DNA from: Rhodoferax sp.
GTDB lineage: Bacteria; Pseudomonadota; Gammaproteobacteria; Burkholderiales; Burkholderiaceae_C
Assembly: GCA_031291305.1 (NCBI GenBank)
Contig: JARLJH010000048.1
Coordinates: 310,001-374,000, forward strand
Length of the DNA stretch: 64,000 bases
Direction: 5' to 3'
Below are positions 1 through 64,000 of this stretch, one piece after another (positions within the stretch are counted from its first letter, which is position 1; every line of letters starts with the position of its first letter). The translations under genes were made by a program, and so were the position numbers. The notes below the pieces were generated by a model. That model had not been told where the DNA came from. It saw nothing but the letters and a program-made list of their open reading frames with translations, and did not search any database.

Positions 1-966
<966 letters not shown>

Positions 967-1101
967 GCGGTGTTTTTGTCGCGAAAGTGCCTGGCTGTTC
1001 GGCTCTATTTGATCCAGCAGCCTGACGCCTTCACGACGCTGGATTCGATCATCCAGGGGTAGTACAGTTCATCAACGATTTGGTTTTTTTAGAAAGTTCC
1101 T

Positions 1102-1743
1102 ATGAATGCTCCGACTTCTCTGACCGCCCTGCAGGTCATGCAAGACTGCCCGGTGATCCCGGTGATTGTGTTGAAAGATGTGGCTCATGCCGTGCCGATG
1201 GCGCGTGCCTTGCTGGCGGGCGGTATCCGCATGCTGGAGGTGACACTGCGCACACCGCAGGCGCTGGCTTGCATTGAGGCCATTGCTCGTGACCTGCCTG
1301 AGGCGGTGGTGGGAGCGGGCACGGTGCGTTCGCGCGCCGATGCGCAGGCGGCAGCCAGCGCCGGGGCGCGCTTTGCCGTCAGCCCGGGGTACACCAGCGC
1401 CGTCGGTCAGGCCTGCCGTGATGCCAAGCTGGCCCTGCTGCCTGGTGTGGCCAGTAGCAGCGAGATCATGATGGCTTGTGAAGACGGTTTTACCGAGCTC
1501 AAGTTCTTCCCGGCGGTGCAGGCGGGTGGCGTAGGCATGCTCAAAGCCTGGAGTGGCCCGTTTTTTGATGCGAAGTTTTGCCCCACGGGCGGCATCACGT
1601 TGCAAAATGCGCCCGATTTTCTGGCGCTGGACAATGTGGTGTGTGTCGGTGGTTCGTGGCTGGTGCCAGCCAATGTGGCCGAAACGGGTGACTGGGGTCG
1701 GGTGACCCGCCTGGCCATGGAAACGCAGGTGCTGCGCAAGTAA
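1102..1743 (+). CDS. eda: KDPG/KHG aldolase (Entner-Doudoroff aldolase)
   Basis: Cleaves KDPG to pyruvate and glyceraldehyde 3-phosphate, completing the Entner-Doudoroff pathway begun by Edd just upstream. The protein has 213 residues, the usual length. The Schiff-base lysine is K134 in ELKFFPA and the catalytic glutamate E46 in MLEVTLR; these match E45 and K133 of the E. coli enzyme. Phosphate-binding segments GAGTVRS and CPTGGI are also present. The start is the ATG after a weak ribosome site (AGAAAG). A GC-rich hairpin follows the stop. The gene is probably cotranscribed with edd. Confidence 0.96.
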   Translation: MNAPTSLTALQVMQDCPVIPVIVLKDVAHAVPMARALLAGGIRMLEVTLRTPQALACIEAIARDLPEAVVGAGTVRSRADAQAAASAGARFAVSPGYTSAVGQACRDAKLALLPGVASSSEIMMACEDGFTELKFFPAVQAGGVGMLKAWSGPFFDAKFCPTGGITLQNAPDFLALDNVVCVGGSWLVPANVAETGDWGRVTRLAMETQVLRK

Positions 1744-1745
1744 CG

Positions 1746-1777
1746 CCCCGCCGCCGCTGCCATTGCGCGCGGCGGGG
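1746..1777. terminator. GC-rich hairpin between convergent eda and gloA
   Basis: Perfect 9-bp arms CCCCGCCGC (1746-1754) and GCGGCGGGG (1769-1777) enclose a 14-nt loop, three bases after the eda stop. There is no T-run on the plus strand, so the terminator role is inferred from stem strength and from the position between two converging genes. Confidence 0.5.
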
Positions 1778-1787
1778 TTGCCGAGAT

Positions 1788-2198
1788 TTACCGTAGACCG
1801 ACGCCTGTGCTGTTTGCCGATCGTTCGATCAGTTCGATCTTGTAGCCATCCGGGTCTGTGACGAAAGCGATCACCGTGCTGCCGCCCTTGACCGGGCCAG
1901 CCTCGCGCGTCACGTTGCCACCGGCGGCTCGGATCTTGTCGCAGGCCGCTTTGGCATCGGGTACGGCCAGCGCGATGTGGCCGTAGGCGGTGCCCATGTC
2001 GTAGTTTTCTACGCCCCAGTTGTAGGTCAACTCCAGCTCGGCGTGATCGGGGTTGCTGCCGTAGCCGACAAAGACCACGGTGTATTTGTACTCGGGGTTG
2101 TCGGAGGTGCGCAGCAGGGTCATACCCATGACTTGGGTATAGAAGTCGATGGAACGCTGCAGGTTGCCAACGCGCAGCATGGTGTGAATGAGTCGCAT
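1788..2198 (-). CDS. gloA: Lactoylglutathione lyase (glyoxalase I)
   Basis: Converts the hemithioacetal of methylglyoxal and glutathione to S-lactoylglutathione, detoxifying methylglyoxal. It has 136 residues with two beta-alpha-beta-beta-beta modules of the vicinal-oxygen-chelate fold. The four metal ligands of the nickel-type E. coli enzyme (H5, E56, H74, E122) fall at exactly the same residue numbers here: MRLIH, LELTYN, GHIALAV and KIELIER. Convergent with eda. The ATG at the right-hand end is used because the family begins at that [10 protein letters not shown]. Confidence 0.96.
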
Positions 2199-2344
2199 GA
2201 GATAGCTTGTGAAAGGGTTGATGGAAGTGGGCCGAATCGCCAGCCATTGGGTGGCCCACGCAGTGCATTGACTGTAGCGCCTGATGTCAGCTTGGCCGTG
2301 CGTGGGGAATAATCCAGCTTATTTCAACGCACCGTGAGCCGACC

Positions 2345-2728
2345 ATGTCCCTGTTTACCAAAATTGTTTTGTTCACCGATACCGATGGCCGAGCCCGTTT
2401 TCGCGAGGAAACTGTACCGCTGGACCAAGGCAAGCCCGAGTCGGCACTCTCCGGGTTGATGCCTTCCGGTGGCTTTCAATTGCGCAAAAGTCCGGTCGGG
2501 TTTCGCAGCACCTTTCACTGCACGACCGATCCGCAGTGGGTGTTCATTCTGGGCGGCCAGATGGAAATCAGCCTGCAGGACGGCAGCTCTCGTGTGTTCA
2601 AGCCAGGTGAGCACTTTTACTCCGCAGACGTTTTGTCAGCAGGGCAGGTTTTTGATGCCACCGTGCACGGTCACTGGAGTCGCCAGGTGGGGCCTGATGA
2701 ATTGGTCACGCTGTTTGTGCGCGGCTGA
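2345..2728 (+). CDS. Small cupin-fold protein of unknown function
   Basis: A 127-residue single-domain protein. The middle (about residues 57-100) shows a cupin-like barrel pattern: FHCTTDPQWVFILGGQMEIS followed by a proline-glycine turn in FKPGEHFYSAD. The first cupin motif is incomplete: only one clear histidine (in FHCTT) and one acidic residue are present, so metal binding is uncertain. There is no signal peptide or membrane segment, which implies a cytoplasmic protein. It stands alone, divergent from gloA and convergent with rhlE, so context gives no pathway. Substrate unknown. Confidence 0.75.
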   Translation: MSLFTKIVLFTDTDGRARFREETVPLDQGKPESALSGLMPSGGFQLRKSPVGFRSTFHCTTDPQWVFILGGQMEISLQDGSSRVFKPGEHFYSADVLSAGQVFDATVHGHWSRQVGPDELVTLFVRG

Positions 2729-2847
2729 TCATCACTGGCAAAAGAGGGTCATTGGCGCAGCGGATCAGTGATCTGGTCCGCCTTGAAGACCTGGATGCCG
2801 GATGGAGGCCTGGCATGACAGGCCGTTGCACACGGTCATCTTTGCCA

Positions 2848-2920
2848 GTTCTGGATGTTGATTTGCTATGTATTTGATTGCTACTAGCCATTATAAATAA
2901 AGGTCTAGAGTAATAAAAAA
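2848..2920 (+). repeat. Dispersed hairpin repeat, copy 1 (intergenic)
   Basis: Degenerate copy of the window's dispersed repeat in the gap between the cupin gene and rhlE. TTTGCTATG is followed by GATTGCTACTAGCC, a short AT-rich loop, and GGTCTAGAG. The family pattern is TGCTA, about 12-15 nt, TAGCTnnTAGCCC, loop, GGGCTAGAGGCC. The arms TAGCC and GGTCTA are imperfect. The region is clearly more AT-rich than the flanking genes. Confidence 0.6.
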
Positions 2921-2964
2921 TCCATAAACATTGCGTGCGCATTCAGGCCACGCTAGCGCGGGTT

Positions 2965-4776
<1,812 letters not shown>

Positions 4777-5020
4777 TTAGAGAGGCACCCCATCCAGGGC
4801 GCTAAGGCATCGGCCCGTTTTGCCGCGTTGTCGCGTCAATTCAGTCAAAGGCAGATGGGATCAAAAGTGGAGCCTCAGAGTGCTGAAGCTCCCAGCAAGG
4901 TGCTGGCGTTGCAGGTAACTGAAGTCCCGCAGCGAGGCGTATTGTCGCATGGACGCACAAGTCATCTCGGTCAAGCGTCGATAATGGCATTTTTTCCACA
5001 GAAACAAGATTGCTAGTCCT

Positions 5021-6682
5021 ATGGCTCAATACGTATTTTCAATGAACCGCGTTGGCAAGATCGTGCCACCCAAGCGGCATATCCTGAAGGATATTTCACT
5101 GAGTTTTTTCCCGGGTGCCAAGATTGGTGTGCTCGGTACCAATGGCTCGGGCAAGTCCACTTTGCTGAAAATCATGGCTGGGGTGGATAAAGACATTGAA
5201 GGCGAAGCCATTCCCATGCCTGGTTTGAATATCGGGTACCTGCCCCAAGAGCCGCAGCTTGACCCGGCCCAAACGGTGCGCGAAAGCATTGAGTCCGGCA
5301 TGAGCAAGGTGTTTGCCGCCAAGGCACGTCTGGAAGAGGTGTACATCGCCTATGGAGAAGAAGACGCCGACTTTGACGCGTTGGCCGCCGAGCAGCATGA
5401 GCTGGAGGCCATCATTGCCACCGCGGGTACGGATTCTGAGCACCAGCTTGAGATCGCTGCCGACGCGCTGCGCCTGCCACCTTGGGATGCGGTCATTGGT
5501 GTGCTCTCGGGCGGTGAAAAGCGCCGCGTGGCGCTGTGCCGTCTGTTGTTGAGCCACCCTGATATGTTGTTGCTCGATGAGCCCACCAACCACCTTGACG
5601 CAGAGTCGGTGGACTGGCTGGAGCAGTTCTTGCAGCGCTATAGCGGTACGGTGGTGGCGATTACCCATGATCGTTACTTTCTGGACAACGCTGCCGAGTG
5701 GATTTTGGAGTTGGATCGCGGTAATGGCATTCCGTACAAGGGCAACTACAGCTCGTGGATGGAGCAAAAGCAGGCGCGTCTGGAGCAAGAGCAAAAGGGT
5801 GAGGAATCCCGTGCCAAGACCCTGAAGAAAGAGCTGGAATGGTCGCGCCAGAATCCCAAGGCGCGTCAGGCCAAGAGCAAGGCGCGTATGGCGCGTTTTG
5901 AAGAACTGTCTGATTTCGAATACCAGAAGCGCAACGAAACCAACGAAATCTTCATCCCCGTGGCTGACCGTCTGGGTCAGGAAGTCATTGAATTTGTCAA
6001 CGTCAGCAAGTCGTTTGGCGACCGGTTGTTGATTGACAATCTGAGCTTTAAAGTACCACCAGGCGCCATCGTCGGCATCATCGGCCCGAACGGTGCCGGT
6101 AAATCGACACTGTTCCGGATGATTTCGGGCCAGCAGCAGCCCGACAGCGGTGACGTCAAGATTGGCCAAACAGTCAAGATGGCGTTTGTGGATCAGAATC
6201 GTGACGATCTGGCCAATGAGAAAACCGTCTGGGAAGATGTCTCCGGCGGGTTGGACATGCTCAACATTGGCAAGTTTGTCATGGCCAGTCGTGCTTACTG
6301 TGGTCGCTTCAATTTCAATGGGGCCGATCAGCAAAAGCGGGTTGGTACCTTGTCGGGTGGCGAGCGTGGTCGCTTGCACCTGGCAAAAACGCTGATTGCC
6401 GGTGGCAACGTGCTGATGCTCGATGAGCCGTCGAACGATCTTGACGTGGAAACGCTGCGCGCGCTGGAAGATGCGCTGCTGGAGTTTGCGGGCTGCGTCA
6501 TGGTGATCAGTCATGACCGCTGGTTCCTCGACCGTATTGCCACGCACATTCTGGCTTGTGAGGGTGACAGTCAGTGGACGTTCTACAACGGCAATTACCA
6601 TGACTACGAAGAAGATAAGAGGAAACGCCTGGGTGAGGAAGGTGCCAAGCCCAAACGCATGCGCTTTAAAGCCTTGAAGTAG
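5021..6682 (+). CDS. ettA: Energy-dependent translational throttle protein EttA (ABC-F ATPase)
   Basis: A ribosome-associated ABC-F ATPase that binds the E site and gates the first peptide bonds according to the ATP/ADP ratio. The 553-residue protein has two ATPase domains and no membrane segment. Domain 1 has Walker A GTNGSGKST, signature LSGGEKRRV and Walker B LLLDEPTNHLD. Domain 2 has GPNGAGKST, LSGGERGRL and LMLDEPSNDLD. Between them, at about residues 240-310, lies the charged linker (EWSRQNPKARQAKSKARMAR) that contacts tRNA. It begins MAQYVFSMNRVGK, as in other EttA proteins. The DUF1631 gene follows 22 nt downstream. Confidence 0.95.
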   Translation: MAQYVFSMNRVGKIVPPKRHILKDISLSFFPGAKIGVLGTNGSGKSTLLKIMAGVDKDIEGEAIPMPGLNIGYLPQEPQLDPAQTVRESIESGMSKVFAAKARLEEVYIAYGEEDADFDALAAEQHELEAIIATAGTDSEHQLEIAADALRLPPWDAVIGVLSGGEKRRVALCRLLLSHPDMLLLDEPTNHLDAESVDWLEQFLQRYSGTVVAITHDRYFLDNAAEWILELDRGNGIPYKGNYSSWMEQKQARLEQEQKGEESRAKTLKKELEWSRQNPKARQAKSKARMARFEELSDFEYQKRNETNEIFIPVADRLGQEVIEFVNVSKSFGDRLLIDNLSFKVPPGAIVGIIGPNGAGKSTLFRMISGQQQPDSGDVKIGQTVKMAFVDQNRDDLANEKTVWEDVSGGLDMLNIGKFVMASRAYCGRFNFNGADQQKRVGTLSGGERGRLHLAKTLIAGGNVLMLDEPSNDLDVETLRALEDALLEFAGCVMVISHDRWFLDRIATHILACEGDSQWTFYNGNYHDYEEDKRKRLGEEGAKPKRMRFKALK

Positions 6683-6704
6683 TTTTATTTGCGAGGTGAG
6701 TGAC

Positions 6705-8996
6705 GTGACGCAACCTGATTGGCCCAAACCTGGATCGTCGATTTACCAGCTCCTGCTGGAGCGGGCTGCGCGATCGAGCTCTGGAATGTTGTCGCAGGCG
6801 CTGGCAGTGGCCCGGCAGACTTTGCGGGCTGGAGTGCCGCTTGCACGTGGTGTTCTGGATCGCGATCAATTGGAGCTCAGCGCCAAATTGCTGGATACCC
6901 ACACGTTACGCCTTTGCGAACGTTTTCCCGCTGTTTTACTGGAAGTTTTCAGGAGTCACGCAGATTCTGATGTTACTCATGGTGCTCTGAGCAGTCAGCC
7001 TTTGCGTTTGGAGCAGCTTGAACTGATGGATGAAAACCAGGTTCAGGAGCGTGTTGAGCTGGCTCGCATGTTGCAACATGTGTTGTTGGAAGCTGAATCG
7101 GCCTTGCCAGAACTCAACAGCTACGTGTGTGCTTTGGTGGGGCTCGAACGCATTTCGGCGGAGCGCAATCCGCTGCGCCCGGATTCCTATGTGAAGGCCT
7201 TGCAAGAACTCATGATCGAGATGCGGGTGCCAACACAGGTGCGTGCTCTCTGGCTGCGTCACCTGTCCGCACCTCTGGGTGTCGCTTTGCGCGACGCATA
7301 TCTGGAGTGGACGGAGCAACTTCAGCGCCAGGATGTCAGACGGGTGGGCTTCTCGGTGATTCGTACCCCCGATGTGCAGGCTGTATCTGAATCGGGCGCA
7401 ACCGCCCGGGCTGACCGCGCAGTGTGGACGCCACAATATCGGCAAACGGTACTGACGCTGGACCGGCTACGGCGTTTGATGGTTGGTAACCTGGATGTCG
7501 CGCCAGTCGACCCCAAGGATGCCTTTGCCCTGCAGTTTGCGCGTGAGTTCGAATCCAGCCACGATGCCAGTGCAATGCCGGTCGTGGCCAGCGAGTCTCC
7601 GGATACTGGTTTTGAGGCTACTGTGCCAGCCGCGTTGGACGCCTTGCAGGAGATGCAGCAGGTTGACGCAGTGGTACAACGTATGCAGCAGCGCCCGGCC
7701 TCCCAACAAGACCGTACGAATGCACGTGCGCCTGGTGTGGCCGTTCGAGAAGAATTGACGCGTAACGCTGCGGGGATGAGCCAAGTGTTGAGCCTGGAAG
7801 TGGTGTCTCTGATGGTGGAAAACCTGGTGAAAGACAAGCGCTTATTGCCTCCAGTGAGAACAGTTATCGAACGGCTGGAGCCAGCGTTGCTGCGCCTAGT
7901 GAATATCGATCCACGGTTTTTTATCGATAAGACCCATCCGGCACGCCAGCTTCTAAATGAGATATCCCAAAGAGGCTTGGCGTTTGGGTCGGAAAAGGAC
8001 CCTGATTTTGAGGCGTTCCTGTTGTCTTTGCAGCGCCATGTCAGTCCGCTGTCCGTGCTCAATATCGATGGTGTTCAGCCCTTTGAGGTGGCACTCAAGC
8101 AGCTTCTGAAGGAGTGGGATAACCCCGTTGAACGAGCCAGCGTGAGCAGCCATCTTCAAAGTGCTGCGGCAGCTTTGGGTTATGCAGAGGAACGCAATTT
8201 GCTGGCGGGTCAAATGACCACCCAATTGACGGCGATTCCCGACGTGCGCAAGGTGCCGTCCGGTGTGCTCGAGTTTTTGTGCGGTCCTTGGGCGCAGGTG
8301 ATGGCCGAAGCCCAACTCAAGGCCATACCGGGCTCAGACGATCCAGGTGGTTACAAGATGCTGGTCAATGACCTGCTTTGGAGTGCCCAACCTGATCGGA
8401 CCCGCAAAGACGTGGGCAGGCTGACCAAATTGGTGCCACGGCTGCTATCGGGCTTGCGTGAAGGACTTGGGTTGATTGGTTACCCATCTGCCAGAACAAG
8501 TGTTTTTTTTGATGTGCTGATGAAACTGCATCATCAGGCATTTCAACCACCGGTTAAGGAGGCGCCCGCTGCGGCGGATAACGGCCTGGACGCTAGTTTG
8601 CTGGGTAACCAGGATCATTGGGTGGCACCGGCAGAAGCCGAGGCCTCCGGGTTTATGGCCTTGCCAGACGAACAAGTAGTGGATTTACCAAAGGAAGTGC
8701 CGGTAAAGCCAGTGTCACCAGTTGGCTCGGTTTCTCTCAAACTGGGTGCCTGGGTCGAATTGCGGGCCGGTGGCGCATGGCAACGCGTGCAACTGTCGTG
8801 GATCAGCTCGCACGGTACGATGTTTCTTTTTACCAGTGTGGGTGGCAAGACCCAATCGATGACGCAACGTCTTTTTGAGCGCTTGCTGGCCGAAGATAAA
8901 TTGAGAGTGGTATCAGAGCAGGCCTCCATGGTCGAAGAAGCATTAGACGCCGTGGTTCATACTGCCATGCTCAACAGCATCGTCGCTGATCTTTGA
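6705..8996 (+). CDS. DUF1631 family protein of unknown function
   Basis: A 763-residue cytoplasmic protein without a signal peptide or membrane segments. I recognise the DUF1631 family of betaproteobacteria and relatives, whose function is unknown. The body is mainly helical. The last 110 residues form a beta-rich module: LKLGAWVELRAGGAWQRVQL, then WISSHGTMFLFTSVGGKT, which resembles a PilZ-like or SH3-like barrel (inference). The GTG at 6705 is preferred over the in-frame GTG at 6696, because GAGGTGA at 6693-6699 is a good ribosome site 5 nt before 6705 and would lie inside the coding region of the longer version. It follows ettA by 22 nt and is probably cotranscribed. Confidence 0.85.
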   Translation: MTQPDWPKPGSSIYQLLLERAARSSSGMLSQALAVARQTLRAGVPLARGVLDRDQLELSAKLLDTHTLRLCERFPAVLLEVFRSHADSDVTHGALSSQPLRLEQLELMDENQVQERVELARMLQHVLLEAESALPELNSYVCALVGLERISAERNPLRPDSYVKALQELMIEMRVPTQVRALWLRHLSAPLGVALRDAYLEWTEQLQRQDVRRVGFSVIRTPDVQAVSESGATARADRAVWTPQYRQTVLTLDRLRRLMVGNLDVAPVDPKDAFALQFAREFESSHDASAMPVVASESPDTGFEATVPAALDALQEMQQVDAVVQRMQQRPASQQDRTNARAPGVAVREELTRNAAGMSQVLSLEVVSLMVENLVKDKRLLPPVRTVIERLEPALLRLVNIDPRFFIDKTHPARQLLNEISQRGLAFGSEKDPDFEAFLLSLQRHVSPLSVLNIDGVQPFEVALKQLLKEWDNPVERASVSSHLQSAAAALGYAEERNLLAGQMTTQLTAIPDVRKVPSGVLEFLCGPWAQVMAEAQLKAIPGSDDPGGYKMLVNDLLWSAQPDRTRKDVGRLTKLVPRLLSGLREGLGLIGYPSARTSVFFDVLMKLHHQAFQPPVKEAPAAADNGLDASLLGNQDHWVAPAEAEASGFMALPDEQVVDLPKEVPVKPVSPVGSVSLKLGAWVELRAGGAWQRVQLSWISSHGTMFLFTSVGGKTQSMTQRLFERLLAEDKLRVVSEQASMVEEALDAVVHTAMLNSIVADL

Positions 8997-8999
8997 TTG

Positions 9000-9023
9000 T
9001 GGGGTTACCCATCACCCCATTTA
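9000..9023. terminator. Short hairpin between convergent DUF1631 gene and yqeY
   Basis: TGGGGT (9000-9005) and ACCCCA (9014-9019) form a 6-bp stem with an 8-nt loop, followed by TTT on the plus strand. It lies in the 24-nt gap between the two convergent stop codons. A weak bidirectional terminator is plausible but not proven. Confidence 0.4.
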
Positions 9024-9467
9024 GCCTGCCAGAGCAGCTTTCACGGCCTGTGATACCAAAGCCATGTCAGCCTTGCCAGCCAATTGGGCTTTAACTACGC
9101 CCATCACTTTGCCCATGTCACCCGGTCCTTTTGCGCCCAGGCTGTTGACGATGGCGGCCACGGCAGAAGTGATCTCGTCCCCACTCAGGCGTTGCGGCAG
9201 ATAGGCTTCGAGCACCTTGATCTCCTCACTTTCCTTGTCAGCCAGATCCTGGCGCTGTGCCTGAACGTAAGCCGCCACGGAGTCTTTGCGCTGCTTGACC
9301 AATTTGTCAATGATGCTCACCATCATGGTGTCATCCACGACGACCCGCTCATCCACCTCTTTTTGCTTGACCGCAGCCAGTAGCAGGCGAATGGTGCCGA
9401 GGCGAAAGCTGTCTTTGGCACGCATAGCGGCCTTCATGTCTTCGGTAACCTGCACTTTGAGTGACAT
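9021..9467 (-). CDS. yqeY: GatB/YqeY domain protein
   Basis: A 148-residue helical protein of the YqeY family, related to the tail domain of the GatB subunit of the tRNA-dependent amidotransferase; its cellular role is poorly defined. The conserved start SLKVQVTEDMKAAMRAKD and the C-terminal region PGDMGKVMGVVKAQLAGKAD are typical. A strong ribosome site (CAGGAG) lies upstream of the ATG. rpsU is immediately upstream, the usual rpsU-yqeY order. The dnaG and rpoD genes that often follow are absent here; the DUF1631 gene converges instead. Confidence 0.93.
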   Translation of the reverse strand: MSLKVQVTEDMKAAMRAKDSFRLGTIRLLLAAVKQKEVDERVVVDDTMMVSIIDKLVKQRKDSVAAYVQAQRQDLADKESEEIKVLEAYLPQRLSGDEITSAVAAIVNSLGAKGPGDMGKVMGVVKAQLAGKADMALVSQAVKAALAG

Positions 9468-9531
9468 GGTGGTAGCTCCTGGTCAGTGATTTGTATGTGC
9501 GGTGTGCATTGGCACAACTGGGTTCGGCAAC

Positions 9532-9563
9532 AAAAAAAGCCCGCCTGAGCGTCCTCGGCGAGC
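9532..9563 (-). terminator. Rho-independent terminator of rpsU
   Basis: Read on the minus strand: GCTCGCC, an 11-nt loop, GGCGGGC, then a run of seven T. The stem has one G-T pair. It lies 40 nt after the rpsU stop and before yqeY, so part of the transcription probably ends here and the rest continues into yqeY. Confidence 0.85.
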
Positions 9564-9603
9564 TTGGATGTAGGCTTGACAGCCTTGTTATTACGCTAGG
9601 GAA

Positions 9604-9816
9604 TCAGTACAGCTTCTTCGGCAACTGCATGGCGCGAATACGCTTGTAGTTGCGTTTGACAGCGGCGGCCTTCTTGCGTTTGCGTTCGGCCGTGGGCTTT
9701 TCATAAAATTCGCGTGCACGCAAGTCAGTCAGAAGGCCCAGCTTTTCAATGGTACGTTTGAAGCGACGCAGCGCAACGTCAAAAGGCTCGTTTTCTTTAA
9801 TACGGATGGTTGTCAT
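9604..9816 (-). CDS. rpsU: 30S ribosomal protein S21
   Basis: Small ribosomal subunit protein involved in translation initiation on natural mRNAs. The product is 70 residues: [20 protein letters not shown], then [20 protein letters not shown], ending in a basic stretch. The length is standard. The frame stays open 120 nt further upstream, but the family always starts at [10 protein letters not shown], so the ATG at 9816 is used. A good sigma-70-like promoter lies about 125 nt upstream and a terminator follows. Confidence 0.97.
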
Positions 9817-9938
9817 GGAGTCAGATAATCCCAAAGGTGCAGACTTCAAATCTTGGAAGATCGGGCCAGGATTTGATCTTGCGAATTTCTCCGCTTGTAA
9901 GTTGATCAGGCAGCGGAGTTTTGCCAGCAAAGCCAAGC

Positions 9939-9966
9939 ATTATAGCGGCGACTTAAATCCTGGCAA
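9939..9966 (-). promoter_or_regulatory. Sigma-70-type promoter for rpsU
   Basis: On the minus strand TTGCCA (9966-9961) is followed by a 16-nt spacer and a perfect TATAAT (9944-9939), about 125 nt upstream of the rpsU ATG. Confidence 0.7.
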
Positions 9967-10012
9967 CTGGTTCTTTGTGCCAATTTGTTTTTGTAGTCGC
10001 TGTCTGCTCGTA

Positions 10013-10762
10013 TCAGGTCTGCCAGGTCACTCGTCTGACCAGGCGCTCGAAGGCCATATCAGTTGCCACCGCCAACAAACCAACTAGGATAGCACCCTGC
10101 AGCACATAGGCTGTATTGAATCCGCTCAACCCCACGATGATGGGTGAACCCAGCGTTTTGGCGCCAACGGTGGAGGCTATGGCAGCCGTCCCAATATTGA
10201 TGATGACCGAGGTGCGCACACCGGTAATCCATATTGGCAACGCCAGCGGAGCTTCAACCTGCCACAGCACCTGGCCGCCGTTCATCCCCATGGCACGTGC
10301 TGATTCGATGGTGCTGTGTGGTACCGATGCCAGACCGGCCAGGGTCGCTTGCACCACCGGCAGCAGTCCATACAGGGTCAATGCCATCAAAGCGGGCAGC
10401 TCACCAAAGCCCAGCACCGGCACGGCCAACGCCAACACAGCAATGGGTGGAAACGTCTGCCCCGCCGCAGCCATGGTTTGCAGCATAGGTTCGAAAGCGC
10501 GACCGAATGGGCGGGTTACGGCGACGCCGCAGCCAATGCCCACCAGCGCGGCGATGCTGCTGGACACCAGGACCAACCACAAGTGCTTCCAGAGCAATTC
10601 GGCAAACGGCTCCTGCAGATAGACCGGGCGCTCCAGATTTGGAAACAAAGCCCCAAAAAAGGCATGTGAATGGGGCAACCAATAGGTCAATGCCAGCAGC
10701 AGGGCGACGACCCACAGCAAGGGGTCTCGCCACACACTGTTGAAGTGATGCTGACTTGGCAC
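10013..10762 (-). CDS. yehW: Osmoprotectant ABC importer, permease (YehW/OpuC type)
   Basis: Inner-membrane permease of a glycine betaine/choline-type importer. The product is 249 residues with about six hydrophobic segments and the EAA-type coupling loop around [20 protein letters not shown]. The longest frame overlaps the upstream ATPase gene by 74 nt. The GTG at 10762 is preferred because GAAGG lies 7 nt before it and it falls just after the ATPase stop. It is the last gene of a four-gene set in the same order as E. coli yehZYXW. The exact substrate cannot be read from the sequence. Confidence 0.88.
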
Positions 10763-10772
10763 AGGTACACCT

Positions 10773-11714
10773 TCAGAGTGTCCGGGCTGCGTCAAAGATG
10801 TCGGCTGCGTGCAGACTGCCCAGCACGGCGCCTTCTTCGTTGACAACCGTCAATACAGAGACACCATGCGCTGCCAGACTTGCCACGGCTTCGCGCTGGC
10901 TGGCGCTGTGGATCAGCGCAGGCGCTCCGGCGGGCGCCGGTGAGTGGCGAATCAGAGGCGCGACTGGCCTGAGAGACAACAGTTTGATACCCAGGTCAGT
11001 GCGGCCAACGAAATTTAGTACAAAGCTACTGGCCGGATGGGATAGCAAGTCCAGCGCAGAGCCAACCTGCTCGATCCGGCCTCTGTGGAGCAAGACGATT
11101 TTGTTGGCCAGTCGCAGGGCTTCATCAATGTCGTGGGTCACCAGCACAATGGTTTTGCCCGAAGCTTGATGGATGCGCTTGAGCTCCAGTTGCAGTACCG
11201 CGCGCGTCACCGGGTCGAGGGCGCCAAAGGGTTCGTCCATCAACAGCACGGCCGGGTCCGCGGCGAGCGCACGCGCCACACCCACCCGCTGCTGCTGGCC
11301 ACCTGAGAGCTGATGGGGATAACGGTGTCGAAAAAAGTCAGGTTCCATGCCAAACAGCGTGAGCAGTTCAGTGACCCGTTGCGCCATGCGCTCAGGGCTC
11401 CAGCGCAGTAGGTGCGGCACGGTGGCGATGTTGCGTGCCACCGTCCAGTGCGGAAACAAACCCACCGATTGAATGGCGTAGCCCATGCGTCGGCGCAGGT
11501 CGCGCACATCAAAACTGCTGATTTCCTGGTTGTCGAACAAAATCCGCCCACTGTCATGTTCGAGCATACGGTTGATGAGCTTCAGCGCCGTGCTCTTGCC
11601 CGAGCCTGACGGGCCGATCAATACTACCAACTCGCCCGGTGCGATGTGCAGGTTCAGTCGATCCAACGCCAGTGTGTCGCCATACGACTTGCTGATGTTC
11701 TGGAACTCGATCAT
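10773..11714 (-). CDS. yehX: Osmoprotectant ABC importer, ATP-binding protein (YehX/OpuCA type)
   Basis: ATPase that drives the neighbouring permeases. The product is 313 residues: Walker [10 protein letters not shown], signature [19 protein letters not shown], Walker [13 protein letters not shown] and switch histidine in [10 protein letters not shown]. The C-terminal 70 residues resemble a single CBS-like module ([20 protein letters not shown]), the regulatory part of OpuA/OpuC ATPases that senses ionic strength in known homologues. The start at [12 protein letters not shown] is chosen because its ATG overlaps the stop of the upstream permease gene by one base (TGATG), which indicates translational coupling. 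Confidence 0.93.
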
Positions 11715-12946
11715 CAGACCGACCTTGCGGGCATGAGTTCGACTGGCGCTGAACCCACAGGCGAGACGGCGATCCAAGCCGACAGGACCGTGAACAGTGC
11801 ATCGGTCAATATCGCCAGCAGGACAATGGGCAACACGCCCAGCAGCACCAGCTCGTTGGCCGCGCTGAACAGACCATCAAACATCAGCGCGCCAAGCCCA
11901 CCAGCTCCGACCAGCGCCGTGACAGCAGTCAGACCAATGGTTTGCACGATGGCGGTGCGCAGACCCGGCAGCCACACCGGCAGGGCCAGAGGCACTTCCA
12001 CCTTAAAAAAAATCTGCCAATTCGACATGCCCATGGCCTTCGCAGCAGTTTTGGCATCCACTGGAACCTGTTCCAGCCCGGCCAGGGCGGATCGCACAAT
12101 GGGCAACAAGTTGTACAAGACCAGGGCGATCACGGCGGGGGCCAACCCGACACCGCTGATACCCGCCTCGCCCAGCCAATGCCAGCGCGTTGCCGCAAGA
12201 GCCAGGGGGGCCATGAGCAGCCCGAACAGGGCAATCGACGGAATAGTCTGGATGATGTTGAGTACCGGAAACACCATTTTGCGAAGGGCCGCTAAGTGGG
12301 CACAGGCCCAAGCCAATGGCAAACCGATCATCACGGACGGCACGATGGCGGTTGCAACAATCTGCAGGTGACGCTGCGTTGCCACCCAAAACACCTCACT
12401 GCGATTGGTGTACTCCTTCATGATGGACAGGTTGTCGCAATGCCCCGTGCCAATGAGGGCCAGACTGGGCAGGGCGACCAGCATGAGCCAGGTTATGCGC
12501 AGCATGTCAGAGCGGGTGAGCGTTTTGACAGTATCCATACTGACCAGCCAGATCAGCGCCGTCAGGCACCAGAACCCGGCGCCCAGAGAGGTGCGCGCAA
12601 GCATGGATTCGGTATGGGCGATGGTGGTTGCGTGGCTGCCTGCAAGCCAAAGCATGGCTGCCATGCTCAGAGACATCACGACCATCAACGCGGCGCTGGC
12701 CAGACGCGTGCCAAATACCTTTGTCAAACCTGCTGCAACACGCTTGTCAGAGTGCCTTGATGGATAAAACGAAAGAAGGATCAAAGGCAGCCACACCAGC
12801 CATCCCCACGTCGGGATCAACGCCGCCCAGTAGACCGGTGCGCCAGACATCAGCCGATTGGGTGCTACACGCACCAGAGGCAGAGCCACAGCCGCCCAGG
12901 CACCCATGGTGGAGCACAGGGACAGAACCGGGTTGACGGGCCGCAT
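11714..12946 (-). CDS. yehY: Osmoprotectant ABC importer, long permease (YehY type)
   Basis: A 410-residue membrane protein, longer than the partner permease. About 170 N-terminal residues carry several extra hydrophobic segments (PTWGWLVWLPLILLSFYPS; AALMVVMSLSMAAMLWLAGS). The C-terminal half is a standard binding-protein-dependent permease domain with the coupling loop AAKAMGMSNWQIFFKVEVPL. The same architecture is found in E. coli YehY. It starts 9 nt after the binding-protein gene stop and is coupled to the ATPase gene by a one-base overlap. Confidence 0.9.
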   Translation of the reverse strand: MRPVNPVLSLCSTMGAWAAVALPLVRVAPNRLMSGAPVYWAALIPTWGWLVWLPLILLSFYPSRHSDKRVAAGLTKVFGTRLASAALMVVMSLSMAAMLWLAGSHATTIAHTESMLARTSLGAGFWCLTALIWLVSMDTVKTLTRSDMLRITWLMLVALPSLALIGTGHCDNLSIMKEYTNRSEVFWVATQRHLQIVATAIVPSVMIGLPLAWACAHLAALRKMVFPVLNIIQTIPSIALFGLLMAPLALAATRWHWLGEAGISGVGLAPAVIALVLYNLLPIVRSALAGLEQVPVDAKTAAKAMGMSNWQIFFKVEVPLALPVWLPGLRTAIVQTIGLTAVTALVGAGGLGALMFDGLFSAANELVLLGVLPIVLLAILTDALFTVLSAWIAVSPVGSAPVELMPARSV

Positions 12947-12955
12947 GCTGCGGGA

Positions 12956-13888
12956 CTACTTGATGAACCCCTTGCTGCGCAAATAGTCGCCTGCCACCTT
13001 GTGCGCATTGATACCTTCAAGCTGGATGCGGGCATTGAGCTGTTGCAGGGTGACCTCGTCCAGTGACTTGAAGATGGGAGCCAGCACGGCAGCAACCTGA
13101 GGGTAGTGTTTGAGGGCTTCCTCCCGAATGACCGGGGCGGGTGCGTAAACTGGCTGTGCCCCCTTCGTGTCCTGCATGATGACCAAGCCCAGCGCGGCAA
13201 CCGGGCCGTCCGTGCCATAGGCCATGGCGGCGTTCACGCCAGAGGTGTTTTCTGCTGCTGCCCGAATGGTGGCCGCGGTGTCGCCGCCTGCCAGCACCAG
13301 TGTCTGGTCCGGGCGCAGCTTCAGGCCGTAGGCCGCCGTAAAGGCGGGCATGGCATCGGGGCGTTCCATAAATTCAGCCGATGCCGCCAGCTTCAGATGG
13401 CCACTGCCCGCAGCGTATTTAGCCAGGTCATCCAGCGTGCGCAAATGGTTGGCCGTGGCCACATCCTTGCGCACGGCAATCGCCCAGGTGTTGTTGGCGT
13501 TAGCGGGCTCCAGCCAAACCAGCTTGTTGCGCTCGTAATCCATCTTTTTGACCAGCTCGTAGCCAGCGCGCAGGTCCTTCCAAGCTTTGTTGCTCTCGTC
13601 GCCCAGCATGAAAGCGCCGTTGCCGGTGTACTCTGGGTAGATGTCGATCTCGCCCGTCATCAAAGCCGTGCGGACCACCTTGGTGTTGCCCAGTGCTACG
13701 CGGTTGATGACCTTGATGCCATTGGCTTCCAGGGCCAGCACCAGAATGTTGCCGAGCAAATTGCCTTCCGTATCGATCTTGGAACCGACACGCAAAGGCG
13801 CAGGCGTTTGCGCCTGCGTCTGAAAAGAGGTACCCAGCAGCGCAGCCAAGCAGGCCCCGAGCAAAAACGAACGTCGCCAATTCAACAT
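12956..13888 (-). CDS. osmF: Osmoprotectant-type periplasmic binding protein (OsmF/YehZ/ProX-like)
   Basis: Captures a quaternary-amine-type solute in the periplasm and hands it to the YehY/YehW permeases. The product has 310 residues, with a signal peptide in residues 1-28 (MLNWRRSF, hydrophobic core, cleavage near TQAQ-TPAP) and an OpuAC-type fold: RVGSKIDTEGNLLGNIL, then EIDIYPEYTGNGAFML. The ATG at 13888 is preferred over an in-frame TTG at 13903, because GAAAGG lies just upstream of the ATG and inside the longer version. First gene of the importer operon. Ligand inferred from family only. Confidence 0.9.
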   Translation of the reverse strand: MLNWRRSFLLGACLAALLGTSFQTQAQTPAPLRVGSKIDTEGNLLGNILVLALEANGIKVINRVALGNTKVVRTALMTGEIDIYPEYTGNGAFMLGDESNKAWKDLRAGYELVKKMDYERNKLVWLEPANANNTWAIAVRKDVATANHLRTLDDLAKYAAGSGHLKLAASAEFMERPDAMPAFTAAYGLKLRPDQTLVLAGGDTAATIRAAAENTSGVNAAMAYGTDGPVAALGLVIMQDTKGAQPVYAPAPVIREEALKHYPQVAAVLAPIFKSLDEVTLQQLNARIQLEGINAHKVAGDYLRSKGFIK

Positions 13889-14041
13889 GGTCGTACCTTT
13901 CAAAAAAAGTCATCCAGAAGAACAAGCGCCTAGCGAGCGCCGTATGGACAAGCCGCAGGATAAGCGAAACGGATAGCCCTGACAATCAACGCAGGAGCTG
14001 GGCTTGTGGTCGAATCCAGACCTTTCTGAAAGGAGCGATCC

Positions 14042-14323
14042 ATGAAGGCTATCTGGAATGGCGCCGTGATTGCGCAAAGTGACGACACCGTGATGGTTGA
14101 AGGTAATCACTACTTTCCTGCCAGCTCACTCAACCGGGAGTTTGTGCATTTCAGCAACCACAAAACGTCTTGCGCCTGGAAAGGCCAAGCCAGCTATTAC
14201 TCGCTGATGGTCAATGGTGAAATGAATCCCGATGCCGTCTGGTATTACGCAGACCCCAAGCCGGAGGCGGCTCAGGTGCGAGACAGGGTGGCGTTCTGGA
14301 AGGGCGTCGAGGTCACCGATTGA
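14042..14323 (+). CDS. DUF427 family protein
   Basis: A 93-residue protein matching the DUF427 family: MKAIWNGAVIAQSDDTVMVE, then NHYFPASSLNREFV, the conserved SCAWKGQASYYSL and AVWYYADPKPEA. Function unknown; the fold is a small beta structure. A clear ribosome site (GAAAGGAG) precedes the ATG. It is divergent from the osmoprotectant operon and not obviously linked to it. Confidence 0.92.
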   Translation: MKAIWNGAVIAQSDDTVMVEGNHYFPASSLNREFVHFSNHKTSCAWKGQASYYSLMVNGEMNPDAVWYYADPKPEAAQVRDRVAFWKGVEVTD

Positions 14324-14385
14324 AGCATTGAACAGGTCTGCCTGTGCCGCACTTCAACACAGGCGGATTCAAGTCTGAAGTGCAA

Positions 14386-14418
14386 CTGATTGACTGATAC
14401 CCTCCATCAGTCAATCAG
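14386..14418. repeat. Perfect 13-bp inverted repeat
   Basis: CTGATTGACTGAT (14386-14398) and ATCAGTCAATCAG (14406-14418) are exact inverted copies separated by 7 nt. It lies between the convergent DUF427 gene and the efflux outer-membrane gene. No T-run follows on either strand, so it is not a typical intrinsic terminator; a protein-binding site or an mRNA-stabilising hairpin is possible. Confidence 0.85.
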
Positions 14419-14474
14419 AAGTGATAGCACCTACCTCAATCTTCAAGCCGTCCAGCAGTCAAAATGGCTGGTGA

Positions 14475-15926
14475 TCAGGGCGCTGCTGGTGGCGCGCTGG
14501 CCGTGTCGGACAAACCGCCACCGAGTCCCTTGAACAAGGCGATCCGGTTCTGCAGAAACGCTAGGCGCGTCTGCACCAGTGCCTGCTGCGCAGCAAACAG
14601 CGTGCGCTGGGCATCCAGCCAGTCCAGTTGACTGGCTGCGCCATTGTCAAAGCGTAATTTTGTCAGCCGCGTGCGTTCGCGCTCTGCTGCCAGCAAAGCT
14701 TGGCTGGCCTGGAGCTGTTGGCTCAGCGTGGCCTCACCCGCGAGCGCGTCAGCGACCTCACGAAAAGCGCTTTGGATGGCCTTTTCGTATTGCGCTACGG
14801 CGATATCCCTGGCGGCCTGGGCGGCTTCCAGGTTCGACTGATTGCGTCCGGCATCAAAAATCGGCAGCAGCAATTGGGGTGCAGCAGTCCAGCCCCAGCT
14901 ACCGCTCTTGAACAGACCGGAGAGTTCGCTGCTGCCGGATCCGAACGCTGCGGTCAGCGTGATGTTCGGGAAAAACGCCGCCCGTGCTGCGCCGATGTTG
15001 GCGTTGCTGGCAATCAACTGCTGCTCGGCCTGCCGGATGTCGGGTCGGCGCGTCAGCAGGTCTGACGGTAGACCTGCGGGCACGTCTGCAAATTGCGTTG
15101 CACTGAGTTGTGTGCTGGCAAGTTGCCCCCGTGCGTTCGCTGGCAAAGCCTGTCCGAGCAACAGCACCAGCGCGTTTTCGTCCTGCGCACGTTGTCGCTG
15201 CTGCTGTGCCAGGGTGCCCCGGGCGCTTTCCAGCAGGCTTTGGGCCAAACGCTGATCAAGCTCGGAAGCGGCACCATATTGCAGTTTCAGGTCCATCAAC
15301 TTAAGCGACTCTTCGCGCGTGCCCACCGTTTCGCGCGAAACGTTCAGTAGTTCTTCGTCGGCCAGCAGGTTTAGCCAGCCCTGTGCCACGCTGGCAATCA
15401 GGCTGATGCGCGCTGTCTGGCTGCCTTCTTCGGTGGCCAGGTATTGAGCCAGCGCTTGTTCCTTGAGGCTGGCCACGCGACCAAAAAAGTCAAACTCGTA
15501 TGACGTGACGGCCAGACCTGCTGAATAGCTGTTGGAAAAACCACCGTTGCCGTCGGCCGCGCGTGAGCCCGTCAAAGCCGCGTTTACCACCGGAAACTGG
15601 GCTGCTCGGCGCAGGCCCAACTGGGCGCGGGCTTGCTCGATATTGAGCACGGACACCCGCAAGTCGCGGTTATTGGCCAGTGCCGTGCTGATCAGCTCCT
15701 GCAGTGTGGCATCTGCATAAAAATCCTTCCAGCCCATATTCTGTATGGGCTGTGTGCTCGCCTTTTCAGAGTTCGCAGCGGTGATGGCACTTGGCCATTG
15801 TGCGGCAACAGGCGCAGCGGGACGTTCATAGGTGGGGATCAGCGAGCATCCTGCTGCTAATAATGTAGCGGTTAGCCCAGGTAAATAAAGGGCTAGAGGC
15901 CTAAAGAGCTTATAAGAATTATTCAT
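14475..15926 (-). CDS. RND efflux outer-membrane lipoprotein (OprM/NodT family)
   Basis: Outer-membrane channel of a tripartite drug efflux pump. The product is 483 residues: a lipoprotein signal peptide with lipobox LLAAGC (cysteine at about residue 27), then two repeated outer-membrane-efflux domains with long helices. The ATG at 15926 is chosen because it overlaps the end of the inner-membrane pump gene by 8 nt (ATGAATAA); the longer version would begin 65 nt inside the pump gene. Odd feature: the signal peptide from LFRPLALYLPG to the lipobox is encoded by a copy of the dispersed repeat read on the opposite strand, with CTA and TTA leucine codons that are rare in the neighbouring genes. 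Confidence 0.94.
   Translation of the reverse strand: MNNSYKLFRPLALYLPGLTATLLAAGCSLIPTYERPAAPVAAQWPSAITAANSEKASTQPIQNMGWKDFYADATLQELISTALANNRDLRVSVLNIEQARAQLGLRRAAQFPVVNAALTGSRAADGNGGFSNSYSAGLAVTSYEFDFFGRVASLKEQALAQYLATEEGSQTARISLIASVAQGWLNLLADEELLNVSRETVGTREESLKLMDLKLQYGAASELDQRLAQSLLESARGTLAQQQRQRAQDENALVLLLGQALPANARGQLASTQLSATQFADVPAGLPSDLLTRRPDIRQAEQQLIASNANIGAARAAFFPNITLTAAFGSGSSELSGLFKSGSWGWTAAPQLLLPIFDAGRNQSNLEAAQAARDIAVAQYEKAIQSAFREVADALAGEATLSQQLQASQALLAAERERTRLTKLRFDNGAASQLDWLDAQRTLFAAQQALVQTRLAFLQNRIALFKGLGGGLSDTASAPPAAP
15851..15905 (+). repeat. Dispersed hairpin repeat, copy 2 (inside efflux outer-membrane gene)
   Basis: TGCTGCTAATAATGTAGCG, then TAGCCC (15873-15878), a short AT-rich loop, and GGGCTA (15890-15895) continuing as GAGGCCTAAA. 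The stem TAGCCC/GGGCTA is perfect. The copy lies wholly within the first 80 nt of the minus-strand lipoprotein gene and encodes its signal peptide in the antisense direction. Confidence 0.8.
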
Positions 15927-18900
15927 CTGTATGCACTCCCATGTGCGCTGCCTGCTCGGCGTGTATTTGCTGTTGGCGCTCACTGTCCTTGAACAGGCTG
16001 CGCACTACCACGAAAAAGATCGGAACGAACACCACCGCCAGTGACGTACCGGTCAAGATACCGCCAATCACACCGGTACCAATGGCGCGTTGGCTGGCCG
16101 AACCCGCACCGCTGGAAATCGCCAGTGGCAGCACGCCCAGCGTGAACGCCATCGACGTCATCACAATTGGCCTAAAGCGCAGGTGGGCCGCCGCAAGTGC
16201 GGCTTCCACCACGTTCTTGCCCTGTGCTTGCAGATCCTTGGCAAACTCGATGATCAGAATGGCGTTCTTCGCGGACAGGCCGATGATCGTGATCAGGCCC
16301 ACTTGAAAGTACACGTCATTGGCATAACCGCGCAGCAGCGTCGCCAGAATCACCCCTAGCACGCCCAGTGGCACCACAAGGATGACAGACATGGGGATGC
16401 TCCAGCTTTCGTAGAGCGCGGCCAGACACAAGAACACCGACAGAATGGCAAAGCCATACAGGATCATGGCTTGCGAGCCAGCCAGTTTCTCCTCGCGCGA
16501 GGTGCCGCTCCACTCGTAGCCAAAGCCGGGTGGCAGTTTGGCGGCAAGCTGTTCCATCTCAGTCAGCGCGGCACCGGTGCTGTAACCCGGGGCGGCGCTA
16601 CCGCTGATGCGCATGGCCGGGTAGCCGTTGTAGCGTACGGTTTGCATGGCACCGGTGATCCAGCGTGTGGTGGCAAACGCCGACAGCGGCACCATCTGGC
16701 CTTGGTTGTTGGTGACATTGAGTTTGAGTAAATCCTCAGGTTGCATGCGCGCCGGCGCATCGGCTTGAACCACAACGCGCTGCAAGCGGCCACTGTTTGG
16801 GAAGTCATTGACGTAGCTGGAACCCAACGCGGTGGAAATGACGCTATTGATGTCGTCAAACCCTACCCCAAGTGCGTTGGCCTTGTCACGGTCAATGTCC
16901 ACCTGCAGTTGCGGTGCGTCTTCCAGCCCATCGGGACGTACCTGGGTGATGACTTTGCTTTGCGCGGCCATGCCCAACAACTGGTTGCGTGCTGCCAATA
17001 GCGCTTCATGGCCCAATCCGCCTCGGTCTTGCAGTCGGAAGCTGAAGCCTGACGATGTTCCCAGCTCGGGAATGGGCGGTGGACTTAGTGGGAAGATGAA
17101 AGCATCGCGAATGCCCGACAGCGCACCGAACGAGCGTCCGGCCAGGGCCTGTGCCGAGCTGCCGGGGCCCTTCCGTTCGGCCCAGTCTTTCAGGGTCACA
17201 AAAGCCAGCGCAGCATTTTGCCCCTGTCCCGAAAAGCTGAAGCCCAGCACGCTGACCATGTCCTTGACCTCGGGCTGCTTCATGACGAAACCTTCCACCT
17301 GCTGCATCACGTCCAGCGTGCGGTCCCGCGTGGCACCTGGGGGCAATTGCACGTTGATCAGCATATTGCCCTGGTCTTCATTGGGAAGAAAGGATGTAGG
17401 AAGGCGCTGGTACATCAGCGCAGCAACTGCCACGATGGCCAAGTAGATCACCAGATATCGCGCGGCACGTGGCAGCAGTTTGGCCACGCCCCCTTCATAG
17501 CCTTTGGCCGTACGCGCAAACCCCCGGTTAAACCAGCCAAAAAATCCGGTCTTGGCGTGGTGGTGACCTGCTTCCACAGGCTTAAGCAGGGTGGCACAAA
17601 GCGAAGGCGTCAGTGACAGCGCCAAAAAGGCCGAGAACGCAATCGATGTGCCCATCACCGCCGAGAACTGACGGTAAATATTGCCAATGGAGCCGCTGAA
17701 GAAAGCCAGTGGCACAAACACCGACACCAGCACCACGGTCACGCCCACAATGGCGCCCTGGATCTGACCCATGGCCTTGCGCGTGGCCAGCAGGGGTGAC
17801 AGACCTTCTTCGCTCATGATGCGTTCGACATTTTCCACAACCACAATGGCATCATCGACCACGATGCCAATCACCAGCACCATGGCAAACATGGTCAGCA
17901 CATTGATCGAAAAGCCCATCGCCAACAAGGCGGAAAAGGTTCCCAGCAGCGCCACCGGCACCACCAGGGTTGGAATCAGCGTGTAACGCCAGTCCTGCAG
18001 GAACAGGAACATCACCAGAAACACCAGCACGATGGCTTCCACAAGCGTCTCGGCCACCTGCCGCAGCGATGTCTCGATAAAGCGCGAGCTGTCGTAAGGA
18101 ATCTCCCATTTCATACCCTTGGGGAAAAACTTTTCCATCTGCTGCATCTTGGCGCGCACCGCTTTGGCGGTGGCCAACGCATTACCGCTGGGTGACAGTT
18201 GCACACCAATGCCTGTGGCGGGCTTGCCGTTCAGGCGGGCCGAGGTGGCATAGGTCTGAGCACCCAGTTCAATGCGTGCAACGTCTTTCAACCTCACGCT
18301 CGAACCATCCGCATTGGCACGTAACACCACGTTGCCAAACTGTGCTACATCGGTCAACTGACCGTTGACGACCACCGTGGCCGAGATGCCTTGTCCGGCC
18401 ACATTGGGCAGACTGCCGATTTCACCCGCAGACACCTGCGCGTTTTGAGCCCGTATCGCCGCAGTGACTTCTGCAGCCGACAGTTTGAAGCCTACCAGCT
18501 TGGCCGGGTCAATCCACACGCGCATGGCGCGCTCGGTGCCAAACAATTGCGCCTGACCAACGCCGGGTATGCGTTGGATTTCTGGCACGATGGAGCGAGA
18601 GGCATAGTCGCCCAAGGCGATGGGGTCCAAAGCCGGATCGTCCGACGACAGAATGGTAAACAACAGAAAGTTGCTGCGCGACTTGTCCACCCGCACACCC
18701 TGCTGAGTAACGGCAGATGGCAGGCGTGGCGTGGCGCGCGAGAGCCGGTTCTGTACGTCCACCTGTGCCAGATCAGGATTGGTGGCAGGCTCGAAACTCA
18801 GCGTGATGGTGCCGGTGCCGTTGGCTTGCGCCGTGGACTCCATGTAGATCAACCCCGGTGAGCCATTCATTTCCTGCTCGACGATCGATAGAACGCTGTC

Positions 18901-19074
18901 TTCGAGCGTCTGTGCTGAAGCGCCGGGGTAGGTGGCCGAGATGACGATGGATGGAGGCGCCACCGGCGGATACTGGGCGATGGGCAACTGGGTGATAGAC
19001 ACCACGCCCATTACCATGATGAACAGTGCGATGACCCACGCAAAGATGGGCCGGTCAATGAAAAACTTGGACAT
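15919..19074 (-). CDS. RND multidrug efflux transporter, inner-membrane pump (AcrB/MexB family)
   Basis: Proton-driven pump that exports hydrophobic drugs, detergents and solvents through the partner channel. The product has 1051 residues, the standard length of the HAE-1 group. It has an N-terminal transmembrane helix (FFIDRPIFAWVIALFIMVMG), two large periplasmic loops and twelve membrane segments in all. The proton-relay pair DD is in VIGIVVDDAIVVVENVERIM of helix 4, and the mirrored segment near residue 940 reads LSAKNAILIIEFAKDL. It lies between the adaptor gene (12 nt upstream) and the outer-membrane gene (8-nt overlap). Substrate range cannot be read from sequence. Confidence 0.96.
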   Translation of the reverse strand: MSKFFIDRPIFAWVIALFIMVMGVVSITQLPIAQYPPVAPPSIVISATYPGASAQTLEDSVLSIVEQEMNGSPGLIYMESTAQANGTGTITLSFEPATNPDLAQVDVQNRLSRATPRLPSAVTQQGVRVDKSRSNFLLFTILSSDDPALDPIALGDYASRSIVPEIQRIPGVGQAQLFGTERAMRVWIDPAKLVGFKLSAAEVTAAIRAQNAQVSAGEIGSLPNVAGQGISATVVVNGQLTDVAQFGNVVLRANADGSSVRLKDVARIELGAQTYATSARLNGKPATGIGVQLSPSGNALATAKAVRAKMQQMEKFFPKGMKWEIPYDSSRFIETSLRQVAETLVEAIVLVFLVMFLFLQDWRYTLIPTLVVPVALLGTFSALLAMGFSINVLTMFAMVLVIGIVVDDAIVVVENVERIMSEEGLSPLLATRKAMGQIQGAIVGVTVVLVSVFVPLAFFSGSIGNIYRQFSAVMGTSIAFSAFLALSLTPSLCATLLKPVEAGHHHAKTGFFGWFNRGFARTAKGYEGGVAKLLPRAARYLVIYLAIVAVAALMYQRLPTSFLPNEDQGNMLINVQLPPGATRDRTLDVMQQVEGFVMKQPEVKDMVSVLGFSFSGQGQNAALAFVTLKDWAERKGPGSSAQALAGRSFGALSGIRDAFIFPLSPPPIPELGTSSGFSFRLQDRGGLGHEALLAARNQLLGMAAQSKVITQVRPDGLEDAPQLQVDIDRDKANALGVGFDDINSVISTALGSSYVNDFPNSGRLQRVVVQADAPARMQPEDLLKLNVTNNQGQMVPLSAFATTRWITGAMQTVRYNGYPAMRISGSAAPGYSTGAALTEMEQLAAKLPPGFGYEWSGTSREEKLAGSQAMILYGFAILSVFLCLAALYESWSIPMSVILVVPLGVLGVILATLLRGYANDVYFQVGLITIIGLSAKNAILIIEFAKDLQAQGKNVVEAALAAAHLRFRPIVMTSMAFTLGVLPLAISSGAGSASQRAIGTGVIGGILTGTSLAVVFVPIFFVVVRSLFKDSERQQQIHAEQAAHMGVHTDE

Positions 19075-19086
19075 GGTGTGCTGTCC

Positions 19087-20388
19087 TTACTTTGCGGCGC
19101 TGGCTGCACCAGAGGCAGCAGATGCCGGGGCCGACGCAGGTGCTGCGCCTGCTGCGCCGCCAGCCGCAGCGTCAGGCTTGGCCGCATTAGCTTGCCACGG
19201 CACCGGCTTGACCGGGCCACCGCGCAGTTTCTGGAAGCCGTCCACCATCACTTGTTCACCGGCTTTCAAACCACTCAGAATGACCCACTGACCGTTTTGC
19301 TGGCCGCCGATTGTTACCGGGCGTGGTGTGGCTTTGCCGTCTGAGCCTACAACCATGACGGTGTCACCTTGAGGCGACCGGGTAACGGCTTGTTGCGGCA
19401 GGGTGATGGCGTTGCTGGCCTGGGCTTGTTCCAACCGTACCCGCACATACAGGCCCGGCAGTAGCGTGCCTTGCGGGTTGGGAACTTCGGCGCGCAGGGT
19501 GATCTGTCCGCTGGTGGTGTCCACTGTCAGGTCCGAGAACAGGAGCTTGCCTGGCTTGGCATATTCGCTGCCGTCTTCGAGCACCACCCGCACGCTGGCG
19601 GCCTGTTTGCCTGCGCGTTTGAGCTGACCGGATTCCATGGCCTGACGAAGCTTCATGACGTCTGCGGCAGATTGGGTGAAATTGACATAAACCGGGTCGA
19701 TTTGTTGAATCACCGCCAGTTGTGTGGCGTCACCCTGGCCCACCAGTGCGCCTTCAGTCACCAGAGCGCGACCGATCCGGCCGGAAATTGGTGCGGTGAT
19801 GTGCGCATAGCCCACATTGATGCGCGCGGTTTGCACTGCAGCACGGGCCACAGCCACGTCGGCCTCGGCCTGCTTTTGCGCTGCTTGTGCGTTGACGAAA
19901 TCCTGCTGGCTGATTGCTTTGGCTTCTATCAAGGGCTTGTATCGCTCGGCCTGGGCACTGGCTTGTATCAGGTTGGCTTCGGCCTTGGCGACACTGGCGG
20001 TTGCACTGGCCAGAGTTGCTTCATAAGGACTGGCATCAATCGAGAACAGAGCCTGACCGGCGCGTACGTCGCTGCCTTCGGTAAACAGGCGTTTTTGCAG
20101 AATACCGGCCACGCGTGCCCGTACTTGCGCAACGCGGGAAGCTTCCAGTCGACCAGGTAGTTCTGTGATCAGGCCAACGTCACCCGGCGCTACTGTGACC
20201 ACGCCCACCTCTGCTGGTGGCATGGCACCACCTGGAGCTGCCGCCCCGGTGCCCGGGGCGCTTTGGCCGCAGGCCACCAGCGTCAGTGTCAGACCCACGG
20301 CCAACGCAAGTGGTGTCAATGAGCGACGGCGGTGGGGTGGGGTGGTCATCAGGGGCAAACAGGCGGACCCAAGATAGGTAGAAGGCAT
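19087..20388 (-). CDS. RND efflux periplasmic adaptor lipoprotein (AcrA/MexA family)
   Basis: Membrane-fusion protein that bridges the RND pump to the outer-membrane channel. The product has up to 433 residues with a lipoprotein signal (lipobox LTLVACG), a lipoyl-like domain split around a helical hairpin (VRARVAGILQKRLFTEGSDV), a beta-barrel domain and an Ala/Pro-rich tail. Two starts are possible: the ATG at 20388, which has a GAAAG ribosome site, and an internal ATG at 20349, which would give a more typical 27-residue signal (MTTPPHRRRS). First gene of the efflux operon, divergent from a TetR-family repressor. Confidence 0.94.
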   Translation of the reverse strand: MPSTYLGSACLPLMTTPPHRRRSLTPLALAVGLTLTLVACGQSAPGTGAAAPGGAMPPAEVGVVTVAPGDVGLITELPGRLEASRVAQVRARVAGILQKRLFTEGSDVRAGQALFSIDASPYEATLASATASVAKAEANLIQASAQAERYKPLIEAKAISQQDFVNAQAAQKQAEADVAVARAAVQTARINVGYAHITAPISGRIGRALVTEGALVGQGDATQLAVIQQIDPVYVNFTQSAADVMKLRQAMESGQLKRAGKQAASVRVVLEDGSEYAKPGKLLFSDLTVDTTSGQITLRAEVPNPQGTLLPGLYVRVRLEQAQASNAITLPQQAVTRSPQGDTVMVVGSDGKATPRPVTIGGQQNGQWVILSGLKAGEQVMVDGFQKLRGGPVKPVPWQANAAKPDAAAGGAAGAAPASAPASAASGAASAAK

Positions 20389-20460
20389 GATGGCGCTTTC
20401 ATAAAAACGAAACCTGACTTCAAGCGCGGGTGCGACAAGTATCAGGTTACAAATTAAAAA

Positions 20461-20488
20461 TTGATTTTTTCAGAAGTATACATACAAT
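20461..20488 (+). promoter_or_regulatory. Probable promoter of the TetR-family regulator gene
   Basis: TTGATT (20461-20466), a 16-nt spacer and TACAAT (20483-20488) lie 30 nt upstream of the regulator start. The -10 element falls inside the operator palindrome, consistent with autorepression. Confidence 0.5.
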
Positions 20489-20500
20489 CACGAATGTATA
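20477..20500. promoter_or_regulatory. AcrR-like operator between efflux operon and its regulator
   Basis: TATACAT (20477-20483) and ATGTATA (20494-20500) are exact inverted copies around a 10-nt centre. The core TACATACAATCACGAATGTA closely resembles the E. coli AcrR operator pattern TACATACATTTGTGAATGTA. Its place in the divergent control region fits repression of both the pump operon and the regulator. Confidence 0.8.
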
Positions 20501-20518
20501 TTGATAACCCTTAAAAAC

Positions 20519-21160
20519 ATGGCCCGTCGAACCAAAGAAGATGCCCAAGCGACCCGGCAGCAATTGCTGCAGGCTGCGCAGCGGGTGTTTGCTGAAAAAG
20601 GGGTGTCGCGCACGTCCTTGCAAGATATTGCCCAAGCCGCTGGCGCCAGTCGGGGGGCGATTTACTGGCACTTCAAGAACAAGGCTGATTTGTTCAATGC
20701 CATGATGAAGTGCGCAACCTTGCCGATGGAGCAAGCCATGCAGCAAATAGGGCACGATGCGCGCCAGGACCCGCTGGTCGAGTTGGAGCGGGCCATGTTG
20801 CAAGCTATGCAAAGTATTGTGGAGGACGCTGATACACGGGCAATTTTTGAGATTGCCACCATGAAAATTGAATATGTGGACGAGTTGCTGGCCGTCAAAG
20901 AACGGCATGCCCAGTGTTCGGTGGACGGCACCCGCGAGATGCAGCGCAGTTTGCAGGAGGCCGCAGCCCACAGGGCCATCACTTTGCCTGTAGCTGCCGA
21001 GATTGCTGCGCGGGGTTTGCATGGGTTGATGGTGGGGTTGATCCAGAGCTGGATGCTGGCGCCTGAAGCCTTTGAGCTACTGTTGGTGGCGCAGTCTGCA
21101 ATTCGGACTTATCTGGCCGGACTGGGCTTGCGTCCGGAAGCGAGTGGCGGCATCACCTAA
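20519..21160 (+). CDS. TetR-family repressor of the RND efflux operon (AcrR/TtgR type)
   Basis: A 213-residue DNA-binding repressor predicted to release its operator when it binds pump substrates. The N-terminal helix-turn-helix is at residues about 14-58 ([20 protein letters not shown], then [18 protein letters not shown]); the rest is the variable helical ligand domain. The start at [13 protein letters not shown] matches AcrR/TtgR proteins; an upstream in-frame TTG at 20501 would begin in the operator. Divergent from the adaptor gene with an AcrR-like palindrome between them. Confidence 0.92.
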
Positions 21161-21171
21161 ACTCGTTCGCT

Positions 21172-22242
21172 ATGGCGGAATTTTGTTGTGTGTTGGGAAT
21201 CGAGTCGTCGTGTGACGAAACCGGCGTGGCACTGGTGGACATGCCTGATCAGGGCTTGCCGCTGCTGCGCGCGCACGCGCTGTACAGCCAGATCGAGATG
21301 CATCAGGCTTACGGCGGTGTAGTTCCTGAGTTGGCCAGTCGCGACCATATTCGCCGTGTTTTGCCGCTAGCGGATCAGGTGTTGGCCGAATCTGGCCGAA
21401 CGCTGGGTGATGTGGATGTGGTAGCTTTCACACGTGGTCCTGGCCTTGCCGGAGCATTGCTGGTGGGCGCGGGCGTGGCTTGTGCGTTAGGTGCGGCCCT
21501 GGGCAAGCCAGTGCTGGGCGTGCACCACCTGGAAGGTCACTTGCTGTCGCCGTTTTTGAGTGCCGACCCGCCGCAGTTTCCTTTTGTCGCCTTGCTGGTG
21601 TCCGGCGGACACACGCAGCTGATGCGCGTCGATGGGGTAGGGCGTTACGACATTCTGGGTGAAACCATTGACGATGCCGCGGGCGAAGCTTTTGACAAGT
21701 CTGCCAAGTTGCTCGGTTTGGCCTATCCGGGCGGTCAAGCGCTGTCCAAACTGGCCGAACAGGGCGACCCGAAAGCCTACAAGTTGCCGCGTCCCTTGCT
21801 GCACAGCGGCGACCTGGACTTTTCTTTTGCAGGCCTGAAAACCGCGGTGATGGTGCAAACCGGCAAGTGTGCGCAGGCACAAGGCTGCGCTGCGCAGGAC
21901 TTGCCTTCTACCACCTTGGCTGATCTGGCGGCATCAACGCAGGCGGCCATTGTCGAGGTGCTGGTCAAAAAATCGCTCACGGCCTTGAATCGGACCGGGC
22001 TCAAACGCCTGGTGGTGGCGGGTGGCGTGGGCGCCAATCGGGCTTTGCGAGAACAGCTCAATACCGAGTGCGCCCGCATCGGGACGCGCGTGCACTACCC
22101 CGAGTTGCACTTGTGTACCGATAACGGCGCCATGATCGCCATGGCCGCTGCCATGCGGCTGCAATCTGGGCTGCAAACGGCTGGTGAAAACTATGCGTTT
22201 GACGTCAAGCCGCGTTGGCCACTGGATGCCATTGGCGTTTGA
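21172..22242 (+). CDS. tsaD: tRNA N6-threonylcarbamoyladenosine (t6A) synthase subunit TsaD
   Basis: Transfers the threonylcarbamoyl group from its adenylate to A37 of ANN-decoding tRNAs, together with TsaB and TsaE. The 356-residue protein is of the ASKHA fold: [16 protein letters not shown] at the start, metal-binding histidines in HHLEGH, phosphate loop [10 protein letters not shown] and nucleotide segment [15 protein letters not shown]. Length and motifs are standard. It begins 11 nt after the TetR-family gene; cotranscription is possible but functionally unrelated. Confidence 0.97.
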
Positions 22243-22258
22243 TTTCTTATATAAGAAA
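22243..22258. repeat. Perfect 16-bp palindrome after tsaD
   Basis: TTTCTTATATAAGAAA reads identically on both strands and starts on the base right after the tsaD stop. It adjoins repeat copy 3. Related text (TTTTTCTTATAAAAA) follows copy 8 near 55349. It may be part of the repeat unit or a separate signal. Confidence 0.7.
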
Positions 22259-22260
22259 TA

Positions 22261-22310
22261 AGCTTCTGGCCCATGTTGAACAAGGGAAGACAGCTATCTA
22301 TTTTGAATTG
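22261..22310 (-). repeat. Dispersed hairpin repeat, copy 3 (intergenic, inverted)
   Basis: Read on the minus strand: CAATTCAAAATAGATAGCTG, then CCCTTGTTCAACATGGG and CCAGAAGC. The centre closely matches copy 7 (CCCTTGTTTTGCATGGG). It lies in the 210-nt gap between tsaD and the binding-protein gene. Confidence 0.65.
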
Positions 22311-22452
22311 ATGTGATGGATTCAACCCACAACGGGTGGCGGGTTGACCCCAGGTTGGGATCAGCCTGTAAACTGCGCGCCCTGTTCCACTCATGCTGCC
22401 ACAACGGCAACTTGGTGTGCGATTGCCCGTAACTTTCAAGAGAAATGTTCTG

Positions 22453-23727
22453 ATGTCTATTGTTTCCCGACGGGTACTGGGTCGCCTTGTTTTGGCGCTA
22501 TGCCTGCCTGTGTGTTCTTTCGCCCAGCCCGCTTCGTCCCCCATCAAAATCGCCCTGATCGAAGGTTTGAGCGGCCCGTTCGGCAATACGGGAGAGGCGG
22601 TGTATCGCAACCTCCTGTGGGCGGTGGAGCGTGTCAACGCTGGCGGGGGCGTGAAGCTGGCTGGGAAGGCGCCCGGCAGCGTGCTGCAACTTGATCGTTA
22701 TGACAGCAAGGGTCAGACCGAAGAGGCGCTGACCGCGCTCAAAGCGGCCATCGATCAGGGTGCGCGCGTGGTGGTGCAAGGCAATTCGTCCGCGGTGGCA
22801 GCGGCGCTGATTGACGCCATCAACAAACACAACGAGCGCGAGCCGGGCAAGCGTGTGATCTTTCTAAACTATGCGGCGGTCGATCCGATCCTGACCAACG
22901 AGAAGTGCAGCTTCTGGCATTTCCGCTTTGATGCCCATGCCGACATGCGCATGAGCGCGCTGATGTCGGTCATCAAGGACGATACGGCGCTCAAGAGCGT
23001 CTACATCATCGGGCAGGACTACAGCTTTGGCCAAGCGGTGGCACGTGAGGCACGTCGCCAGCTGACGCAATTGCGTCCCGATGTGCGTATTGTTGGTGAC
23101 GAGTTGCATGCCGTCGGGCGTGTCAAGGATTTCATGCCCTACGTCACCAAAATCAAGGCCAGCGGCGCGCAGGCGGTCATCACTGGCAACTGGGGCAATG
23201 ACTTGACGCTCTTGGTGAAGGCCGCCAAAGAGGTGGGTTATGAAGGCAAGTTCTATACCTTTTATGGCAATGCGCTGGGTGCTCCTGCGGCCATCGGTGA
23301 GGCCGGTATTGGCAAAGTACTGGCCGTGGCTGAATGGTTGCCCAACGTGGCAACGCCACAAAGCGCAACCTTCTACCAAGCCTTTCGTCAGCGCTTCCCC
23401 ACCCCGGCGGACGACTATGTGCACATGCGCATGCAGTTGATGATGCAGGCACTTGTGCAGTCTATGGAGACTTCGGGTATTACAGATTCCGTAGCTGTAG
23501 CCACAAATCTAGAAAGGGCTAAGGTCAATTTTTATGGTCAGAGTGGAGCCATGCGTTCCGCCGACCACCAGTTTCAGCAGCCATTGGTGGTGGGGGTGAT
23601 GGAGCGCCAGGGTACACCGGGTGTCAAATTTGACGTAGAAGGATCAGGCTACGGTTTTCGCGTTATCAAAACGTTGACGGCGGCACAGGCCGAGCAACCT
23701 ACGACCTGTCACATGCAGCGCCCTTGA
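22453..23727 (+). CDS. Periplasmic binding protein, branched-chain amino-acid (LivK-like) ABC family
   Basis: A 424-residue secreted solute-binding protein. The signal peptide (MSIVSRRVLGRLVLALCLPV, cleavage near SFAQ-PASS) is followed by a two-lobed type-I binding fold: IKIALIEGLSGPFGNTGEAV, VVQGNSSAVAAALIDAI, and KIKASGAQAVITGNWGNDL. The ligand is unknown: such proteins bind amino acids, amides, urea or aromatic compounds. No permease or ATPase gene is nearby, so it is an orphan. The ATG at 22453 is chosen because the signal peptide starts there; the frame is open further upstream. A degenerate repeat-like stretch lies at 23487-23535. Confidence 0.87.
   Translation: MSIVSRRVLGRLVLALCLPVCSFAQPASSPIKIALIEGLSGPFGNTGEAVYRNLLWAVERVNAGGGVKLAGKAPGSVLQLDRYDSKGQTEEALTALKAAIDQGARVVVQGNSSAVAAALIDAINKHNEREPGKRVIFLNYAAVDPILTNEKCSFWHFRFDAHADMRMSALMSVIKDDTALKSVYIIGQDYSFGQAVAREARRQLTQLRPDVRIVGDELHAVGRVKDFMPYVTKIKASGAQAVITGNWGNDLTLLVKAAKEVGYEGKFYTFYGNALGAPAAIGEAGIGKVLAVAEWLPNVATPQSATFYQAFRQRFPTPADDYVHMRMQLMMQALVQSMETSGITDSVAVATNLERAKVNFYGQSGAMRSADHQFQQPLVVGVMERQGTPGVKFDVEGSGYGFRVIKTLTAAQAEQPTTCHMQRP
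23487..23535 (+). repeat. Possible degenerate dispersed repeat inside binding-protein gene
   Basis: GTAGCTGTAGCCACAAATCT followed by AGAAAGGGCTAAGGTCAATT resembles the repeat pattern TAGCTnnTAGCCC..AAGGGCTAGAGGCCAAAAT with several changes. The encoded residues also fit the usual protein family pattern at this place, so chance similarity is quite possible. Confidence 0.3.
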
Positions 23728-23782
23728 ACGGGACTGTTTGCTGATAGGGCTAAGGAGTCGCGTTGGCCGGAACGACCACCTT

Positions 23783-23811
23783 TTGCAACTCGCGGATGGC
23801 CCGGTTATACT
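23783..23811 (+). promoter_or_regulatory. Sigma-70-type promoter for rpsO
   Basis: TTGCAA (23783-23788), a 17-nt spacer and TATACT (23806-23811). It lies about 85 nt upstream of the rpsO start and would give a leader of about 78 nt that contains a hairpin. Confidence 0.75.
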
Positions 23812-23842
23812 CGCAGGCTCTGCAGTTTTTGCAGTAGTCGCA

Positions 23843-23869
23843 CGTCAGGGGCGGTTCCAGCGCCTGACG
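23843..23869 (+). promoter_or_regulatory. Hairpin in the rpsO leader, possible S15 autoregulation site
   Basis: CGTCAGG (23843-23849) and CCTGACG (23863-23869) pair perfectly around 13 nt, with further GC pairing inside the loop. It ends 26 nt before the rpsO ATG. In E. coli and other bacteria S15 represses its own mRNA through leader structures; the equivalent role here is inference from position and structure only. Confidence 0.45.
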
Positions 23870-23895
23870 CAAGTTGTTTATATCCAGGAAAAAGC

Positions 23896-24162
23896 ATGAT
23901 TGCATCCAGTATCAAAGCCGCTGTTGTCAAAGACAACGCCCGTTCCGCCGGTGACACCGGTAGCCCTGAAGTTCAGGTCGCCCTGCTTACAGCGCGCATC
24001 AACGAACTGACGCCCCATTTCAAAACCCACGCCAAAGACCACCATGGTCGTCGTGGTCTGTTGCGCATGGTGAGCCGCCGCCGTAAGCTGCTGGATTACC
24101 TCAAGAGCAAGGATGCGGACCGCTATGTGGCTCTGATTGCCAAACTGGGTCTGCGTAAGTAA
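23896..24162 (+). CDS. rpsO: 30S ribosomal protein S15
   Basis: Primary 16S-rRNA-binding protein of the small subunit platform. The 88-residue product is the standard length, with the conserved [31 protein letters not shown] and [14 protein letters not shown] ribosome site (CAGGAAA) precedes the ATG. It has its own promoter and is followed by a strong terminator and then pnp, the common rpsO-pnp arrangement. Confidence 0.98.
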
Positions 24163-24181
24163 TTGGCTGACAAGACAATGA

Positions 24182-24217
24182 AGCGCCTGAGTTAGGTTAC
24201 TAGCTCAGGCGTTTTTT
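24182..24217 (+). terminator. Rho-independent terminator between rpsO and pnp
   Basis: CGCCTGAG (24184-24191) pairs with CTCAGGCG (24204-24211) around a 12-nt loop, followed by TTTTTT. It lies 21 nt after the rpsO stop. Partial read-through would feed pnp, as in the E. coli rpsO-pnp operon. Confidence 0.9.
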
Positions 24218-24253
24218 ACTTCGGAGACGGCAAAAACACAAGCGAAGCTGTGT

Positions 24254-24297
24254 CATTCCAAAGCCTGCTGGCCCCAGTGGGGTGGGGCTCTGGAATG
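24254..24297 (+). promoter_or_regulatory. Long hairpin in the pnp leader
   Basis: CATTCCA (24254-24260) pairs with TGGAATG (24291-24297). After one mismatch AGCC pairs with GGCT, and CCCC with GGGG at the tip. The structure spans 44 nt and ends 77 nt before the pnp start. In E. coli a leader stem-loop cut by RNase III is the target of PNPase autoregulation; the analogous role here is inference. Confidence 0.6.
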
Positions 24298-24374
24298 GCA
24301 TCGTGTTCTGTGTTTGCAGTTTTCGGGCTCCGGTGGGATGGCCTACATCCCCCAGATTCTCAGGAGATTGAAAA

Positions 24375-26498
24375 ATGACAATGTTCAAAAAAGTTAGCAA
24401 GACCTTTCAATGGGGTCAACACACCGTCACCATGGAAACCGGCGAGATCGCCCGCCAGTCCAGCGGCGCTGTCATGCTTGACATGGATGGCACCGTGGTA
24501 CTGGCGACCGTGGTGGCCAAGTCCGAAGGTAAAGCTGGTCAGGATTTCTTTCCGCTGACTGTCGATTACCTTGAAAAATCGTATGCCGCAGGCAGGATTC
24601 CCGGTAGCTTTTTCAAGCGCGAAGGCCGTCCCAGTGAGTTTGAAACGCTGACCAGCCGCTTGATTGACCGTCCGATCCGCCCGCTGTTTCCTGAAGGGTT
24701 CTTCAATGAAGTGCACGTGGTGGTGCACACCCTGTCGCTCAACCCCGAAGTGGATGCGGACATCGCCGCCATGATTGCCGTCAGCGCCGCCTTGTCGGTC
24801 AGTGGCGTGCCTTTCAGCGGCCCGATTGGTGCAGCCCGTGTGGGTTATGTCAACGGCGGATACGTGCTCAACCCCGGTCAGACCGCACGCAAGAATTCCG
24901 TCATGGACTTGGTGGTGGCAGGTACTGAATCTGCCGTGTTGATGGTGGAGTCCGAAGCCCAGCAACTGTCTGAAGAAGTCATGCTCGGTGCCGTGGTATT
25001 TGGCCACACGCAAGGCGCCATTGCCATCAACGCCATCCACGAACTGGTGCGTGAAGCTGGCAAGCCGGTGTGGGATTGGAAAGCGCCTGCCAAGGACGAA
25101 GCGCTGATCGCCAAGATCGACAGCTTGGCTAAGGATAAGTTGGTTGCTGCCTACCAAATTCGCAACAAGCAAGCCCGCACCCAAGCCTGCCGCGCAGCCT
25201 ACGCTGACGTCATGGCTGCTTTGAAGGACGAAGGCGTGGCGTTTGACGCAGTGGCCATCGAAGGTTTGCTGTTCGAAATTGAAGCCAAGATCGTTCGCGG
25301 TCAAATTCTGGCAGGTGAACCGCGTATTGATGGTCGTGACACCCGTACCGTGCGCGCCATCGAAATTCGCAACGGCGTGCTGCCTCGTACCCACGGCTCG
25401 GCACTCTTTACCCGTGGTGAAACCCAGGCACTGGTTGTGACCACGCTCGGTACCGAGCGTGACGCCCAGCGTGTGGATTCGCTGGCTGGCGACTACGAAG
25501 ACCGCTTCATGCTGCACTACAACATGCCCCCCTTCGCCACTGGCGAAACCGGCCGTGTTGGCACTCCCAAACGCCGTGAAATCGGCCACGGCCGTCTGGC
25601 TAAGCGCGCACTCGTTGCTGTGTTGCCGAGCAAGGAAGATTTCCCCTACACCATGCGTGTTGTGTCTGAAGTGACCGAATCCAACGGGTCTTCGTCGATG
25701 GCATCGGTCTGCGGTGGCTGCCTGTCCTTGATGGACGCTGGTGTGCCTTTGAAGGCGCATGTGGCTGGTATCGCCATGGGCTTGATCAAGGACGACAACC
25801 GCTTTGCCGTGCTGACCGACATCCTGGGTGACGAAGATCACCTGGGTGACATGGACTTCAAGGTGGCCGGTACCACCAACGGTATCACCGCGCTGCAGAT
25901 GGATATCAAGATCCAGGGCATCACCAAGGAAATCATGCAAGTCGCTTTGGCGCAAGCCAAGGAAGCCCGCATGCACATTCTCGGCAAGATGACCGAAGCC
26001 ATGGCCGAAGCCAAAACCGAAGTTTCCAACTTTGCGCCGCGTCTGTTCACCATGAAGATCAACCCCGAGAAGATCCGTGACGTGATCGGCAAGGGCGGTG
26101 CGGTCATCCGTGCACTGACCGAAGAAACCGGCACCCAGATCAACATTGACGAAGACGGCACGATCACCATCGCCTCAAGCGACCCGGCCAAAGCAGAAGA
26201 AGCCAAACGCCGCATCGAGCAGATCACCGCTGAAGTCGAAATTGGCAAGGTTTACGAAGGTCCGGTTGTGAAGATTCTGGACTTCGGTGCCCTGATCAAC
26301 TTGCTGCCTGGCAAGGATGGCCTGCTGCACATCAGCCAGATTGCCCATGAGCGCGTCGAAAAAGTCACCGACTATCTGTCGGAAGGTCAGATCGTCAAGG
26401 TCAAGGTCATGGAAACCGATGAAAAGGGCCGGATCAAGCTGTCGATGAAAGCTTTGCTGGAACGTCCGGCTCAAGCTAGCACTGACAACCGGGTTTAA
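24375..26498 (+). CDS. pnp: Polyribonucleotide nucleotidyltransferase (PNPase)
   Basis: Phosphorolytic 3'-5' exoribonuclease of mRNA and sRNA decay, usually a trimer and part of the degradosome. The 707-residue protein has two RNase-PH domains ([15 protein letters not shown] near residue 36; active-site region [20 protein letters not shown]-like around 430-445), a KH domain with [16 protein letters not shown] at about residue 570, and a C-terminal S1 domain ([20 protein letters not shown]). A GGAG ribosome site lies 10 nt before the ATG. A long leader hairpin suggests autoregulation. Confidence 0.97.
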
Positions 26499-26503
26499 GG
26501 TAG

Positions 26504-26556
26504 TTTTGAATTGATAGCTACTATCCTTTATTCAATAAGGGATAGAGGCCAAAAAT
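26504..26556 (+). repeat. Dispersed hairpin repeat, copy 4 (intergenic)
   Basis: TTTTGAATTGATAGCTA, then the stem CTATCCTTTAT (26521-26531), loop TCA, ATAAGGGATAG (26535-26545) and AGGCCAAAAAT. The 11-bp stem has one G-T pair. It ends right at the start of the quinone oxidoreductase gene, so it forms the leader between pnp and that gene. Best-conserved example with copy 8. Confidence 0.85.
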
Positions 26557-26559
26557 ACC

Positions 26560-27555
26560 ATGAAAGTCATTGACATCTCTGGCCACGGCGGACCTGAAGT
26601 TTTGCATTTGGCAGAGCGGTCCGTTCCCGTTGTGGGCGCGGGTGAGTTGCTTATCCGCGTGCATGCTAGCGGTGTCAATCGTCCCGATGTGCTGCAGCGG
26701 CTGGGGCATTACCCGGTGCCAGCGGGGGCGTCTGACATCCTGGGTTTGGAAGTGGCGGGCAGCATCGCGCGGGGTGATATCGCCGAGTTGGCGGCAGCCG
26801 GTTTCAAGCTGGGTGATCGGGTGTGCGCACTGGTCGCCGGAGGCGGCTATGCCGAGTACTGTGTGGCTCCTATCGCGCAATGTTTGCCTGTGCCTGCGGG
26901 TCTGAGTGATATCGAGGCGGCCAGTCTGCCGGAAACGTTTTTCACGGTCTGGAGCAACATGATGGAGCGCGCGCAACTGCAGCCGGGCGAAACCGTGTTG
27001 ATTCAAGGCGGCTCAAGTGGCATTGGTGTTACAGCCATTCAATTGGCCAAATTCGTGGGAGCTCGCGTTTTTGTGACGGCTGGCAGCGACGACAAGTGTG
27101 CAGCCTGCGTGGCGCTGGGTGCAGATGCGGCCATCAACTACAAAACGCAGGGTTTTCAGGAAGAAGTCATGCGCCTGACCGACGGTCAGGGTGTGGACGT
27201 GATTCTGGATATGGTGGCTGGTAGCTATGTGGCAAAAGAGGTTCAATGCCTTAAGGATGATGGGCGTCTAGCTATTATTTCAATACTTGGTGGTGTCAAA
27301 AGCGAGTTCAATGCCGGGCTGGTGCTGCGTCGGCGCTTGACCATCACCGGCTCGACGCTGCGGCCACGATCGGTAGCCTTCAAGGGGGCGATTGCTCAGG
27401 CTTGCCTGAAGGAAGTTTGGCCCGCGCTGGCATCCGGGCAGATCAAGCCGGTGATCTATCGTACTTTCAAAGCAGCCGAGGTGGCAAAGGCGCATGGTTT
27501 GATGGAGTCGAGCCAGCATGTTGGGAAAATTGTTTTGACGTGGAGTGAAACATGA
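26560..27555 (+). CDS. NADPH:quinone oxidoreductase, zinc-free MDR family (PIG3-like)
   Basis: Reduces quinones or related carbonyl compounds with NADPH. The 331-residue protein has the GroES-like N-terminal domain ([20 protein letters not shown]) and a Rossmann domain with the nucleotide loop [20 protein letters not shown]. The catalytic-zinc cysteine pattern of alcohol dehydrogenases is absent, which points to quinone oxidoreductases of the PIG3 type. Repeat copy 4 sits immediately upstream. The stop overlaps the tpiA start by 4 nt (ATGA), so translation is coupled; the pairing has no obvious metabolic reason. Confidence 0.92.
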
Positions 27556-28298
27556 TGAAAAAACTGATTGCGGGTAATTGGAAGATGAATGGCAGCTTGG
27601 CAGCCAACGACAAGCTTCTCAAAGACATCCTCGCCGGATTGGGTCAGCAGGCGTCCTGCCAGATTGCGGTGGGGGTGCCAGCGGTTTACTTGGCGCAGTG
27701 CCAGGCCCTGCTGGCGGGTACAAAGATTGACCTGGCGTCGCAAGATATCTCCACTCACGAAGTTGGGGCCTACACCGGCGAGATTTCCGGTGCCATGCTC
27801 ATGGATTTTGGTGTGCGTTACGCCATCGTCGGTCACTCCGAACGTCGCCAGTACCACGGTGAAACCGACGAGGTGGTGGCGCTGAAAGCGCAGCGTGCTT
27901 TGGGCTGCGGTATCACGCCTATTGTGTGTGTAGGCGAGACGCTAGCCGAGCGTGAAGCGGGCCAGACCGATGAGGTTGTCAAACGCCAATTGGCTGCGGT
28001 GATTCATGCCAACGGTCATTGCATTAGCGAAGTGGTGGTGGCTTACGAGCCCGTGTGGGCCATTGGTACCGGTAAGACGGCGACGCCCGAGATGGCGCAG
28101 CAGGTACATGCGGTTTTGCGTGCTCAGTTAAAGGCAGCATCTGAGCATGCAGACCGCATCAAGCTACTCTACGGTGGCAGCATGAATGCCGCCAATGCTG
28201 CGTCGCTTTTGGCGCAGCCCGATATCGACGGAGGCCTGATTGGTGGAGCTGCCTTGAAAGCCCAGGACTTTTTAACGATTATTGCCGCAACCGCCTGA
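27552..28298 (+). CDS. tpiA: Triosephosphate isomerase
   Basis: Interconverts dihydroxyacetone phosphate and glyceraldehyde 3-phosphate, serving glycolysis, gluconeogenesis and the Entner-Doudoroff outflow. The 248-residue protein has the catalytic lysine in NWKMN (K11), histidine H95 in VGHSERR, the glutamate in [11 protein letters not shown] and the phosphate-binding [10 protein letters not shown]. Two consecutive ATG codons begin the gene; the first overlaps the upstream stop (ATGA). secG follows 38 nt downstream, a common tpiA-secG order. Confidence 0.97.
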
Positions 28299-28336
28299 TT
28301 ACCTGGAATGAATTGCTATTTAAATTGGAGCTGAAT

Positions 28337-28690
28337 ATGAATGTAATGTTGACGATTTTGCTGGCGGTGCAGATGCTCTCTGCGGTGGCTATGGTAGGTT
28401 TGATTCTGGTCCAGCACGGTAAGGGTGCCGACATGGGCGCCGCCTTTGGCAGTGGTGGGTCGGGTAGTCTGTTTGGTGCCAGTGGGAGTGCCAATTTTCT
28501 GTCGCGTACAACCGCTGTGCTGGCGACGATCTTTTTTGTCACCACCCTGGCATTGGCCTACTTCGGGACCCCTCGTACGGCACCCAGTTCGGGGAGTGTT
28601 CTAGAAAGCGCCGCGTTGGTGGCACCAGCGCCAGTCGCGGCCGCTCCGGCTGTGCCTGTGTCCGGTGCAGCACAAATTCCTTCTAAATAA
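28337..28690 (+). CDS. secG: Protein-export membrane protein SecG
   Basis: Auxiliary subunit of the SecYEG translocon. The 117-residue protein has two membrane segments (about residues 2-22 and 52-72) around the conserved loop VGLILVQHGKGADMGAAFG and GSGSLFGASGSANFLSR. The C-terminal 40 residues are Ala/Pro/Val-rich, a usual variable tail. The ATG at 28337 is chosen because TTGGAG lies 9 nt before it; the upstream in-frame TTG has no such site. Confidence 0.95.
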   Translation: MNVMLTILLAVQMLSAVAMVGLILVQHGKGADMGAAFGSGGSGSLFGASGSANFLSRTTAVLATIFFVTTLALAYFGTPRTAPSSGSVLESAALVAPAPVAAAPAVPVSGAAQIPSK

Positions 28691-28807
28691 TTGCCGTTGG
28701 AAAGCTCATTGTTTCATGGGGTGGTATGCGATTTCAGGGTAAACTTCGCTCTCACTTTGCAAACTTAGCAGACATTAAGCATTGAGTTAACCCAAGTGAT
28801 CTAAATG

Positions 28808-28892
28808 GCCGTCGTGGTGAAATTGGTAGACACGCTATCTTGAGGTGGTAGTGGCGAAAGCTGTGCGAGTTCGAGTCTCGCCGACGGCACCA
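28808..28892 (+). tRNA. tRNA-Leu (anticodon GAG)
   Basis: An 85-nt cloverleaf with the long variable arm of leucine tRNA. The acceptor GCCGTCG (28808-28814) pairs with CGACGGC (28882-28888). The anticodon stem CTATC/GGTAG encloses loop TTGAGGT, giving anticodon GAG at 28842-28844. The T-arm is GCGAG-TTCGAGT-CTCGC. The 3' ACCA is encoded. It reads CUC and CUU codons. It lies between secG and nuoA and may be cotranscribed with the nuo operon. Confidence 0.97.
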
Positions 28893-28947
28893 GATAAACA
28901 ACTTTTGCGCATGCATGTGTGCTAAAGCTACAGATGGATGAATCCTT

Positions 28948-29310
28948 ATGATGAACCTCGGTCAGTACCTACCGGTACTATTGTTTATCCTTGTAGGCAT
29001 CGCAATTGGCGTACTCCCCCAAGTGATCGGGTACGTTTTGGGTCCCAACCGCCCGGATGCGGCAAAAAATTCCCCCTATGAATGCGGTTTCGAAGCCTTT
29101 GGTGATGCTCGGATGACGTTTGACGTTCGGTACTACCTGATTGCCATTCTGTTTATTTTGTTTGATCTGGAAACTGCCCTTTTGTTTCCGTGGGCTGTAA
29201 CGCTCAGGGAATTGGGTTTGTACGGCTTTATGGTCGGCTTGGAGATCGTGACTGTTCTGACGATCGGGTTTGTGTATATGTGGCTTAAAGGCGCCTTGGA
29301 TTGGGAGTAA
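28948..29310 (+). CDS. nuoA: NADH-quinone oxidoreductase subunit A
   Basis: Membrane subunit of proton-pumping complex I, near the quinone channel junction. The 120-residue protein has three transmembrane helices and the conserved segments [15 protein letters not shown] and [12 protein letters not shown]. Two tandem ATG codons are possible; homologues usually begin MNLxxYLPVLL, so the second (28951) may be the real start. First gene of nuoABCDEFGHIJKLMN. The 4-nt gap to nuoB shows tight operon structure. Confidence 0.97.
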
Positions 29311-29314
29311 GTCG

Positions 29315-29794
29315 ATGATTGAAGGTGTTCTCAAAGAGGGCTTTGTCACGACGACTTATGACAGCGTTGTGAATTGGGCCAAAACCGGTTCGGTGTGGCC
29401 CATGACATTTGGCTTGGCATGCTGCGCGGTTGAAATGATGCATGCTGCGGCCGCCAGATACGATATCAGCCGTTTTGGTGCAGAGGTGTTCCGGCCGAGT
29501 CCCCGTCAATCAGATCTGATCATTGTGGCTGGTACGTTAACAAACAAGATGGCTCCTGCGTTTCGCAAGGTGTATGACCAGATGGCTGAGCCGCGGTGGG
29601 TCATTAGCATGGGGTCGTGTGCCAACGGTGGTGGTTACTATCACTACAGTTATTCCGTTGTGCGTGGTTGCGACCGGATTGTGCCGGTTGATATTTATGT
29701 ACCTGGCTGTCCTCCGACTGCTGAAGCGCTGGTGTACGGCATCATCCAACTGCAAAGCAAAATTCGTCGCACACAGACGATTGCTCGCACGTAA
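29315..29794 (+). CDS. nuoB: NADH-quinone oxidoreductase subunit B
   Basis: Peripheral-arm subunit that carries cluster N2, the last iron-sulfur cluster before quinone. The 159-residue protein has the N2 ligands: the tandem cysteines in [17 protein letters not shown], then [12 protein letters not shown] and [12 protein letters not shown]. The start is at [16 protein letters not shown], 4 nt after the nuoA stop; a longer frame would overlap nuoA. The order nuoA-B-C-D is standard, with C and D as separate genes, unlike the E. coli fusion. Confidence 0.97.
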
Positions 29795-29804
29795 AAGGAA
29801 CGTC

Positions 29805-30422
29805 ATGACGTTATACGCGGTAAACATTCAGACGCTCAAGGCGCAGGTTGATGGTGCTTTGGGGGCCTTGGTTCAAAGCAGTGTTGTCAAATGGGGTGAG
29901 TTGACACTTGTGGTTAAAGCTGCTGATTACATCCAGGCGGTCAGTACCTTGAGAGATCACCCAGATTGCAAATTTGAGCAACTGATTGATCTGTGTGGCG
30001 TGGATTATTCAACCTACAAAGATGAACCGCTCGTTGGTTCTCGCTTTTGTGTGGTACTACATTTGTTGTCAGTAAGTCTGAATCAGCGTGTGCGCCTTAA
30101 GGTCTTTGCGACAGATGACGAGGCGCCGATCTTGCGTTCAGTCTGTGACATCTGGAGTGCTGCTAACTGGTTTGAACGTGAAGCGTTTGACTTGTATGGC
30201 ATTATGTTTGAAGGCCACACTGATCTGCGTCGGATTTTGACCGACTACGGATTTATCGGTCACCCATTTCGTAAGGATTTTCCTTTGTCTGGCAACGTTG
30301 AAATGCGTTATGACGCAGAGCAAAGGCGTGTGGTTTACCAGCCTGTCACGATTGAGCCGCGTGAAATCACGCCGCGCATCATCCGCGAAGAGAATTATGG
30401 AGGCCTGCCGCAGGCGCAGTAA
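29805..30422 (+). CDS. nuoC: NADH-quinone oxidoreductase subunit C
   Basis: Peripheral-arm subunit (30-kDa type) that packs against NuoD near the quinone site. The 205-residue protein ends with the family signature [20 protein letters not shown], then [20 protein letters not shown]. It starts at the ATG after AAAGGAA, 10 nt downstream of nuoB; the frame is open upstream within nuoB but the family starts here. Confidence 0.96.
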
Positions 30423-30425
30423 GTT

Positions 30426-31679
30426 ATGGCGGAGATTAAAAACTACACCCTTAATTTCGGGCCACAGCACCCGGCGGCTCATGGTGTGCTGCGTTTGGTT
30501 CTGGAGCTTGACGGCGAAGTGATCCAGCGGGCTGATCCGCATATCGGCTTGTTGCATCGGGCTACTGAGAAGCTGGCAGAAAACAAGACCTATCTGCAGA
30601 CTTTGCCATATATGGATCGCTTGGACTACATGTCCATGATGTGTAACGAACAGGCTTACTGTCTGGTCATCGAAAAGATGCTGGACCTGGAAGTACCCCT
30701 TCGTGCGCAGTACATCCGGGTGATGTTTGCCGAAATCACCCGGTTGCTCAACCATTTGCTCTGGGTAGGTGCACACGCCATTGACTGCGGTGCCATGACG
30801 GTCATGTTGTATGCATTCCGTGAACGTGAAGACTTGCTTGATGCATATGAAGCGGTTAGTGGCGCGCGCATGCACGCTGCTTACTTTCGGCCCGGTGGCG
30901 TCTATCGCGATTTGCCCGATACGATGCCACGTCATGCGCCTAACAAGATTCGCAGTGCAAAGTCGACACAGGAACTCAACCGCAACCGCGGTGGCAGTCT
31001 GTTGGATTTCATTGATGACTTTACGCAGCGGTTCCCAACCTATCTGAGTGAATACCACACGCTCCTGACTGAAAACCGGATATGGAAGCAGCGCACGGTG
31101 GGCATTGGTGTGGTAACCCCAGAGCGCGCATTGAATCTCGGGTTTACCGGGCCGATGTTGCGTGGCTCTGGTATCGCTTGGGATCTGCGCAAGCAGCAAC
31201 CCTATGAGGTGTATGACCGGCTCGACTTCGATATACCGGTGGGTAAGACTGGCGACACCTACGACCGTTATCTGGTGCGCATGGAGGAGATGAAGCAATC
31301 CAATCGGATCATTAAGCAGTGTGTGGACTGGTTGCGAGTCAATCCTGGCCCTGTCATCACGGACAACCACAAGATTGCGCCTCCTGACCGGGAATCCATG
31401 AAAACCAACATGGAAGACTTGATTCACCACTTCAAACTATTTACCGAAGGTTTTGCCGTCCCGGAAGGCGAGGCTTACTCAGCCATCGAGCATCCCAAGG
31501 GCGAGTTTGGCATCTACATGGTCAGTGACGGGGCCAATAAGCCTTATCGCATGAAAATTCGGCCCCCCGCCTTCGTGCATCTGGCTGCGCTCGATGAGAT
31601 GGGCAAAGGGCACATGATTGCCGATGCGGTGGCAATCATTGGCACGATGGATATTGTGTTTGGGGAAGTTGACCGATGA
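30426..31679 (+). CDS. nuoD: NADH-quinone oxidoreductase subunit D
   Basis: 49-kDa-type subunit that forms the quinone-binding pocket with NuoB. The 417-residue protein shows [20 protein letters not shown] near the N-terminus, with the quinone-site histidine in PQHPAAHG, and [14 protein letters not shown]. The C-terminus ends [15 protein letters not shown], as in most homologues. Its stop overlaps the nuoE start by 4 nt (ATGA). Confidence 0.98.
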
Positions 31680-32167
31680 TTTCAGAAAAATCACTCGCGG
31701 CCTTTGCAAAAGAGGTTGCCAAATATCCAACTGAACAACGACAGTCAGCCGTGATGGCTTGCCTGCAAATTGTGCAGCAGGAACTGGGTTTTGTCAGTCC
31801 CGAGAGTGAACGCTTGGTTGCTGATTACCTCGGTATGGCTCCGATAGCGGTCCATGAAGTCACCAGCTTCTACAACATGTACAACCAAAAACCGACGGGT
31901 AAGTACAAGTTCAACGTATGCACCAACCTTCCCTGCCAGTTGCGTCAGGGAGCTCAGGCGATGGAGCATTTGAAATCCAAGCTGGGTATTGAGTCCAACC
32001 AGACGACACCTGACGGGCTGTTCACGCTTCAGGAATGCGAGTGTTTGGGAGCTTGTGCAGACTCACCGGTGATGCTGGTGAATGACACGAACATGTGCAG
32101 TTTCATGACTGACGAGAAGCTTGATCAATTGGTTGACGGTCTGCGCGCGATGGAGGTGAAGTCATGA
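31676..32167 (+). CDS. nuoE: NADH-quinone oxidoreductase subunit E
   Basis: 24-kDa-type subunit with the [2Fe-2S] cluster N1a. The 163-residue protein has a thioredoxin-like fold with four cysteine ligands: two in [11 protein letters not shown] and two in [15 protein letters not shown]. It overlaps nuoD upstream and nuoF downstream by 4 nt each, indicating coupled translation. Confidence 0.97.
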
Positions 32168-33516
32168 GTGTTGACAGCTTTCTGGCGCAGTTCCAGTCAT
32201 CCGGTGTGCAAACCTGCTTTCACAACCGGCATATCAATCCGCAAATTTTTGCAGGCTTAGATGGTTCCAACTGGCACCTGAAGGATTACGAAGCCCGTGG
32301 TGGTTATCAAGCGTTGCGTCAGGTGCTGGGCAAAGACGGTGGTGTGGGACTGACACAGGATCAGGTTATTGCGACTGTCAAGGAGTCAGGCTTGCGGGGT
32401 CGTGGTGGTGCCGGTTTTCCGACTGGACTGAAGTGGAGTTTCATGCCTCGTCAGTTTCCGGGGCAAAAATATCTGGTCTGCAATTCTGATGAAGGTGAAC
32501 CTGGGACCTGTAAAGACCGAGACATCATGGAGTTCAATCCGCATATCGTGATTGAAGGCATGATCATCGCTGCTTATGCCATGGGTATTTCCGTTGGTTA
32601 CAACTACATTCACGGCGAAATTTTTCACACCTATCGGCGTTTTGAAGAGGCACTGGATGAGGCGCGGGCTGCCGGACTGTTGGGCAACAACATTCTCGGT
32701 ACGGACTTCAGTTTCCAGTTGCACGCGGCGCATGGGTTTGGTGCCTACATTTGTGGGGAAGAGACCGGCTTGCTGGAGTCGCTTGAGGGCAAGAAAGGGC
32801 AGCCGCGTTTCAAACCGCCGTTTCCCGCCAGTTTTGGCTTGTACGGTAAACCAACCACTATCAATAACACCGAAACATTCGGAGCGGTCCCTTGGATCAT
32901 CCGCAACGGTGGGCAGGCCTATCTGGAATGCGGCAAGCCCAATAACGGTGGCACCAAGATTTACTCAGTGAGTGGTGATGTCGCGTTGCCTGGTAACTAT
33001 GAAGTGCCGATGGGTACACCGTTTGCCGCGTTGCTGGAATTGGCTGGGGGTGTGCGCGCTGGGCACAAACTCAAGGCAGTGATTCCGGGTGGATCGTCCT
33101 CGCCCGTGCTACCCGCCAGCATCATGATGGATTGCACCATGGACTACGACTCCATCGCCAAGGCGGGCTCCATGTTGGGTTCGGGTGCCGTCATTGTCAT
33201 GGACGACTCGCGGTGCATGGTGAAGAGTTTGCAGCGACTCAGTTACTTTTACATGCATGAGTCATGTGGGCAGTGCACGCCCTGCCGGGAAGGTACGGGC
33301 TGGATGTCGCGCGTGGTTGACCGCATCGAGAACGGCTTGGGTCGCGAGGCCGACCTAGCCCTGCTGAATTCTGTGGCAGAAGACATTCAGGGACGGACGA
33401 TTTGTGCGCTCGGTGATGCTGCGGCTATGCCTGTGCGCGCCATGCTCAAGCATTACATGCCTGAGTTTGAGTACCACATCGCACACAAAACCTGCATGGT
33501 CCCAGCATACGTTTGA
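32164..33516 (+). CDS. nuoF: NADH-quinone oxidoreductase subunit F
   Basis: 51-kDa-type subunit that oxidises NADH through FMN and the [4Fe-4S] cluster N3. The 450-residue protein has the NADH/FMN glycine-rich region [29 protein letters not shown], and cluster ligands in [12 protein letters not shown] and [13 protein letters not shown]. The start overlaps nuoE by 4 nt (ATGA). Confidence 0.98.
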
Positions 33517-33527
33517 GTGAGCACCAG

Positions 33528-35666
33528 ATGATTGAAATTGAACTCGATGGACAAAAAGTAGCTATTGAACAGGGTAGCACGGTGATGCATGCTGCTGAAA
33601 AGGCAGGAACCTATATACCGCATTTTTGCTACCACAAGAAGCTCAGTATCGCTGCGAGTTGCCGCATGTGTCTGGTGGATATCGAGAAGATGCCCAAACC
33701 GATGCCTGCTTGCGCGACGTCAGTCACTCAGGGCATGGTGGTGCGCACGAAGTCCGACAAGGCTATCAAGGCGCAGCAGTCGGTCATGGAATTTTTGCTG
33801 ATCAATCACCCTCTGGACTGTCCAATTTGTGACCAAGGCGGTGAATGCCAGTTGCAGGATCTTGCGGTGGGCTATGGTGCGGCTGCATCCCGTTACGAGG
33901 AAGAGAAGAGAGTGGTTCACGTCAAGGATGTGGGCCCGCTGATTTCCATGCAGGAAATGAGCCGTTGCATTCACTGTACCCGTTGTGTGCGGTTTGGTCA
34001 GGAAATCGCTGGTGTGATGGAGTTGGGCATGTCTCACCGTGGTGAACATGCCGAGATCGAGACCTTCATGGGTCAGACGATTGACTCAGAGTTGTCGGGC
34101 AACATGATTGACATCTGTCCTGTGGGCGCACTGACCAGCAAGCCGTTTCGCTACAGCGCACGGACTTGGGAGCTGTCACGTCGCAAGTCAATCAGTCCGC
34201 ATGATTCGACCGGGGCCAATTTGATTGTGCAAGTCAAGAACAACAAGGTCATGCGTGTTGTTCCTCTTGAAAATGAAGCTGTCAATGAATGCTGGATCGC
34301 AGATCGTGACCGGTTTTCCTACGAGGCACTCAATAGCACCGACCGTCTGACGACGCCGATGATTAAGCAGGGAGGGGAGTGGCGGGGTGTCGACTGGAAA
34401 ACAGCCCTGGAATACGTGGCACATGGGTTGACTAATATCAAGGCAGATCATGGCGCGACTGCGATTGGCGCGTTGGTCAGCCCACATAGCACCCTGGAAG
34501 AGTTATATCTGGCTGCTGCTGTTGTCCGTGGCTTAGGTAGCGACAACATCGACTACCGACTTCGTCATGCCGAGTTCGAGTCGGCTCGAAATGGCGCGCG
34601 CTATCTGGGCATGCCGATTACCGATTTGTCCTTGTTGCAGAGTGTTCTCGTCGTTGGCTCCAATCTTCGCAAAGATCATCCGTTGTTTGCGCAGCGTGTG
34701 CGCCAAGCCACCAGATTGGGTTGTGCTGTTAGCGTTGTGAATGCAAACGAAGTGAATTGGGCGATGCCAGTGGCCCATACCAGCGTTTCTCCAGCATCCG
34801 GTTGGGTGCAAGCACTAGCTGATATTGCTGCGGCAATCGCATTGGAAAAAAATGTCGATGCACCCCAGGCGGGCAACGTGACTGAAGTTGCGCGTGCTAT
34901 CGCGAACTCGCTATTAAGCGCGGAACGAAAAGCTGTTCTGCTAGGCAACGCGGCGGCGCATCATGCGCAGGCCAGTCAATTGCTAGCTTTGGTCAACTGG
35001 ATTGGTGAGCACACGGGGGCTACTTTTGGCTACCTTACCGAAGCGGCGAACACGGTTGGCGCCCAAGTGGCTGGTGCCCTGCCGCAGGCACTGGGACTCA
35101 ACGCGGGTCAAATGCTGGCAGGAGCACTGAAGGCTGTGATTTTGCTTAATACCGAGCCGCAATTTGACAGTGCCGCTGGCGCAGCATCAGTGACGGCACT
35201 TGGAGACAGCCAAATGGTGGTTACATTGAGCCCTTTCAAGGCGAATATGGATATCAGCGATGTGCTCCTTCCTGTTTCCCCATTTACTGAAACCTCTGGA
35301 ACGTTTATTAACGCCGAGGGCCGGGTGCAGAGTTTTCATGCAGTGGTCAAGCCGTTGGCGGAAACGCGGCCTGCATGGAAGGTATTCAGGGCGTTGGCCA
35401 ATATTCTCAATTTGCCAGATTTTGATTTTGAGTCCACTCAGGACGTGTTGAAGCAGTCGCTGGCAGACGATCTAGGTGTTGTGCCTTCACATGTGCCTGT
35501 CGCTCTCTTGAGCAACGCCAGTGGTTTGCCGATGGGCTCACAAGCAGTTTCAGTGGAACCCTGTGTTGCCGGTATCTATCAGCTCGATGGCATTGTGCGT
35601 CGTGCTCCAGCACTGCAAAGTACGGCAGATGCCAAAGCAGCGCAGACCCAGGAGGTGGCAGCATGA
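33528..35666 (+). CDS. nuoG: NADH-quinone oxidoreductase subunit G
   Basis: 75-kDa-type subunit that passes electrons through clusters N1b, N4 and N5. The 712-residue protein has an N-terminal [2Fe-2S] ferredoxin domain ([20 protein letters not shown]), the His/Cys N5 motif in [15 protein letters not shown], the N4 motif [10 protein letters not shown] with [13 protein letters not shown], and a molybdopterin-oxidoreductase-like remainder. The ATG at 33528 ([16 protein letters not shown]) is preferred over an in-frame TTG at 33513 that overlaps nuoF, because homologues begin MIEIELDG. It overlaps nuoH by 4 nt. Confidence 0.96.
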
Positions 35667-36739
35667 TTGACATCATTTTTTCCACCGGCCTTGGACTGTT
35701 TGCCGCATCGTGGTGGACAGAGATAGCTTGGCCGCTGATCTGGGCACTGTTGAAGGTGGTTCCCGTGTTGATGGTTGTGTTGGGGGCTGTTACTTATGCC
35801 ACCCTGTGGGAACGAAAGTTGTTGGGTTGGGCCCAAATCCGCCTCGGTCCCAATCGCGTGGGTCCTTGGGGTTTACTGCAGCCGATTGCTGATGCTTTGA
35901 AACTGATGACCAAGGAAATTGTCAGACCAAATGCATCTGACAAGTTTCTTTTCTATCTCGGACCGGTTCTCACCGTTGCGCCAGCGTTGGCGGCATGGGC
36001 TGTCGTTCCTTTTGGTCCGGAGGTGGCTGTGGCTAACCTGAACGCCGGATTGTTGTTTTTGATGGCCATTGCCTCGATGGAGGTTTATGGCGTGATCATT
36101 TCGGGATGGTCTTCCAACTCCAAGTATGCGTTCTTGGGCGCATTGCGGGCTTCGGCGCAGATGGTGAGCTATGAAATTGCCATGGGTTTCTGCTTCTTGA
36201 TTGTGCTGATGGTGTCCAACAGTTTGAACATGACCGACATCGTAATGGGGCAGAGCAAGGGGCGGTTTGCAGAGATGGGCTTGGATTTCCTCTCCTGGAA
36301 CTGGTTGCCGCTGTTGCCGATCATGGTGGTCTATTTTGTTTCAGGATTGGCCGAAACCAATCGTACGCCGTTTGATGTGATCGAGGGTGAATCTGAGATT
36401 GTGGCGGGCCACATGGTGGAGTATTCCGGTATGTCTTGGGCCATGTTTCAGATGGCTGAGTACGCCAATATCTGGTTGGTATCGATTCTTTCAGTGACGA
36501 TGTTTTTCGGTGGTTGGATGTCGCCTATTGATGGCTTAAATTGGATTCCTGGCTGGATCTGGCTGGGACTCAAGACGTTTGCAGTGATGACAGTGTTCAT
36601 CTGGGTGCGAGTCACTTTCCCTAGGTTTCGTTATGACCAGGTCATGCGCTTGGGCTGGAAGATCTTTATTCCCGTGACTTTGGTGTGGCTGGTGGTGATT
36701 GGTGTCTGGATGCAGACACCATGGAACATTTGGAAGTAA
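35663..36739 (+). CDS. nuoH: NADH-quinone oxidoreductase subunit H
   Basis: Membrane subunit that forms the entrance of the quinone chamber. The 358-residue protein has about eight transmembrane helices and the conserved loops [20 protein letters not shown] and [20 protein letters not shown]. Coupled to nuoG by an ATGA overlap. Confidence 0.98.
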
Positions 36740-36751
36740 TTCGAGTCGCTT

Positions 36752-37285
36752 ATGTCAACCCCTACTTTGAACACCAGTAAGAGTTCTCCAGTGAGTGCTT
36801 TTTCGCTGTCTGACTTTTTCTCCAGTTTCTTGCTGTCGGAGCTTTTCAAGGGCATGCGACTCACAGGTAAATATGCTTTCAAAAGCAAGATTACTCTTGA
36901 GTACCCAGAAGAAAAGACACCTTTATCGCCTCGCTTTCGTGGCTTGCATGCCTTGCGTCGTTACGAGTCCGGTGAGGAGCGCTGTATTGCCTGCAAGTTA
37001 TGTGAGGCGGTGTGTCCCGCAATGGCTATCACCATTGAATCTGAAGAGAGGGTGGATGGTTCTCGTCGCACCACTCGCTATGACATTGACTTGACCAAGT
37101 GCATTTTTTGCGGATTTTGTGAGGAAAGTTGCCCAGTGGATTCCATTGTGGAGACGAATATTCTGGAATATCACGGTGAAAAGCGAGGCGATTTGTACTT
37201 CACCAAAGAAATGCTTTTGGCTGTTGGTGATCGATTTGAGCCAGAGATCGCTGCCAGTAAATTGGCCGATGCCAAATATCGTTGA
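36752..37285 (+). CDS. nuoI: NADH-quinone oxidoreductase subunit I
   Basis: TYKY-type subunit with clusters N6a and N6b. The 177-residue protein has an amphipathic N-terminal helix ([20 protein letters not shown]) and two ferredoxin motifs, [12 protein letters not shown] and [12 protein letters not shown]. The first 20 residues are Ser/Thr-rich and look variable. The start is 12 nt after nuoH. Confidence 0.97.
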
Positions 37286-37310
37286 TCCGTCGTAAGAAAG
37301 AGTCCGAATC

Positions 37311-37970
37311 ATGAGTGTCACGACTGGTCTGTTTTACCTGTTTTCTGCCATCTTGCTGGTGTCTGCGTTTCGTGTCATCACGACACCCAATCCAGTGCAT
37401 GCTGTGTTGTACCTTGTTCTTACGTTTTTTCAAGCATCCATGATCTGGATGTTGTTGAAAGCGGAGTTCTTGTCATTGACCTTGGTGTTGGTGTATGTCG
37501 GTGCGGTAATGGTCTTGTTCCTTTTTGTGGTGATGATGCTGGACGTGAATCTTGAAGAAATGCGGCAGGGTTTTTGGAAGCATTTACCACTGGCTGCCGG
37601 GCTAGGCATTTTGCTTATTGTTGAGATGTCTGGAGTGTTGTTGGGCGGTTTTCGAGTCAGTGACGAGCCGAAGGCTGCCACGGCCTTAGCCAACACAGGC
37701 GTGCAACTTTCCAACAGCAAGGAACTGGGCAAGTTGCTTTATACCCAGTATCTGTACCCGCTCGAAGTCGCGACCGCCATCTTGTTGGTAGGCATGATCG
37801 CAGCCATTGCCTTGACGCTGAGGCAGCGCAAAGACAGCAAAGTGATTGATGCGGGAGCACAAGTTCGTGTAAAGGCGAAAGATCGGATGACCGTGGTGAA
37901 ACTAGCTGCTACCCAACCAGCCTTGCCCATAAAGGCACCCGATGAACCATCAGTGGGGGGTAAAGCATGA
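37311..37970 (+). CDS. nuoJ: NADH-quinone oxidoreductase subunit J
   Basis: Membrane subunit with five transmembrane helices, including the pi-bulge helix region [20 protein letters not shown] that links quinone chemistry to proton movement. The 219-residue protein ends in a basic cytoplasmic tail of about 45 residues. Overlaps nuoK by 4 nt. Confidence 0.96.
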
Positions 37971-38275
37971 GTTTGACATTGGGGCATTTTCTGACATTGG
38001 GCGCTATGTTGTTTGCGCTCTCTGTGATTGGCATTTTTTTGAACCGGAAAAATCTGATCGTTTTGCTGATGGCGATCGAACTGATGTTGCTTGCTGTCAA
38101 TACCAACTTCATCGCGTTCTCGCATTACCTGGGTGACCTGCACGGACAGATATTTGTGTTTTTCATCTTGACCGTTGCCGCCGCAGAATCTGCCATTGGA
38201 CTGGCGATTCTTGTCGTGTTGTTCCGCAACAAATCAAATATTAACGTGGACGAACTTGATTCGTTAAAGGGGTAA
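37967..38275 (+). CDS. nuoK: NADH-quinone oxidoreductase subunit K
   Basis: MrpC-like membrane subunit with three helices. The 102-residue protein has the conserved glutamates in [16 protein letters not shown] (helix 2) and [14 protein letters not shown] (helix 3), which are part of the proton path. Starts at the ATGA overlap with nuoJ. Confidence 0.97.
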
Positions 38276-38281
38276 CAGGAA

Positions 38282-40312
38282 ATGAGTCAAACCCTATCCG
38301 CACCCCTCTTGGTAGCGGTTCCCCTGGCGCCGCTTTTTGGTGCTTTGGTCGCTGGCATCATGGGAACCAAGTTTGGTGGCAATAGCATCGGACGCCGTGC
38401 GTCTCATTCTGTTGCCATTCTTGGCGTTCTGCTGTCTTTCGTCCTGTCTGCCTTGGTGCTCAAAAGCGTAGCTATGGATGGTGCTCGCTTCAATGAGTCT
38501 ATCTATACCTGGATGGTGGTTGGTGGCATGAAGATGGAGGTCGGCTTTCTGGTTGATGGTCTTACCGCCATGATGATGTGCGTTGTTTCCTTCGTGTCTT
38601 TGATGGTTCACATTTACACCATTGGCTACATGGAAGACGACGACGGATACAACCGCTTTTTCTCATATATTTCCCTGTTCACCTTTTCTATGCTGATGCT
38701 CGTCATGAGCAATAACCTGCTGCAGTTGTTCTTTGGATGGGAAGCTGTAGGCCTGGTTTCCTATCTCCTGATCGGGTTTTGGTACAACAAGCCGTCAGCT
38801 ATTTTTGCCAACATGAAGGCTTTTTTGGTGAACCGTGTCGGCGATTTTGGCTTTATCTTGGGTATCAGTCTGATCGCGGCCTATGCCGGAACTTTGAGTT
38901 ACGCGGAAGCATTCGCCAAAGCGCCAGAACTGGCTGCCATGACCTTACCCGGCACAGACTGGATGCTCGTTAGCGTGATTTGCATTTGCTTGTTCATTGG
39001 CGCTATGGGTAAGTCGGCACAGTTTCCGCTCCATGTCTGGTTGCCTGACTCCATGGAAGGTCCAACACCCATTTCGGCCCTGATTCATGCTGCGACGATG
39101 GTGACGGCAGGTATTTTCATGGTGGCTCGGATGTCACCCTTGTTCGAGTTGAGTGAAGCCGCGCTGAATTTCATCATGATCATCGGGGCGATTACAGCCT
39201 TGTTCATGGGTTTTTTGGGGATCATCCAGAACGATATCAAGCGTGTGGTGGCCTACTCGACGCTGTCGCAGTTGGGGTACATGACGGTCGCCTTGGGGGC
39301 TTCGGCCTATTCGGTCGCAGTTTTCCATCTGATGACACATGCTTTCTTTAAAGCATTGCTGTTCCTGGCTGCTGGCTCCGTGATCATGGGCATGCACCAT
39401 AACCAGGATATTCGATGGATGGGTGGTGTGCGCAAATACATGCCGATCACCTGGGTTACTTCGTTGATTGGTTCCTTGGCATTGATCGGAACACCGTTCT
39501 TTTCAGGGTTCTATTCCAAAGACGAAATCATCATGGCGGTTCACGCCAGCCATTTACCCGCATCAGGTTTTGCCTATTTTGCAGTGATGGCAGGCGTGTT
39601 TGTCACTGCGTTTTACACCTTCCGTCTCTACTTCTTGGTATTTCATGGTACAGAGCGTTATGACCAGAATCCTGATGCGCACCATGGGCATGATGATCAC
39701 AGTCATGCTCATGATAGTCATGCGGATCAGCATCACCCCAAAGAGTCACCTTGGGTTGTTACTATTCCGTTGATCATGCTGGCGATACCCTCACTGATCA
39801 TCGGTTACTTCACTATCGGACCTATGTTGTTTGGCGATTTTTTCAAAGACGCCATCTTTGTGAATCCTGAAATTCACCACGGAATGGAAGTTCTTTCAGA
39901 GGAATTCCACGGTGCCGCTGCGCTAGCCGCACACGGGTTTTCGGCAACACCGTTCTGGCTTGCCCTAGCTGGTGTTGTCTCGGCTTTCTATATGTACATG
40001 GTTAATCCCGCCTTTCCTGAAGCTATTAAACGTAGTGTGCTGCCTTTATATAACCTGTTGGAAAACAAGTACTACATGGATTGGTTTAACGAGAATATTC
40101 TGGCCCGAGGTACGCGAGGTTTGGGCGTGCTGCTGTGGAAAGTCGGAGATCAGACTTTGATTGACGGTGCAGCGGTTAACGGTTCTTGGCGAGCGGTTGG
40201 TGTGATTTCCAGTGTGGTCAGGAAATTCCAGACCGGATTCCTGTATGACTACGCACTCACGATGGTGCTGGGCATTTTCGTGCTGATGACGTATTTCGTC
40301 TGGCTCAAATAG
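38282..40312 (+). CDS. nuoL: NADH-quinone oxidoreductase subunit L
   Basis: Distal antiporter-like proton channel of complex I. The 676-residue protein has some 16 membrane helices. The key glutamate is in LLQLFFGWEAVGLVSYLLIG and the channel lysines are in AMGKSAQFPLHVWLPDSMEG and FFKALLFLAAGS. The long lateral C-terminal helix is present. Odd feature: a histidine-rich cytoplasmic or periplasmic loop at residues 467-485 has nine histidines in 19 residues. Six nt after nuoK. Confidence 0.97.
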   Translation: MSQTLSAPLLVAVPLAPLFGALVAGIMGTKFGGNSIGRRASHSVAILGVLLSFVLSALVLKSVAMDGARFNESIYTWMVVGGMKMEVGFLVDGLTAMMMCVVSFVSLMVHIYTIGYMEDDDGYNRFFSYISLFTFSMLMLVMSNNLLQLFFGWEAVGLVSYLLIGFWYNKPSAIFANMKAFLVNRVGDFGFILGISLIAAYAGTLSYAEAFAKAPELAAMTLPGTDWMLVSVICICLFIGAMGKSAQFPLHVWLPDSMEGPTPISALIHAATMVTAGIFMVARMSPLFELSEAALNFIMIIGAITALFMGFLGIIQNDIKRVVAYSTLSQLGYMTVALGASAYSVAVFHLMTHAFFKALLFLAAGSVIMGMHHNQDIRWMGGVRKYMPITWVTSLIGSLALIGTPFFSGFYSKDEIIMAVHASHLPASGFAYFAVMAGVFVTAFYTFRLYFLVFHGTERYDQNPDAHHGHDDHSHAHDSHADQHHPKESPWVVTIPLIMLAIPSLIIGYFTIGPMLFGDFFKDAIFVNPEIHHGMEVLSEEFHGAAALAAHGFSATPFWLALAGVVSAFYMYMVNPAFPEAIKRSVLPLYNLLENKYYMDWFNENILARGTRGLGVLLWKVGDQTLIDGAAVNGSWRAVGVISSVVRKFQTGFLYDYALTMVLGIFVLMTYFVWLK

Positions 40313-40325
40313 GAGAATTACAAAA

Positions 40326-41801
40326 ATGGGTTTTTTGAGCCTGTCTATCTGGACACCAATCGTCTTTGGTGCGGTTTTGTTGGCATTGGGTCGGGAAGAC
40401 CAAGTACGCGCAGTTCGTTGGATAGCGCTGCTTGGTGCGGTACTTGGCTTGTTGGTGACTTTGCCTCTTTACTTACGCTTTGATACTTCCACAGCCGCGA
40501 TGCAATTTGGTGAGATGAGCTCGTGGATCGGGCGATTCAATGTCAACTATCACCTGGGCGTTGATGGTATTTCGCTGTGGTTTGTACTGTTGACCGCATT
40601 TATCAACGTGATTGTCGTGATCGCTGGTTGGGAGGTCATCAAGACCCGTGTCAATCAGTACATGGGTGCCTTTCTGATTTTGAGCGGTTTGATGATCGGT
40701 GTGTTTTGTGCGCTCGATGGCATGCTGTTTTACGTGTTCTTTGAGGCAACCTTGATCCCGATGTATCTGATCATTGGTGTCTGGGGTGGACCCAACAAAA
40801 TATACGCTTCGTTCAAGTTCTTTTTGTACACCTTGCTGGGCTCTTTGCTGATGTTGGTGGCGTTGATTTACCTCTACGTTCAATCCGGTAACAGCTTTGA
40901 TTTGGCGGTCTGGTACAAATTGCCCCTGGGCAGCACGGCACAGACTCTGTTGTTTTTCGCGTTCTTATCAGCCTTTGCGGTCAAGGTGCCCATGTGGCCG
41001 GTGCATACTTGGTTACCTGATGTGCACGTGGAAGCGCCCACCGGCGGTTCTGCTGTTTTGGCCGCCATCATGCTGAAACTGGGTGCATATGGGTTTTTGC
41101 GATTTTCACTACCTATTGCCCCCGACGCTTCCCACCATTGGGCAGGTTTGATGGTGGGGCTGTCTTTGGTGGCTGTCGTTTACGTGGGTCTAGTTACTTT
41201 AGTACAGAAGGATATGAAGAAGCTGGTGGCCTATTCGTCAGTAGCGCACATGGGTTTTGTTACGTTGGGTTTTTTTATTTTCAATGACTTGGGTATCTCC
41301 GGCGGTATCGTGCAAATGATTTCCCATGGTTTTGTTTCTGCAGCGATGTTTCTTGCGATTGGTGTTTTGTATGACCGGATGCATTCGCGCGAAATTGCCG
41401 ATTACGGTGGTGTGGTCAATACCATGCCTAGATTCACTGCTTTTGCCATGCTGTTTGTCATGGCGAACTGTGGCTTGCCGGGAACTGCCGGTTTCGTTGG
41501 TGAATGGATGGTGATCCTGGGTGCCGTCAAGGTAAATTTCTGGGTAGGCATGGCGGCGGCGAGTGCGCTGATTTTTGGTGCAGCTTATTCATTGTGGATG
41601 TTTAAGCGGGTCTATCTTGGCCCGGTTGCCAACGACCATGTCAAGCATTTATTAGATATCAACAAACGTGAATTTTTCTTCCTGGCTTTGCTGGCTGTTG
41701 CTGTGTTGTACATGGGTATCTACCCGAAGCCGTTTACAGATGTGATGGATGTTTCAGTAGCTGAACTTCTGAAACATGTGGCGCAATCCAAGTTGCCCTA
41801 A
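40326..41801 (+). CDS. nuoM: NADH-quinone oxidoreductase subunit M
   Basis: Middle antiporter-like proton channel. The 491-residue protein has 14 membrane helices, the conserved glutamate in MLFYVFFEATLIPMYLIIGV, and the channel segment SAFAVKVPMWPVHTWLPDVH with its lysine. A ribosome site (AGGAG) lies 10 nt before the ATG. Confidence 0.97.
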   Translation: MGFLSLSIWTPIVFGAVLLALGREDQVRAVRWIALLGAVLGLLVTLPLYLRFDTSTAAMQFGEMSSWIGRFNVNYHLGVDGISLWFVLLTAFINVIVVIAGWEVIKTRVNQYMGAFLILSGLMIGVFCALDGMLFYVFFEATLIPMYLIIGVWGGPNKIYASFKFFLYTLLGSLLMLVALIYLYVQSGNSFDLAVWYKLPLGSTAQTLLFFAFLSAFAVKVPMWPVHTWLPDVHVEAPTGGSAVLAAIMLKLGAYGFLRFSLPIAPDASHHWAGLMVGLSLVAVVYVGLVTLVQKDMKKLVAYSSVAHMGFVTLGFFIFNDLGISGGIVQMISHGFVSAAMFLAIGVLYDRMHSREIADYGGVVNTMPRFTAFAMLFVMANCGLPGTAGFVGEWMVILGAVKVNFWVGMAAASALIFGAAYSLWMFKRVYLGPVANDHVKHLLDINKREFFFLALLAVAVLYMGIYPKPFTDVMDVSVAELLKHVAQSKLP

Positions 41802-41837
41802 ACCATCCAACATAGACATCCTAGACAAGAGACACAC

Positions 41838-43325
41838 ATGTTTGACAAACTCAGTTTGCTGGCGGTAATTCCAGAAGTTATCCTGTTAGTTATGGCCTGC
41901 GTGATCCTGCTTTTTGACATCTCTGTCAAAAGTGCCAAGCGGGGTGCAACGTATGGCTTGACCTTGCTCACACTGGCTGTTGTGGTGGCGCTTGAGATTG
42001 TGTCGGCTACCTCGGGGCAGACCGTCTACGCATTTGGCAATATGGTGGTGAACGACGCCATGGGGCACTGGCTCAAGTGTTTCGCCGCGGTAGCAGTTAT
42101 GGTGACACTGGTCTATGGACGTGATTACGCCTGGGGCCGTGACATGTTGCGCGGGGGCGATTTGTTTACCCTCAGCCTCTTTTCGCTGCTGGGCATGTTT
42201 GTAATGATCTCGGGCAACAACTTCCTGGGCATTTACATGGGGCTTGAATTGTTGACGCTGTCAAGCTACGCGCTGGTTGCATTGCGCCGCGACTACGTTG
42301 TCTCGACAGAGGCGGCCATGAAGTATTTTGTGCTGGGGTCTCTGGCTTCAGGCTTGTTGCTGTATGGCATGTCTATGCTCTACGGTGCCACAGGAACGCT
42401 GGACCTGAGCGGGGTGTTGAAGGCTATCACTACCGGTCAGATTGACCATCAGATTCTAATTTTTGGTTTGGTTTTTGTTGTGGCTGGTCTGGCGTTCAAA
42501 CTGGGGGTTGTCCCCTTTCACATGTGGATTCCGGACGTCTATCAGGGTGCGCCAACTGTTATCACACTGATGGTAGGCAGTGCTCCGAAACTGGCAGCAT
42601 TTGCGGTGATGATTCGTTTACTGGCAGTGGGGTTATCGCCTCTGGCAGTGGATTGGCAGCAGATGCTGATGGTCCTGGCTGTCGCATCGTTAGCAGTGGG
42701 TAATCTGGCGGCTATTGCGCAAACCAATATCAAGCGGATGTTGGCGTTTTCAACCATATCACACATGGGTTTTGTTCTGATTGGCATGATGTCTGGCGTG
42801 GTGATCGGGCACCCAGGCGCTACAGCCAATGCTTACGGTTCATCCATGTTTTACGTGGTTTCCTATGTCTTGACAACCTTGGCTAGCTTTGGCGTGATCC
42901 TGCTGTTGTCGCGTGAAGCTTTCGAGAGCGAGGAAATCGCAGACTTCGCGGGATTGAACCAGCGTAGTCCCTTGTACGCGGCGATCATGGCATTGTGTCT
43001 GTTTTCTTTGGCTGGCATACCCCCCATGGTTGGCTTTTATGCCAAACTTGCTGTCCTGCAAGCTCTGGTTTCGACAGGTACGTCCGCCAATATCGTGTTG
43101 GCGGTCTATGCCGTCATGATGTCGCTAATTGGTGCGTTTTACTATTTGCGGGTTGTCAAGGTTATGTATTTTGATGCACCTGTAACCTCTGTGCCTCTGA
43201 TAGCTTCCATGGATGTCCGTGCTGTGCTTACGCTCAATGGCGCTTTGTTGCTATTGCTTGGGTTGCTGCCCAGCGGCTTGATGACCTTATGCATGGATGC
43301 TGTTTCCAAAATGTTGACCGTCTGA
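41838..43325 (+). CDS. nuoN: NADH-quinone oxidoreductase subunit N
   Basis: Proximal antiporter-like proton channel and last gene of the nuo operon. The 495-residue protein has 14 membrane helices, the glutamate in [20 protein letters not shown], and channel residues in [20 protein letters not shown]. The Nudix gene begins 51 nt downstream with no terminator visible between them. Confidence 0.97.
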
Positions 43326-43376
43326 TTGCCGGTGGACCTGTCACCCGGATAATCATTTTCGGGAAAGCAGCCTGAA

Positions 43377-43958
43377 GTGGATCATTTGCGAGAACTTCAA
43401 GTTGACAGTATGGAGTTGTGCAGCGGCGATTTTTTGCACGCTTTGCGAGATACCGTGCGACTTCCCGATGGTGCGCTGACCACGCGTGAATATGTTGTTC
43501 ATCCGGGGGCCGTCATGGTGGTGCCCATGCTTGAGGGTCTCAGCGGTGAGTTGCTCCTGGTCATGGAAAGACAGTTCCGTTACCCATTGAACCGTGTCAT
43601 GATCGAATTTCCGGCTGGAAAACTGGACGCGGGGGAATCCTCATTTCACTGCGCACAGCGCGAACTTAAAGAAGAAACTGGCTACCGTGCTACATCCTGG
43701 GCACATGCGGGCTTACTTCATCCGGTAATTGCCTATTCGACGGAGTTCATAGACATCTGGTTTGCGCGAGGTCTCCATCCTGGGGAGCAGCATCTGGATC
43801 AGGGCGAATTTCTGGATGTTTTTACAGCGACTCCGGACGAACTCATGCGATGGTGCAGAGATGGCCTCGTGACTGATGCCAAGACCCTGACTGCTGCGTT
43901 GTGGCTGCAAAACGTTCTTTCAGGCGCTTGGCAGCTCAACTGGAAGGACATACCCTAG
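43377..43958 (+). CDS. Nudix hydrolase, ADP-ribose pyrophosphatase type
   Basis: Predicted to hydrolyse ADP-ribose or a similar nucleoside diphosphate derivative to AMP and ribose 5-phosphate. The 193-residue protein has a complete Nudix box at about residues 79-101: GKLDAGESS, then REL, EE and G in place (GX5EX7REUXEEXGU). The preceding sheet (VVPMLEGLSGELLLVMERQF) and the RYPLNRVMIEFPAGKLD lead-in fit the ADP-ribose group. The GTG at 43377 is the first plausible start. It directly follows nuoN and may share its transcript; an NADH-linked reason is only inference. Confidence 0.9.
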   Translation: MDHLRELQVDSMELCSGDFLHALRDTVRLPDGALTTREYVVHPGAVMVVPMLEGLSGELLLVMERQFRYPLNRVMIEFPAGKLDAGESSFHCAQRELKEETGYRATSWAHAGLLHPVIAYSTEFIDIWFARGLHPGEQHLDQGEFLDVFTATPDELMRWCRDGLVTDAKTLTAALWLQNVLSGAWQLNWKDIP

Positions 43959-44051
43959 TTCGCTTGAACGGGAATTAGATCAAGGATGCTCCACTTGACA
44001 GGCTGCGTTGATAGATCAGTGTTCACATAAATATAACTGAAGGAGATTCAC

Positions 44052-47000
44052 GTGAGTACTGCCACTTTGGTTGCGTTGCGTAGCTACACACTGGACAGCA
44101 CGGATGACGGTGCTCTGCCCTTGGCAGATTTTGTTTGTGCTTATTTTGAAGGCGCAGACCCGCAGGAACTTCAGGCGCGAGGTTCGGCCTGCCTGATGGC
44201 GATGGCGGTTGCTCATTTGCGATTGCTTGACCTGCCCAGCAGTACCGATGGGACGCGTATCCGGGTTTTCAACCCTACAATTTCTGAAGACGGATTCGTC
44301 AGCGAGCACACGGTCGTTCAGATCGTGCATGACGATATGCCATTCTTGGTGGATTCCGTGACGATGGCGGTCAATCGGCTCGGGCGAACCGCTCACTGGA
44401 TTGTTCATCCCCTGCTGGTGCTTGAGCGCGACGCCCAACTACGCCTGAGCCACACCTGTTCGGCCAGTTCAAGGGGCGATTCGACAGCCAAAGTTCAATC
44501 CTTCATTTTGCTGGAATGCGACCGTATCCTGATGGCGTCTGAGCTCGGCGAGTTGCAGGCCGAACTGGTTCGTGTGCTGGGTGACGTGCGTGATGCAGTG
44601 ACGGATTGGCCCGCCATGCTGGCGAAACTGCGTACCGTTATCGACGAATCGTCGCGGGCCGGGTTGTCTACAGAGCCGATGTTCGAAGGGTCCGAGTTCT
44701 TGCGTTGGTTGGAGGCACAGCATTTCACGTTTCTGGGCGCGCGTGATTACGCCTTGTCGCGCGCGGGCGATGCCAATGACCTGACGGTTGTTGCTGGTAC
44801 CGGCTTGGGTATCTTGCGCGGTGACGCCATCACGCCCGTGAGCCGACTTCCCTTGGATACGCAGACTATTCTGGAGTCTGAGCAGTTGGTTTTTGCCACC
44901 AAGGCCATGACGCGTTCTACGGTGCACCGTCCGGCTTGGCTCGACTATCTGGTGATCAAGCGATTTGATGAGGCTGGTCAGGTGGTCGGTGAAACCCGGT
45001 TTATGGGTCTGTACACCTCCAAGGCCTATGCCGCCTCAGTAACCGATATTCCATTGATCCGCCATCGCGTTGCGCGGGTCATGCAAGCGGCCGACGTATT
45101 GCCTGAAAGTCACGCTGCAAAGTCTTTGCAGGCCATTCTGGAAGCCTACCCGCGGGATGAAATGTTTCAGGTCGATACGGATACTTTGATATCCCACGCG
45201 ATTGGCATCTTGCGCTTGCAAGAACGTCAGCGAACGCGCGTGTTTTTGCGGCGCGACTCATTTGGTCGATTTACCTCGGTTCTGGTGTTTGTGCCGCGTG
45301 ACCGTTACAACACCGAGCTTCGAGTCCGTATTGGCGAGGAGCTTGTTCGCACGCTGGATGGTCAGTCCGTCGAATACACGCCGATGCTGACAGATCACCC
45401 CATGGCTCGCATTCACTTTCTGGTGCGTGCGCGTGATCAAGCGCCTGACAATCTGGATGACACGGCTCTGGAGGCACGCATTGCCAGTTTGGTACGGCGA
45501 TGGGAAGACGATTGCAAGCAGGCTTTGTTTCAAACCCATGGGGAAGGCGCGGGTCTGACCCTTGCCAAGCGCTTTGCGGATGCATTTCCGGCCGCTTATC
45601 GGGAAGATTTTTCGCCCGCTGTGGCGGCTGATGATGCGTTGGTGCTATCGGGTTTGTCCGAGCAGTCGGGAATCGCGGTGAAGCTGTATCGCCCAGTCAA
45701 CCCGAAGGCGGGCGGTGTACGTCTAAAAATTTACAACACCGCCAAGGTGGCGCTGTCAGACTCTTTGCCTGTCCTGGAATGCATGGGTGCAAGGGTGTTG
45801 GATGAGCAGCCCTACAAGGTGACAGAGCCCGGACAGGCATCGGGGTTGTGGATTCATGACCTGGGTTTGCAGCTTCCCGTCAATACTGCCTTTTCAATGG
45901 TCAAAGAGCGGTTTGAACGTTTGTTTATAGGCGTATGGCGCAATGAAATCGATAGTGATAATCTGAACCGATTGGTACTGGTCACGACGCTGGATGCACG
46001 ATCCATCTCCATCTTGCGAGCTTACATTCGCTACTTCAAACAATTGGGGTTCGCCTTCAGCCAAAGTTACATCGAAGACACCCTGGGTAAAAATGCAGCG
46101 TTGACGCAGCTGCTTTTTGAATTGTTCAACACGCGTTTCAATCCTGATTTTGCAGGGGATCGAGCGGCTGCGCAGCAGCAGCTGTCCGGGCAGATTGAAG
46201 CACAGTTGAGTGCGGTGGCCAGCCTGGAAGAAGACCGTGTCATACGCCAGTTCTATAACAGCATCTTGTCCACCGTCCGGTCCAATGCTTGGCAGACCAC
46301 AAGCAGCGGTGGGTTTAAAACCTACCTGAGTTTCAAGTTCAACCCAAAACAGATGCCTGGTGTGCCTGAGCCCAAGCCGCTGCATGAAATCTGGGTCTAC
46401 TCGCCGCGTTTTGAGGCACTACATCTGCGTAACGGCAAGGTCGCACGCGGTGGTCTTCGCTGGTCAGATCGTCGGGAGGATTTTCGCACCGAAATTTTGG
46501 GGCTTGTCAAAGCGCAGCACGTCAAAAACACAGTGATCGTTCCTGTGGGCTCCAAAGGGGGCTTTGTGCTCAAGGCTGCCCCCAACCCGGCTGATCGCGA
46601 TGCTACCCAGGCAGAAGGCATTGCCTGCTATCGCATGTTCCTGTCTGGCATGCTTGATCTGACGGATAACCTGGTGAAGGGGCAAGTGGTTGCACCGGCG
46701 AGGGTCGTGCGTCATGATGCCGATGACCCCTACCTGGTGGTGGCCGCTGACAAGGGTACCGCCACCTTTTCGGACATCGCCAACAGCCTGTCTGCTGACT
46801 ACGGTTTTTGGCTTGGTGATGCTTTCGCTTCGGGTGGATCGGTGGGATACGACCACAAGAAAATGGGCATCACGGCTCGTGGCGCTTGGGAATCGGCCAA
46901 GCGCCATTTCAGGGTACTGGGCTTCAACACGCAAACTTCCCCGTTTGCAGTGGTGGGTATTGGCGACATGTCCGGCGACGTGTTTGGCAACGGCATGTTG

Positions 47001-48812
47001 CTGTCCGAGCACATCCAACTGGTTGCAGCATTTGATCATCGGCACATTTTTCTTGATCCGCATCCCGATGCTTCAAGCAGTTTTGCCGAGCGTAAGCGAT
47101 TGTTCGGCCTGGCGCGCTCCAGTTGGGAGGACTATGACAAAGGCCTGATCTCCGAAGGTGGAGGCGTGTATTCGCGCGCCGTTAAATCCATCAAGCTGTC
47201 GGCACAGGCGCAAACCATCCTGGGAGTTGCAGCGCAAGAGCTCTCACCAGCGGATCTTCTGAATGCCATCCTCAAGGCACCTGTTGACTTGATCTATAAC
47301 GGGGGCATTGGCACCTACGTTAAATCTTCGCAGGAAATCAACGCCCAGGTAGGCGACAAGTCGAGTGATGCGTTCCGAGTCAATGGTCGCGAACTGCGTT
47401 GCAAAGTGTTGGTGGAGGGGGGCAATCTGGGATGCACCCAACATGGACGCATTGAATATGCCCAATCGGGTGGACGCATTTACACCGATGCCATTGACAA
47501 CTCGGCGGGTGTGGATTGTTCTGACCATGAGGTCAATATCAAGATTTTGCTGGACCGATTGCTAGAGGCTGGCGACATGACGCTGAAACAGCGCAATGAC
47601 TTGCTGGCTTCCATGACCGACGAGGTTGGTCAACTTGTACTGTCAGACAACTACTACCAGACCCAGGCGCTAGATGTGGCTGGGCACCATCCGGACTATT
47701 TCCTGGACGCGCAACAAAGACTCATGCAGTGGCTTGAAGGTTCAGGCCGTTTGGACCGCAAGATCGAATTTTTGCCGACCGATGAAGAAATCACCCACCG
47801 CCGCAGCTTGAAACTGGGCCTGACGGCACCTGAGAATGCTGTTTTGTTGGCTTATGCCAAGATATCGGTGTTTGACGATCTGGTCGCCAGCGACTTGCCT
47901 GACGACCCCTATTTTGGTCGCGCGCTTCAGGCCTACTTTCCTCAGGTCCTGGTGCAACGTTTCAGTGCTGCCATTGCGGCGCATCCGCTCAAGCGGGAAA
48001 TCATCGCCACCTTTGTGACCAACAAATTGGTCAATCGCATGGGGGCAACTTTTGTCAATTTCTTGGGTGCTGAAGCGGGTGCCAGAACGGCTGACGTGGT
48101 GCGCGCCTACACGTTGGCACGGGAAATCTTCGGGATGGAGTCGATTTGGGACCGGATTGACGCTCTGGACCTCGTCATACCCAGCGATTTGCAGCTTGAT
48201 TTGTTGACCCGGCTGATCTCGATTGCCCAGCGTGTTTCGCGTTGGATGCTGTGTCTGCGTGAAAAATCCAGTGACTTGCCCACGCTGATCGCACGTTATC
48301 AACCCGGTGCCAGAGAACTTCAAGCGAACTTGTCTGCCTGGCTACCAGATCATTCCAAGGAAGCTCTGCACAAGGCAACCGAGGCGTGGGTGAAGCTCGG
48401 CGTTGAACTCGAGATGGCACAGTCCCTGACAGCTCTTGAATTTGTTTTCCCCGCGTTGGACCTGGTTAACCTGAGCACCCAAGCCGGGGTGACCTTGGAA
48501 CAGGCCGCACGGGCTTATTTCGAGGTCGAAAGCCGATTGGAACTGTCGGGCTGGCGTGCGCAAATCAATCGACTGCCAACCGATACGCTCTGGCAGACGC
48601 AAGCGCGCGGCAGCGCCCGGGACGACGTCTATACCCTGGCCAGCCAGATCACTCAGACAGTTTTGTCACGCTATGTGGACGTGAAAGACTGGGCTGATCA
48701 AAATGCCGTGCAGATGACGCGGCTGAATCGCCTGCTTCAGAACATCAGCGCGCAAAGCGCTGACCTGGCGCCGATATCGGTCGGATTGCGTGAATTGAGG
48801 CAAATGGCCTGA
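44052..48812 (+). CDS. gdh: NAD-specific glutamate dehydrogenase, large (180-kDa) class
   Basis: Oxidative deamination of glutamate to 2-oxoglutarate with NAD. The 1586-residue protein is the size of the large bacterial class found in Pseudomonas and Streptomyces. N-terminal ACT-like regulatory modules (about residues 1-600; VHDDMPFLVDSVTMAVNRLG) precede the catalytic domain (about 740-1180) with KVARGGLRWSDRREDFRTEI and VPVGSKGGFVLKAA, and the nucleotide-binding segment GIGDMSGDVFGNGMLLSEH. A long helical C-terminal domain follows. The GTG start is supported by AAGGAG 7 nt upstream. Stands alone; convergent with the two small genes downstream. Confidence 0.96.
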   Translation: MSTATLVALRSYTLDSTDDGALPLADFVCAYFEGADPQELQARGSACLMAMAVAHLRLLDLPSSTDGTRIRVFNPTISEDGFVSEHTVVQIVHDDMPFLVDSVTMAVNRLGRTAHWIVHPLLVLERDAQLRLSHTCSASSRGDSTAKVQSFILLECDRILMASELGELQAELVRVLGDVRDAVTDWPAMLAKLRTVIDESSRAGLSTEPMFEGSEFLRWLEAQHFTFLGARDYALSRAGDANDLTVVAGTGLGILRGDAITPVSRLPLDTQTILESEQLVFATKAMTRSTVHRPAWLDYLVIKRFDEAGQVVGETRFMGLYTSKAYAASVTDIPLIRHRVARVMQAADVLPESHAAKSLQAILEAYPRDEMFQVDTDTLISHAIGILRLQERQRTRVFLRRDSFGRFTSVLVFVPRDRYNTELRVRIGEELVRTLDGQSVEYTPMLTDHPMARIHFLVRARDQAPDNLDDTALEARIASLVRRWEDDCKQALFQTHGEGAGLTLAKRFADAFPAAYREDFSPAVAADDALVLSGLSEQSGIAVKLYRPVNPKAGGVRLKIYNTAKVALSDSLPVLECMGARVLDEQPYKVTEPGQASGLWIHDLGLQLPVNTAFSMVKERFERLFIGVWRNEIDSDNLNRLVLVTTLDARSISILRAYIRYFKQLGFAFSQSYIEDTLGKNAALTQLLFELFNTRFNPDFAGDRAAAQQQLSGQIEAQLSAVASLEEDRVIRQFYNSILSTVRSNAWQTTSSGGFKTYLSFKFNPKQMPGVPEPKPLHEIWVYSPRFEALHLRNGKVARGGLRWSDRREDFRTEILGLVKAQHVKNTVIVPVGSKGGFVLKAAPNPADRDATQAEGIACYRMFLSGMLDLTDNLVKGQVVAPARVVRHDADDPYLVVAADKGTATFSDIANSLSADYGFWLGDAFASGGSVGYDHKKMGITARGAWESAKRHFRVLGFNTQTSPFAVVGIGDMSGDVFGNGMLLSEHIQLVAAFDHRHIFLDPHPDASSSFAERKRLFGLARSSWEDYDKGLISEGGGVYSRAVKSIKLSAQAQTILGVAAQELSPADLLNAILKAPVDLIYNGGIGTYVKSSQEINAQVGDKSSDAFRVNGRELRCKVLVEGGNLGCTQHGRIEYAQSGGRIYTDAIDNSAGVDCSDHEVNIKILLDRLLEAGDMTLKQRNDLLASMTDEVGQLVLSDNYYQTQALDVAGHHPDYFLDAQQRLMQWLEGSGRLDRKIEFLPTDEEITHRRSLKLGLTAPENAVLLAYAKISVFDDLVASDLPDDPYFGRALQAYFPQVLVQRFSAAIAAHPLKREIIATFVTNKLVNRMGATFVNFLGAEAGARTADVVRAYTLAREIFGMESIWDRIDALDLVIPSDLQLDLLTRLISIAQRVSRWMLCLREKSSDLPTLIARYQPGARELQANLSAWLPDHSKEALHKATEAWVKLGVELEMAQSLTALEFVFPALDLVNLSTQAGVTLEQAARAYFEVESRLELSGWRAQINRLPTDTLWQTQARGSARDDVYTLASQITQTVLSRYVDVKDWADQNAVQMTRLNRLLQNISAQSADLAPISVGLRELRQMA

Positions 48813-48851
48813 GCATTCAAGCGCTTAAGCTCAAAGGCCCGACCGAGCCAC

Positions 48852-49253
48852 TTAGGCGCTGAAGTTGACGATGCGCCCGGTGGCTTGTCCCTGTGCATTG
48901 ACCACAGGCGCGGCAGTCGGGTTGCTTTTCAGACCGTTGCCGTCCGCTTGTCGGCTGGAGCTGGTAGCTTGATAGAGTCCCACAATCAACTCCTGGGTTT
49001 TGGCTGGTACGACAGCTCCAGAGCGGACCTGGGAGCTGTACGTAGCGTCGCTTTGGCGCGACTGATCGCTAAGGGATCGAACCTGATCCTGGCGTTTGCC
49101 ATATTCCGTCTCAGCAGCATCCACTTGGGCGCGCAAATCCTGAACGGTTGATTCGGCCTGTTTCTCCTCTCGTCGTGCCGTTTCAAGGCGCGCGCGAATC
49201 AGTGTAGATTGCAGAGACGGGGTAGCACTGTTGGTGGCAGCAAGCGCAGCCAT
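48852..49253 (-). CDS. Unknown small coiled-coil protein with a conserved C-terminal tail
   Basis: A 133-residue protein I do not recognise. Residues about 18-72 are rich in E, R, Q, A and D and fit a coiled coil (ARREEKQAESTVQDLRAQVD). A Ser/Ala-rich middle (ELIVGLYQATSSSRQADG) precedes the C-terminal 18 residues PVVNAQGQATGRIVNFSA. That tail matches the end of the neighbouring 64-residue protein at 12 of 18 positions, the rest being conservative changes. There is no signal peptide or membrane segment. A ribosome site (AGCAGG) precedes the ATG. It follows the other gene by 30 nt and is probably in the same transcript. Confidence 0.75.
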   Translation of the reverse strand: MAALAATNSATPSLQSTLIRARLETARREEKQAESTVQDLRAQVDAAETEYGKRQDQVRSLSDQSRQSDATYSSQVRSGAVVPAKTQELIVGLYQATSSSRQADGNGLKSNPTAAPVVNAQGQATGRIVNFSA

Positions 49254-49283
49254 GGTGAAACCTGCTAATTTGGGACCGCCGTG

Positions 49284-49478
49284 TCAGGCAGTGACGTTGA
49301 GCAAGCGTCCCGTGGTCTGTCCTTGCGTATTGACGACGGGTTTGGCAGCTTCAGCCTGAACAGGCTTCTTTTTCGGCTCTTGCCCTTGTTGCTCCTCGCT
49401 AACCTGCTTTGCTTTTTGTAGCTGAGTGGGCTGCTGGGTGGATTGAGTGGGTGCCGTGCGGGTGCTTGAAACTTCCAT
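49284..49478 (-). CDS. Unknown small hydrophilic protein with the same C-terminal tail
   Basis: A 64-residue protein I do not recognise. The first 46 residues are polar and probably disordered (many Q, T, S, E, K: STQQPTQLQKAKQVSEEQQG). The last 18 residues PVVNTQGQTTGRLLNVTA closely match the tail of the next protein downstream. A strong ribosome site (AGGAG, 7 nt from the ATG) supports real translation. First gene of an apparent two-gene unit. The shared tail with different N-termini suggests a common recognition or anchoring signal (inference). Confidence 0.75.
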   Translation of the reverse strand: MEVSSTRTAPTQSTQQPTQLQKAKQVSEEQQGQEPKKKPVQAEAAKPVVNTQGQTTGRLLNVTA

Positions 49479-49549
49479 GGTTAGCTCCTGTCGAAGTCAG
49501 AGGTTCAGTTTACAAGTCTTTGTCTACAAACTCAACACGCCCGTTCTGA

Positions 49550-51337
49550 TCACGTATGGAATTGCAGAGCTGCCAGTCCGGCGTACACCCCGCCCATGGC
49601 TACCAGTTCGGCATGGGTGCCCTGTTCTACCAAACGACCTTCATCAATCACCACAATCTGGTCGGCTTGCTGAACTGTGGCCAGTCGGTGAGCAATCACC
49701 AGGGTGGTGCGTCCACGCATGGCGGACTCCAGTGCCGCCTGCACCATGCGCTCGCTCTCGGCATCGAGTGCGCTGGTGGCTTCATCCAGCAAAAGCAAGG
49801 GAGGGTTTTTTAGAATGGCGCGGGCAATGGCAATGCGCTGGCGTTGGCCACCACTCAGGCGCACACCGCGTTCCCCCAAGAATGTGTCGTAACCCTGCGG
49901 CAGGGCAGTGATGAATCCGTCCGCAAACGCCGCCGTCGCCGCAGCTTTGACCTCATCGTCCGTCGCATCCGGTCTGCCGTAGCGAATGTTTTCCAGCGCA
50001 CTGCTGGAGAAAACCACCGCATCCTGCGGCACGATGCCAATGCGATGACGCAAGTCATTCAACATCAAATCACGGGTGGGAGCGCCATCCAACAGGATGC
50101 GACCACTCTGCGCATCATAAAACCGTAGCAACAGCTGGAAGACTGTACTTTTTCCGGCACCGCTGGGCCCCACCAGAGCGACAGTGCGACCAGCGTCAAT
50201 CTGGAGCGAAAAGTCCCGCAGCGCCGCCTGATGGGGTCGTGACGGGTAGTGAAACGTGACATTATCAAAACATATAGCACTACCCGCTGTAGGTATAGGG
50301 GCTAGAGTCGAATTTGATGGGGATTTGATGGGTGATTGGGTGGACAGCAGTTCCATCAATCGCTCGGTAGCACCCGCCGCGCGGAGCAAGTCGCCATAGA
50401 CCTCGCTGAGTACGGCAAAGGAGCCCGCCAAGATGATCACATAAATCACGGTCTGCCCCAGGTGCCCGGCGGTGATGCGACCCGCCAGAACCGCCTGAGT
50501 CCCTTGGTACAAGCCCCATAGCAGTGCCGCTGAGGTGGCAATGATGATGAAGGCCACCAGGCCGGAACGTGTGCGTGAGCGCCGCACGGCCACATCAAAC
50601 GCCGTCTCGGTCGCCAGGGTGAATCGGGTGGTTTCGCGGTCCTCGGCCGTATAGCTCTGCACCACCGGAATGGCGTTGAGAACTTCTGCGGCAATCGCGC
50701 TGGAGTCGGCTGCCCGGTCTTGGCTGGCGCGCGACAGCTTGCGCACGCGCCGCCCAAATGCCGCAGCTGGCAGCACAATCAGCACAAGCACCAGTAGAAC
50801 CTGCGCCATCACCCTCGGGTTGGTCCACACCAGGATGCCCAATGCGCCCAGCCCCATGACCAGATTGCGCAAACCTTGGCTCAATGACGAGCCGACCACG
50901 GTTTGTACCAGCGTGGTGTCCGCTGACAGGCGCGACAGCACTTCACCGGTCTGCGTGGTCTCGAAAAACTCCGGGCTTTGCGTCAGGACATGGGCGTACA
51001 CCGCATTACGCAGGTCAGCGCTGATGCGCTCGCCCAGCCAGCTCACCATATAAAAACGCGCTGCCGAAAAAATACCGAGAGCCACGGCGACCCCAAACAG
51101 CATCACGAAATGTTCCCGCAGCGCCATCATGCGTTCGCCAGGGTTACCCTGTGTTGGCCCGCCATCGATCAGACCGCGCAGCGCCATCGGAAAAGCGAGT
51201 GTGGTCGCGGCAGCCATGATCAAAAACACCAACGCCAAGCCAATGCGCAGACGGTAAGGCCGCAAAAAAGGGATCAGTCCCGAGAGTGACTTCGGGCTAC
51301 GCGTTGGTTGGGAGTCGGCGGTCATGGGTGGATTCAT
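49550..51337 (-). CDS. ABC exporter with fused membrane and ATPase domains (MsbA-like)
   Basis: A 595-residue half-transporter predicted to work as a homodimer that exports a lipid or hydrophobic substrate. Six membrane helices (about residues 25-310) are followed by an ATPase domain: Walker A GPSGAGKST, signature VRLSGGQRQRIAIARAILKN, Walker B LLLLDEATSALD and switch histidine VIAHRLATV. The ATG at 51337 is preferred over an in-frame TTG 12 nt upstream. Odd feature: the linker at about residues 340-358 (NSTLAPIPTAGSAICFDNV) is encoded by a dispersed-repeat copy. Substrate unknown. Confidence 0.92.
   Translation of the reverse strand: MNPPMTADSQPTRSPKSLSGLIPFLRPYRLRIGLALVFLIMAAATTLAFPMALRGLIDGGPTQGNPGERMMALREHFVMLFGVAVALGIFSAARFYMVSWLGERISADLRNAVYAHVLTQSPEFFETTQTGEVLSRLSADTTLVQTVVGSSLSQGLRNLVMGLGALGILVWTNPRVMAQVLLVLVLIVLPAAAFGRRVRKLSRASQDRAADSSAIAAEVLNAIPVVQSYTAEDRETTRFTLATETAFDVAVRRSRTRSGLVAFIIIATSAALLWGLYQGTQAVLAGRITAGHLGQTVIYVIILAGSFAVLSEVYGDLLRAAGATERLMELLSTQSPIKSPSNSTLAPIPTAGSAICFDNVTFHYPSRPHQAALRDFSLQIDAGRTVALVGPSGAGKSTVFQLLLRFYDAQSGRILLDGAPTRDLMLNDLRHRIGIVPQDAVVFSSSALENIRYGRPDATDDEVKAAATAAFADGFITALPQGYDTFLGERGVRLSGGQRQRIAIARAILKNPPLLLLDEATSALDAESERMVQAALESAMRGRTTLVIAHRLATVQQADQIVVIDEGRLVEQGTHAELVAMGGVYAGLAALQFHT
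50261..50316 (+). repeat. Dispersed hairpin repeat, copy 5 (inside ABC exporter gene)
   Basis: ATTATCAAAACATATAGCAC, then TACCCGCTGTAGGTATAGGG and GCTAGAGTCGAATTT. It keeps TAGC, ACCC, GGGGCTAGAG and the AAATTT-like edge of the family. It lies antisense within the exporter gene, exactly in the linker between membrane and ATPase domains. Confidence 0.7.
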
Positions 51338-51513
51338 GGAAGTACTCAAACAGCGCTTGAACAGACTGCAGACATCCTACGTCGGCTGCGGAGATGCTGG
51401 GCCTGACCTGCCAAGGTAGGCTGGTCAAGCGAGGGGCTTTGAGAGGGCCAGTGAGATGGCATTCAGCATTCACTGGTTGAGCCCGAGCAGCAGTTGCGCG
51501 CGGTCTGGTTACG

Positions 51514-52434
51514 TTAAAAAGGCGCGTCAGCGTCAGACTGTGCATCGTCACCCGCTGTATCTGGCGATGCGGCTGCTGCCAGTTCTGAAACCGCAGCACG
51601 TACCGCAGCCTTGTCGCCAGCACCCGCGAACTTGCTGTACTTGCCCAGAACGTTCACCATCTGGCCGTAGATGCGCGGGTTGGCGGCCAGGCATTCGCGT
51701 TGTTCCAGAAAATCTGCATCGCCCGACAGGTTGCCCACCAGACCGCCAGCTTCGGTAATCAGCAGCGACCCGGCGGCCACGTCCCAGGGTTGCAGGCCCA
51801 ACTCGAAGAAACCATCGGTAAAACCCGCTGCCACATAGGCTAGGTCTAGCGCAGCGGCACCAGGGCGGCGCAATCCGGCAGTGCGCGTCATCATGTCGCC
51901 CATCATGCGCAGGTAGTGGTTGACGTTATCGTCCACACGGTAGGGAAAACCGGTGGAGATCAGGCATTCCTGCAAGCGGGTACGCTTGGCCACGCGGATG
52001 CGGCGGTTGTTCATGTACGAGCCACGGCCTTTGGTGGCGGTGAACAAGTCGTTGCGGCTCGGGTCATAAATCACGGCTTGCTCGACCTTGCCACGCACTG
52101 CCAGAGCGATGCTCACGCAGTAAATCGGCAGGCCGTGGATGAAGTTGGTGGTGCCGTCCAGCGGGTCGATGATCCAGGTGAATTCCGAATCCTTGGCACC
52201 GTGCTCACGGCCGGATTCTTCGGCCCAGATGGCGTGGCCGGGGTAAGCACCCAACAGGGTTTCGATGATCATCTGCTCGGAAGCCTGGTCGACCTCGGTG
52301 ACAAAGTCGTTGACCTGCTTTTGCGACACCCGAACGGATTCCACGTCAAGCGCCGCGCGGTTGATGATGGCACCCGCTGCGCGCGCGGCTTTCACCGCCA
52401 CATTGATCATTGGATGCAGATTTGGAGAGGTCAT
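51514..52434 (-). CDS. suhB: Inositol-1-monophosphatase family protein (SuhB)
   Basis: Mg-dependent phosphatase; in E. coli SuhB also binds RNA polymerase and supports rRNA antitermination. The 306-residue protein has the metal-binding motifs [29 protein letters not shown] and [15 protein letters not shown]. The C-terminus has about 40 extra residues rich in Ala and Asp compared with E. coli. The ATG at 52434 gives [18 protein letters not shown], equivalent to the MHPMLNIAVRAAR start of E. coli SuhB; an upstream in-frame TTG is ignored. Divergent from trmJ, 112 nt apart. Confidence 0.95.
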
Positions 52435-52546
52435 GATGTTTGATGAGTGGCCAGGCAAACGTTCAACGCGTCTTGACTGGCATGTTGTAAATCAGCACGC
52501 TGCGCCGGTGCGGGCAGCGACAATCGGACTATTTTAACGGCCCACC

Positions 52547-53344
52547 ATGAAGACGCGATTTATCCTGATCAACACCAGCCACGCAGGCAATGTCGGCGCT
52601 GCGGCGCGTGCCATGAAGACCATGGGCTTTGACGATCTGGTGCTGGTGGCACCGCGTTGGCCCAACGTGCTGCGGCGTGAAGAAACCATCCAGCGTGCCA
52701 GTGGTGCCACCGATGTGCTAAAAAACTGTCGCATCGTCGAAACCCTTGACGAAGCCCTGGACGGCATGACCCACCTGTGCGCCACCGCCATGACCCCGCG
52801 CGACTTTGGCCCGCCAACTGTGACCCCGCGTGAGCACTTTCAAATGCTACTTAATCAAGAGCTAATATCCAAGGAAAGACGGGGGCTAGAGGTCGAAAAT
52901 GCATGTAACTCTGGCGTCGCCTTCCTGTTTGGCTCAGAACGCTTTGGCATGCGCAACGAAGACGTGTACCGTTGCCATGCGTGCTTGAGCATTCCCAGCA
53001 ATCCACAGTTTGGCTCGCTCAACCTAGCGGCAGCCTTGCAGGTGATCGCTTATGACTGGCGCGTGGCGCTGGGGGCATATCCGGTGCAATCGGCCACCGA
53101 GGTGCCGACCCTGGCCGACGCGGCGCAAGTAGCGGGCATGCTGTCGCATCTGGAGCAATCCCTGGTGGCGATTGGCTTTCTGGACCCGCAGGCGCCCAAA
53201 AAACTCATGCCCAGACTCAACCAGCTGTTCAACCGCGCCGGGGTCACGCAGGAAGAAATCCATATTCTGCGTGGCATGGCCAAGATGATGCTCAAGGCCG
53301 CGCCTGCGCAACCCGCGATGCCTCAAGCGGCGGCAAGCCCGTGA
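52547..53344 (+). CDS. trmJ: tRNA (cytidine/uridine-2'-O)-methyltransferase TrmJ
   Basis: SPOUT-class enzyme that 2'-O-methylates position 32 of several tRNAs using S-adenosylmethionine. The 265-residue protein has the N-terminal RFILINTSHAGNVGAAARAM, the knot-forming VAFLFGSERFGMRNEDVYRC and IPSNPQFGSLNLAAALQVIA, and a helical C-terminal extension. Odd feature: residues about 99-119 (MLLNQELISKERRGLEVENA) lie between TPREHF and VAFLFG, where family members have only a few residues, and this stretch is encoded by a dispersed-repeat copy. cysE follows 37 nt downstream. Confidence 0.95.
   Translation: MKTRFILINTSHAGNVGAAARAMKTMGFDDLVLVAPRWPNVLRREETIQRASGATDVLKNCRIVETLDEALDGMTHLCATAMTPRDFGPPTVTPREHFQMLLNQELISKERRGLEVENACNSGVAFLFGSERFGMRNEDVYRCHACLSIPSNPQFGSLNLAAALQVIAYDWRVALGAYPVQSATEVPTLADAAQVAGMLSHLEQSLVAIGFLDPQAPKKLMPRLNQLFNRAGVTQEEIHILRGMAKMMLKAAPAQPAMPQAAASP
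52841..52900 (+). repeat. Dispersed hairpin repeat, copy 6 (inside trmJ)
   Basis: AAATGCTACTTAATCAAGAG, then CTAATATCC and, after a short loop, GGGGGCTAGAGGTCGAAAAT. It keeps the TGCTA, AGCTA, GGGCTAGAGG and C-AAAAT blocks of the family. It is in the sense orientation and in frame, adding about 20 residues without a stop codon. Confidence 0.75.
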
Positions 53345-53381
53345 ACGCACGAAGTTGCGCGAACCCCATTAGACTTGTCCC

Positions 53382-54155
53382 ATGTTCTCCCGAATCCGCT
53401 CCGATATCCAGTGCATTCTTGACCGCGACCCAGCTGCCCGCAGCACGTGGGAGGTACTCACTTGCTACCCCGGTTTTCATGCTGTTTTGCTGCACCGACT
53501 GGCGCACGTTTGCTGGGTGCGCGGCTACAAGTGGCTGGGGCGCTACATCTCGCACACCGCTCGGTTTTTGACCGGTGTCGAGATTCACCCCGGCGCCAAA
53601 ATTGGTGATCGGGTGTTCTTTGACCATGCCATGGGCGTCGTGGTGGGGGAAACCGCCGAAATTGGCGACGATTGCACCATCTACCAGGGTGTCACGCTGG
53701 GCGGTACCTCGCTGTACAAAGGCACCAAACGCCACCCGACACTGGGTCGTGGCGTGGTGGTGGGGGCGGGGGCGCAGGTGCTGGGCGGCTTCACCGTGGG
53801 TGATGGGGCCAAGGTCGGCTCCAACGCCGTGGTCACCAAACCCGTGCCCGCTGGTGCGACGGCGGTGGGCAATCCGGCGCGCATCATTCAGGCGGACCTG
53901 GATGTCAAACGCGAAGAGGCTGCCTCCAAAATGGGCTTCTCTGCCTACGGTGTGACCCAGAGCGACGACCCGTTGAGCCAGGCGCTGCGCGGCCTGATCG
54001 ACAACGCCTCGGGCCACGAACACCAGATCACCATGCTTTGGAAAGCCATCGAAACCTTGCAAGCGCATCACCATGAACCCGACTGCGTGCCTGGCGATGC
54101 GGCCTTGAGCGAGCACTTTGAGGCTGACAAGCTCAATCAGCTGGTGGATCGATAG
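53382..54155 (+). CDS. cysE: Serine O-acetyltransferase
   Basis: Acetylates L-serine with acetyl-CoA to O-acetylserine, the precursor of cysteine. The 257-residue protein has a short helical N-terminus ([20 protein letters not shown]) and a left-handed beta-helix of hexapeptide repeats ([20 protein letters not shown], then [20 protein letters not shown]). The catalytic histidine is in the FDHAMG segment. It follows trmJ with the same orientation. A dispersed repeat overlaps the stop codon. Confidence 0.96.
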
Positions 54156-54207
54156 CTGCAGTTTGTGTAGCTATCAGCCCTTGTTTTGCATGGGCTAGAT
54201 GGTAATT
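54151..54207 (+). repeat. Dispersed hairpin repeat, copy 7 (after cysE)
   Basis: GATAGCTGCAGTTTGTGTAG, then CTATCAGCCC, TTGTTTTGCAT and GGGCTAGATGGTAATT. Stem AGCCC/GGGCT. It begins on the cysE stop codon and fills the gap to the decayed gene. Confidence 0.8.
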
Positions 54208-54221
54208 GGACGAGTAAGAGT

Positions 54222-55254
54222 TCAGATCACAGCCTGCAGCTTGGCCGGCAGGGTCGAGTGGTTGGCAAAGGTCAAGTCATGCATGGCCGTCAGGCCTATG
54301 GCCAGCTCCTCGGTGAGGTCGCTGGCGCAGACGATGAACTGGCTGCGGTTCAGGTTCAGGCGCTTTTTGAGCCGCAGGAACTTGTCGATGTCACGGCGGA
54401 ACTCGCCGGTTTTGCATTCGATGTAGATCGGTGTCTGACCGTCCACCAGCGCCATCACGTCGATTTCGTGCAGGTCTTCGTTCGCAAACACCACCTTCAC
54501 CCCGCGCGCACGAAAACGGGCGTTTTTTGGTTTTGAGCTGCTCCAGCAGTTCCACCAGCGCCAACCACTCCAGCCAGCCGCCCTCAAAAAACTGCCGTAC
54601 CGTGGTGGCGGTTTGCAGGGTGAGGCGGACGGTTTTCTCGGGCTTCTGGTAGCGGTAGGTGGCAAACAGCGTATGGCTATGGAACTGGCGGCACAGATTG
54701 TTGAGCGCCTGTGCGTCTTTCTGGCTCAGGTTGGCCAGCTCCAGATTCACGTGGCTGTGGCTGTTGCGTTAAGCCCAGCGGATGCGGTCCAGCAGCTCGC
54801 CAAACAGCGAAAAGTTGTTGCCCAGTGCGCGGGCGGTATCGTCAAAAAAGCCGGTGGTATCGACGGCTGCGTAGTCAAACTGGGCTTCGACCTAGCGCGC
54901 CGCAAACCATTGTTTGAGCGGCTGGTGCTGCTCGGGCGTGGCCAGTAGGGCGGTGTTGTGCAGGTTGATCTGGTCCAGCGCCAGGGTCGGCGCGACGGTG
55001 GCTGGTGCTGCCGCTGCGACTGCTGCAGGCTGGGGTGCGGTGGCCGTTGCAAGCGGCGCGGGTTGGTCGGCAGCTTTCAGCGTCTCGATTTCGCGCAGCG
55101 CGGCGATATAGCGTTCGGTGAGTTTCTCGACGAAGTAGGTGGTCTCGTAGACCGTGCTGGGGTGAGCGCAGTGTGCACAAGGGATTTTGCTGCCCGGGAG
55201 CAGGGGGACGGTTTCAGCGACGAATCCACATTTGTTGCAGCGGTAGATCGGCAT
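54222..55254 (-). pseudogene. Decayed gene: zinc-ribbon protein with PD-(D/E)XK-like nuclease domain
   Basis: Joining the frames gives one protein-like sequence of about 340 residues. Part 1 (55254 to 54892) begins MPIYRCNKCGFVAETVPLLP with a CxxC...CAHC zinc ribbon and ends at a TAG (54892-54894). The same frame continues with VEAQFDYAAVDTTGFFDDTA to a TAA (54769-54771), then LELANLSQKDAQALNNLCRQ and onward. A frameshift near the A-rich run at about 54525-54535 leads to VVFANEDLHEIDVMALV and PIYIECKTGEFRRDIDKFLR, where E..D..ExK fits a PD-(D/E)XK nuclease (DUF1887-like). Two stops and one frameshift argue for real decay rather than a sequencing slip. Confidence 0.75.
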
Positions 55255-55303
55255 GATGAGAAAGCCTGACGATGGGTGGTGACAGCGGTTTGACTTGCTC
55301 TAC

Positions 55304-55352
55304 TTGTAGGAGCTACTGGCCCTCATTGAATAAGGGATAGAGGCCTATTTTT
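55304..55352 (+). repeat. Dispersed hairpin repeat, copy 8 (upstream of mog stop region)
   Basis: ACTTGTAGGAGCTACTGGCC, then CTCATTGAATAAGGGATAG and AGGCCTATTTTT. The right half (ATAAGGGATAGAGGCC) is identical to copy 4. It lies between the 3' end of mog and the start of the decayed gene; both genes are on the minus strand. Confidence 0.8.
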
Positions 55353-55353
55353 C

Positions 55354-55947
55354 TTATAAAAACGTGCGAATGGCCGTCTTTGGTCGAAACGCCTTGCACA
55401 CCGCCGCGTCGGCTTCCAGATACGGCCCGCCAATCAGGTCGATGCAGTAGGGTACGGCGGCGAAGACGCCATCCACGAGCTGCTTGCCGTCAGCATCCTT
55501 CAGGCCTTCCAGCGTTTCGGCAATGGCCTTGGGTTGGCCGGGCAGGTTGATGATGAGGGTCTGGTCGCGGATCACTGCCACCTGGCGCGACAGGATCGCG
55601 GTGGGTACAAATTTCAGGCTGACCTGGCGCATCTGCTCGCCAAAGCCAGGCATCACTTTGTGCGCCACGGCCAGTGTGGCTTCGGGCGTCACGTCTCGCA
55701 GCGCCGGGCCGGTGCCGCCAGTGGTCAGCACCAGGGCGCAACCGGCGTCCACCAGCTCGATCAGCGTGGTTTGAATCGTGACTTGCTCGTCGGGGATCAG
55801 GCGCGGCTCAAATTGCAGCGGATTCTTCAGCGCGCGCTCCAGCCAGCTCTGCAGGGCGGGCAGCCCCTTGTCCTCATAGATGCCACCGCTGGCGCGGTCG
55901 CTGATGGAGACGATGCCGATCTTGATGAGGGGGTAGGGATTGCTCAT
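55354..55947 (-). CDS. mog: Molybdopterin adenylyltransferase
   Basis: Adenylates molybdopterin before molybdenum insertion in molybdenum cofactor synthesis. The 197-residue protein has the MoaB/Mog fold: IKIGIVSISDRASGGIYEDK at the start, LTTGGTGPALRDVTPEAT as the substrate-binding motif, and the TLIINLPGQPKAIAETLEGL segment. It starts 2 nt after the yjgA stop, so the two genes form an operon. Confidence 0.95.
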   Translation of the reverse strand: MSNPYPLIKIGIVSISDRASGGIYEDKGLPALQSWLERALKNPLQFEPRLIPDEQVTIQTTLIELVDAGCALVLTTGGTGPALRDVTPEATLAVAHKVMPGFGEQMRQVSLKFVPTAILSRQVAVIRDQTLIINLPGQPKAIAETLEGLKDADGKQLVDGVFAAVPYCIDLIGGPYLEADAAVCKAFRPKTAIRTFL

Positions 55948-55949
55948 GG

Positions 55950-56609
55950 TCAGGAGGCTTCGTTAGCCGGGTTGAAGGTGCTGGGGTGGATGGAGGCATC
56001 CGGCTCGGGGATGGCACCGAGCGCCTCACGCACGAGTTGAAAAATCTCGCGGTAAGCACGGCCATGGCGCACGGCGGCACCGGGCTTCTCGGGCACCGCG
56101 TCCTTGCGCGCCTGACGGATCAGCGCGCGTAGTTGCTGGGTGTCGGTGGTCGGGTATTGCTCAATCCACTGGGCTGCAGCATCGTCCTGCGCGATCAGGC
56201 GGTCACGCCAGACCTCGGCCTGATGCAGGGCCAGGTTTTCAGCGGCCGAACCGTTGGCCTGCTCGTCCAGCGCGCCGCGCACCGCCTCCACCTCTTGCGC
56301 TTCGAGTTTGCGCATCAGTTTGCCGATGAACTGCATCTGGCGGCGCTTGCCCTCAAAGTTGGTGATGCGTTTGGCATCGGTAATGGCATCGCGGAACTTG
56401 TCCGACAGTGGCAGGCGCTCCAGCAGATCAGCGCGCAGCGTCAGCAAGGCTTCGCCGAGCTTTTGCAGCTCGGTGCTCTCGCGTTTGAGGTCGGTGCGGC
56501 TCTGGTCGTCGGTGCCTTTGAGCTCGGCTTTGAGTTCAATATCGCGCTCGCTGCCCTCGGCGATGAACTCGCCGCGCACAAAATAGCCTTTTTTCAATTT
56601 TCTTGACAT
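55950..56609 (-). CDS. yjgA: DUF615 ribosome-associated protein YjgA (DarP)
   Basis: A 219-residue helical, charged protein of the YjgA/DarP family; in E. coli it associates with late 50S ribosome intermediates. Family features: KKGYFVRGEF near the start, ELQKLGEALLTLRADLLERL and NFEGKRRQMQFIGKLMRKLE. The ATG at 56609 (MSRKLKKGY) is used rather than an in-frame TTG two codons upstream. First gene of the yjgA-mog pair; divergent from pmbA by 73 nt. Confidence 0.94.
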   Translation of the reverse strand: MSRKLKKGYFVRGEFIAEGSERDIELKAELKGTDDQSRTDLKRESTELQKLGEALLTLRADLLERLPLSDKFRDAITDAKRITNFEGKRRQMQFIGKLMRKLEAQEVEAVRGALDEQANGSAAENLALHQAEVWRDRLIAQDDAAAQWIEQYPTTDTQQLRALIRQARKDAVPEKPGAAVRHGRAYREIFQLVREALGAIPEPDASIHPSTFNPANEAS

Positions 56610-56682
56610 AGCCAAGTATCATAGCCGCCGCTAAGAACAACCCCAACGGACTGCGCGTGTCCGCCACGCCGCCGACTCAGAT

Positions 56683-58116
56683 ATGCCATCCAAATCCTCC
56701 AAAACCACCTCGCGTCAACGTCCAACCGGTACCTCTGCTACCCGTGCAACGACGAAAGCCGACACAGGCTTTGCCTATAGCCGGGCGTTTTTTGAAGACC
56801 TGGTCGACAGTGCCATGCGTCACGCCAAAAAATTGGGTGCCACCGACTCTTCCGCCCACGCCTCCGAGGGCTGTGGCCTGAGCGTGTCGGTGCGCAAGGG
56901 TGAACTGGAAAATGTCGAGCGTAACCGTGACAAGTCGCTCAGCATTAGCGTGCACCTCGGCCAGCGCCGGGGCAACGCCAGCACCTCGGATTTCTCGCAA
57001 AAAGCCATCGAGCAGACGGTGCAGGCAGCTTTCGACATTGCCCGTTTCACCGCCGAAGACCCGTTTGCCGCTTTGCCCGACGAGGCCGACATTGCCCAGC
57101 GCAAAGAGCAGCGCACCGATCTGGATCTGTTTTTCCCGTGGGCGATCAACAGTGAACAGGCTGCACAACTGGCCTTGCAGACCGAAGCTGCGGCCTTCAG
57201 CGTGGACAAACGCATCACCAACAGCGAAGGCGCCAGCGTGTCGGCGCAGCAGTCGCACTTTTTCAGCGCTCACACGCACGGCTTTCGCGGAGGCTACGCC
57301 AGTTCGCGCCATTCGGTGTCGGTGTCGCCGATCGCCGGCAAGGGCGCCAACATGCAGCGCGATTACTGGTACAGCTCGCAGCGTGATGCGGCTGACTTGG
57401 CCGCGCCGGAGGTGATTGGCCGCTACGCCGCCGAGCGGGCGCTCAGCCGTCTGAAAGCGCGCAAGATCGCGACCACCGAATGCCCGGTGCTGTTCGAGGC
57501 ACCGCTGGCCTCAGGCCTGCTGGGCAGCTTTGTGCAGGCGGTCAGCGGCGGGGCGCTGTACCGCAAGAGTTCGTTTTTGCTCAACTCGCTGGGTAAGCAG
57601 GTTTTTCCCAAGCACATTGACATTCTGGAAGACCCGTTTGTCAAGCGCGGCAAAGGCAGCTCGCCGTTCGATGACGAAGGCGTGCGCGTGCAGGCGCGCA
57701 GTGTGGTCGAGGCGGGCAAAGTGCAGGGTTATTTTCTGGGCAGCTATTCGGCGCGCAAACTTGGCATGATGACCACCGGCAATGCCGGTGGCTCGCACAA
57801 CCTGACGCTGACCTCGCGCCTGACCCGTGCCGGTGACAACCTGGACGCCATGTTGCAGCGCCTGGGCACCGGCCTGTTTGTCACTGAGCTGATGGGCAGT
57901 GGCGTGAACAGCGTGACCGGCGATTACTCGCGCGGCGCCAGCGGCTTTTGGGTGGAAAACGGCCGCATTGCGTTCCCGGTCGAAGAGATCACCATTGCTG
58001 GCAATATGAAAACCATGTTGAAGGACATCGTCGCCGTGGGTGCCGACGCCTATAACCAGGGTGCAAAGACAACCGGCTCGGTGTTGATCAAGAAGATGAA
58101 GGTGGCGGGCAGCTGA
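56683..58116 (+). CDS. pmbA: Metalloprotease-like protein PmbA (TldE)
   Basis: Partner of TldD in the heterodimeric protease that processes microcin B17 and CcdA in E. coli. The 477-residue protein has SSAHASEGCGLSVSVRKGEL near the N-terminus, GGLYRKSSF-like text (SGGALYRKSSFLLNSLG) in the middle and the C-terminal TELMGSGVNSVTGDYSRGAS typical of the family. The first 28 residues are Ser/Thr/Lys-rich and extra compared with E. coli, so the true start may be slightly further in. The TldE member has no metal-binding HExxxH, as expected. Opposite strand to yjgA, the common arrangement. Confidence 0.95.
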   Translation: MPSKSSKTTSRQRPTGTSATRATTKADTGFAYSRAFFEDLVDSAMRHAKKLGATDSSAHASEGCGLSVSVRKGELENVERNRDKSLSISVHLGQRRGNASTSDFSQKAIEQTVQAAFDIARFTAEDPFAALPDEADIAQRKEQRTDLDLFFPWAINSEQAAQLALQTEAAAFSVDKRITNSEGASVSAQQSHFFSAHTHGFRGGYASSRHSVSVSPIAGKGANMQRDYWYSSQRDAADLAAPEVIGRYAAERALSRLKARKIATTECPVLFEAPLASGLLGSFVQAVSGGALYRKSSFLLNSLGKQVFPKHIDILEDPFVKRGKGSSPFDDEGVRVQARSVVEAGKVQGYFLGSYSARKLGMMTTGNAGGSHNLTLTSRLTRAGDNLDAMLQRLGTGLFVTELMGSGVNSVTGDYSRGASGFWVENGRIAFPVEEITIAGNMKTMLKDIVAVGADAYNQGAKTTGSVLIKKMKVAGS

Positions 58117-58284
58117 CGCCGCAGTTTGAACGTCCTGGCTTCTTGGCGGGAGCGGTTGATCAGTCGCGACGAGGGAGTTCGGGAACACGTTATCAGGCGG
58201 GGATGATCAACTCTGCAAGGCAGTTCAGACGGTTTGCTGGCGATGTTGACCAGATGGCGTCTTGGGATAGCAGGAGGTAAGCCA

Positions 58285-60219
58285 ATGACCGACAAACGAC
58301 ACTGGAGTTTGGGCGCCAAGCTCTTGATGCTGGGCACGCCGTTCTTGATGCTGGTTTTCCTGGCCACCGCGGCGACGCTTTGGGTGTCGTGGCAGCTGGA
58401 CGGTGGGGCCGCTGCCGTCAATGAAGCTGGCCGCATGCGCATGCAGTCTTACCGGATGTCACTGTCAATCGGCATTGGCGATCTCGGTCAATTACCACAA
58501 CAAACCACTGAGTTCAATCACAGCCTGTCCATCCTCAAATTGGGTGATCCGGAGCGTCCGCTGTTTGTGCCCTGGGACGACGAGACGACCCAGCGCTTTG
58601 CTCTGGTGGAAACAGACTGGGCGCATTACCAATCACGCTGGATTCAGGATGACCCCAAGGTGTTTACCGAGCTGCGCTCAGACACCGTGTCGTTCGCGTC
58701 TGACATTGACCAGTTCGTTCATGCCATCGAAGTGCATATTGAGCATTGGACGGCGATTCTTCATCTGCTACAGATGAGCGTTCTGGGCTCCGTGATTGTG
58801 GGTGCCGTCGCTTTGCTGTACACGGGCTACATGTTTGTGCTCGAACCGGTTGGGCAACTGAAACAGGCCATTCAAAAGGTCCAGGCAGGGAATTTTGAGG
58901 CTCGCGTCGACCGGGTCACCAGCGACGAATTTGGCACGCTGGCCGATGGTTTCAACACCATGGCCGAACAATTACAGTCGATGTACCGAAACCTGGAAAG
59001 CAAGGTGTCTGAAAAAACCTGGCTGTTGCAGGAAAAAACCGAGCGGCTGGAGAGCCTTTACGAAGTGACCGCATTGGTCAACAAGGCGACCTCACTGGAT
59101 GCCCTGGCGCAGGAATTTGTCAAAAGCCTGGCCAAGATTTCCCGTGCAGATGGGGTGGCACTGCGCTGGTGCAGCCAGGGTGGGCAGCGCTATCTGATGC
59201 TGGCGGCACATGGCTTGCCTCCGTCCATGGTGGATGCCGAACAGTGCATTTTTTCAGGTGATTGCTATTGTGGTGCGACCGTGGCGGGTGTTGCTACAAG
59301 CGTGGTGTTGATTCAGGATCTTTCACCCGCGCAGTTGCCGCATTGTGCCAAAGCCGGGTTTGAAACACTGGTGACCCTTCCGGTGTGCCTACACGGTCAG
59401 GTCATGGGTGAAGTGGACTTGTTTTTTCATGCGCGCAGCAACCCCACACCGGCTGAGCGATCACTGTTCGAAGCCCTGTGCAACCATCTCGCTGGTGGCA
59501 TGGAGAACTTGCGTCTTCATGCGCTTGAGCGAGAGGCTGCGGTGTCACAGGAGCGTCATTTGCTGGCGCGCGAACTGCATGACTCCATTGCCCAATCACT
59601 CGCTTTTTTGAAAATACAAGTGCAACTGATGCGTGATGCCGTCAAGACCAGCAACTCTGGCCAGATCGCCAAAGTGCTGGAAGAAATTGATATGGGTGTC
59701 AAGGAAAGCTACGGGGATGTGCGTGAACTGTTGTTGCACTTCAGGACGCGCACCAATGCTGAAGACATCGAACCCGCACTGGCTACGACCTTGCAGAAAT
59801 TCGAACTTCAAAGCGGAATTAAGTCAACGCTATCTATGCAGGGGCAGGGCATGCCGCTAACGCCCGATGTCCAAATTCATGTTCTGCATATTATTCAGGA
59901 GGCCTTGTCCAACGTCCGCAAGCACGCACATGCCTCGCAGGCCTGGCTGGATGTACAGCAACAACCCACCTGGCGTTTTGAGGTGCGCGATGATGGCGTT
60001 GGTTTTAACCCGGACGAAGGTCAGCATGACCAAACCCACGTAGGATTGCGCATCATGACCGAGCGTGCACAACGGATTGGTGCGCACATCGACATTCTCT
60101 CCACACCATCGCGCGGCAGTTCTGTGGTCTTGACCTTGCCGACACCCTCGCATCCAAGCACCAGCAACGCGGCTCGTCTGAATCAGATGTCACCAGCGAC
60201 TGCTGCGCACCTGACCTGA
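58285..60219 (+). CDS. narX: Nitrate/nitrite-type sensor histidine kinase (NarX family)
   Basis: Membrane sensor that phosphorylates the adjacent NarL-type regulator. The 644-residue protein has helix 1 (about residues 12-35), a periplasmic domain starting with a P-box-like NEAGRMRMQSYRM, helix 2 (about 165-190), a HAMP domain (VGQLKQAIQKVQAGNFEARV), a GAF-like region with several cysteines, a HisKA_3 domain with H432 in LARELHDSIAQSLAFLK, and an ATPase domain (RDDGVGFNPDEG). The ATG at 58285 is selected by AGGAGGT 8 nt upstream. The P-box suggests nitrate or nitrite sensing; the exact ligand is inference. Confidence 0.92.
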   Translation: MTDKRHWSLGAKLLMLGTPFLMLVFLATAATLWVSWQLDGGAAAVNEAGRMRMQSYRMSLSIGIGDLGQLPQQTTEFNHSLSILKLGDPERPLFVPWDDETTQRFALVETDWAHYQSRWIQDDPKVFTELRSDTVSFASDIDQFVHAIEVHIEHWTAILHLLQMSVLGSVIVGAVALLYTGYMFVLEPVGQLKQAIQKVQAGNFEARVDRVTSDEFGTLADGFNTMAEQLQSMYRNLESKVSEKTWLLQEKTERLESLYEVTALVNKATSLDALAQEFVKSLAKISRADGVALRWCSQGGQRYLMLAAHGLPPSMVDAEQCIFSGDCYCGATVAGVATSVVLIQDLSPAQLPHCAKAGFETLVTLPVCLHGQVMGEVDLFFHARSNPTPAERSLFEALCNHLAGGMENLRLHALEREAAVSQERHLLARELHDSIAQSLAFLKIQVQLMRDAVKTSNSGQIAKVLEEIDMGVKESYGDVRELLLHFRTRTNAEDIEPALATTLQKFELQSGIKSTLSMQGQGMPLTPDVQIHVLHIIQEALSNVRKHAHASQAWLDVQQQPTWRFEVRDDGVGFNPDEGQHDQTHVGLRIMTERAQRIGAHIDILSTPSRGSSVVLTLPTPSHPSTSNAARLNQMSPATAAHLT

Positions 60220-60226
60220 GAAATTC

Positions 60227-60931
60227 ATGAATTCCACTGAAAAGACCTTGATACGGATATTGGTGGTGGACGACCACACCCTGTTTCGCCGTGGTTTGAC
60301 GGCACTGCTGTCGCGAGACCCGCAGTTGACCGTGGTCGGGGATGCCGCGGATGCCGGGCAAGCACTGCGAAAGGCGCAGGAACTGCAACCTGATGTGATC
60401 TTGCTGGACAACCATTTACCCGGTGTGAATGGTGTCGATGCGGTGCCGTCATTGCGTGAGGTTGCCCCCGAAGCCTGCGTCCTGATGCTCACCATCAGTG
60501 AGGATGAGAGCGATCTGCTGGCTGCATTGCAGGGAGGTGCTTGCGGGTATCTGCTCAAAACCATGGAAGGTGATGAACTCACCGCCGCGGTGCGCCGCGC
60601 TTTTCAGGGGGACACCATCGTGGCACCGGAAATGATGGGCAAACTGGTGGCCGCTTACCGAGGTGTTTCCAGTCCATCTGCACGAGTCGTCGAACTGGAC
60701 GGAGCACCAACCAAGCCAATGCCCGGTGATTCAGCGCTATCGAGCCTTTCCCCAAGGGAACTTGATATTTTGCGTGGTATCGCGCGTGGCGCCAGCAACA
60801 AGGAAATTGCGCGGGAATACGGTATTGTTGAAACCACCGTCAAAATTCATGTGCAGCATATCTTGCGCAAACTGGGCGTGAGTTCACGGGTTCATGCCGC
60901 CGTGCTGGCTACCGAACACGGCGTGTTGTGA
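60227..60931 (+). CDS. narL: Response regulator, NarL/FixJ family
   Basis: DNA-binding partner of the kinase 7 nt upstream. The 234-residue protein has a receiver domain with acidic residues DDH near the start and the phosphorylation site D61 in VILLDNHLPG, close to D59 of E. coli NarL. The C-terminal LuxR-type helix-turn-helix is LSPRELDILRGIARGASNKE, then IAREYGIVETTVKIHVQHIL. Probably controls nitrate or nitrite respiration genes; none of those lie inside the window. Confidence 0.93.
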   Translation: MNSTEKTLIRILVVDDHTLFRRGLTALLSRDPQLTVVGDAADAGQALRKAQELQPDVILLDNHLPGVNGVDAVPSLREVAPEACVLMLTISEDESDLLAALQGGACGYLLKTMEGDELTAAVRRAFQGDTIVAPEMMGKLVAAYRGVSSPSARVVELDGAPTKPMPGDSALSSLSPRELDILRGIARGASNKEIAREYGIVETTVKIHVQHILRKLGVSSRVHAAVLATEHGVL

Positions 60932-60952
60932 GGGCGTTCACAATGTAGCGGC

Positions 60953-61432
60953 TCACGCTGCCCGCGCAGGCAAGCCAGGGATCAGTTGAAGGCGCTGAAG
61001 GGGTACGGATTTGGAATCCGTCGCGTCAGCTGCCACCAGATCAGCCAGCGTGACACCATCCAGCACTGCAAGGTAACTTTGCGTGGCGGTTGCCAGCACG
61101 CTCCTGAGATGGCAATGCTGGCTCAGGCGGCATTGATTCAACGCGGGCTCAAAACACTCGACCATGGCGAAATCGGTTTCAGTGGCGCGTACAACATCAC
61201 CCAAACAGATGTCCTGGGCCGACTTGAGCAGCCGCATGCCGCCACCGCGACCCCGCGTCGTTTCCAGCCAGCCCCTGCCTGCCAGATCTTGCACGACCTT
61301 GGTCAAATGGCTGCGCGAGATGCCATGGCTGTCGGCAATCTCGGTGATCGTGACAGGCTGCGCGCGCTGCTGGCTCGCCGCGCAGTACATCAGCACGCGC
61401 AGGGTGTAGTCGGTCCACTGGGTCAGGCGCAT
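60953..61432 (-). CDS. nsrR: NO-responsive Rrf2-family repressor NsrR
   Basis: An iron-sulfur repressor inactivated by nitric oxide. The 159-residue protein starts MRLTQWTDYTLRVLMYCAAS, with a winged helix-turn-helix (ADSHGISRSHLTKVVQDLAG) and the cluster-ligand cysteines C93, C101 and C107 in VECFEPALNQCRLSQHC. The spacing is CX7CX5C; E. coli NsrR has CX4CX5C at 91, 96 and 102. It is divergent from ytfE, and the shared promoter region has two sites resembling the NsrR consensus, so autoregulation and control of ytfE are expected. Confidence 0.93.
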   Translation of the reverse strand: MRLTQWTDYTLRVLMYCAASQQRAQPVTITEIADSHGISRSHLTKVVQDLAGRGWLETTRGRGGGMRLLKSAQDICLGDVVRATETDFAMVECFEPALNQCRLSQHCHLRSVLATATQSYLAVLDGVTLADLVAADATDSKSVPLQRLQLIPGLPARAA

Positions 61433-61453
61433 AGGTTAGAAAGGTGATTTGTA

Positions 61454-61476
61454 AAGATGCATTCAATGCGAATGTT
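61454..61476. promoter_or_regulatory. Predicted NsrR box 1
   Basis: On the minus strand AACATTCGCATTGAATGCATCTT compared with AAGATGCATTTNAAATGCATCTT: the right half (AATGCATCTT) is perfect, the left half partial. It lies 21 nt upstream of the nsrR start, so it is placed for autorepression. Confidence 0.65.
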
Positions 61477-61488
61477 ATCATCTAGAAT

Positions 61489-61511
61489 AACATCCATATT
61501 ACATTCATCTT
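61489..61511. promoter_or_regulatory. Predicted NsrR box 2
   Basis: AACATCCATATTACATTCAT followed by CTT agrees with the NsrR consensus at about 16 of 22 defined positions. It ends 15 nt before the ytfE start. Between this site and box 1 there is an additional perfect inverted repeat, ATGTTAT (61472-61478) and ATAACAT (61487-61493). Confidence 0.65.
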
Positions 61512-61526
61512 TAAAGAAAGTCCACC

Positions 61527-62246
61527 ATGCTCACCCAGTCAGAACTCCATGACACCGTCACCGATTTGCCGCAATTGGACCAAGCCATTGGTCAAATCGC
61601 TGTCAACCTTCCCGGCGCTACAGCGGTGTTTCGAAGACTGAAACTTGATTTTTGCTGTGGCGGGCAAATCAGTCTGAAGCAAGCCGCCACCGACAAAGGG
61701 CTGGATGCTCAAGCCGTCTTGACGGAGCTGATGGCGATACCGCGAGATAACCAGCTGCCGGTTGTCTCTGAGCCGACAACGTTGATTGACCATATCCTGA
61801 CCCGCTACCACGCCGTGCACCGTGGCCAGCTGCCCGAACTCATTCGCATGGCGAGTCGGGTTGAGGCCGTGCACCGTGAAAACCCGCAGGTGCCTGCCGG
61901 TTTGGCAGACCTGCTGGAAGTCATGGAGCAAGAGCTGTTGTCACATATGGACAAGGAAGAAAGCGTTCTCTTTCCGATGTTAAAGGCAGGTGGCAACCCA
62001 TTTATCAATCAACCCATTTCGATGATGCGAGCCGAGCACGTCGATCATGGCGCGATGCTGGAAAGATTGTTAACACTGACCAACGACGCCACACCGCCGG
62101 ACGGCGCTTGCACCACCTGGCGTGCGCTTTACGCTGGCGTCGCTCAGTTTCGTGATGATTTGGTGAATCACATCCATCTGGAAAACAACGTGTTGTTTGC
62201 ACAGTTTGATGCGCCTTGGAATGGGCAGTCGGCACGCCAGTCATGA
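61527..62246 (+). CDS. ytfE: Iron-sulfur cluster repair diiron protein (RIC/YtfE/ScdA)
   Basis: Repairs iron-sulfur clusters damaged by nitric oxide or oxidants. The 239-residue protein has the N-terminal DUF542 segment (LPGATAVFRRLKLDFCCGGQ, with the CC pair) and a hemerythrin-like domain. The diiron ligand pattern is complete: H89, H116, H140 with E144, H171, H215 with E219 (LLSHMDKEESVLFPML and LVNHIHLENNVLF). Preceded by a predicted NsrR box. The stop overlaps the next gene by 4 nt (ATGA). Confidence 0.95.
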   Translation: MLTQSELHDTVTDLPQLDQAIGQIAVNLPGATAVFRRLKLDFCCGGQISLKQAATDKGLDAQAVLTELMAIPRDNQLPVVSEPTTLIDHILTRYHAVHRGQLPELIRMASRVEAVHRENPQVPAGLADLLEVMEQELLSHMDKEESVLFPMLKAGGNPFINQPISMMRAEHVDHGAMLERLLTLTNDATPPDGACTTWRALYAGVAQFRDDLVNHIHLENNVLFAQFDAPWNGQSARQS

Positions 62247-63697
62247 AGCAGTCTCGGGGCTCCAAGGTCATTCCGATCCAGCAGGTGTCTTCTGGTGAGC
62301 GTGCGACTGATGTCGTTTCGTTATATCAGGAGCAGGTCAAGCTCTACCCGCGCGCGGTCTCCGGTTGGTATGCGCGTTGGCGTTGGGTCATGGCGTGGGT
62401 CACACAAGTGGTCTTTTATGGTGTTCCCTGGTTGGTGTGGAATGGCAGGCAGGCCGTTCTTTTTGATTTGGCCGACAGCAAGTTCTTGATTTTTGGATTG
62501 GTGTTGCACCCCCAGGATCTGATCTATTTGGCTGGCTTGCTGGTGTTGGCCGCGCTGACTCTGTTTTTCTTCACCGCCATCGCCGGACGGCTCTGGTGCG
62601 GCTATTCCTGTCCACAAACCGTTTACACCGAGATATTCCTGTGGCTGGAGCGCCAGATCGAGGGTGACCGCTTGGCCCGTATGCGGCTTGACGATGCCAC
62701 CTGGAGCTTGGAAAAAATGGCCCGCAAAGGTGGCAAACAGGTGGCGTGGATTGGCGTGAGTTTGATCACCGGCTTGACGTTTGTTGGCTATTTCACGCCG
62801 ATACGGGAGTTGACGCATGAGCTGGTTCTTATGTCGTTTTCCCCCTGGGAATGGTTCTGGGTGCTTTTTTATGCGTCAGCCACCTATGGCAACGCCGGGT
62901 ATTTGCGGGAGGAATTCTGCAAACACATGTGCCCCTATTCACGCATTCAAAGTGCCTTGACCGATATGGATTCCCTGGTCATTGCCTACGATGTTGAACG
63001 TGGCGAGTCACGCGGATCAAGACCACGCACGGCCGATCCTAAAGTGCTGGGTCTGGGTGATTGCATAGATTGCACTCTGTGTGTTCAGGTTTGCCCAACC
63101 GGTATTGATATTCGTGAAGGACTGCAAAACGAATGCATTGCCTGCGCCGCCTGCATTGATGTCTGTGATGAAGTGATGCGCAAGATGGATTATCCCAAGG
63201 GACTGATCCGCTATTCATCGGGCAAAGGCATGGCTGAGAAGTTGACCCGGGGGCAAATGCTCAAGCGGGTGTGGCGGCCAAGGGTGTGGGCCTACGGCAC
63301 GTTGCTGCTTGTCGGTGTGAGCCTCTTCGTTGGTGGCTTGTCGATGCGCAAAAGTTTTTCCGTGGATGTCATCAAGGACCGCGGCGTGATGGCGCGCGAG
63401 GTTGGCAATGGTGATATCGAGAATGTCTATCGTCTGCAGGTCACCAACGGCACCGAGAAAGTACAAACCTATACCGCCGCTGTGCGTGGTTTGCCCGGGC
63501 TGACTTTGGCGACCCCACCGGACTTGACCGTGCCTGCAACAGGCATTGGGTCACTCACAGTGCGTCTGACACTGTCGGCTGTCGATGCCCAAGGTTTCCG
63601 GGGTAAGACCACCCCGATCTTTTTTGATGTGCACACCAAGACCACCGGCAAGCCATCTGTCATCGAAGAAAAGTCAACTTTTGTGGTACCCCGTTGA
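62243..63697 (+). CDS. CcoG/FixG/RdxA-like membrane ferredoxin protein
   Basis: A 484-residue membrane protein of the CcoG family. In cytochrome cbb3 oxidase clusters CcoG reduces copper for oxidase assembly. Four N-terminal helices include GRLWCGYSCPQTVYTE with C119 and C123. A cysteine-bearing KHMCPYSRIQ precedes two [4Fe-4S] motifs, CIDCTLCVQVCP and CIACAACIDVC (about residues 274-310). A fifth helix (about 355-370) and an IgG-like C-terminal domain follow. Start at the ATGA overlap with ytfE. The unusual context is an NsrR/YtfE operon instead of a cco cluster; a specialised electron donor under NO stress is inferred. Confidence 0.88.
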   Translation: MKQSRGSKVIPIQQVSSGERATDVVSLYQEQVKLYPRAVSGWYARWRWVMAWVTQVVFYGVPWLVWNGRQAVLFDLADSKFLIFGLVLHPQDLIYLAGLLVLAALTLFFFTAIAGRLWCGYSCPQTVYTEIFLWLERQIEGDRLARMRLDDATWSLEKMARKGGKQVAWIGVSLITGLTFVGYFTPIRELTHELVLMSFSPWEWFWVLFYASATYGNAGYLREEFCKHMCPYSRIQSALTDMDSLVIAYDVERGESRGSRPRTADPKVLGLGDCIDCTLCVQVCPTGIDIREGLQNECIACAACIDVCDEVMRKMDYPKGLIRYSSGKGMAEKLTRGQMLKRVWRPRVWAYGTLLLVGVSLFVGGLSMRKSFSVDVIKDRGVMAREVGNGDIENVYRLQVTNGTEKVQTYTAAVRGLPGLTLATPPDLTVPATGIGSLTVRLTLSAVDAQGFRGKTTPIFFDVHTKTTGKPSVIEEKSTFVVPR

Positions 63698-63717
63698 CGC
63701 CAGAAGGATACGCTGTG

Positions 63718-63948
63718 ATGTCAAAGATATTTCCGATACACCCCGCAAACCCTCACCGCATCTGCTGGGGGTGCGATAAATACTGTAGCGTCGATGCCAT
63801 GGCTTGCAGCAATGAGCGCTCACCCCACCCGGCAGAATTGTTTGGCGATGACTGGCTGACTTGGGGCAACCAGCATCTTGAACCGTCGGACAAAAACGAC
63901 CGCGCGCTATTGCAGACATTCAACAACCCTCTCCATCACCAGCCATGA
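63718..63948 (+). CDS. DUF3079 family small cysteine-rich protein
   Basis: A 76-residue cytoplasmic protein with the pattern FPIHPANPHRICWGCDKYC and CSVDAMAC, giving cysteines C16, C19, C23 and C30 (CX2CX3CX6C). I recognise it as DUF3079, a betaproteobacterial family of unknown function. The cysteine set could hold a metal or an iron-sulfur cluster (inference). The ATG at 63718 has AGAAGGA 9 nt upstream. It is 20 nt after the CcoG-like gene and overlaps the next gene by 4 nt (ATGA), so it belongs to the ytfE operon. Confidence 0.85.
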   Translation: MSKIFPIHPANPHRICWGCDKYCSVDAMACSNERSPHPAELFGDDWLTWGNQHLEPSDKNDRALLQTFNNPLHHQP

Positions 63949-64000
63949 CCGACGTTCTCATCTCCCTGACATCCCGCCAAGCTTCCCCTGTACCACCCCC
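63945..64000 (+). CDS. Start of an unidentified gene, truncated by window end
   Basis: An ATG overlapping the DUF3079 stop (ATGA) opens a frame of 18 residues to the window edge, beginning MTDVLISLTSRQASPVPP. Too short to identify. From the context of an NsrR-controlled operon an NnrS-type heme-copper membrane protein would fit, but this is only a guess. Confidence 0.5.
   Translation, partial: MTDVLISLTSRQASPVPP

Follow-up and report, generated by a model that had tools for sequence, protein, structure and literature searches.

The genes ytfE, ccoG2, DUF3079, and nnrS, which lie at one end of a 64 kb stretch of DNA (hereafter the window), appear to form an NO-inducible defence operon in which CcoG2 would supply copper or electrons, an explanation towards which, taken as a whole, we lean slightly. 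Two of its elements, repression by an NsrR-type regulator and the existence of a dedicated CcoG branch, are together very probable on the basis of the sequence comparisons presented below.

Organization of the putative operon

The relevant features, in window coordinates, are:

58285..60219, + strand: narX/narQ-type sensor kinase (context); NarQ/NarX models best, under cut-off; PilJ domain
60227..60931, + strand: narL-type response regulator (context); NarL model best, under cut-off (194.9 versus 250)
60953..61432, - strand: nsrR, Rrf2-family regulator, 159 aa, with C93-x7-C101-x5-C107 (PF02082, 8e-37)
61454..61476, no strand: operator-like site 1, nsrR-proximal; 3 mismatches to AANATGYATNNNNNATRCATNTT
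61489..61511, no strand: operator-like site 2, ytfE-proximal; 2 mismatches to AANATGYATNNNNNATRCATNTT, the best site of the 64 kb window
61527..62246, + strand: ytfE (RIC, di-iron Fe-S repair protein), 239 aa, C43 C44 (equivalog model NF008221, 280.8 bits, cut-off 254; TIGR03652, 226.6 bits, cut-off 204.7)
62243..63697, + strand: ccoG2, CcoG-family membrane protein of the NO-context branch, 484 aa (TIGR02745, 478.2 bits, cut-off 316.7; tree branch; 12 invariant Cys)
63718..63948, + strand: DUF3079 small four-Cys protein, 76 aa (PF11278, 6.6e-27, 93.6 bits; motif alignment, 65 rows)
63945..64000, + strand: start of nnrS, 401 aa in full, extending past the window (L003:8945-10150; PF05940, 1.2e-103)

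The nsrR gene is divergent from ytfE-ccoG2-DUF3079-nnrS. The first-pass annotation had described closely packed genes opposite a divergent nsrR with two operator-like sites, and this description proved accurate: the ccoG2 start (62243) overlaps the ytfE end (62246) by ATGA, the DUF3079 ATG (63718) follows the ccoG2 end (63697) after 20 nt, the nnrS ATG (63945) overlaps the DUF3079 end (63948) by ATGA, and both sites lie in the nsrR-ytfE gap. DUF3079 could alternatively start at an in-frame GTG (63715). The placement of a CcoG-type protein inside an NsrR-like operon also held, given the TIGR02745 score. The last gene, which runs off the window end, had been called unknown; it is instead identified as nnrS, a known NsrR-regulon member, because the full 401-aa sequence from the window's own genome matches PF05940 (residues 25-395, 347.8 bits). 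Lack of a conserved neighbourhood had been set beforehand as one of two refuting outcomes, and the neighbourhood was found to recur in relatives.

The putative NO-defence operon adjoins nitrate-respiration genes in this Rhodoferax-like bacterium, with narX/narL-type genes upstream and narK1, narK2, and narGH downstream.

Predicted NsrR operators in the window and its relatives

Operators were sought with a fixed pattern derived from the published NsrR motif together with symmetric AA/TT flanks, and the scan of divergent regions is partly fitted because these flanks were added after a first scan. On both strands of the 64 kb window, no further site with at most 3 mismatches was detected beyond the two in the nsrR-ytfE gap, and the operator score of this region corresponded to a p of about 0.01 relative to shuffles (p-values here and below take related rows as independent). 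Ten divergent nsrR regions of the window type were scanned (L003, L038, L044, L045, L047, L052, L117, L118, L124, and L128). Six of them (L003, L038, L044, L047, L117, and L124) contain two sites of at most 3 mismatches, 32-36 bp apart, three pair a single site of this quality with a weak one (5 mismatches) 35-41 bp away, and L128 contains no site of at most 3 mismatches. Across 19 divergent nsrR regions, the best mismatches sum to 55, compared to 123.7 +/- 4.0 in shuffles, with no site under 5 mismatches in L128, L143, L144, L150, or L166. The predicted operators agree with the NsrR motif described in PMC1274295.

A CcoG branch distinct from that of the cco operons

CcoG is usually taken as a cbb3 factor. 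CcoG2 carries Fer4_5, Fer4_18, and FixG_C domains, and in a tree of 95 ccoG rows it falls in one of two branches without any cco-operon member, branch A (31 loci, including ccoG2 of the window) and branch B (12 loci). Genomic context requires 3 changes on this tree without the 15 rows classed as 'other' and 16 with them. Left out of the ccoG count were L055 and L126, where contig ends truncate the match, L122, L124, and L125, where no ccoG was called, and L120 and L127, which duplicate L045 and L052. No cco gene is present within 4 genes of ccoG2 in the window or of any branch A or B locus; the neighbours of these ccoG genes are nsrR, nnrS, DUF2249 (which we take to be COG4309), nar, and nor genes.

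The region upstream of ccoG offers a better operator test than the divergent scan, with which it shares some regions, the 'other' and cco-operon genes being new. Sites of at most 3 mismatches were found upstream of 10/31 branch A, 5/12 branch B, and 2/7 ccoG genes outside both, compared to 0/45 in cco operons; pooling branches A and B, such a site precedes 15 of 43. Among the nine ccoG genes of the two branches that are classed as 'other', having no NO gene within 4 genes, five have a site of this quality. For 16 of the 31 branch A genes no site of at most 4 mismatches lies just upstream, many of them, including that of the window, being operon-internal.

All 12 Cys that are invariant in the 45 cco-operon relatives are present in CcoG2, and C119/123 and C226/230 (CxxxC pairs) as well as C274-284 and C298-308 (Fe-S motifs) are found in 31/31 branch A, 12/12 branch B, and 45/45 cco-type rows. 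The predicted CcoG2 model (pLDDT 74.3) has a good match only to the FixG-related domain 2r39 and carries no argument here, because parts of the Fe-S region are of low confidence.

The ccoN, ccoG, and NnrS searches covered 31 genomes carrying a ccoG of branch A or B; these were hand-chosen from the branch loci rather than at random. Of the 31, 30 have ccoN over cut-off (the exception, G551, is 70% complete), and in 30 one or more additional ccoG genes exceed the cut-off. In the window genome the second ccoG (G000:C50) is on a different contig from the only ccoN (G000:C44). The widespread presence of ccoN, the retention of every invariant Cys, and the separation of the resident ccoG from ccoN are consistent with NO inducing CcoG2 as an additional assembly factor for cbb3, or for a different heme-copper oxidase, to replace or supplement the resident CcoG in the event of NO damage to the oxidase or to its assembly. 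However, the lack of adjacent cco genes, the NO-related neighbours, and the further ccoG carried by 30 genomes argue against this explanation, and we consider it unlikely, if still to be reckoned with. The idea that ccoG2 is a displaced cbb3-operon gene was rejected based on the tree and those same further ccoG genes. Our analysis supports the prediction of ccoG2 as a dedicated paralogue whose CcoG branch is found in NsrR regulons, apart from cbb3-encoded CcoG.

NnrS as a candidate recipient of copper

NnrS is a core NO-response protein whose mechanism, to our knowledge, is not settled. A search of the window genome for NorB, NirK, NosZ, and NnrS returned only the last, encoded by this single nnrS; NorB had no match at 1e-10, NirK none over cut-off, and NosZ no match. 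An NnrS-family gene lies within 4 genes of 16 of the 31 NO-context ccoG loci (31 is nominal and 30 the real number, as the IscR model gives the best match to the 'NsrR' neighbour at L042, at 206.3 bits with a cut-off of 207.55), and in branch B no nnrS was called at this distance from any of the nine NO-context loci. NnrS is present in 10/11 genomes with a ccoG2 identity of at least 64%, leaving out the twelfth such genome, G498, whose ccoG match is at a contig end, compared to 20/40 relatives that were picked by hand and have only one ccoG match (Fisher p 0.014); without the window genome the figure is 9/10 (p 0.022). As a counterpoint, most betaproteobacteria are described as having NnrS (PMC6769254). 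Genome G580, which has a branch A ccoG, has no NnrS, and therefore NnrS cannot be the only client of CcoG2. No PDB sequence match to NnrS was found up to an E of 1.

NnrS is described as a cuproprotein (PMC6769254), and Cu(II) reductase activity is reported for Rhodobacter capsulatus CcoG (PMC7558416). If CcoG2 retains CcoG chemistry, it would reduce Cu(II) to Cu(I) by means of two [4Fe-4S] clusters, and Cu(I) or electrons might then pass to membrane proteins that depend on copper and are required under NO, the foremost being NnrS, a heme-copper protein. This link to copper and NnrS, drawn by analogy, is a tentative one, and we would stop short of calling it probable.

ytfE is an inconstant neighbour of ccoG

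The first-pass annotation had suggested an electron-transfer module for Fe-S cluster repair or NO reduction; on this view CcoG2, together with DUF3079, would pass electrons to YtfE. In its favour, CcoG2 belongs to the Fe-S membrane proteins, its gene overlaps ytfE in the window, the two genes are likewise adjacent in L044 and L123, and ytfE lies downstream in L122, L124, and L125, and at L128 starts at the contig end and runs off the contig; in L047, it is five genes from ccoG. However, gene calling placed an intact ytfE within 4 genes of just 3 of the 31 NO-context ccoG genes, and in four close relatives ytfE is either internally deleted (L117 and L119) or not found at the locus (L038 and L118), while ccoG-DUF3079 is kept. 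Electron supply to YtfE is thus quite unlikely; the cluster-repair module finds no specific support and was set aside as the primary reading. DUF3079 is also near few NO-context ccoG genes (5/31), and therefore the sparseness of ytfE speaks against an obligate YtfE partnership only. YtfE may clear NO-damaged iron in parallel, rather than acting as an obligate partner of CcoG2.

DUF3079 at NO and denitrification loci

The DUF3079 protein has the family motif, CWGCD-x2-C-x6-C followed by HPxE..G..W, and two residues are missing shortly after the fourth Cys in the window, L038, L117, L118, and L119. A survey identified 63 places over cut-off in 59 genomes, of which 60 were counted (G215, not retrieved, and L095 and L110, not called, were left out). 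NO or denitrification genes lie within 3 kb in 13 of the 60 cases, which come from 5 families and include nor, nar, and nnrS loci; the other 47 have no recognised NO gene within that distance. An AlphaFold model from 4 sequences (mean pLDDT 48.2) was set aside, no PDB sequence match was found up to an E of 10, and the literature naming DUF3079, as far as it was available, labels it 'unknown function'. A metal-binding role is rather likely, and DUF3079 may be a small metal-binding helper of NO and denitrification loci.

These 47 cases, the differing gene order among relatives, and the standing of ytfE (dnrN), nnrS, and narK-like genes as known or predicted NsrR targets (PMC1274295) would fit an ordinary NsrR regulon that carries ccoG2 and DUF3079 as passengers with no part in NO biology. 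We find this improbable, given that ccoG recurs in an NO setting in two branches and several genera, that five of the nine ccoG genes standing away from NO genes have operators of their own, and that DUF3079 recurs across 5 families as described above.

Identity of the regulator and a model for the operon

The regulator has an Rrf2 domain and reached neither NCBIfam cut-off, scoring 137.8 bits for RirA (cut-off 193) and 114.5 bits for NsrR (cut-off 182). It is named NsrR-like by context and operator rather than by model, because the NsrR cut-off was missed. Its three Cys are candidate [4Fe-4S] ligands, and their spacing presumably suits NsrR. The higher RirA score, along with near-equal scores at L137 (RirA 113.5 and NsrR 112.0 bits), could indicate a RirA- or IscR-like iron or Fe-S sensor and an operon responding to iron or Fe-S stress rather than to NO itself, but this is very unlikely given the match to the published NsrR motif (PMC1274295), the nnrS, ytfE, nor, and nar neighbours, and the regulator at L175, where the operator is among the best (1 mismatch) and the NsrR model is favoured over RirA (134.9 versus 117.4 bits). 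The NO-stress operon under an NsrR-like regulator, as originally proposed, is thus in keeping with both operators and neighbours, and the NsrR/NO reading is well supported at the level of sequence.

In the model that we favour, the divergent NsrR-like repressor would act on ytfE-ccoG2-DUF3079-nnrS through the two putative operators and release the operon once NO reacts with its Fe-S cluster, the neighbouring nitrate respiration being the likely source of NO and nitrite. CcoG2 would be the dedicated NsrR-regulon paralogue, distinct from cbb3-encoded CcoG. The more specific version, in which an NsrR-derepressed, NO-response CcoG branch provides copper proteins, NnrS among them, with Cu(I) while NO is present and DUF3079 binds metal as part of NO/denitrification metabolism, is a possibility that we hold with considerable reserve. 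If true, the bacterial response to nitrosative stress would have an unrecognised arm in copper reduction, tied to it by the recurrence of an NsrR-linked CcoG branch with nnrS. DUF3079 would gain a functional lead, and annotations of 'cytochrome oxidase accessory protein CcoG' in denitrifiers may mislead.

Comparison with known systems

CcoG2 shares the TIGR02745 family and the Fer4_5, dicluster, and FixG_C domains with CcoG of the Rhodobacter capsulatus ccoNOQP-ccoGHIS genes (PMC7558416 and PMC13038864). In contrast with R. capsulatus ccoG, ccoG2 is not in a cco operon, belongs to a separate branch, and lies in an operon with ytfE, DUF3079, and nnrS preceded by NsrR-type operators. In the Accumulibacter denitrification map (PMC6446978), a single figure lists ccoG alongside nsrR and nor genes, which tempers the novelty of finding ccoG with nsrR; there, however, ccoG is labelled just as cbb3 biogenesis, and that paper states that it identified no NsrR binding sites. 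The NO cluster of Pseudomonas donghuensis P482 (PMC10256816) likewise brings together ytfE, nnrS, and nor, and is induced by tomato exudate, but it contains the regulators norR and dnr, and its ccoG is elsewhere (BV82_1198) and down in tomato exudate (-1.8).

The closest resemblance is to the NsrR regulon of beta- and gammaproteobacteria (Rodionov et al. 2005, PMC1274295), for which an inverted-repeat operator, gATGyAT-N5-ATrCATc, and targets including nnrS, dnrN (ytfE), narK-like genes, and a COG4309 gene with norB are described. The Rrf2 repressor, operator type, and nnrS, ytfE, and narK-like targets are common to both, whereas ccoG and DUF3079 appear particular to the window operon, the main text of that paper making no mention of ccoG, fixG, rdx, cbb3, COG0348, or DUF3079. 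The first-pass statement that no system of this composition has been described therefore stands for the whole, none having been found in the literature searched, but not for its frame of NsrR, ytfE/dnrN, nnrS, and narK, which is that of the known regulon. The operon is probably best viewed as a variant within the known NsrR regulon, in which the new elements would be the dedicated ccoG paralogue and DUF3079.

The NsrR-type operon and its operators

All of the gene overlaps proposed for the operon in the first-pass annotation were recovered, as were the two operator-like sites at the divergent nsrR. Using the pattern AANATGYATNNNNNATRCATNTT, which consists of the motif from PMC1274295 with symmetric flanks, matches with three or fewer mismatches occur at exactly two places in the window, both within the nsrR-ytfE gap. 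The last gene, 3' of DUF3079, had been left as unknown but encodes NnrS, and it is the only nnrS in the genome (5.0 Mb, 69 contigs), in which the window occupies G000:C12:310001-374000. Because narX/narL-type genes precede nsrR in the window, and nnrS is followed by two NarK-family transporters (best model under its cut-off) and then narG and narH (over cut-off), the operon is enclosed by a nitrate-respiration locus.

Across 19 divergent nsrR regions, the best mismatches sum to 55, compared to 123.7 +/- 4.0 for shuffles, and for the 12 less related regions they sum to 36 compared to 78.0 +/- 3.3. The pattern scan found no site with fewer than five mismatches in the divergent regions of five loci (L128, L143, L144, L150 and L166). 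The nsrR-ccoG gaps of L144, L150, L143 and L166 contain other palindromes (AAGTGGAATT..AATTCCGCTT type; AAGATTGAAATTTCGTATATCTT), perhaps reflecting changed operator specificity; in L144 and L150 the different palindrome is at a comparable position, about 81 bp before nsrR. The window's regulator passes the Pfam Rrf2 model and scores under the NCBIfam cut-offs for both NsrR and RirA, and the name NsrR therefore rests on operator and context.

CcoG branches outside cco operons

The named CcoG protein nearest to that of the window (CcoG2) is from Rhodoferax sp. BLA1 (87%), followed by those of two MAGs, one of an uncultured betaproteobacterium (82%) and one of Rhodoferax (78%). The other ccoG of the window's genome (contig G000:C50) is outside any cco operon; at L037:6894-10370, it follows genes for a Rieske protein and a bacterial-type globin, together with one for a metallo-beta-lactamase-fold protein (weak match).

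We examined 97 called ccoG genes, derived from 19 of 20 loci of a set made up of the best family hits and the other ccoG of the window's genome, 76 of 80 contig-scan loci, the window itself and L069, a locus added from the DUF3079 survey. This sample covers part of 564 relatives and 258 positive genomes and is biased towards the window's CcoG. NO context was defined as ccoG beside NsrR, NnrS, YtfE or nor genes. After removal of two duplicates, 45 genes were in cco operons, 31 in NO context, 4 in weak context and 15 in other contexts. In a tree built by a quick method, with support by SH-aLRT only, two branches, A and B, had no cco-operon members. Branch A has 31 rows, of which 22 are in NO, 3 in weak and 6 in other contexts (support 95). 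Branch B has 12 rows, 9 in NO and 3 in other contexts (support 100). Context changes on the tree number 16 with the 'other' rows and 3 without them.

The 12 cysteines invariant across the 45 cco-type rows, comprising two CxxxC pairs and two cluster motifs, are also invariant in A and B, so the alignment gives no sign that the chemistry of these branches is lost. The branch A or B gene is an extra copy, since 30 of the 31 genomes carrying one have at least two ccoG over cut-off; ccoN is likewise over cut-off in 30 of 31, the single miss in both cases being G551, which is 70% complete.

Sites with three or fewer mismatches were found 5' of ccoG in 10/31 branch A genes, 5/12 branch B genes and 2/7 genes outside both, and the same scan found none upstream of the 45 cco-operon genes. 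Many A genes, including the window's, are internal in operons, and thus no site is expected just 5' of them. Among A and B genes classed as 'other', 5/9 have a site compared to 0/45 for cco (Fisher p 4e-5, with rows that are not independent). Two Aquitalea ccoG genes (L172 and L185), placed in neither branch and with no cco genes adjoining, have an NsrR-type site with 2 mismatches about 270 bp upstream.

Neighbors of NO-context ccoG

Within four genes of the 31 NO-context ccoG, NsrR is found for 28 (27 without L042, where the regulator is IscR-like), the NnrS family for 16, DUF3079 for 5 and intact YtfE for 3. The low YtfE count makes the proposed Fe-S repair module doubtful, as does the state of ytfE at loci where ccoG and DUF3079 are intact: it carries differing internal deletions in L117 (9590-9994) and L119 (9673-9969), close relatives and both MAGs, and a search of the locus found no match in L038 or L118. 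Elsewhere, ytfE is five genes from ccoG (L047) or runs past the contig end (L128).

Among the 11 genomes whose ccoG2 identity is at least 64% (the window's own included, a twelfth such genome, G498, left out), 10 carry NnrS, compared to 20 of 40 hand-picked single-ccoG relatives, where two of the 20 matches are weak or partial (p 0.014); without the window's genome the figures are 9/10 and 20/40 (p 0.022). Adding four family genomes, picked partly by context, gives 14/15, the exception being G580.

Roseateles/Paucibacter-type loci (e.g., L137) have the order DUF2249-nnrS-nsrR-ccoG-second nnrS. The gene 3' of ccoG-nnrS in these loci (L137:12917-13990 and relatives, cluster c54) had no match in a Pfam search of the L137 copy. 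A gene for an HPP-family membrane protein lies near NO-type ccoG in L040, L046, L069, L117 and L145; the L117, L046 and L040 copies have TM_HPP and CBS domains.

DUF3079 and NO genes

DUF3079 was matched in 60 of 399 genomes of the order (59 over cut-off). A recognized NO or denitrification gene lies within 3 kb of 13 of the 60 called genes, spanning five family codes, and 47 have none within that distance.

DUF3079 genes with an NO neighbor, by family code
f27: 7
f21: 3
f20: 1
f5: 1
f1: 1

Neighborhoods among the cases outside f27
L069: norB-DUF3079-norQ
L063: nnrS-DUF3079
L064, L065: narK-DUF3079

As controls, 40 regions at a distance of about 50-110 kb were taken from 40 of these genomes, and none of their 1031 positions had an NO gene (13/60 compared to 0/40, p 7e-4, with a gene set derived from the same loci, which favors the DUF3079 side). 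All seven f27 cases have norD within 3 kb, and five have nirS as well. Pfam backs the norB-, norQ-, norE- and nirS-type readings and the L063 NnrS; for norD, it gives a weak VWA match alone. The alignment motif, P..hPeRiCWGCD.YC......CgNg..RtqHP.E..G.dW, is likely a metal site. A second DUF3079 gene of the window's genome (L072:9529-9753, contig G000:C67), with no recognized NO gene adjoining, has two residues past the fourth Cys that are absent from the operon copy.

Proposed function

Judged by sequence, the first-pass reading of the operon as an NO-stress unit is right. A search of the window's genome left NorB unmatched at 1e-10, gave no NirK over cut-off and left NosZ unmatched. No NsrR-regulated CcoG branch was found in titles and abstracts of mostly open-access papers on NsrR, ccoG/FixG, nnrS, ytfE and DUF3079, and an earlier description may exist. 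The novelty lies in the CcoG branch linked to NsrR and in the tie of DUF3079 to NO. PMC7558416 describes R. capsulatus CcoG as a reductase that is specific for Cu(II) and carries two [4Fe-4S] clusters; PMC6769254 counts NnrS among cuproproteins. The most economical reading is that, under NO, CcoG2 would supply reduced copper or electrons to NnrS, with heme-copper oxidases perhaps as further clients.
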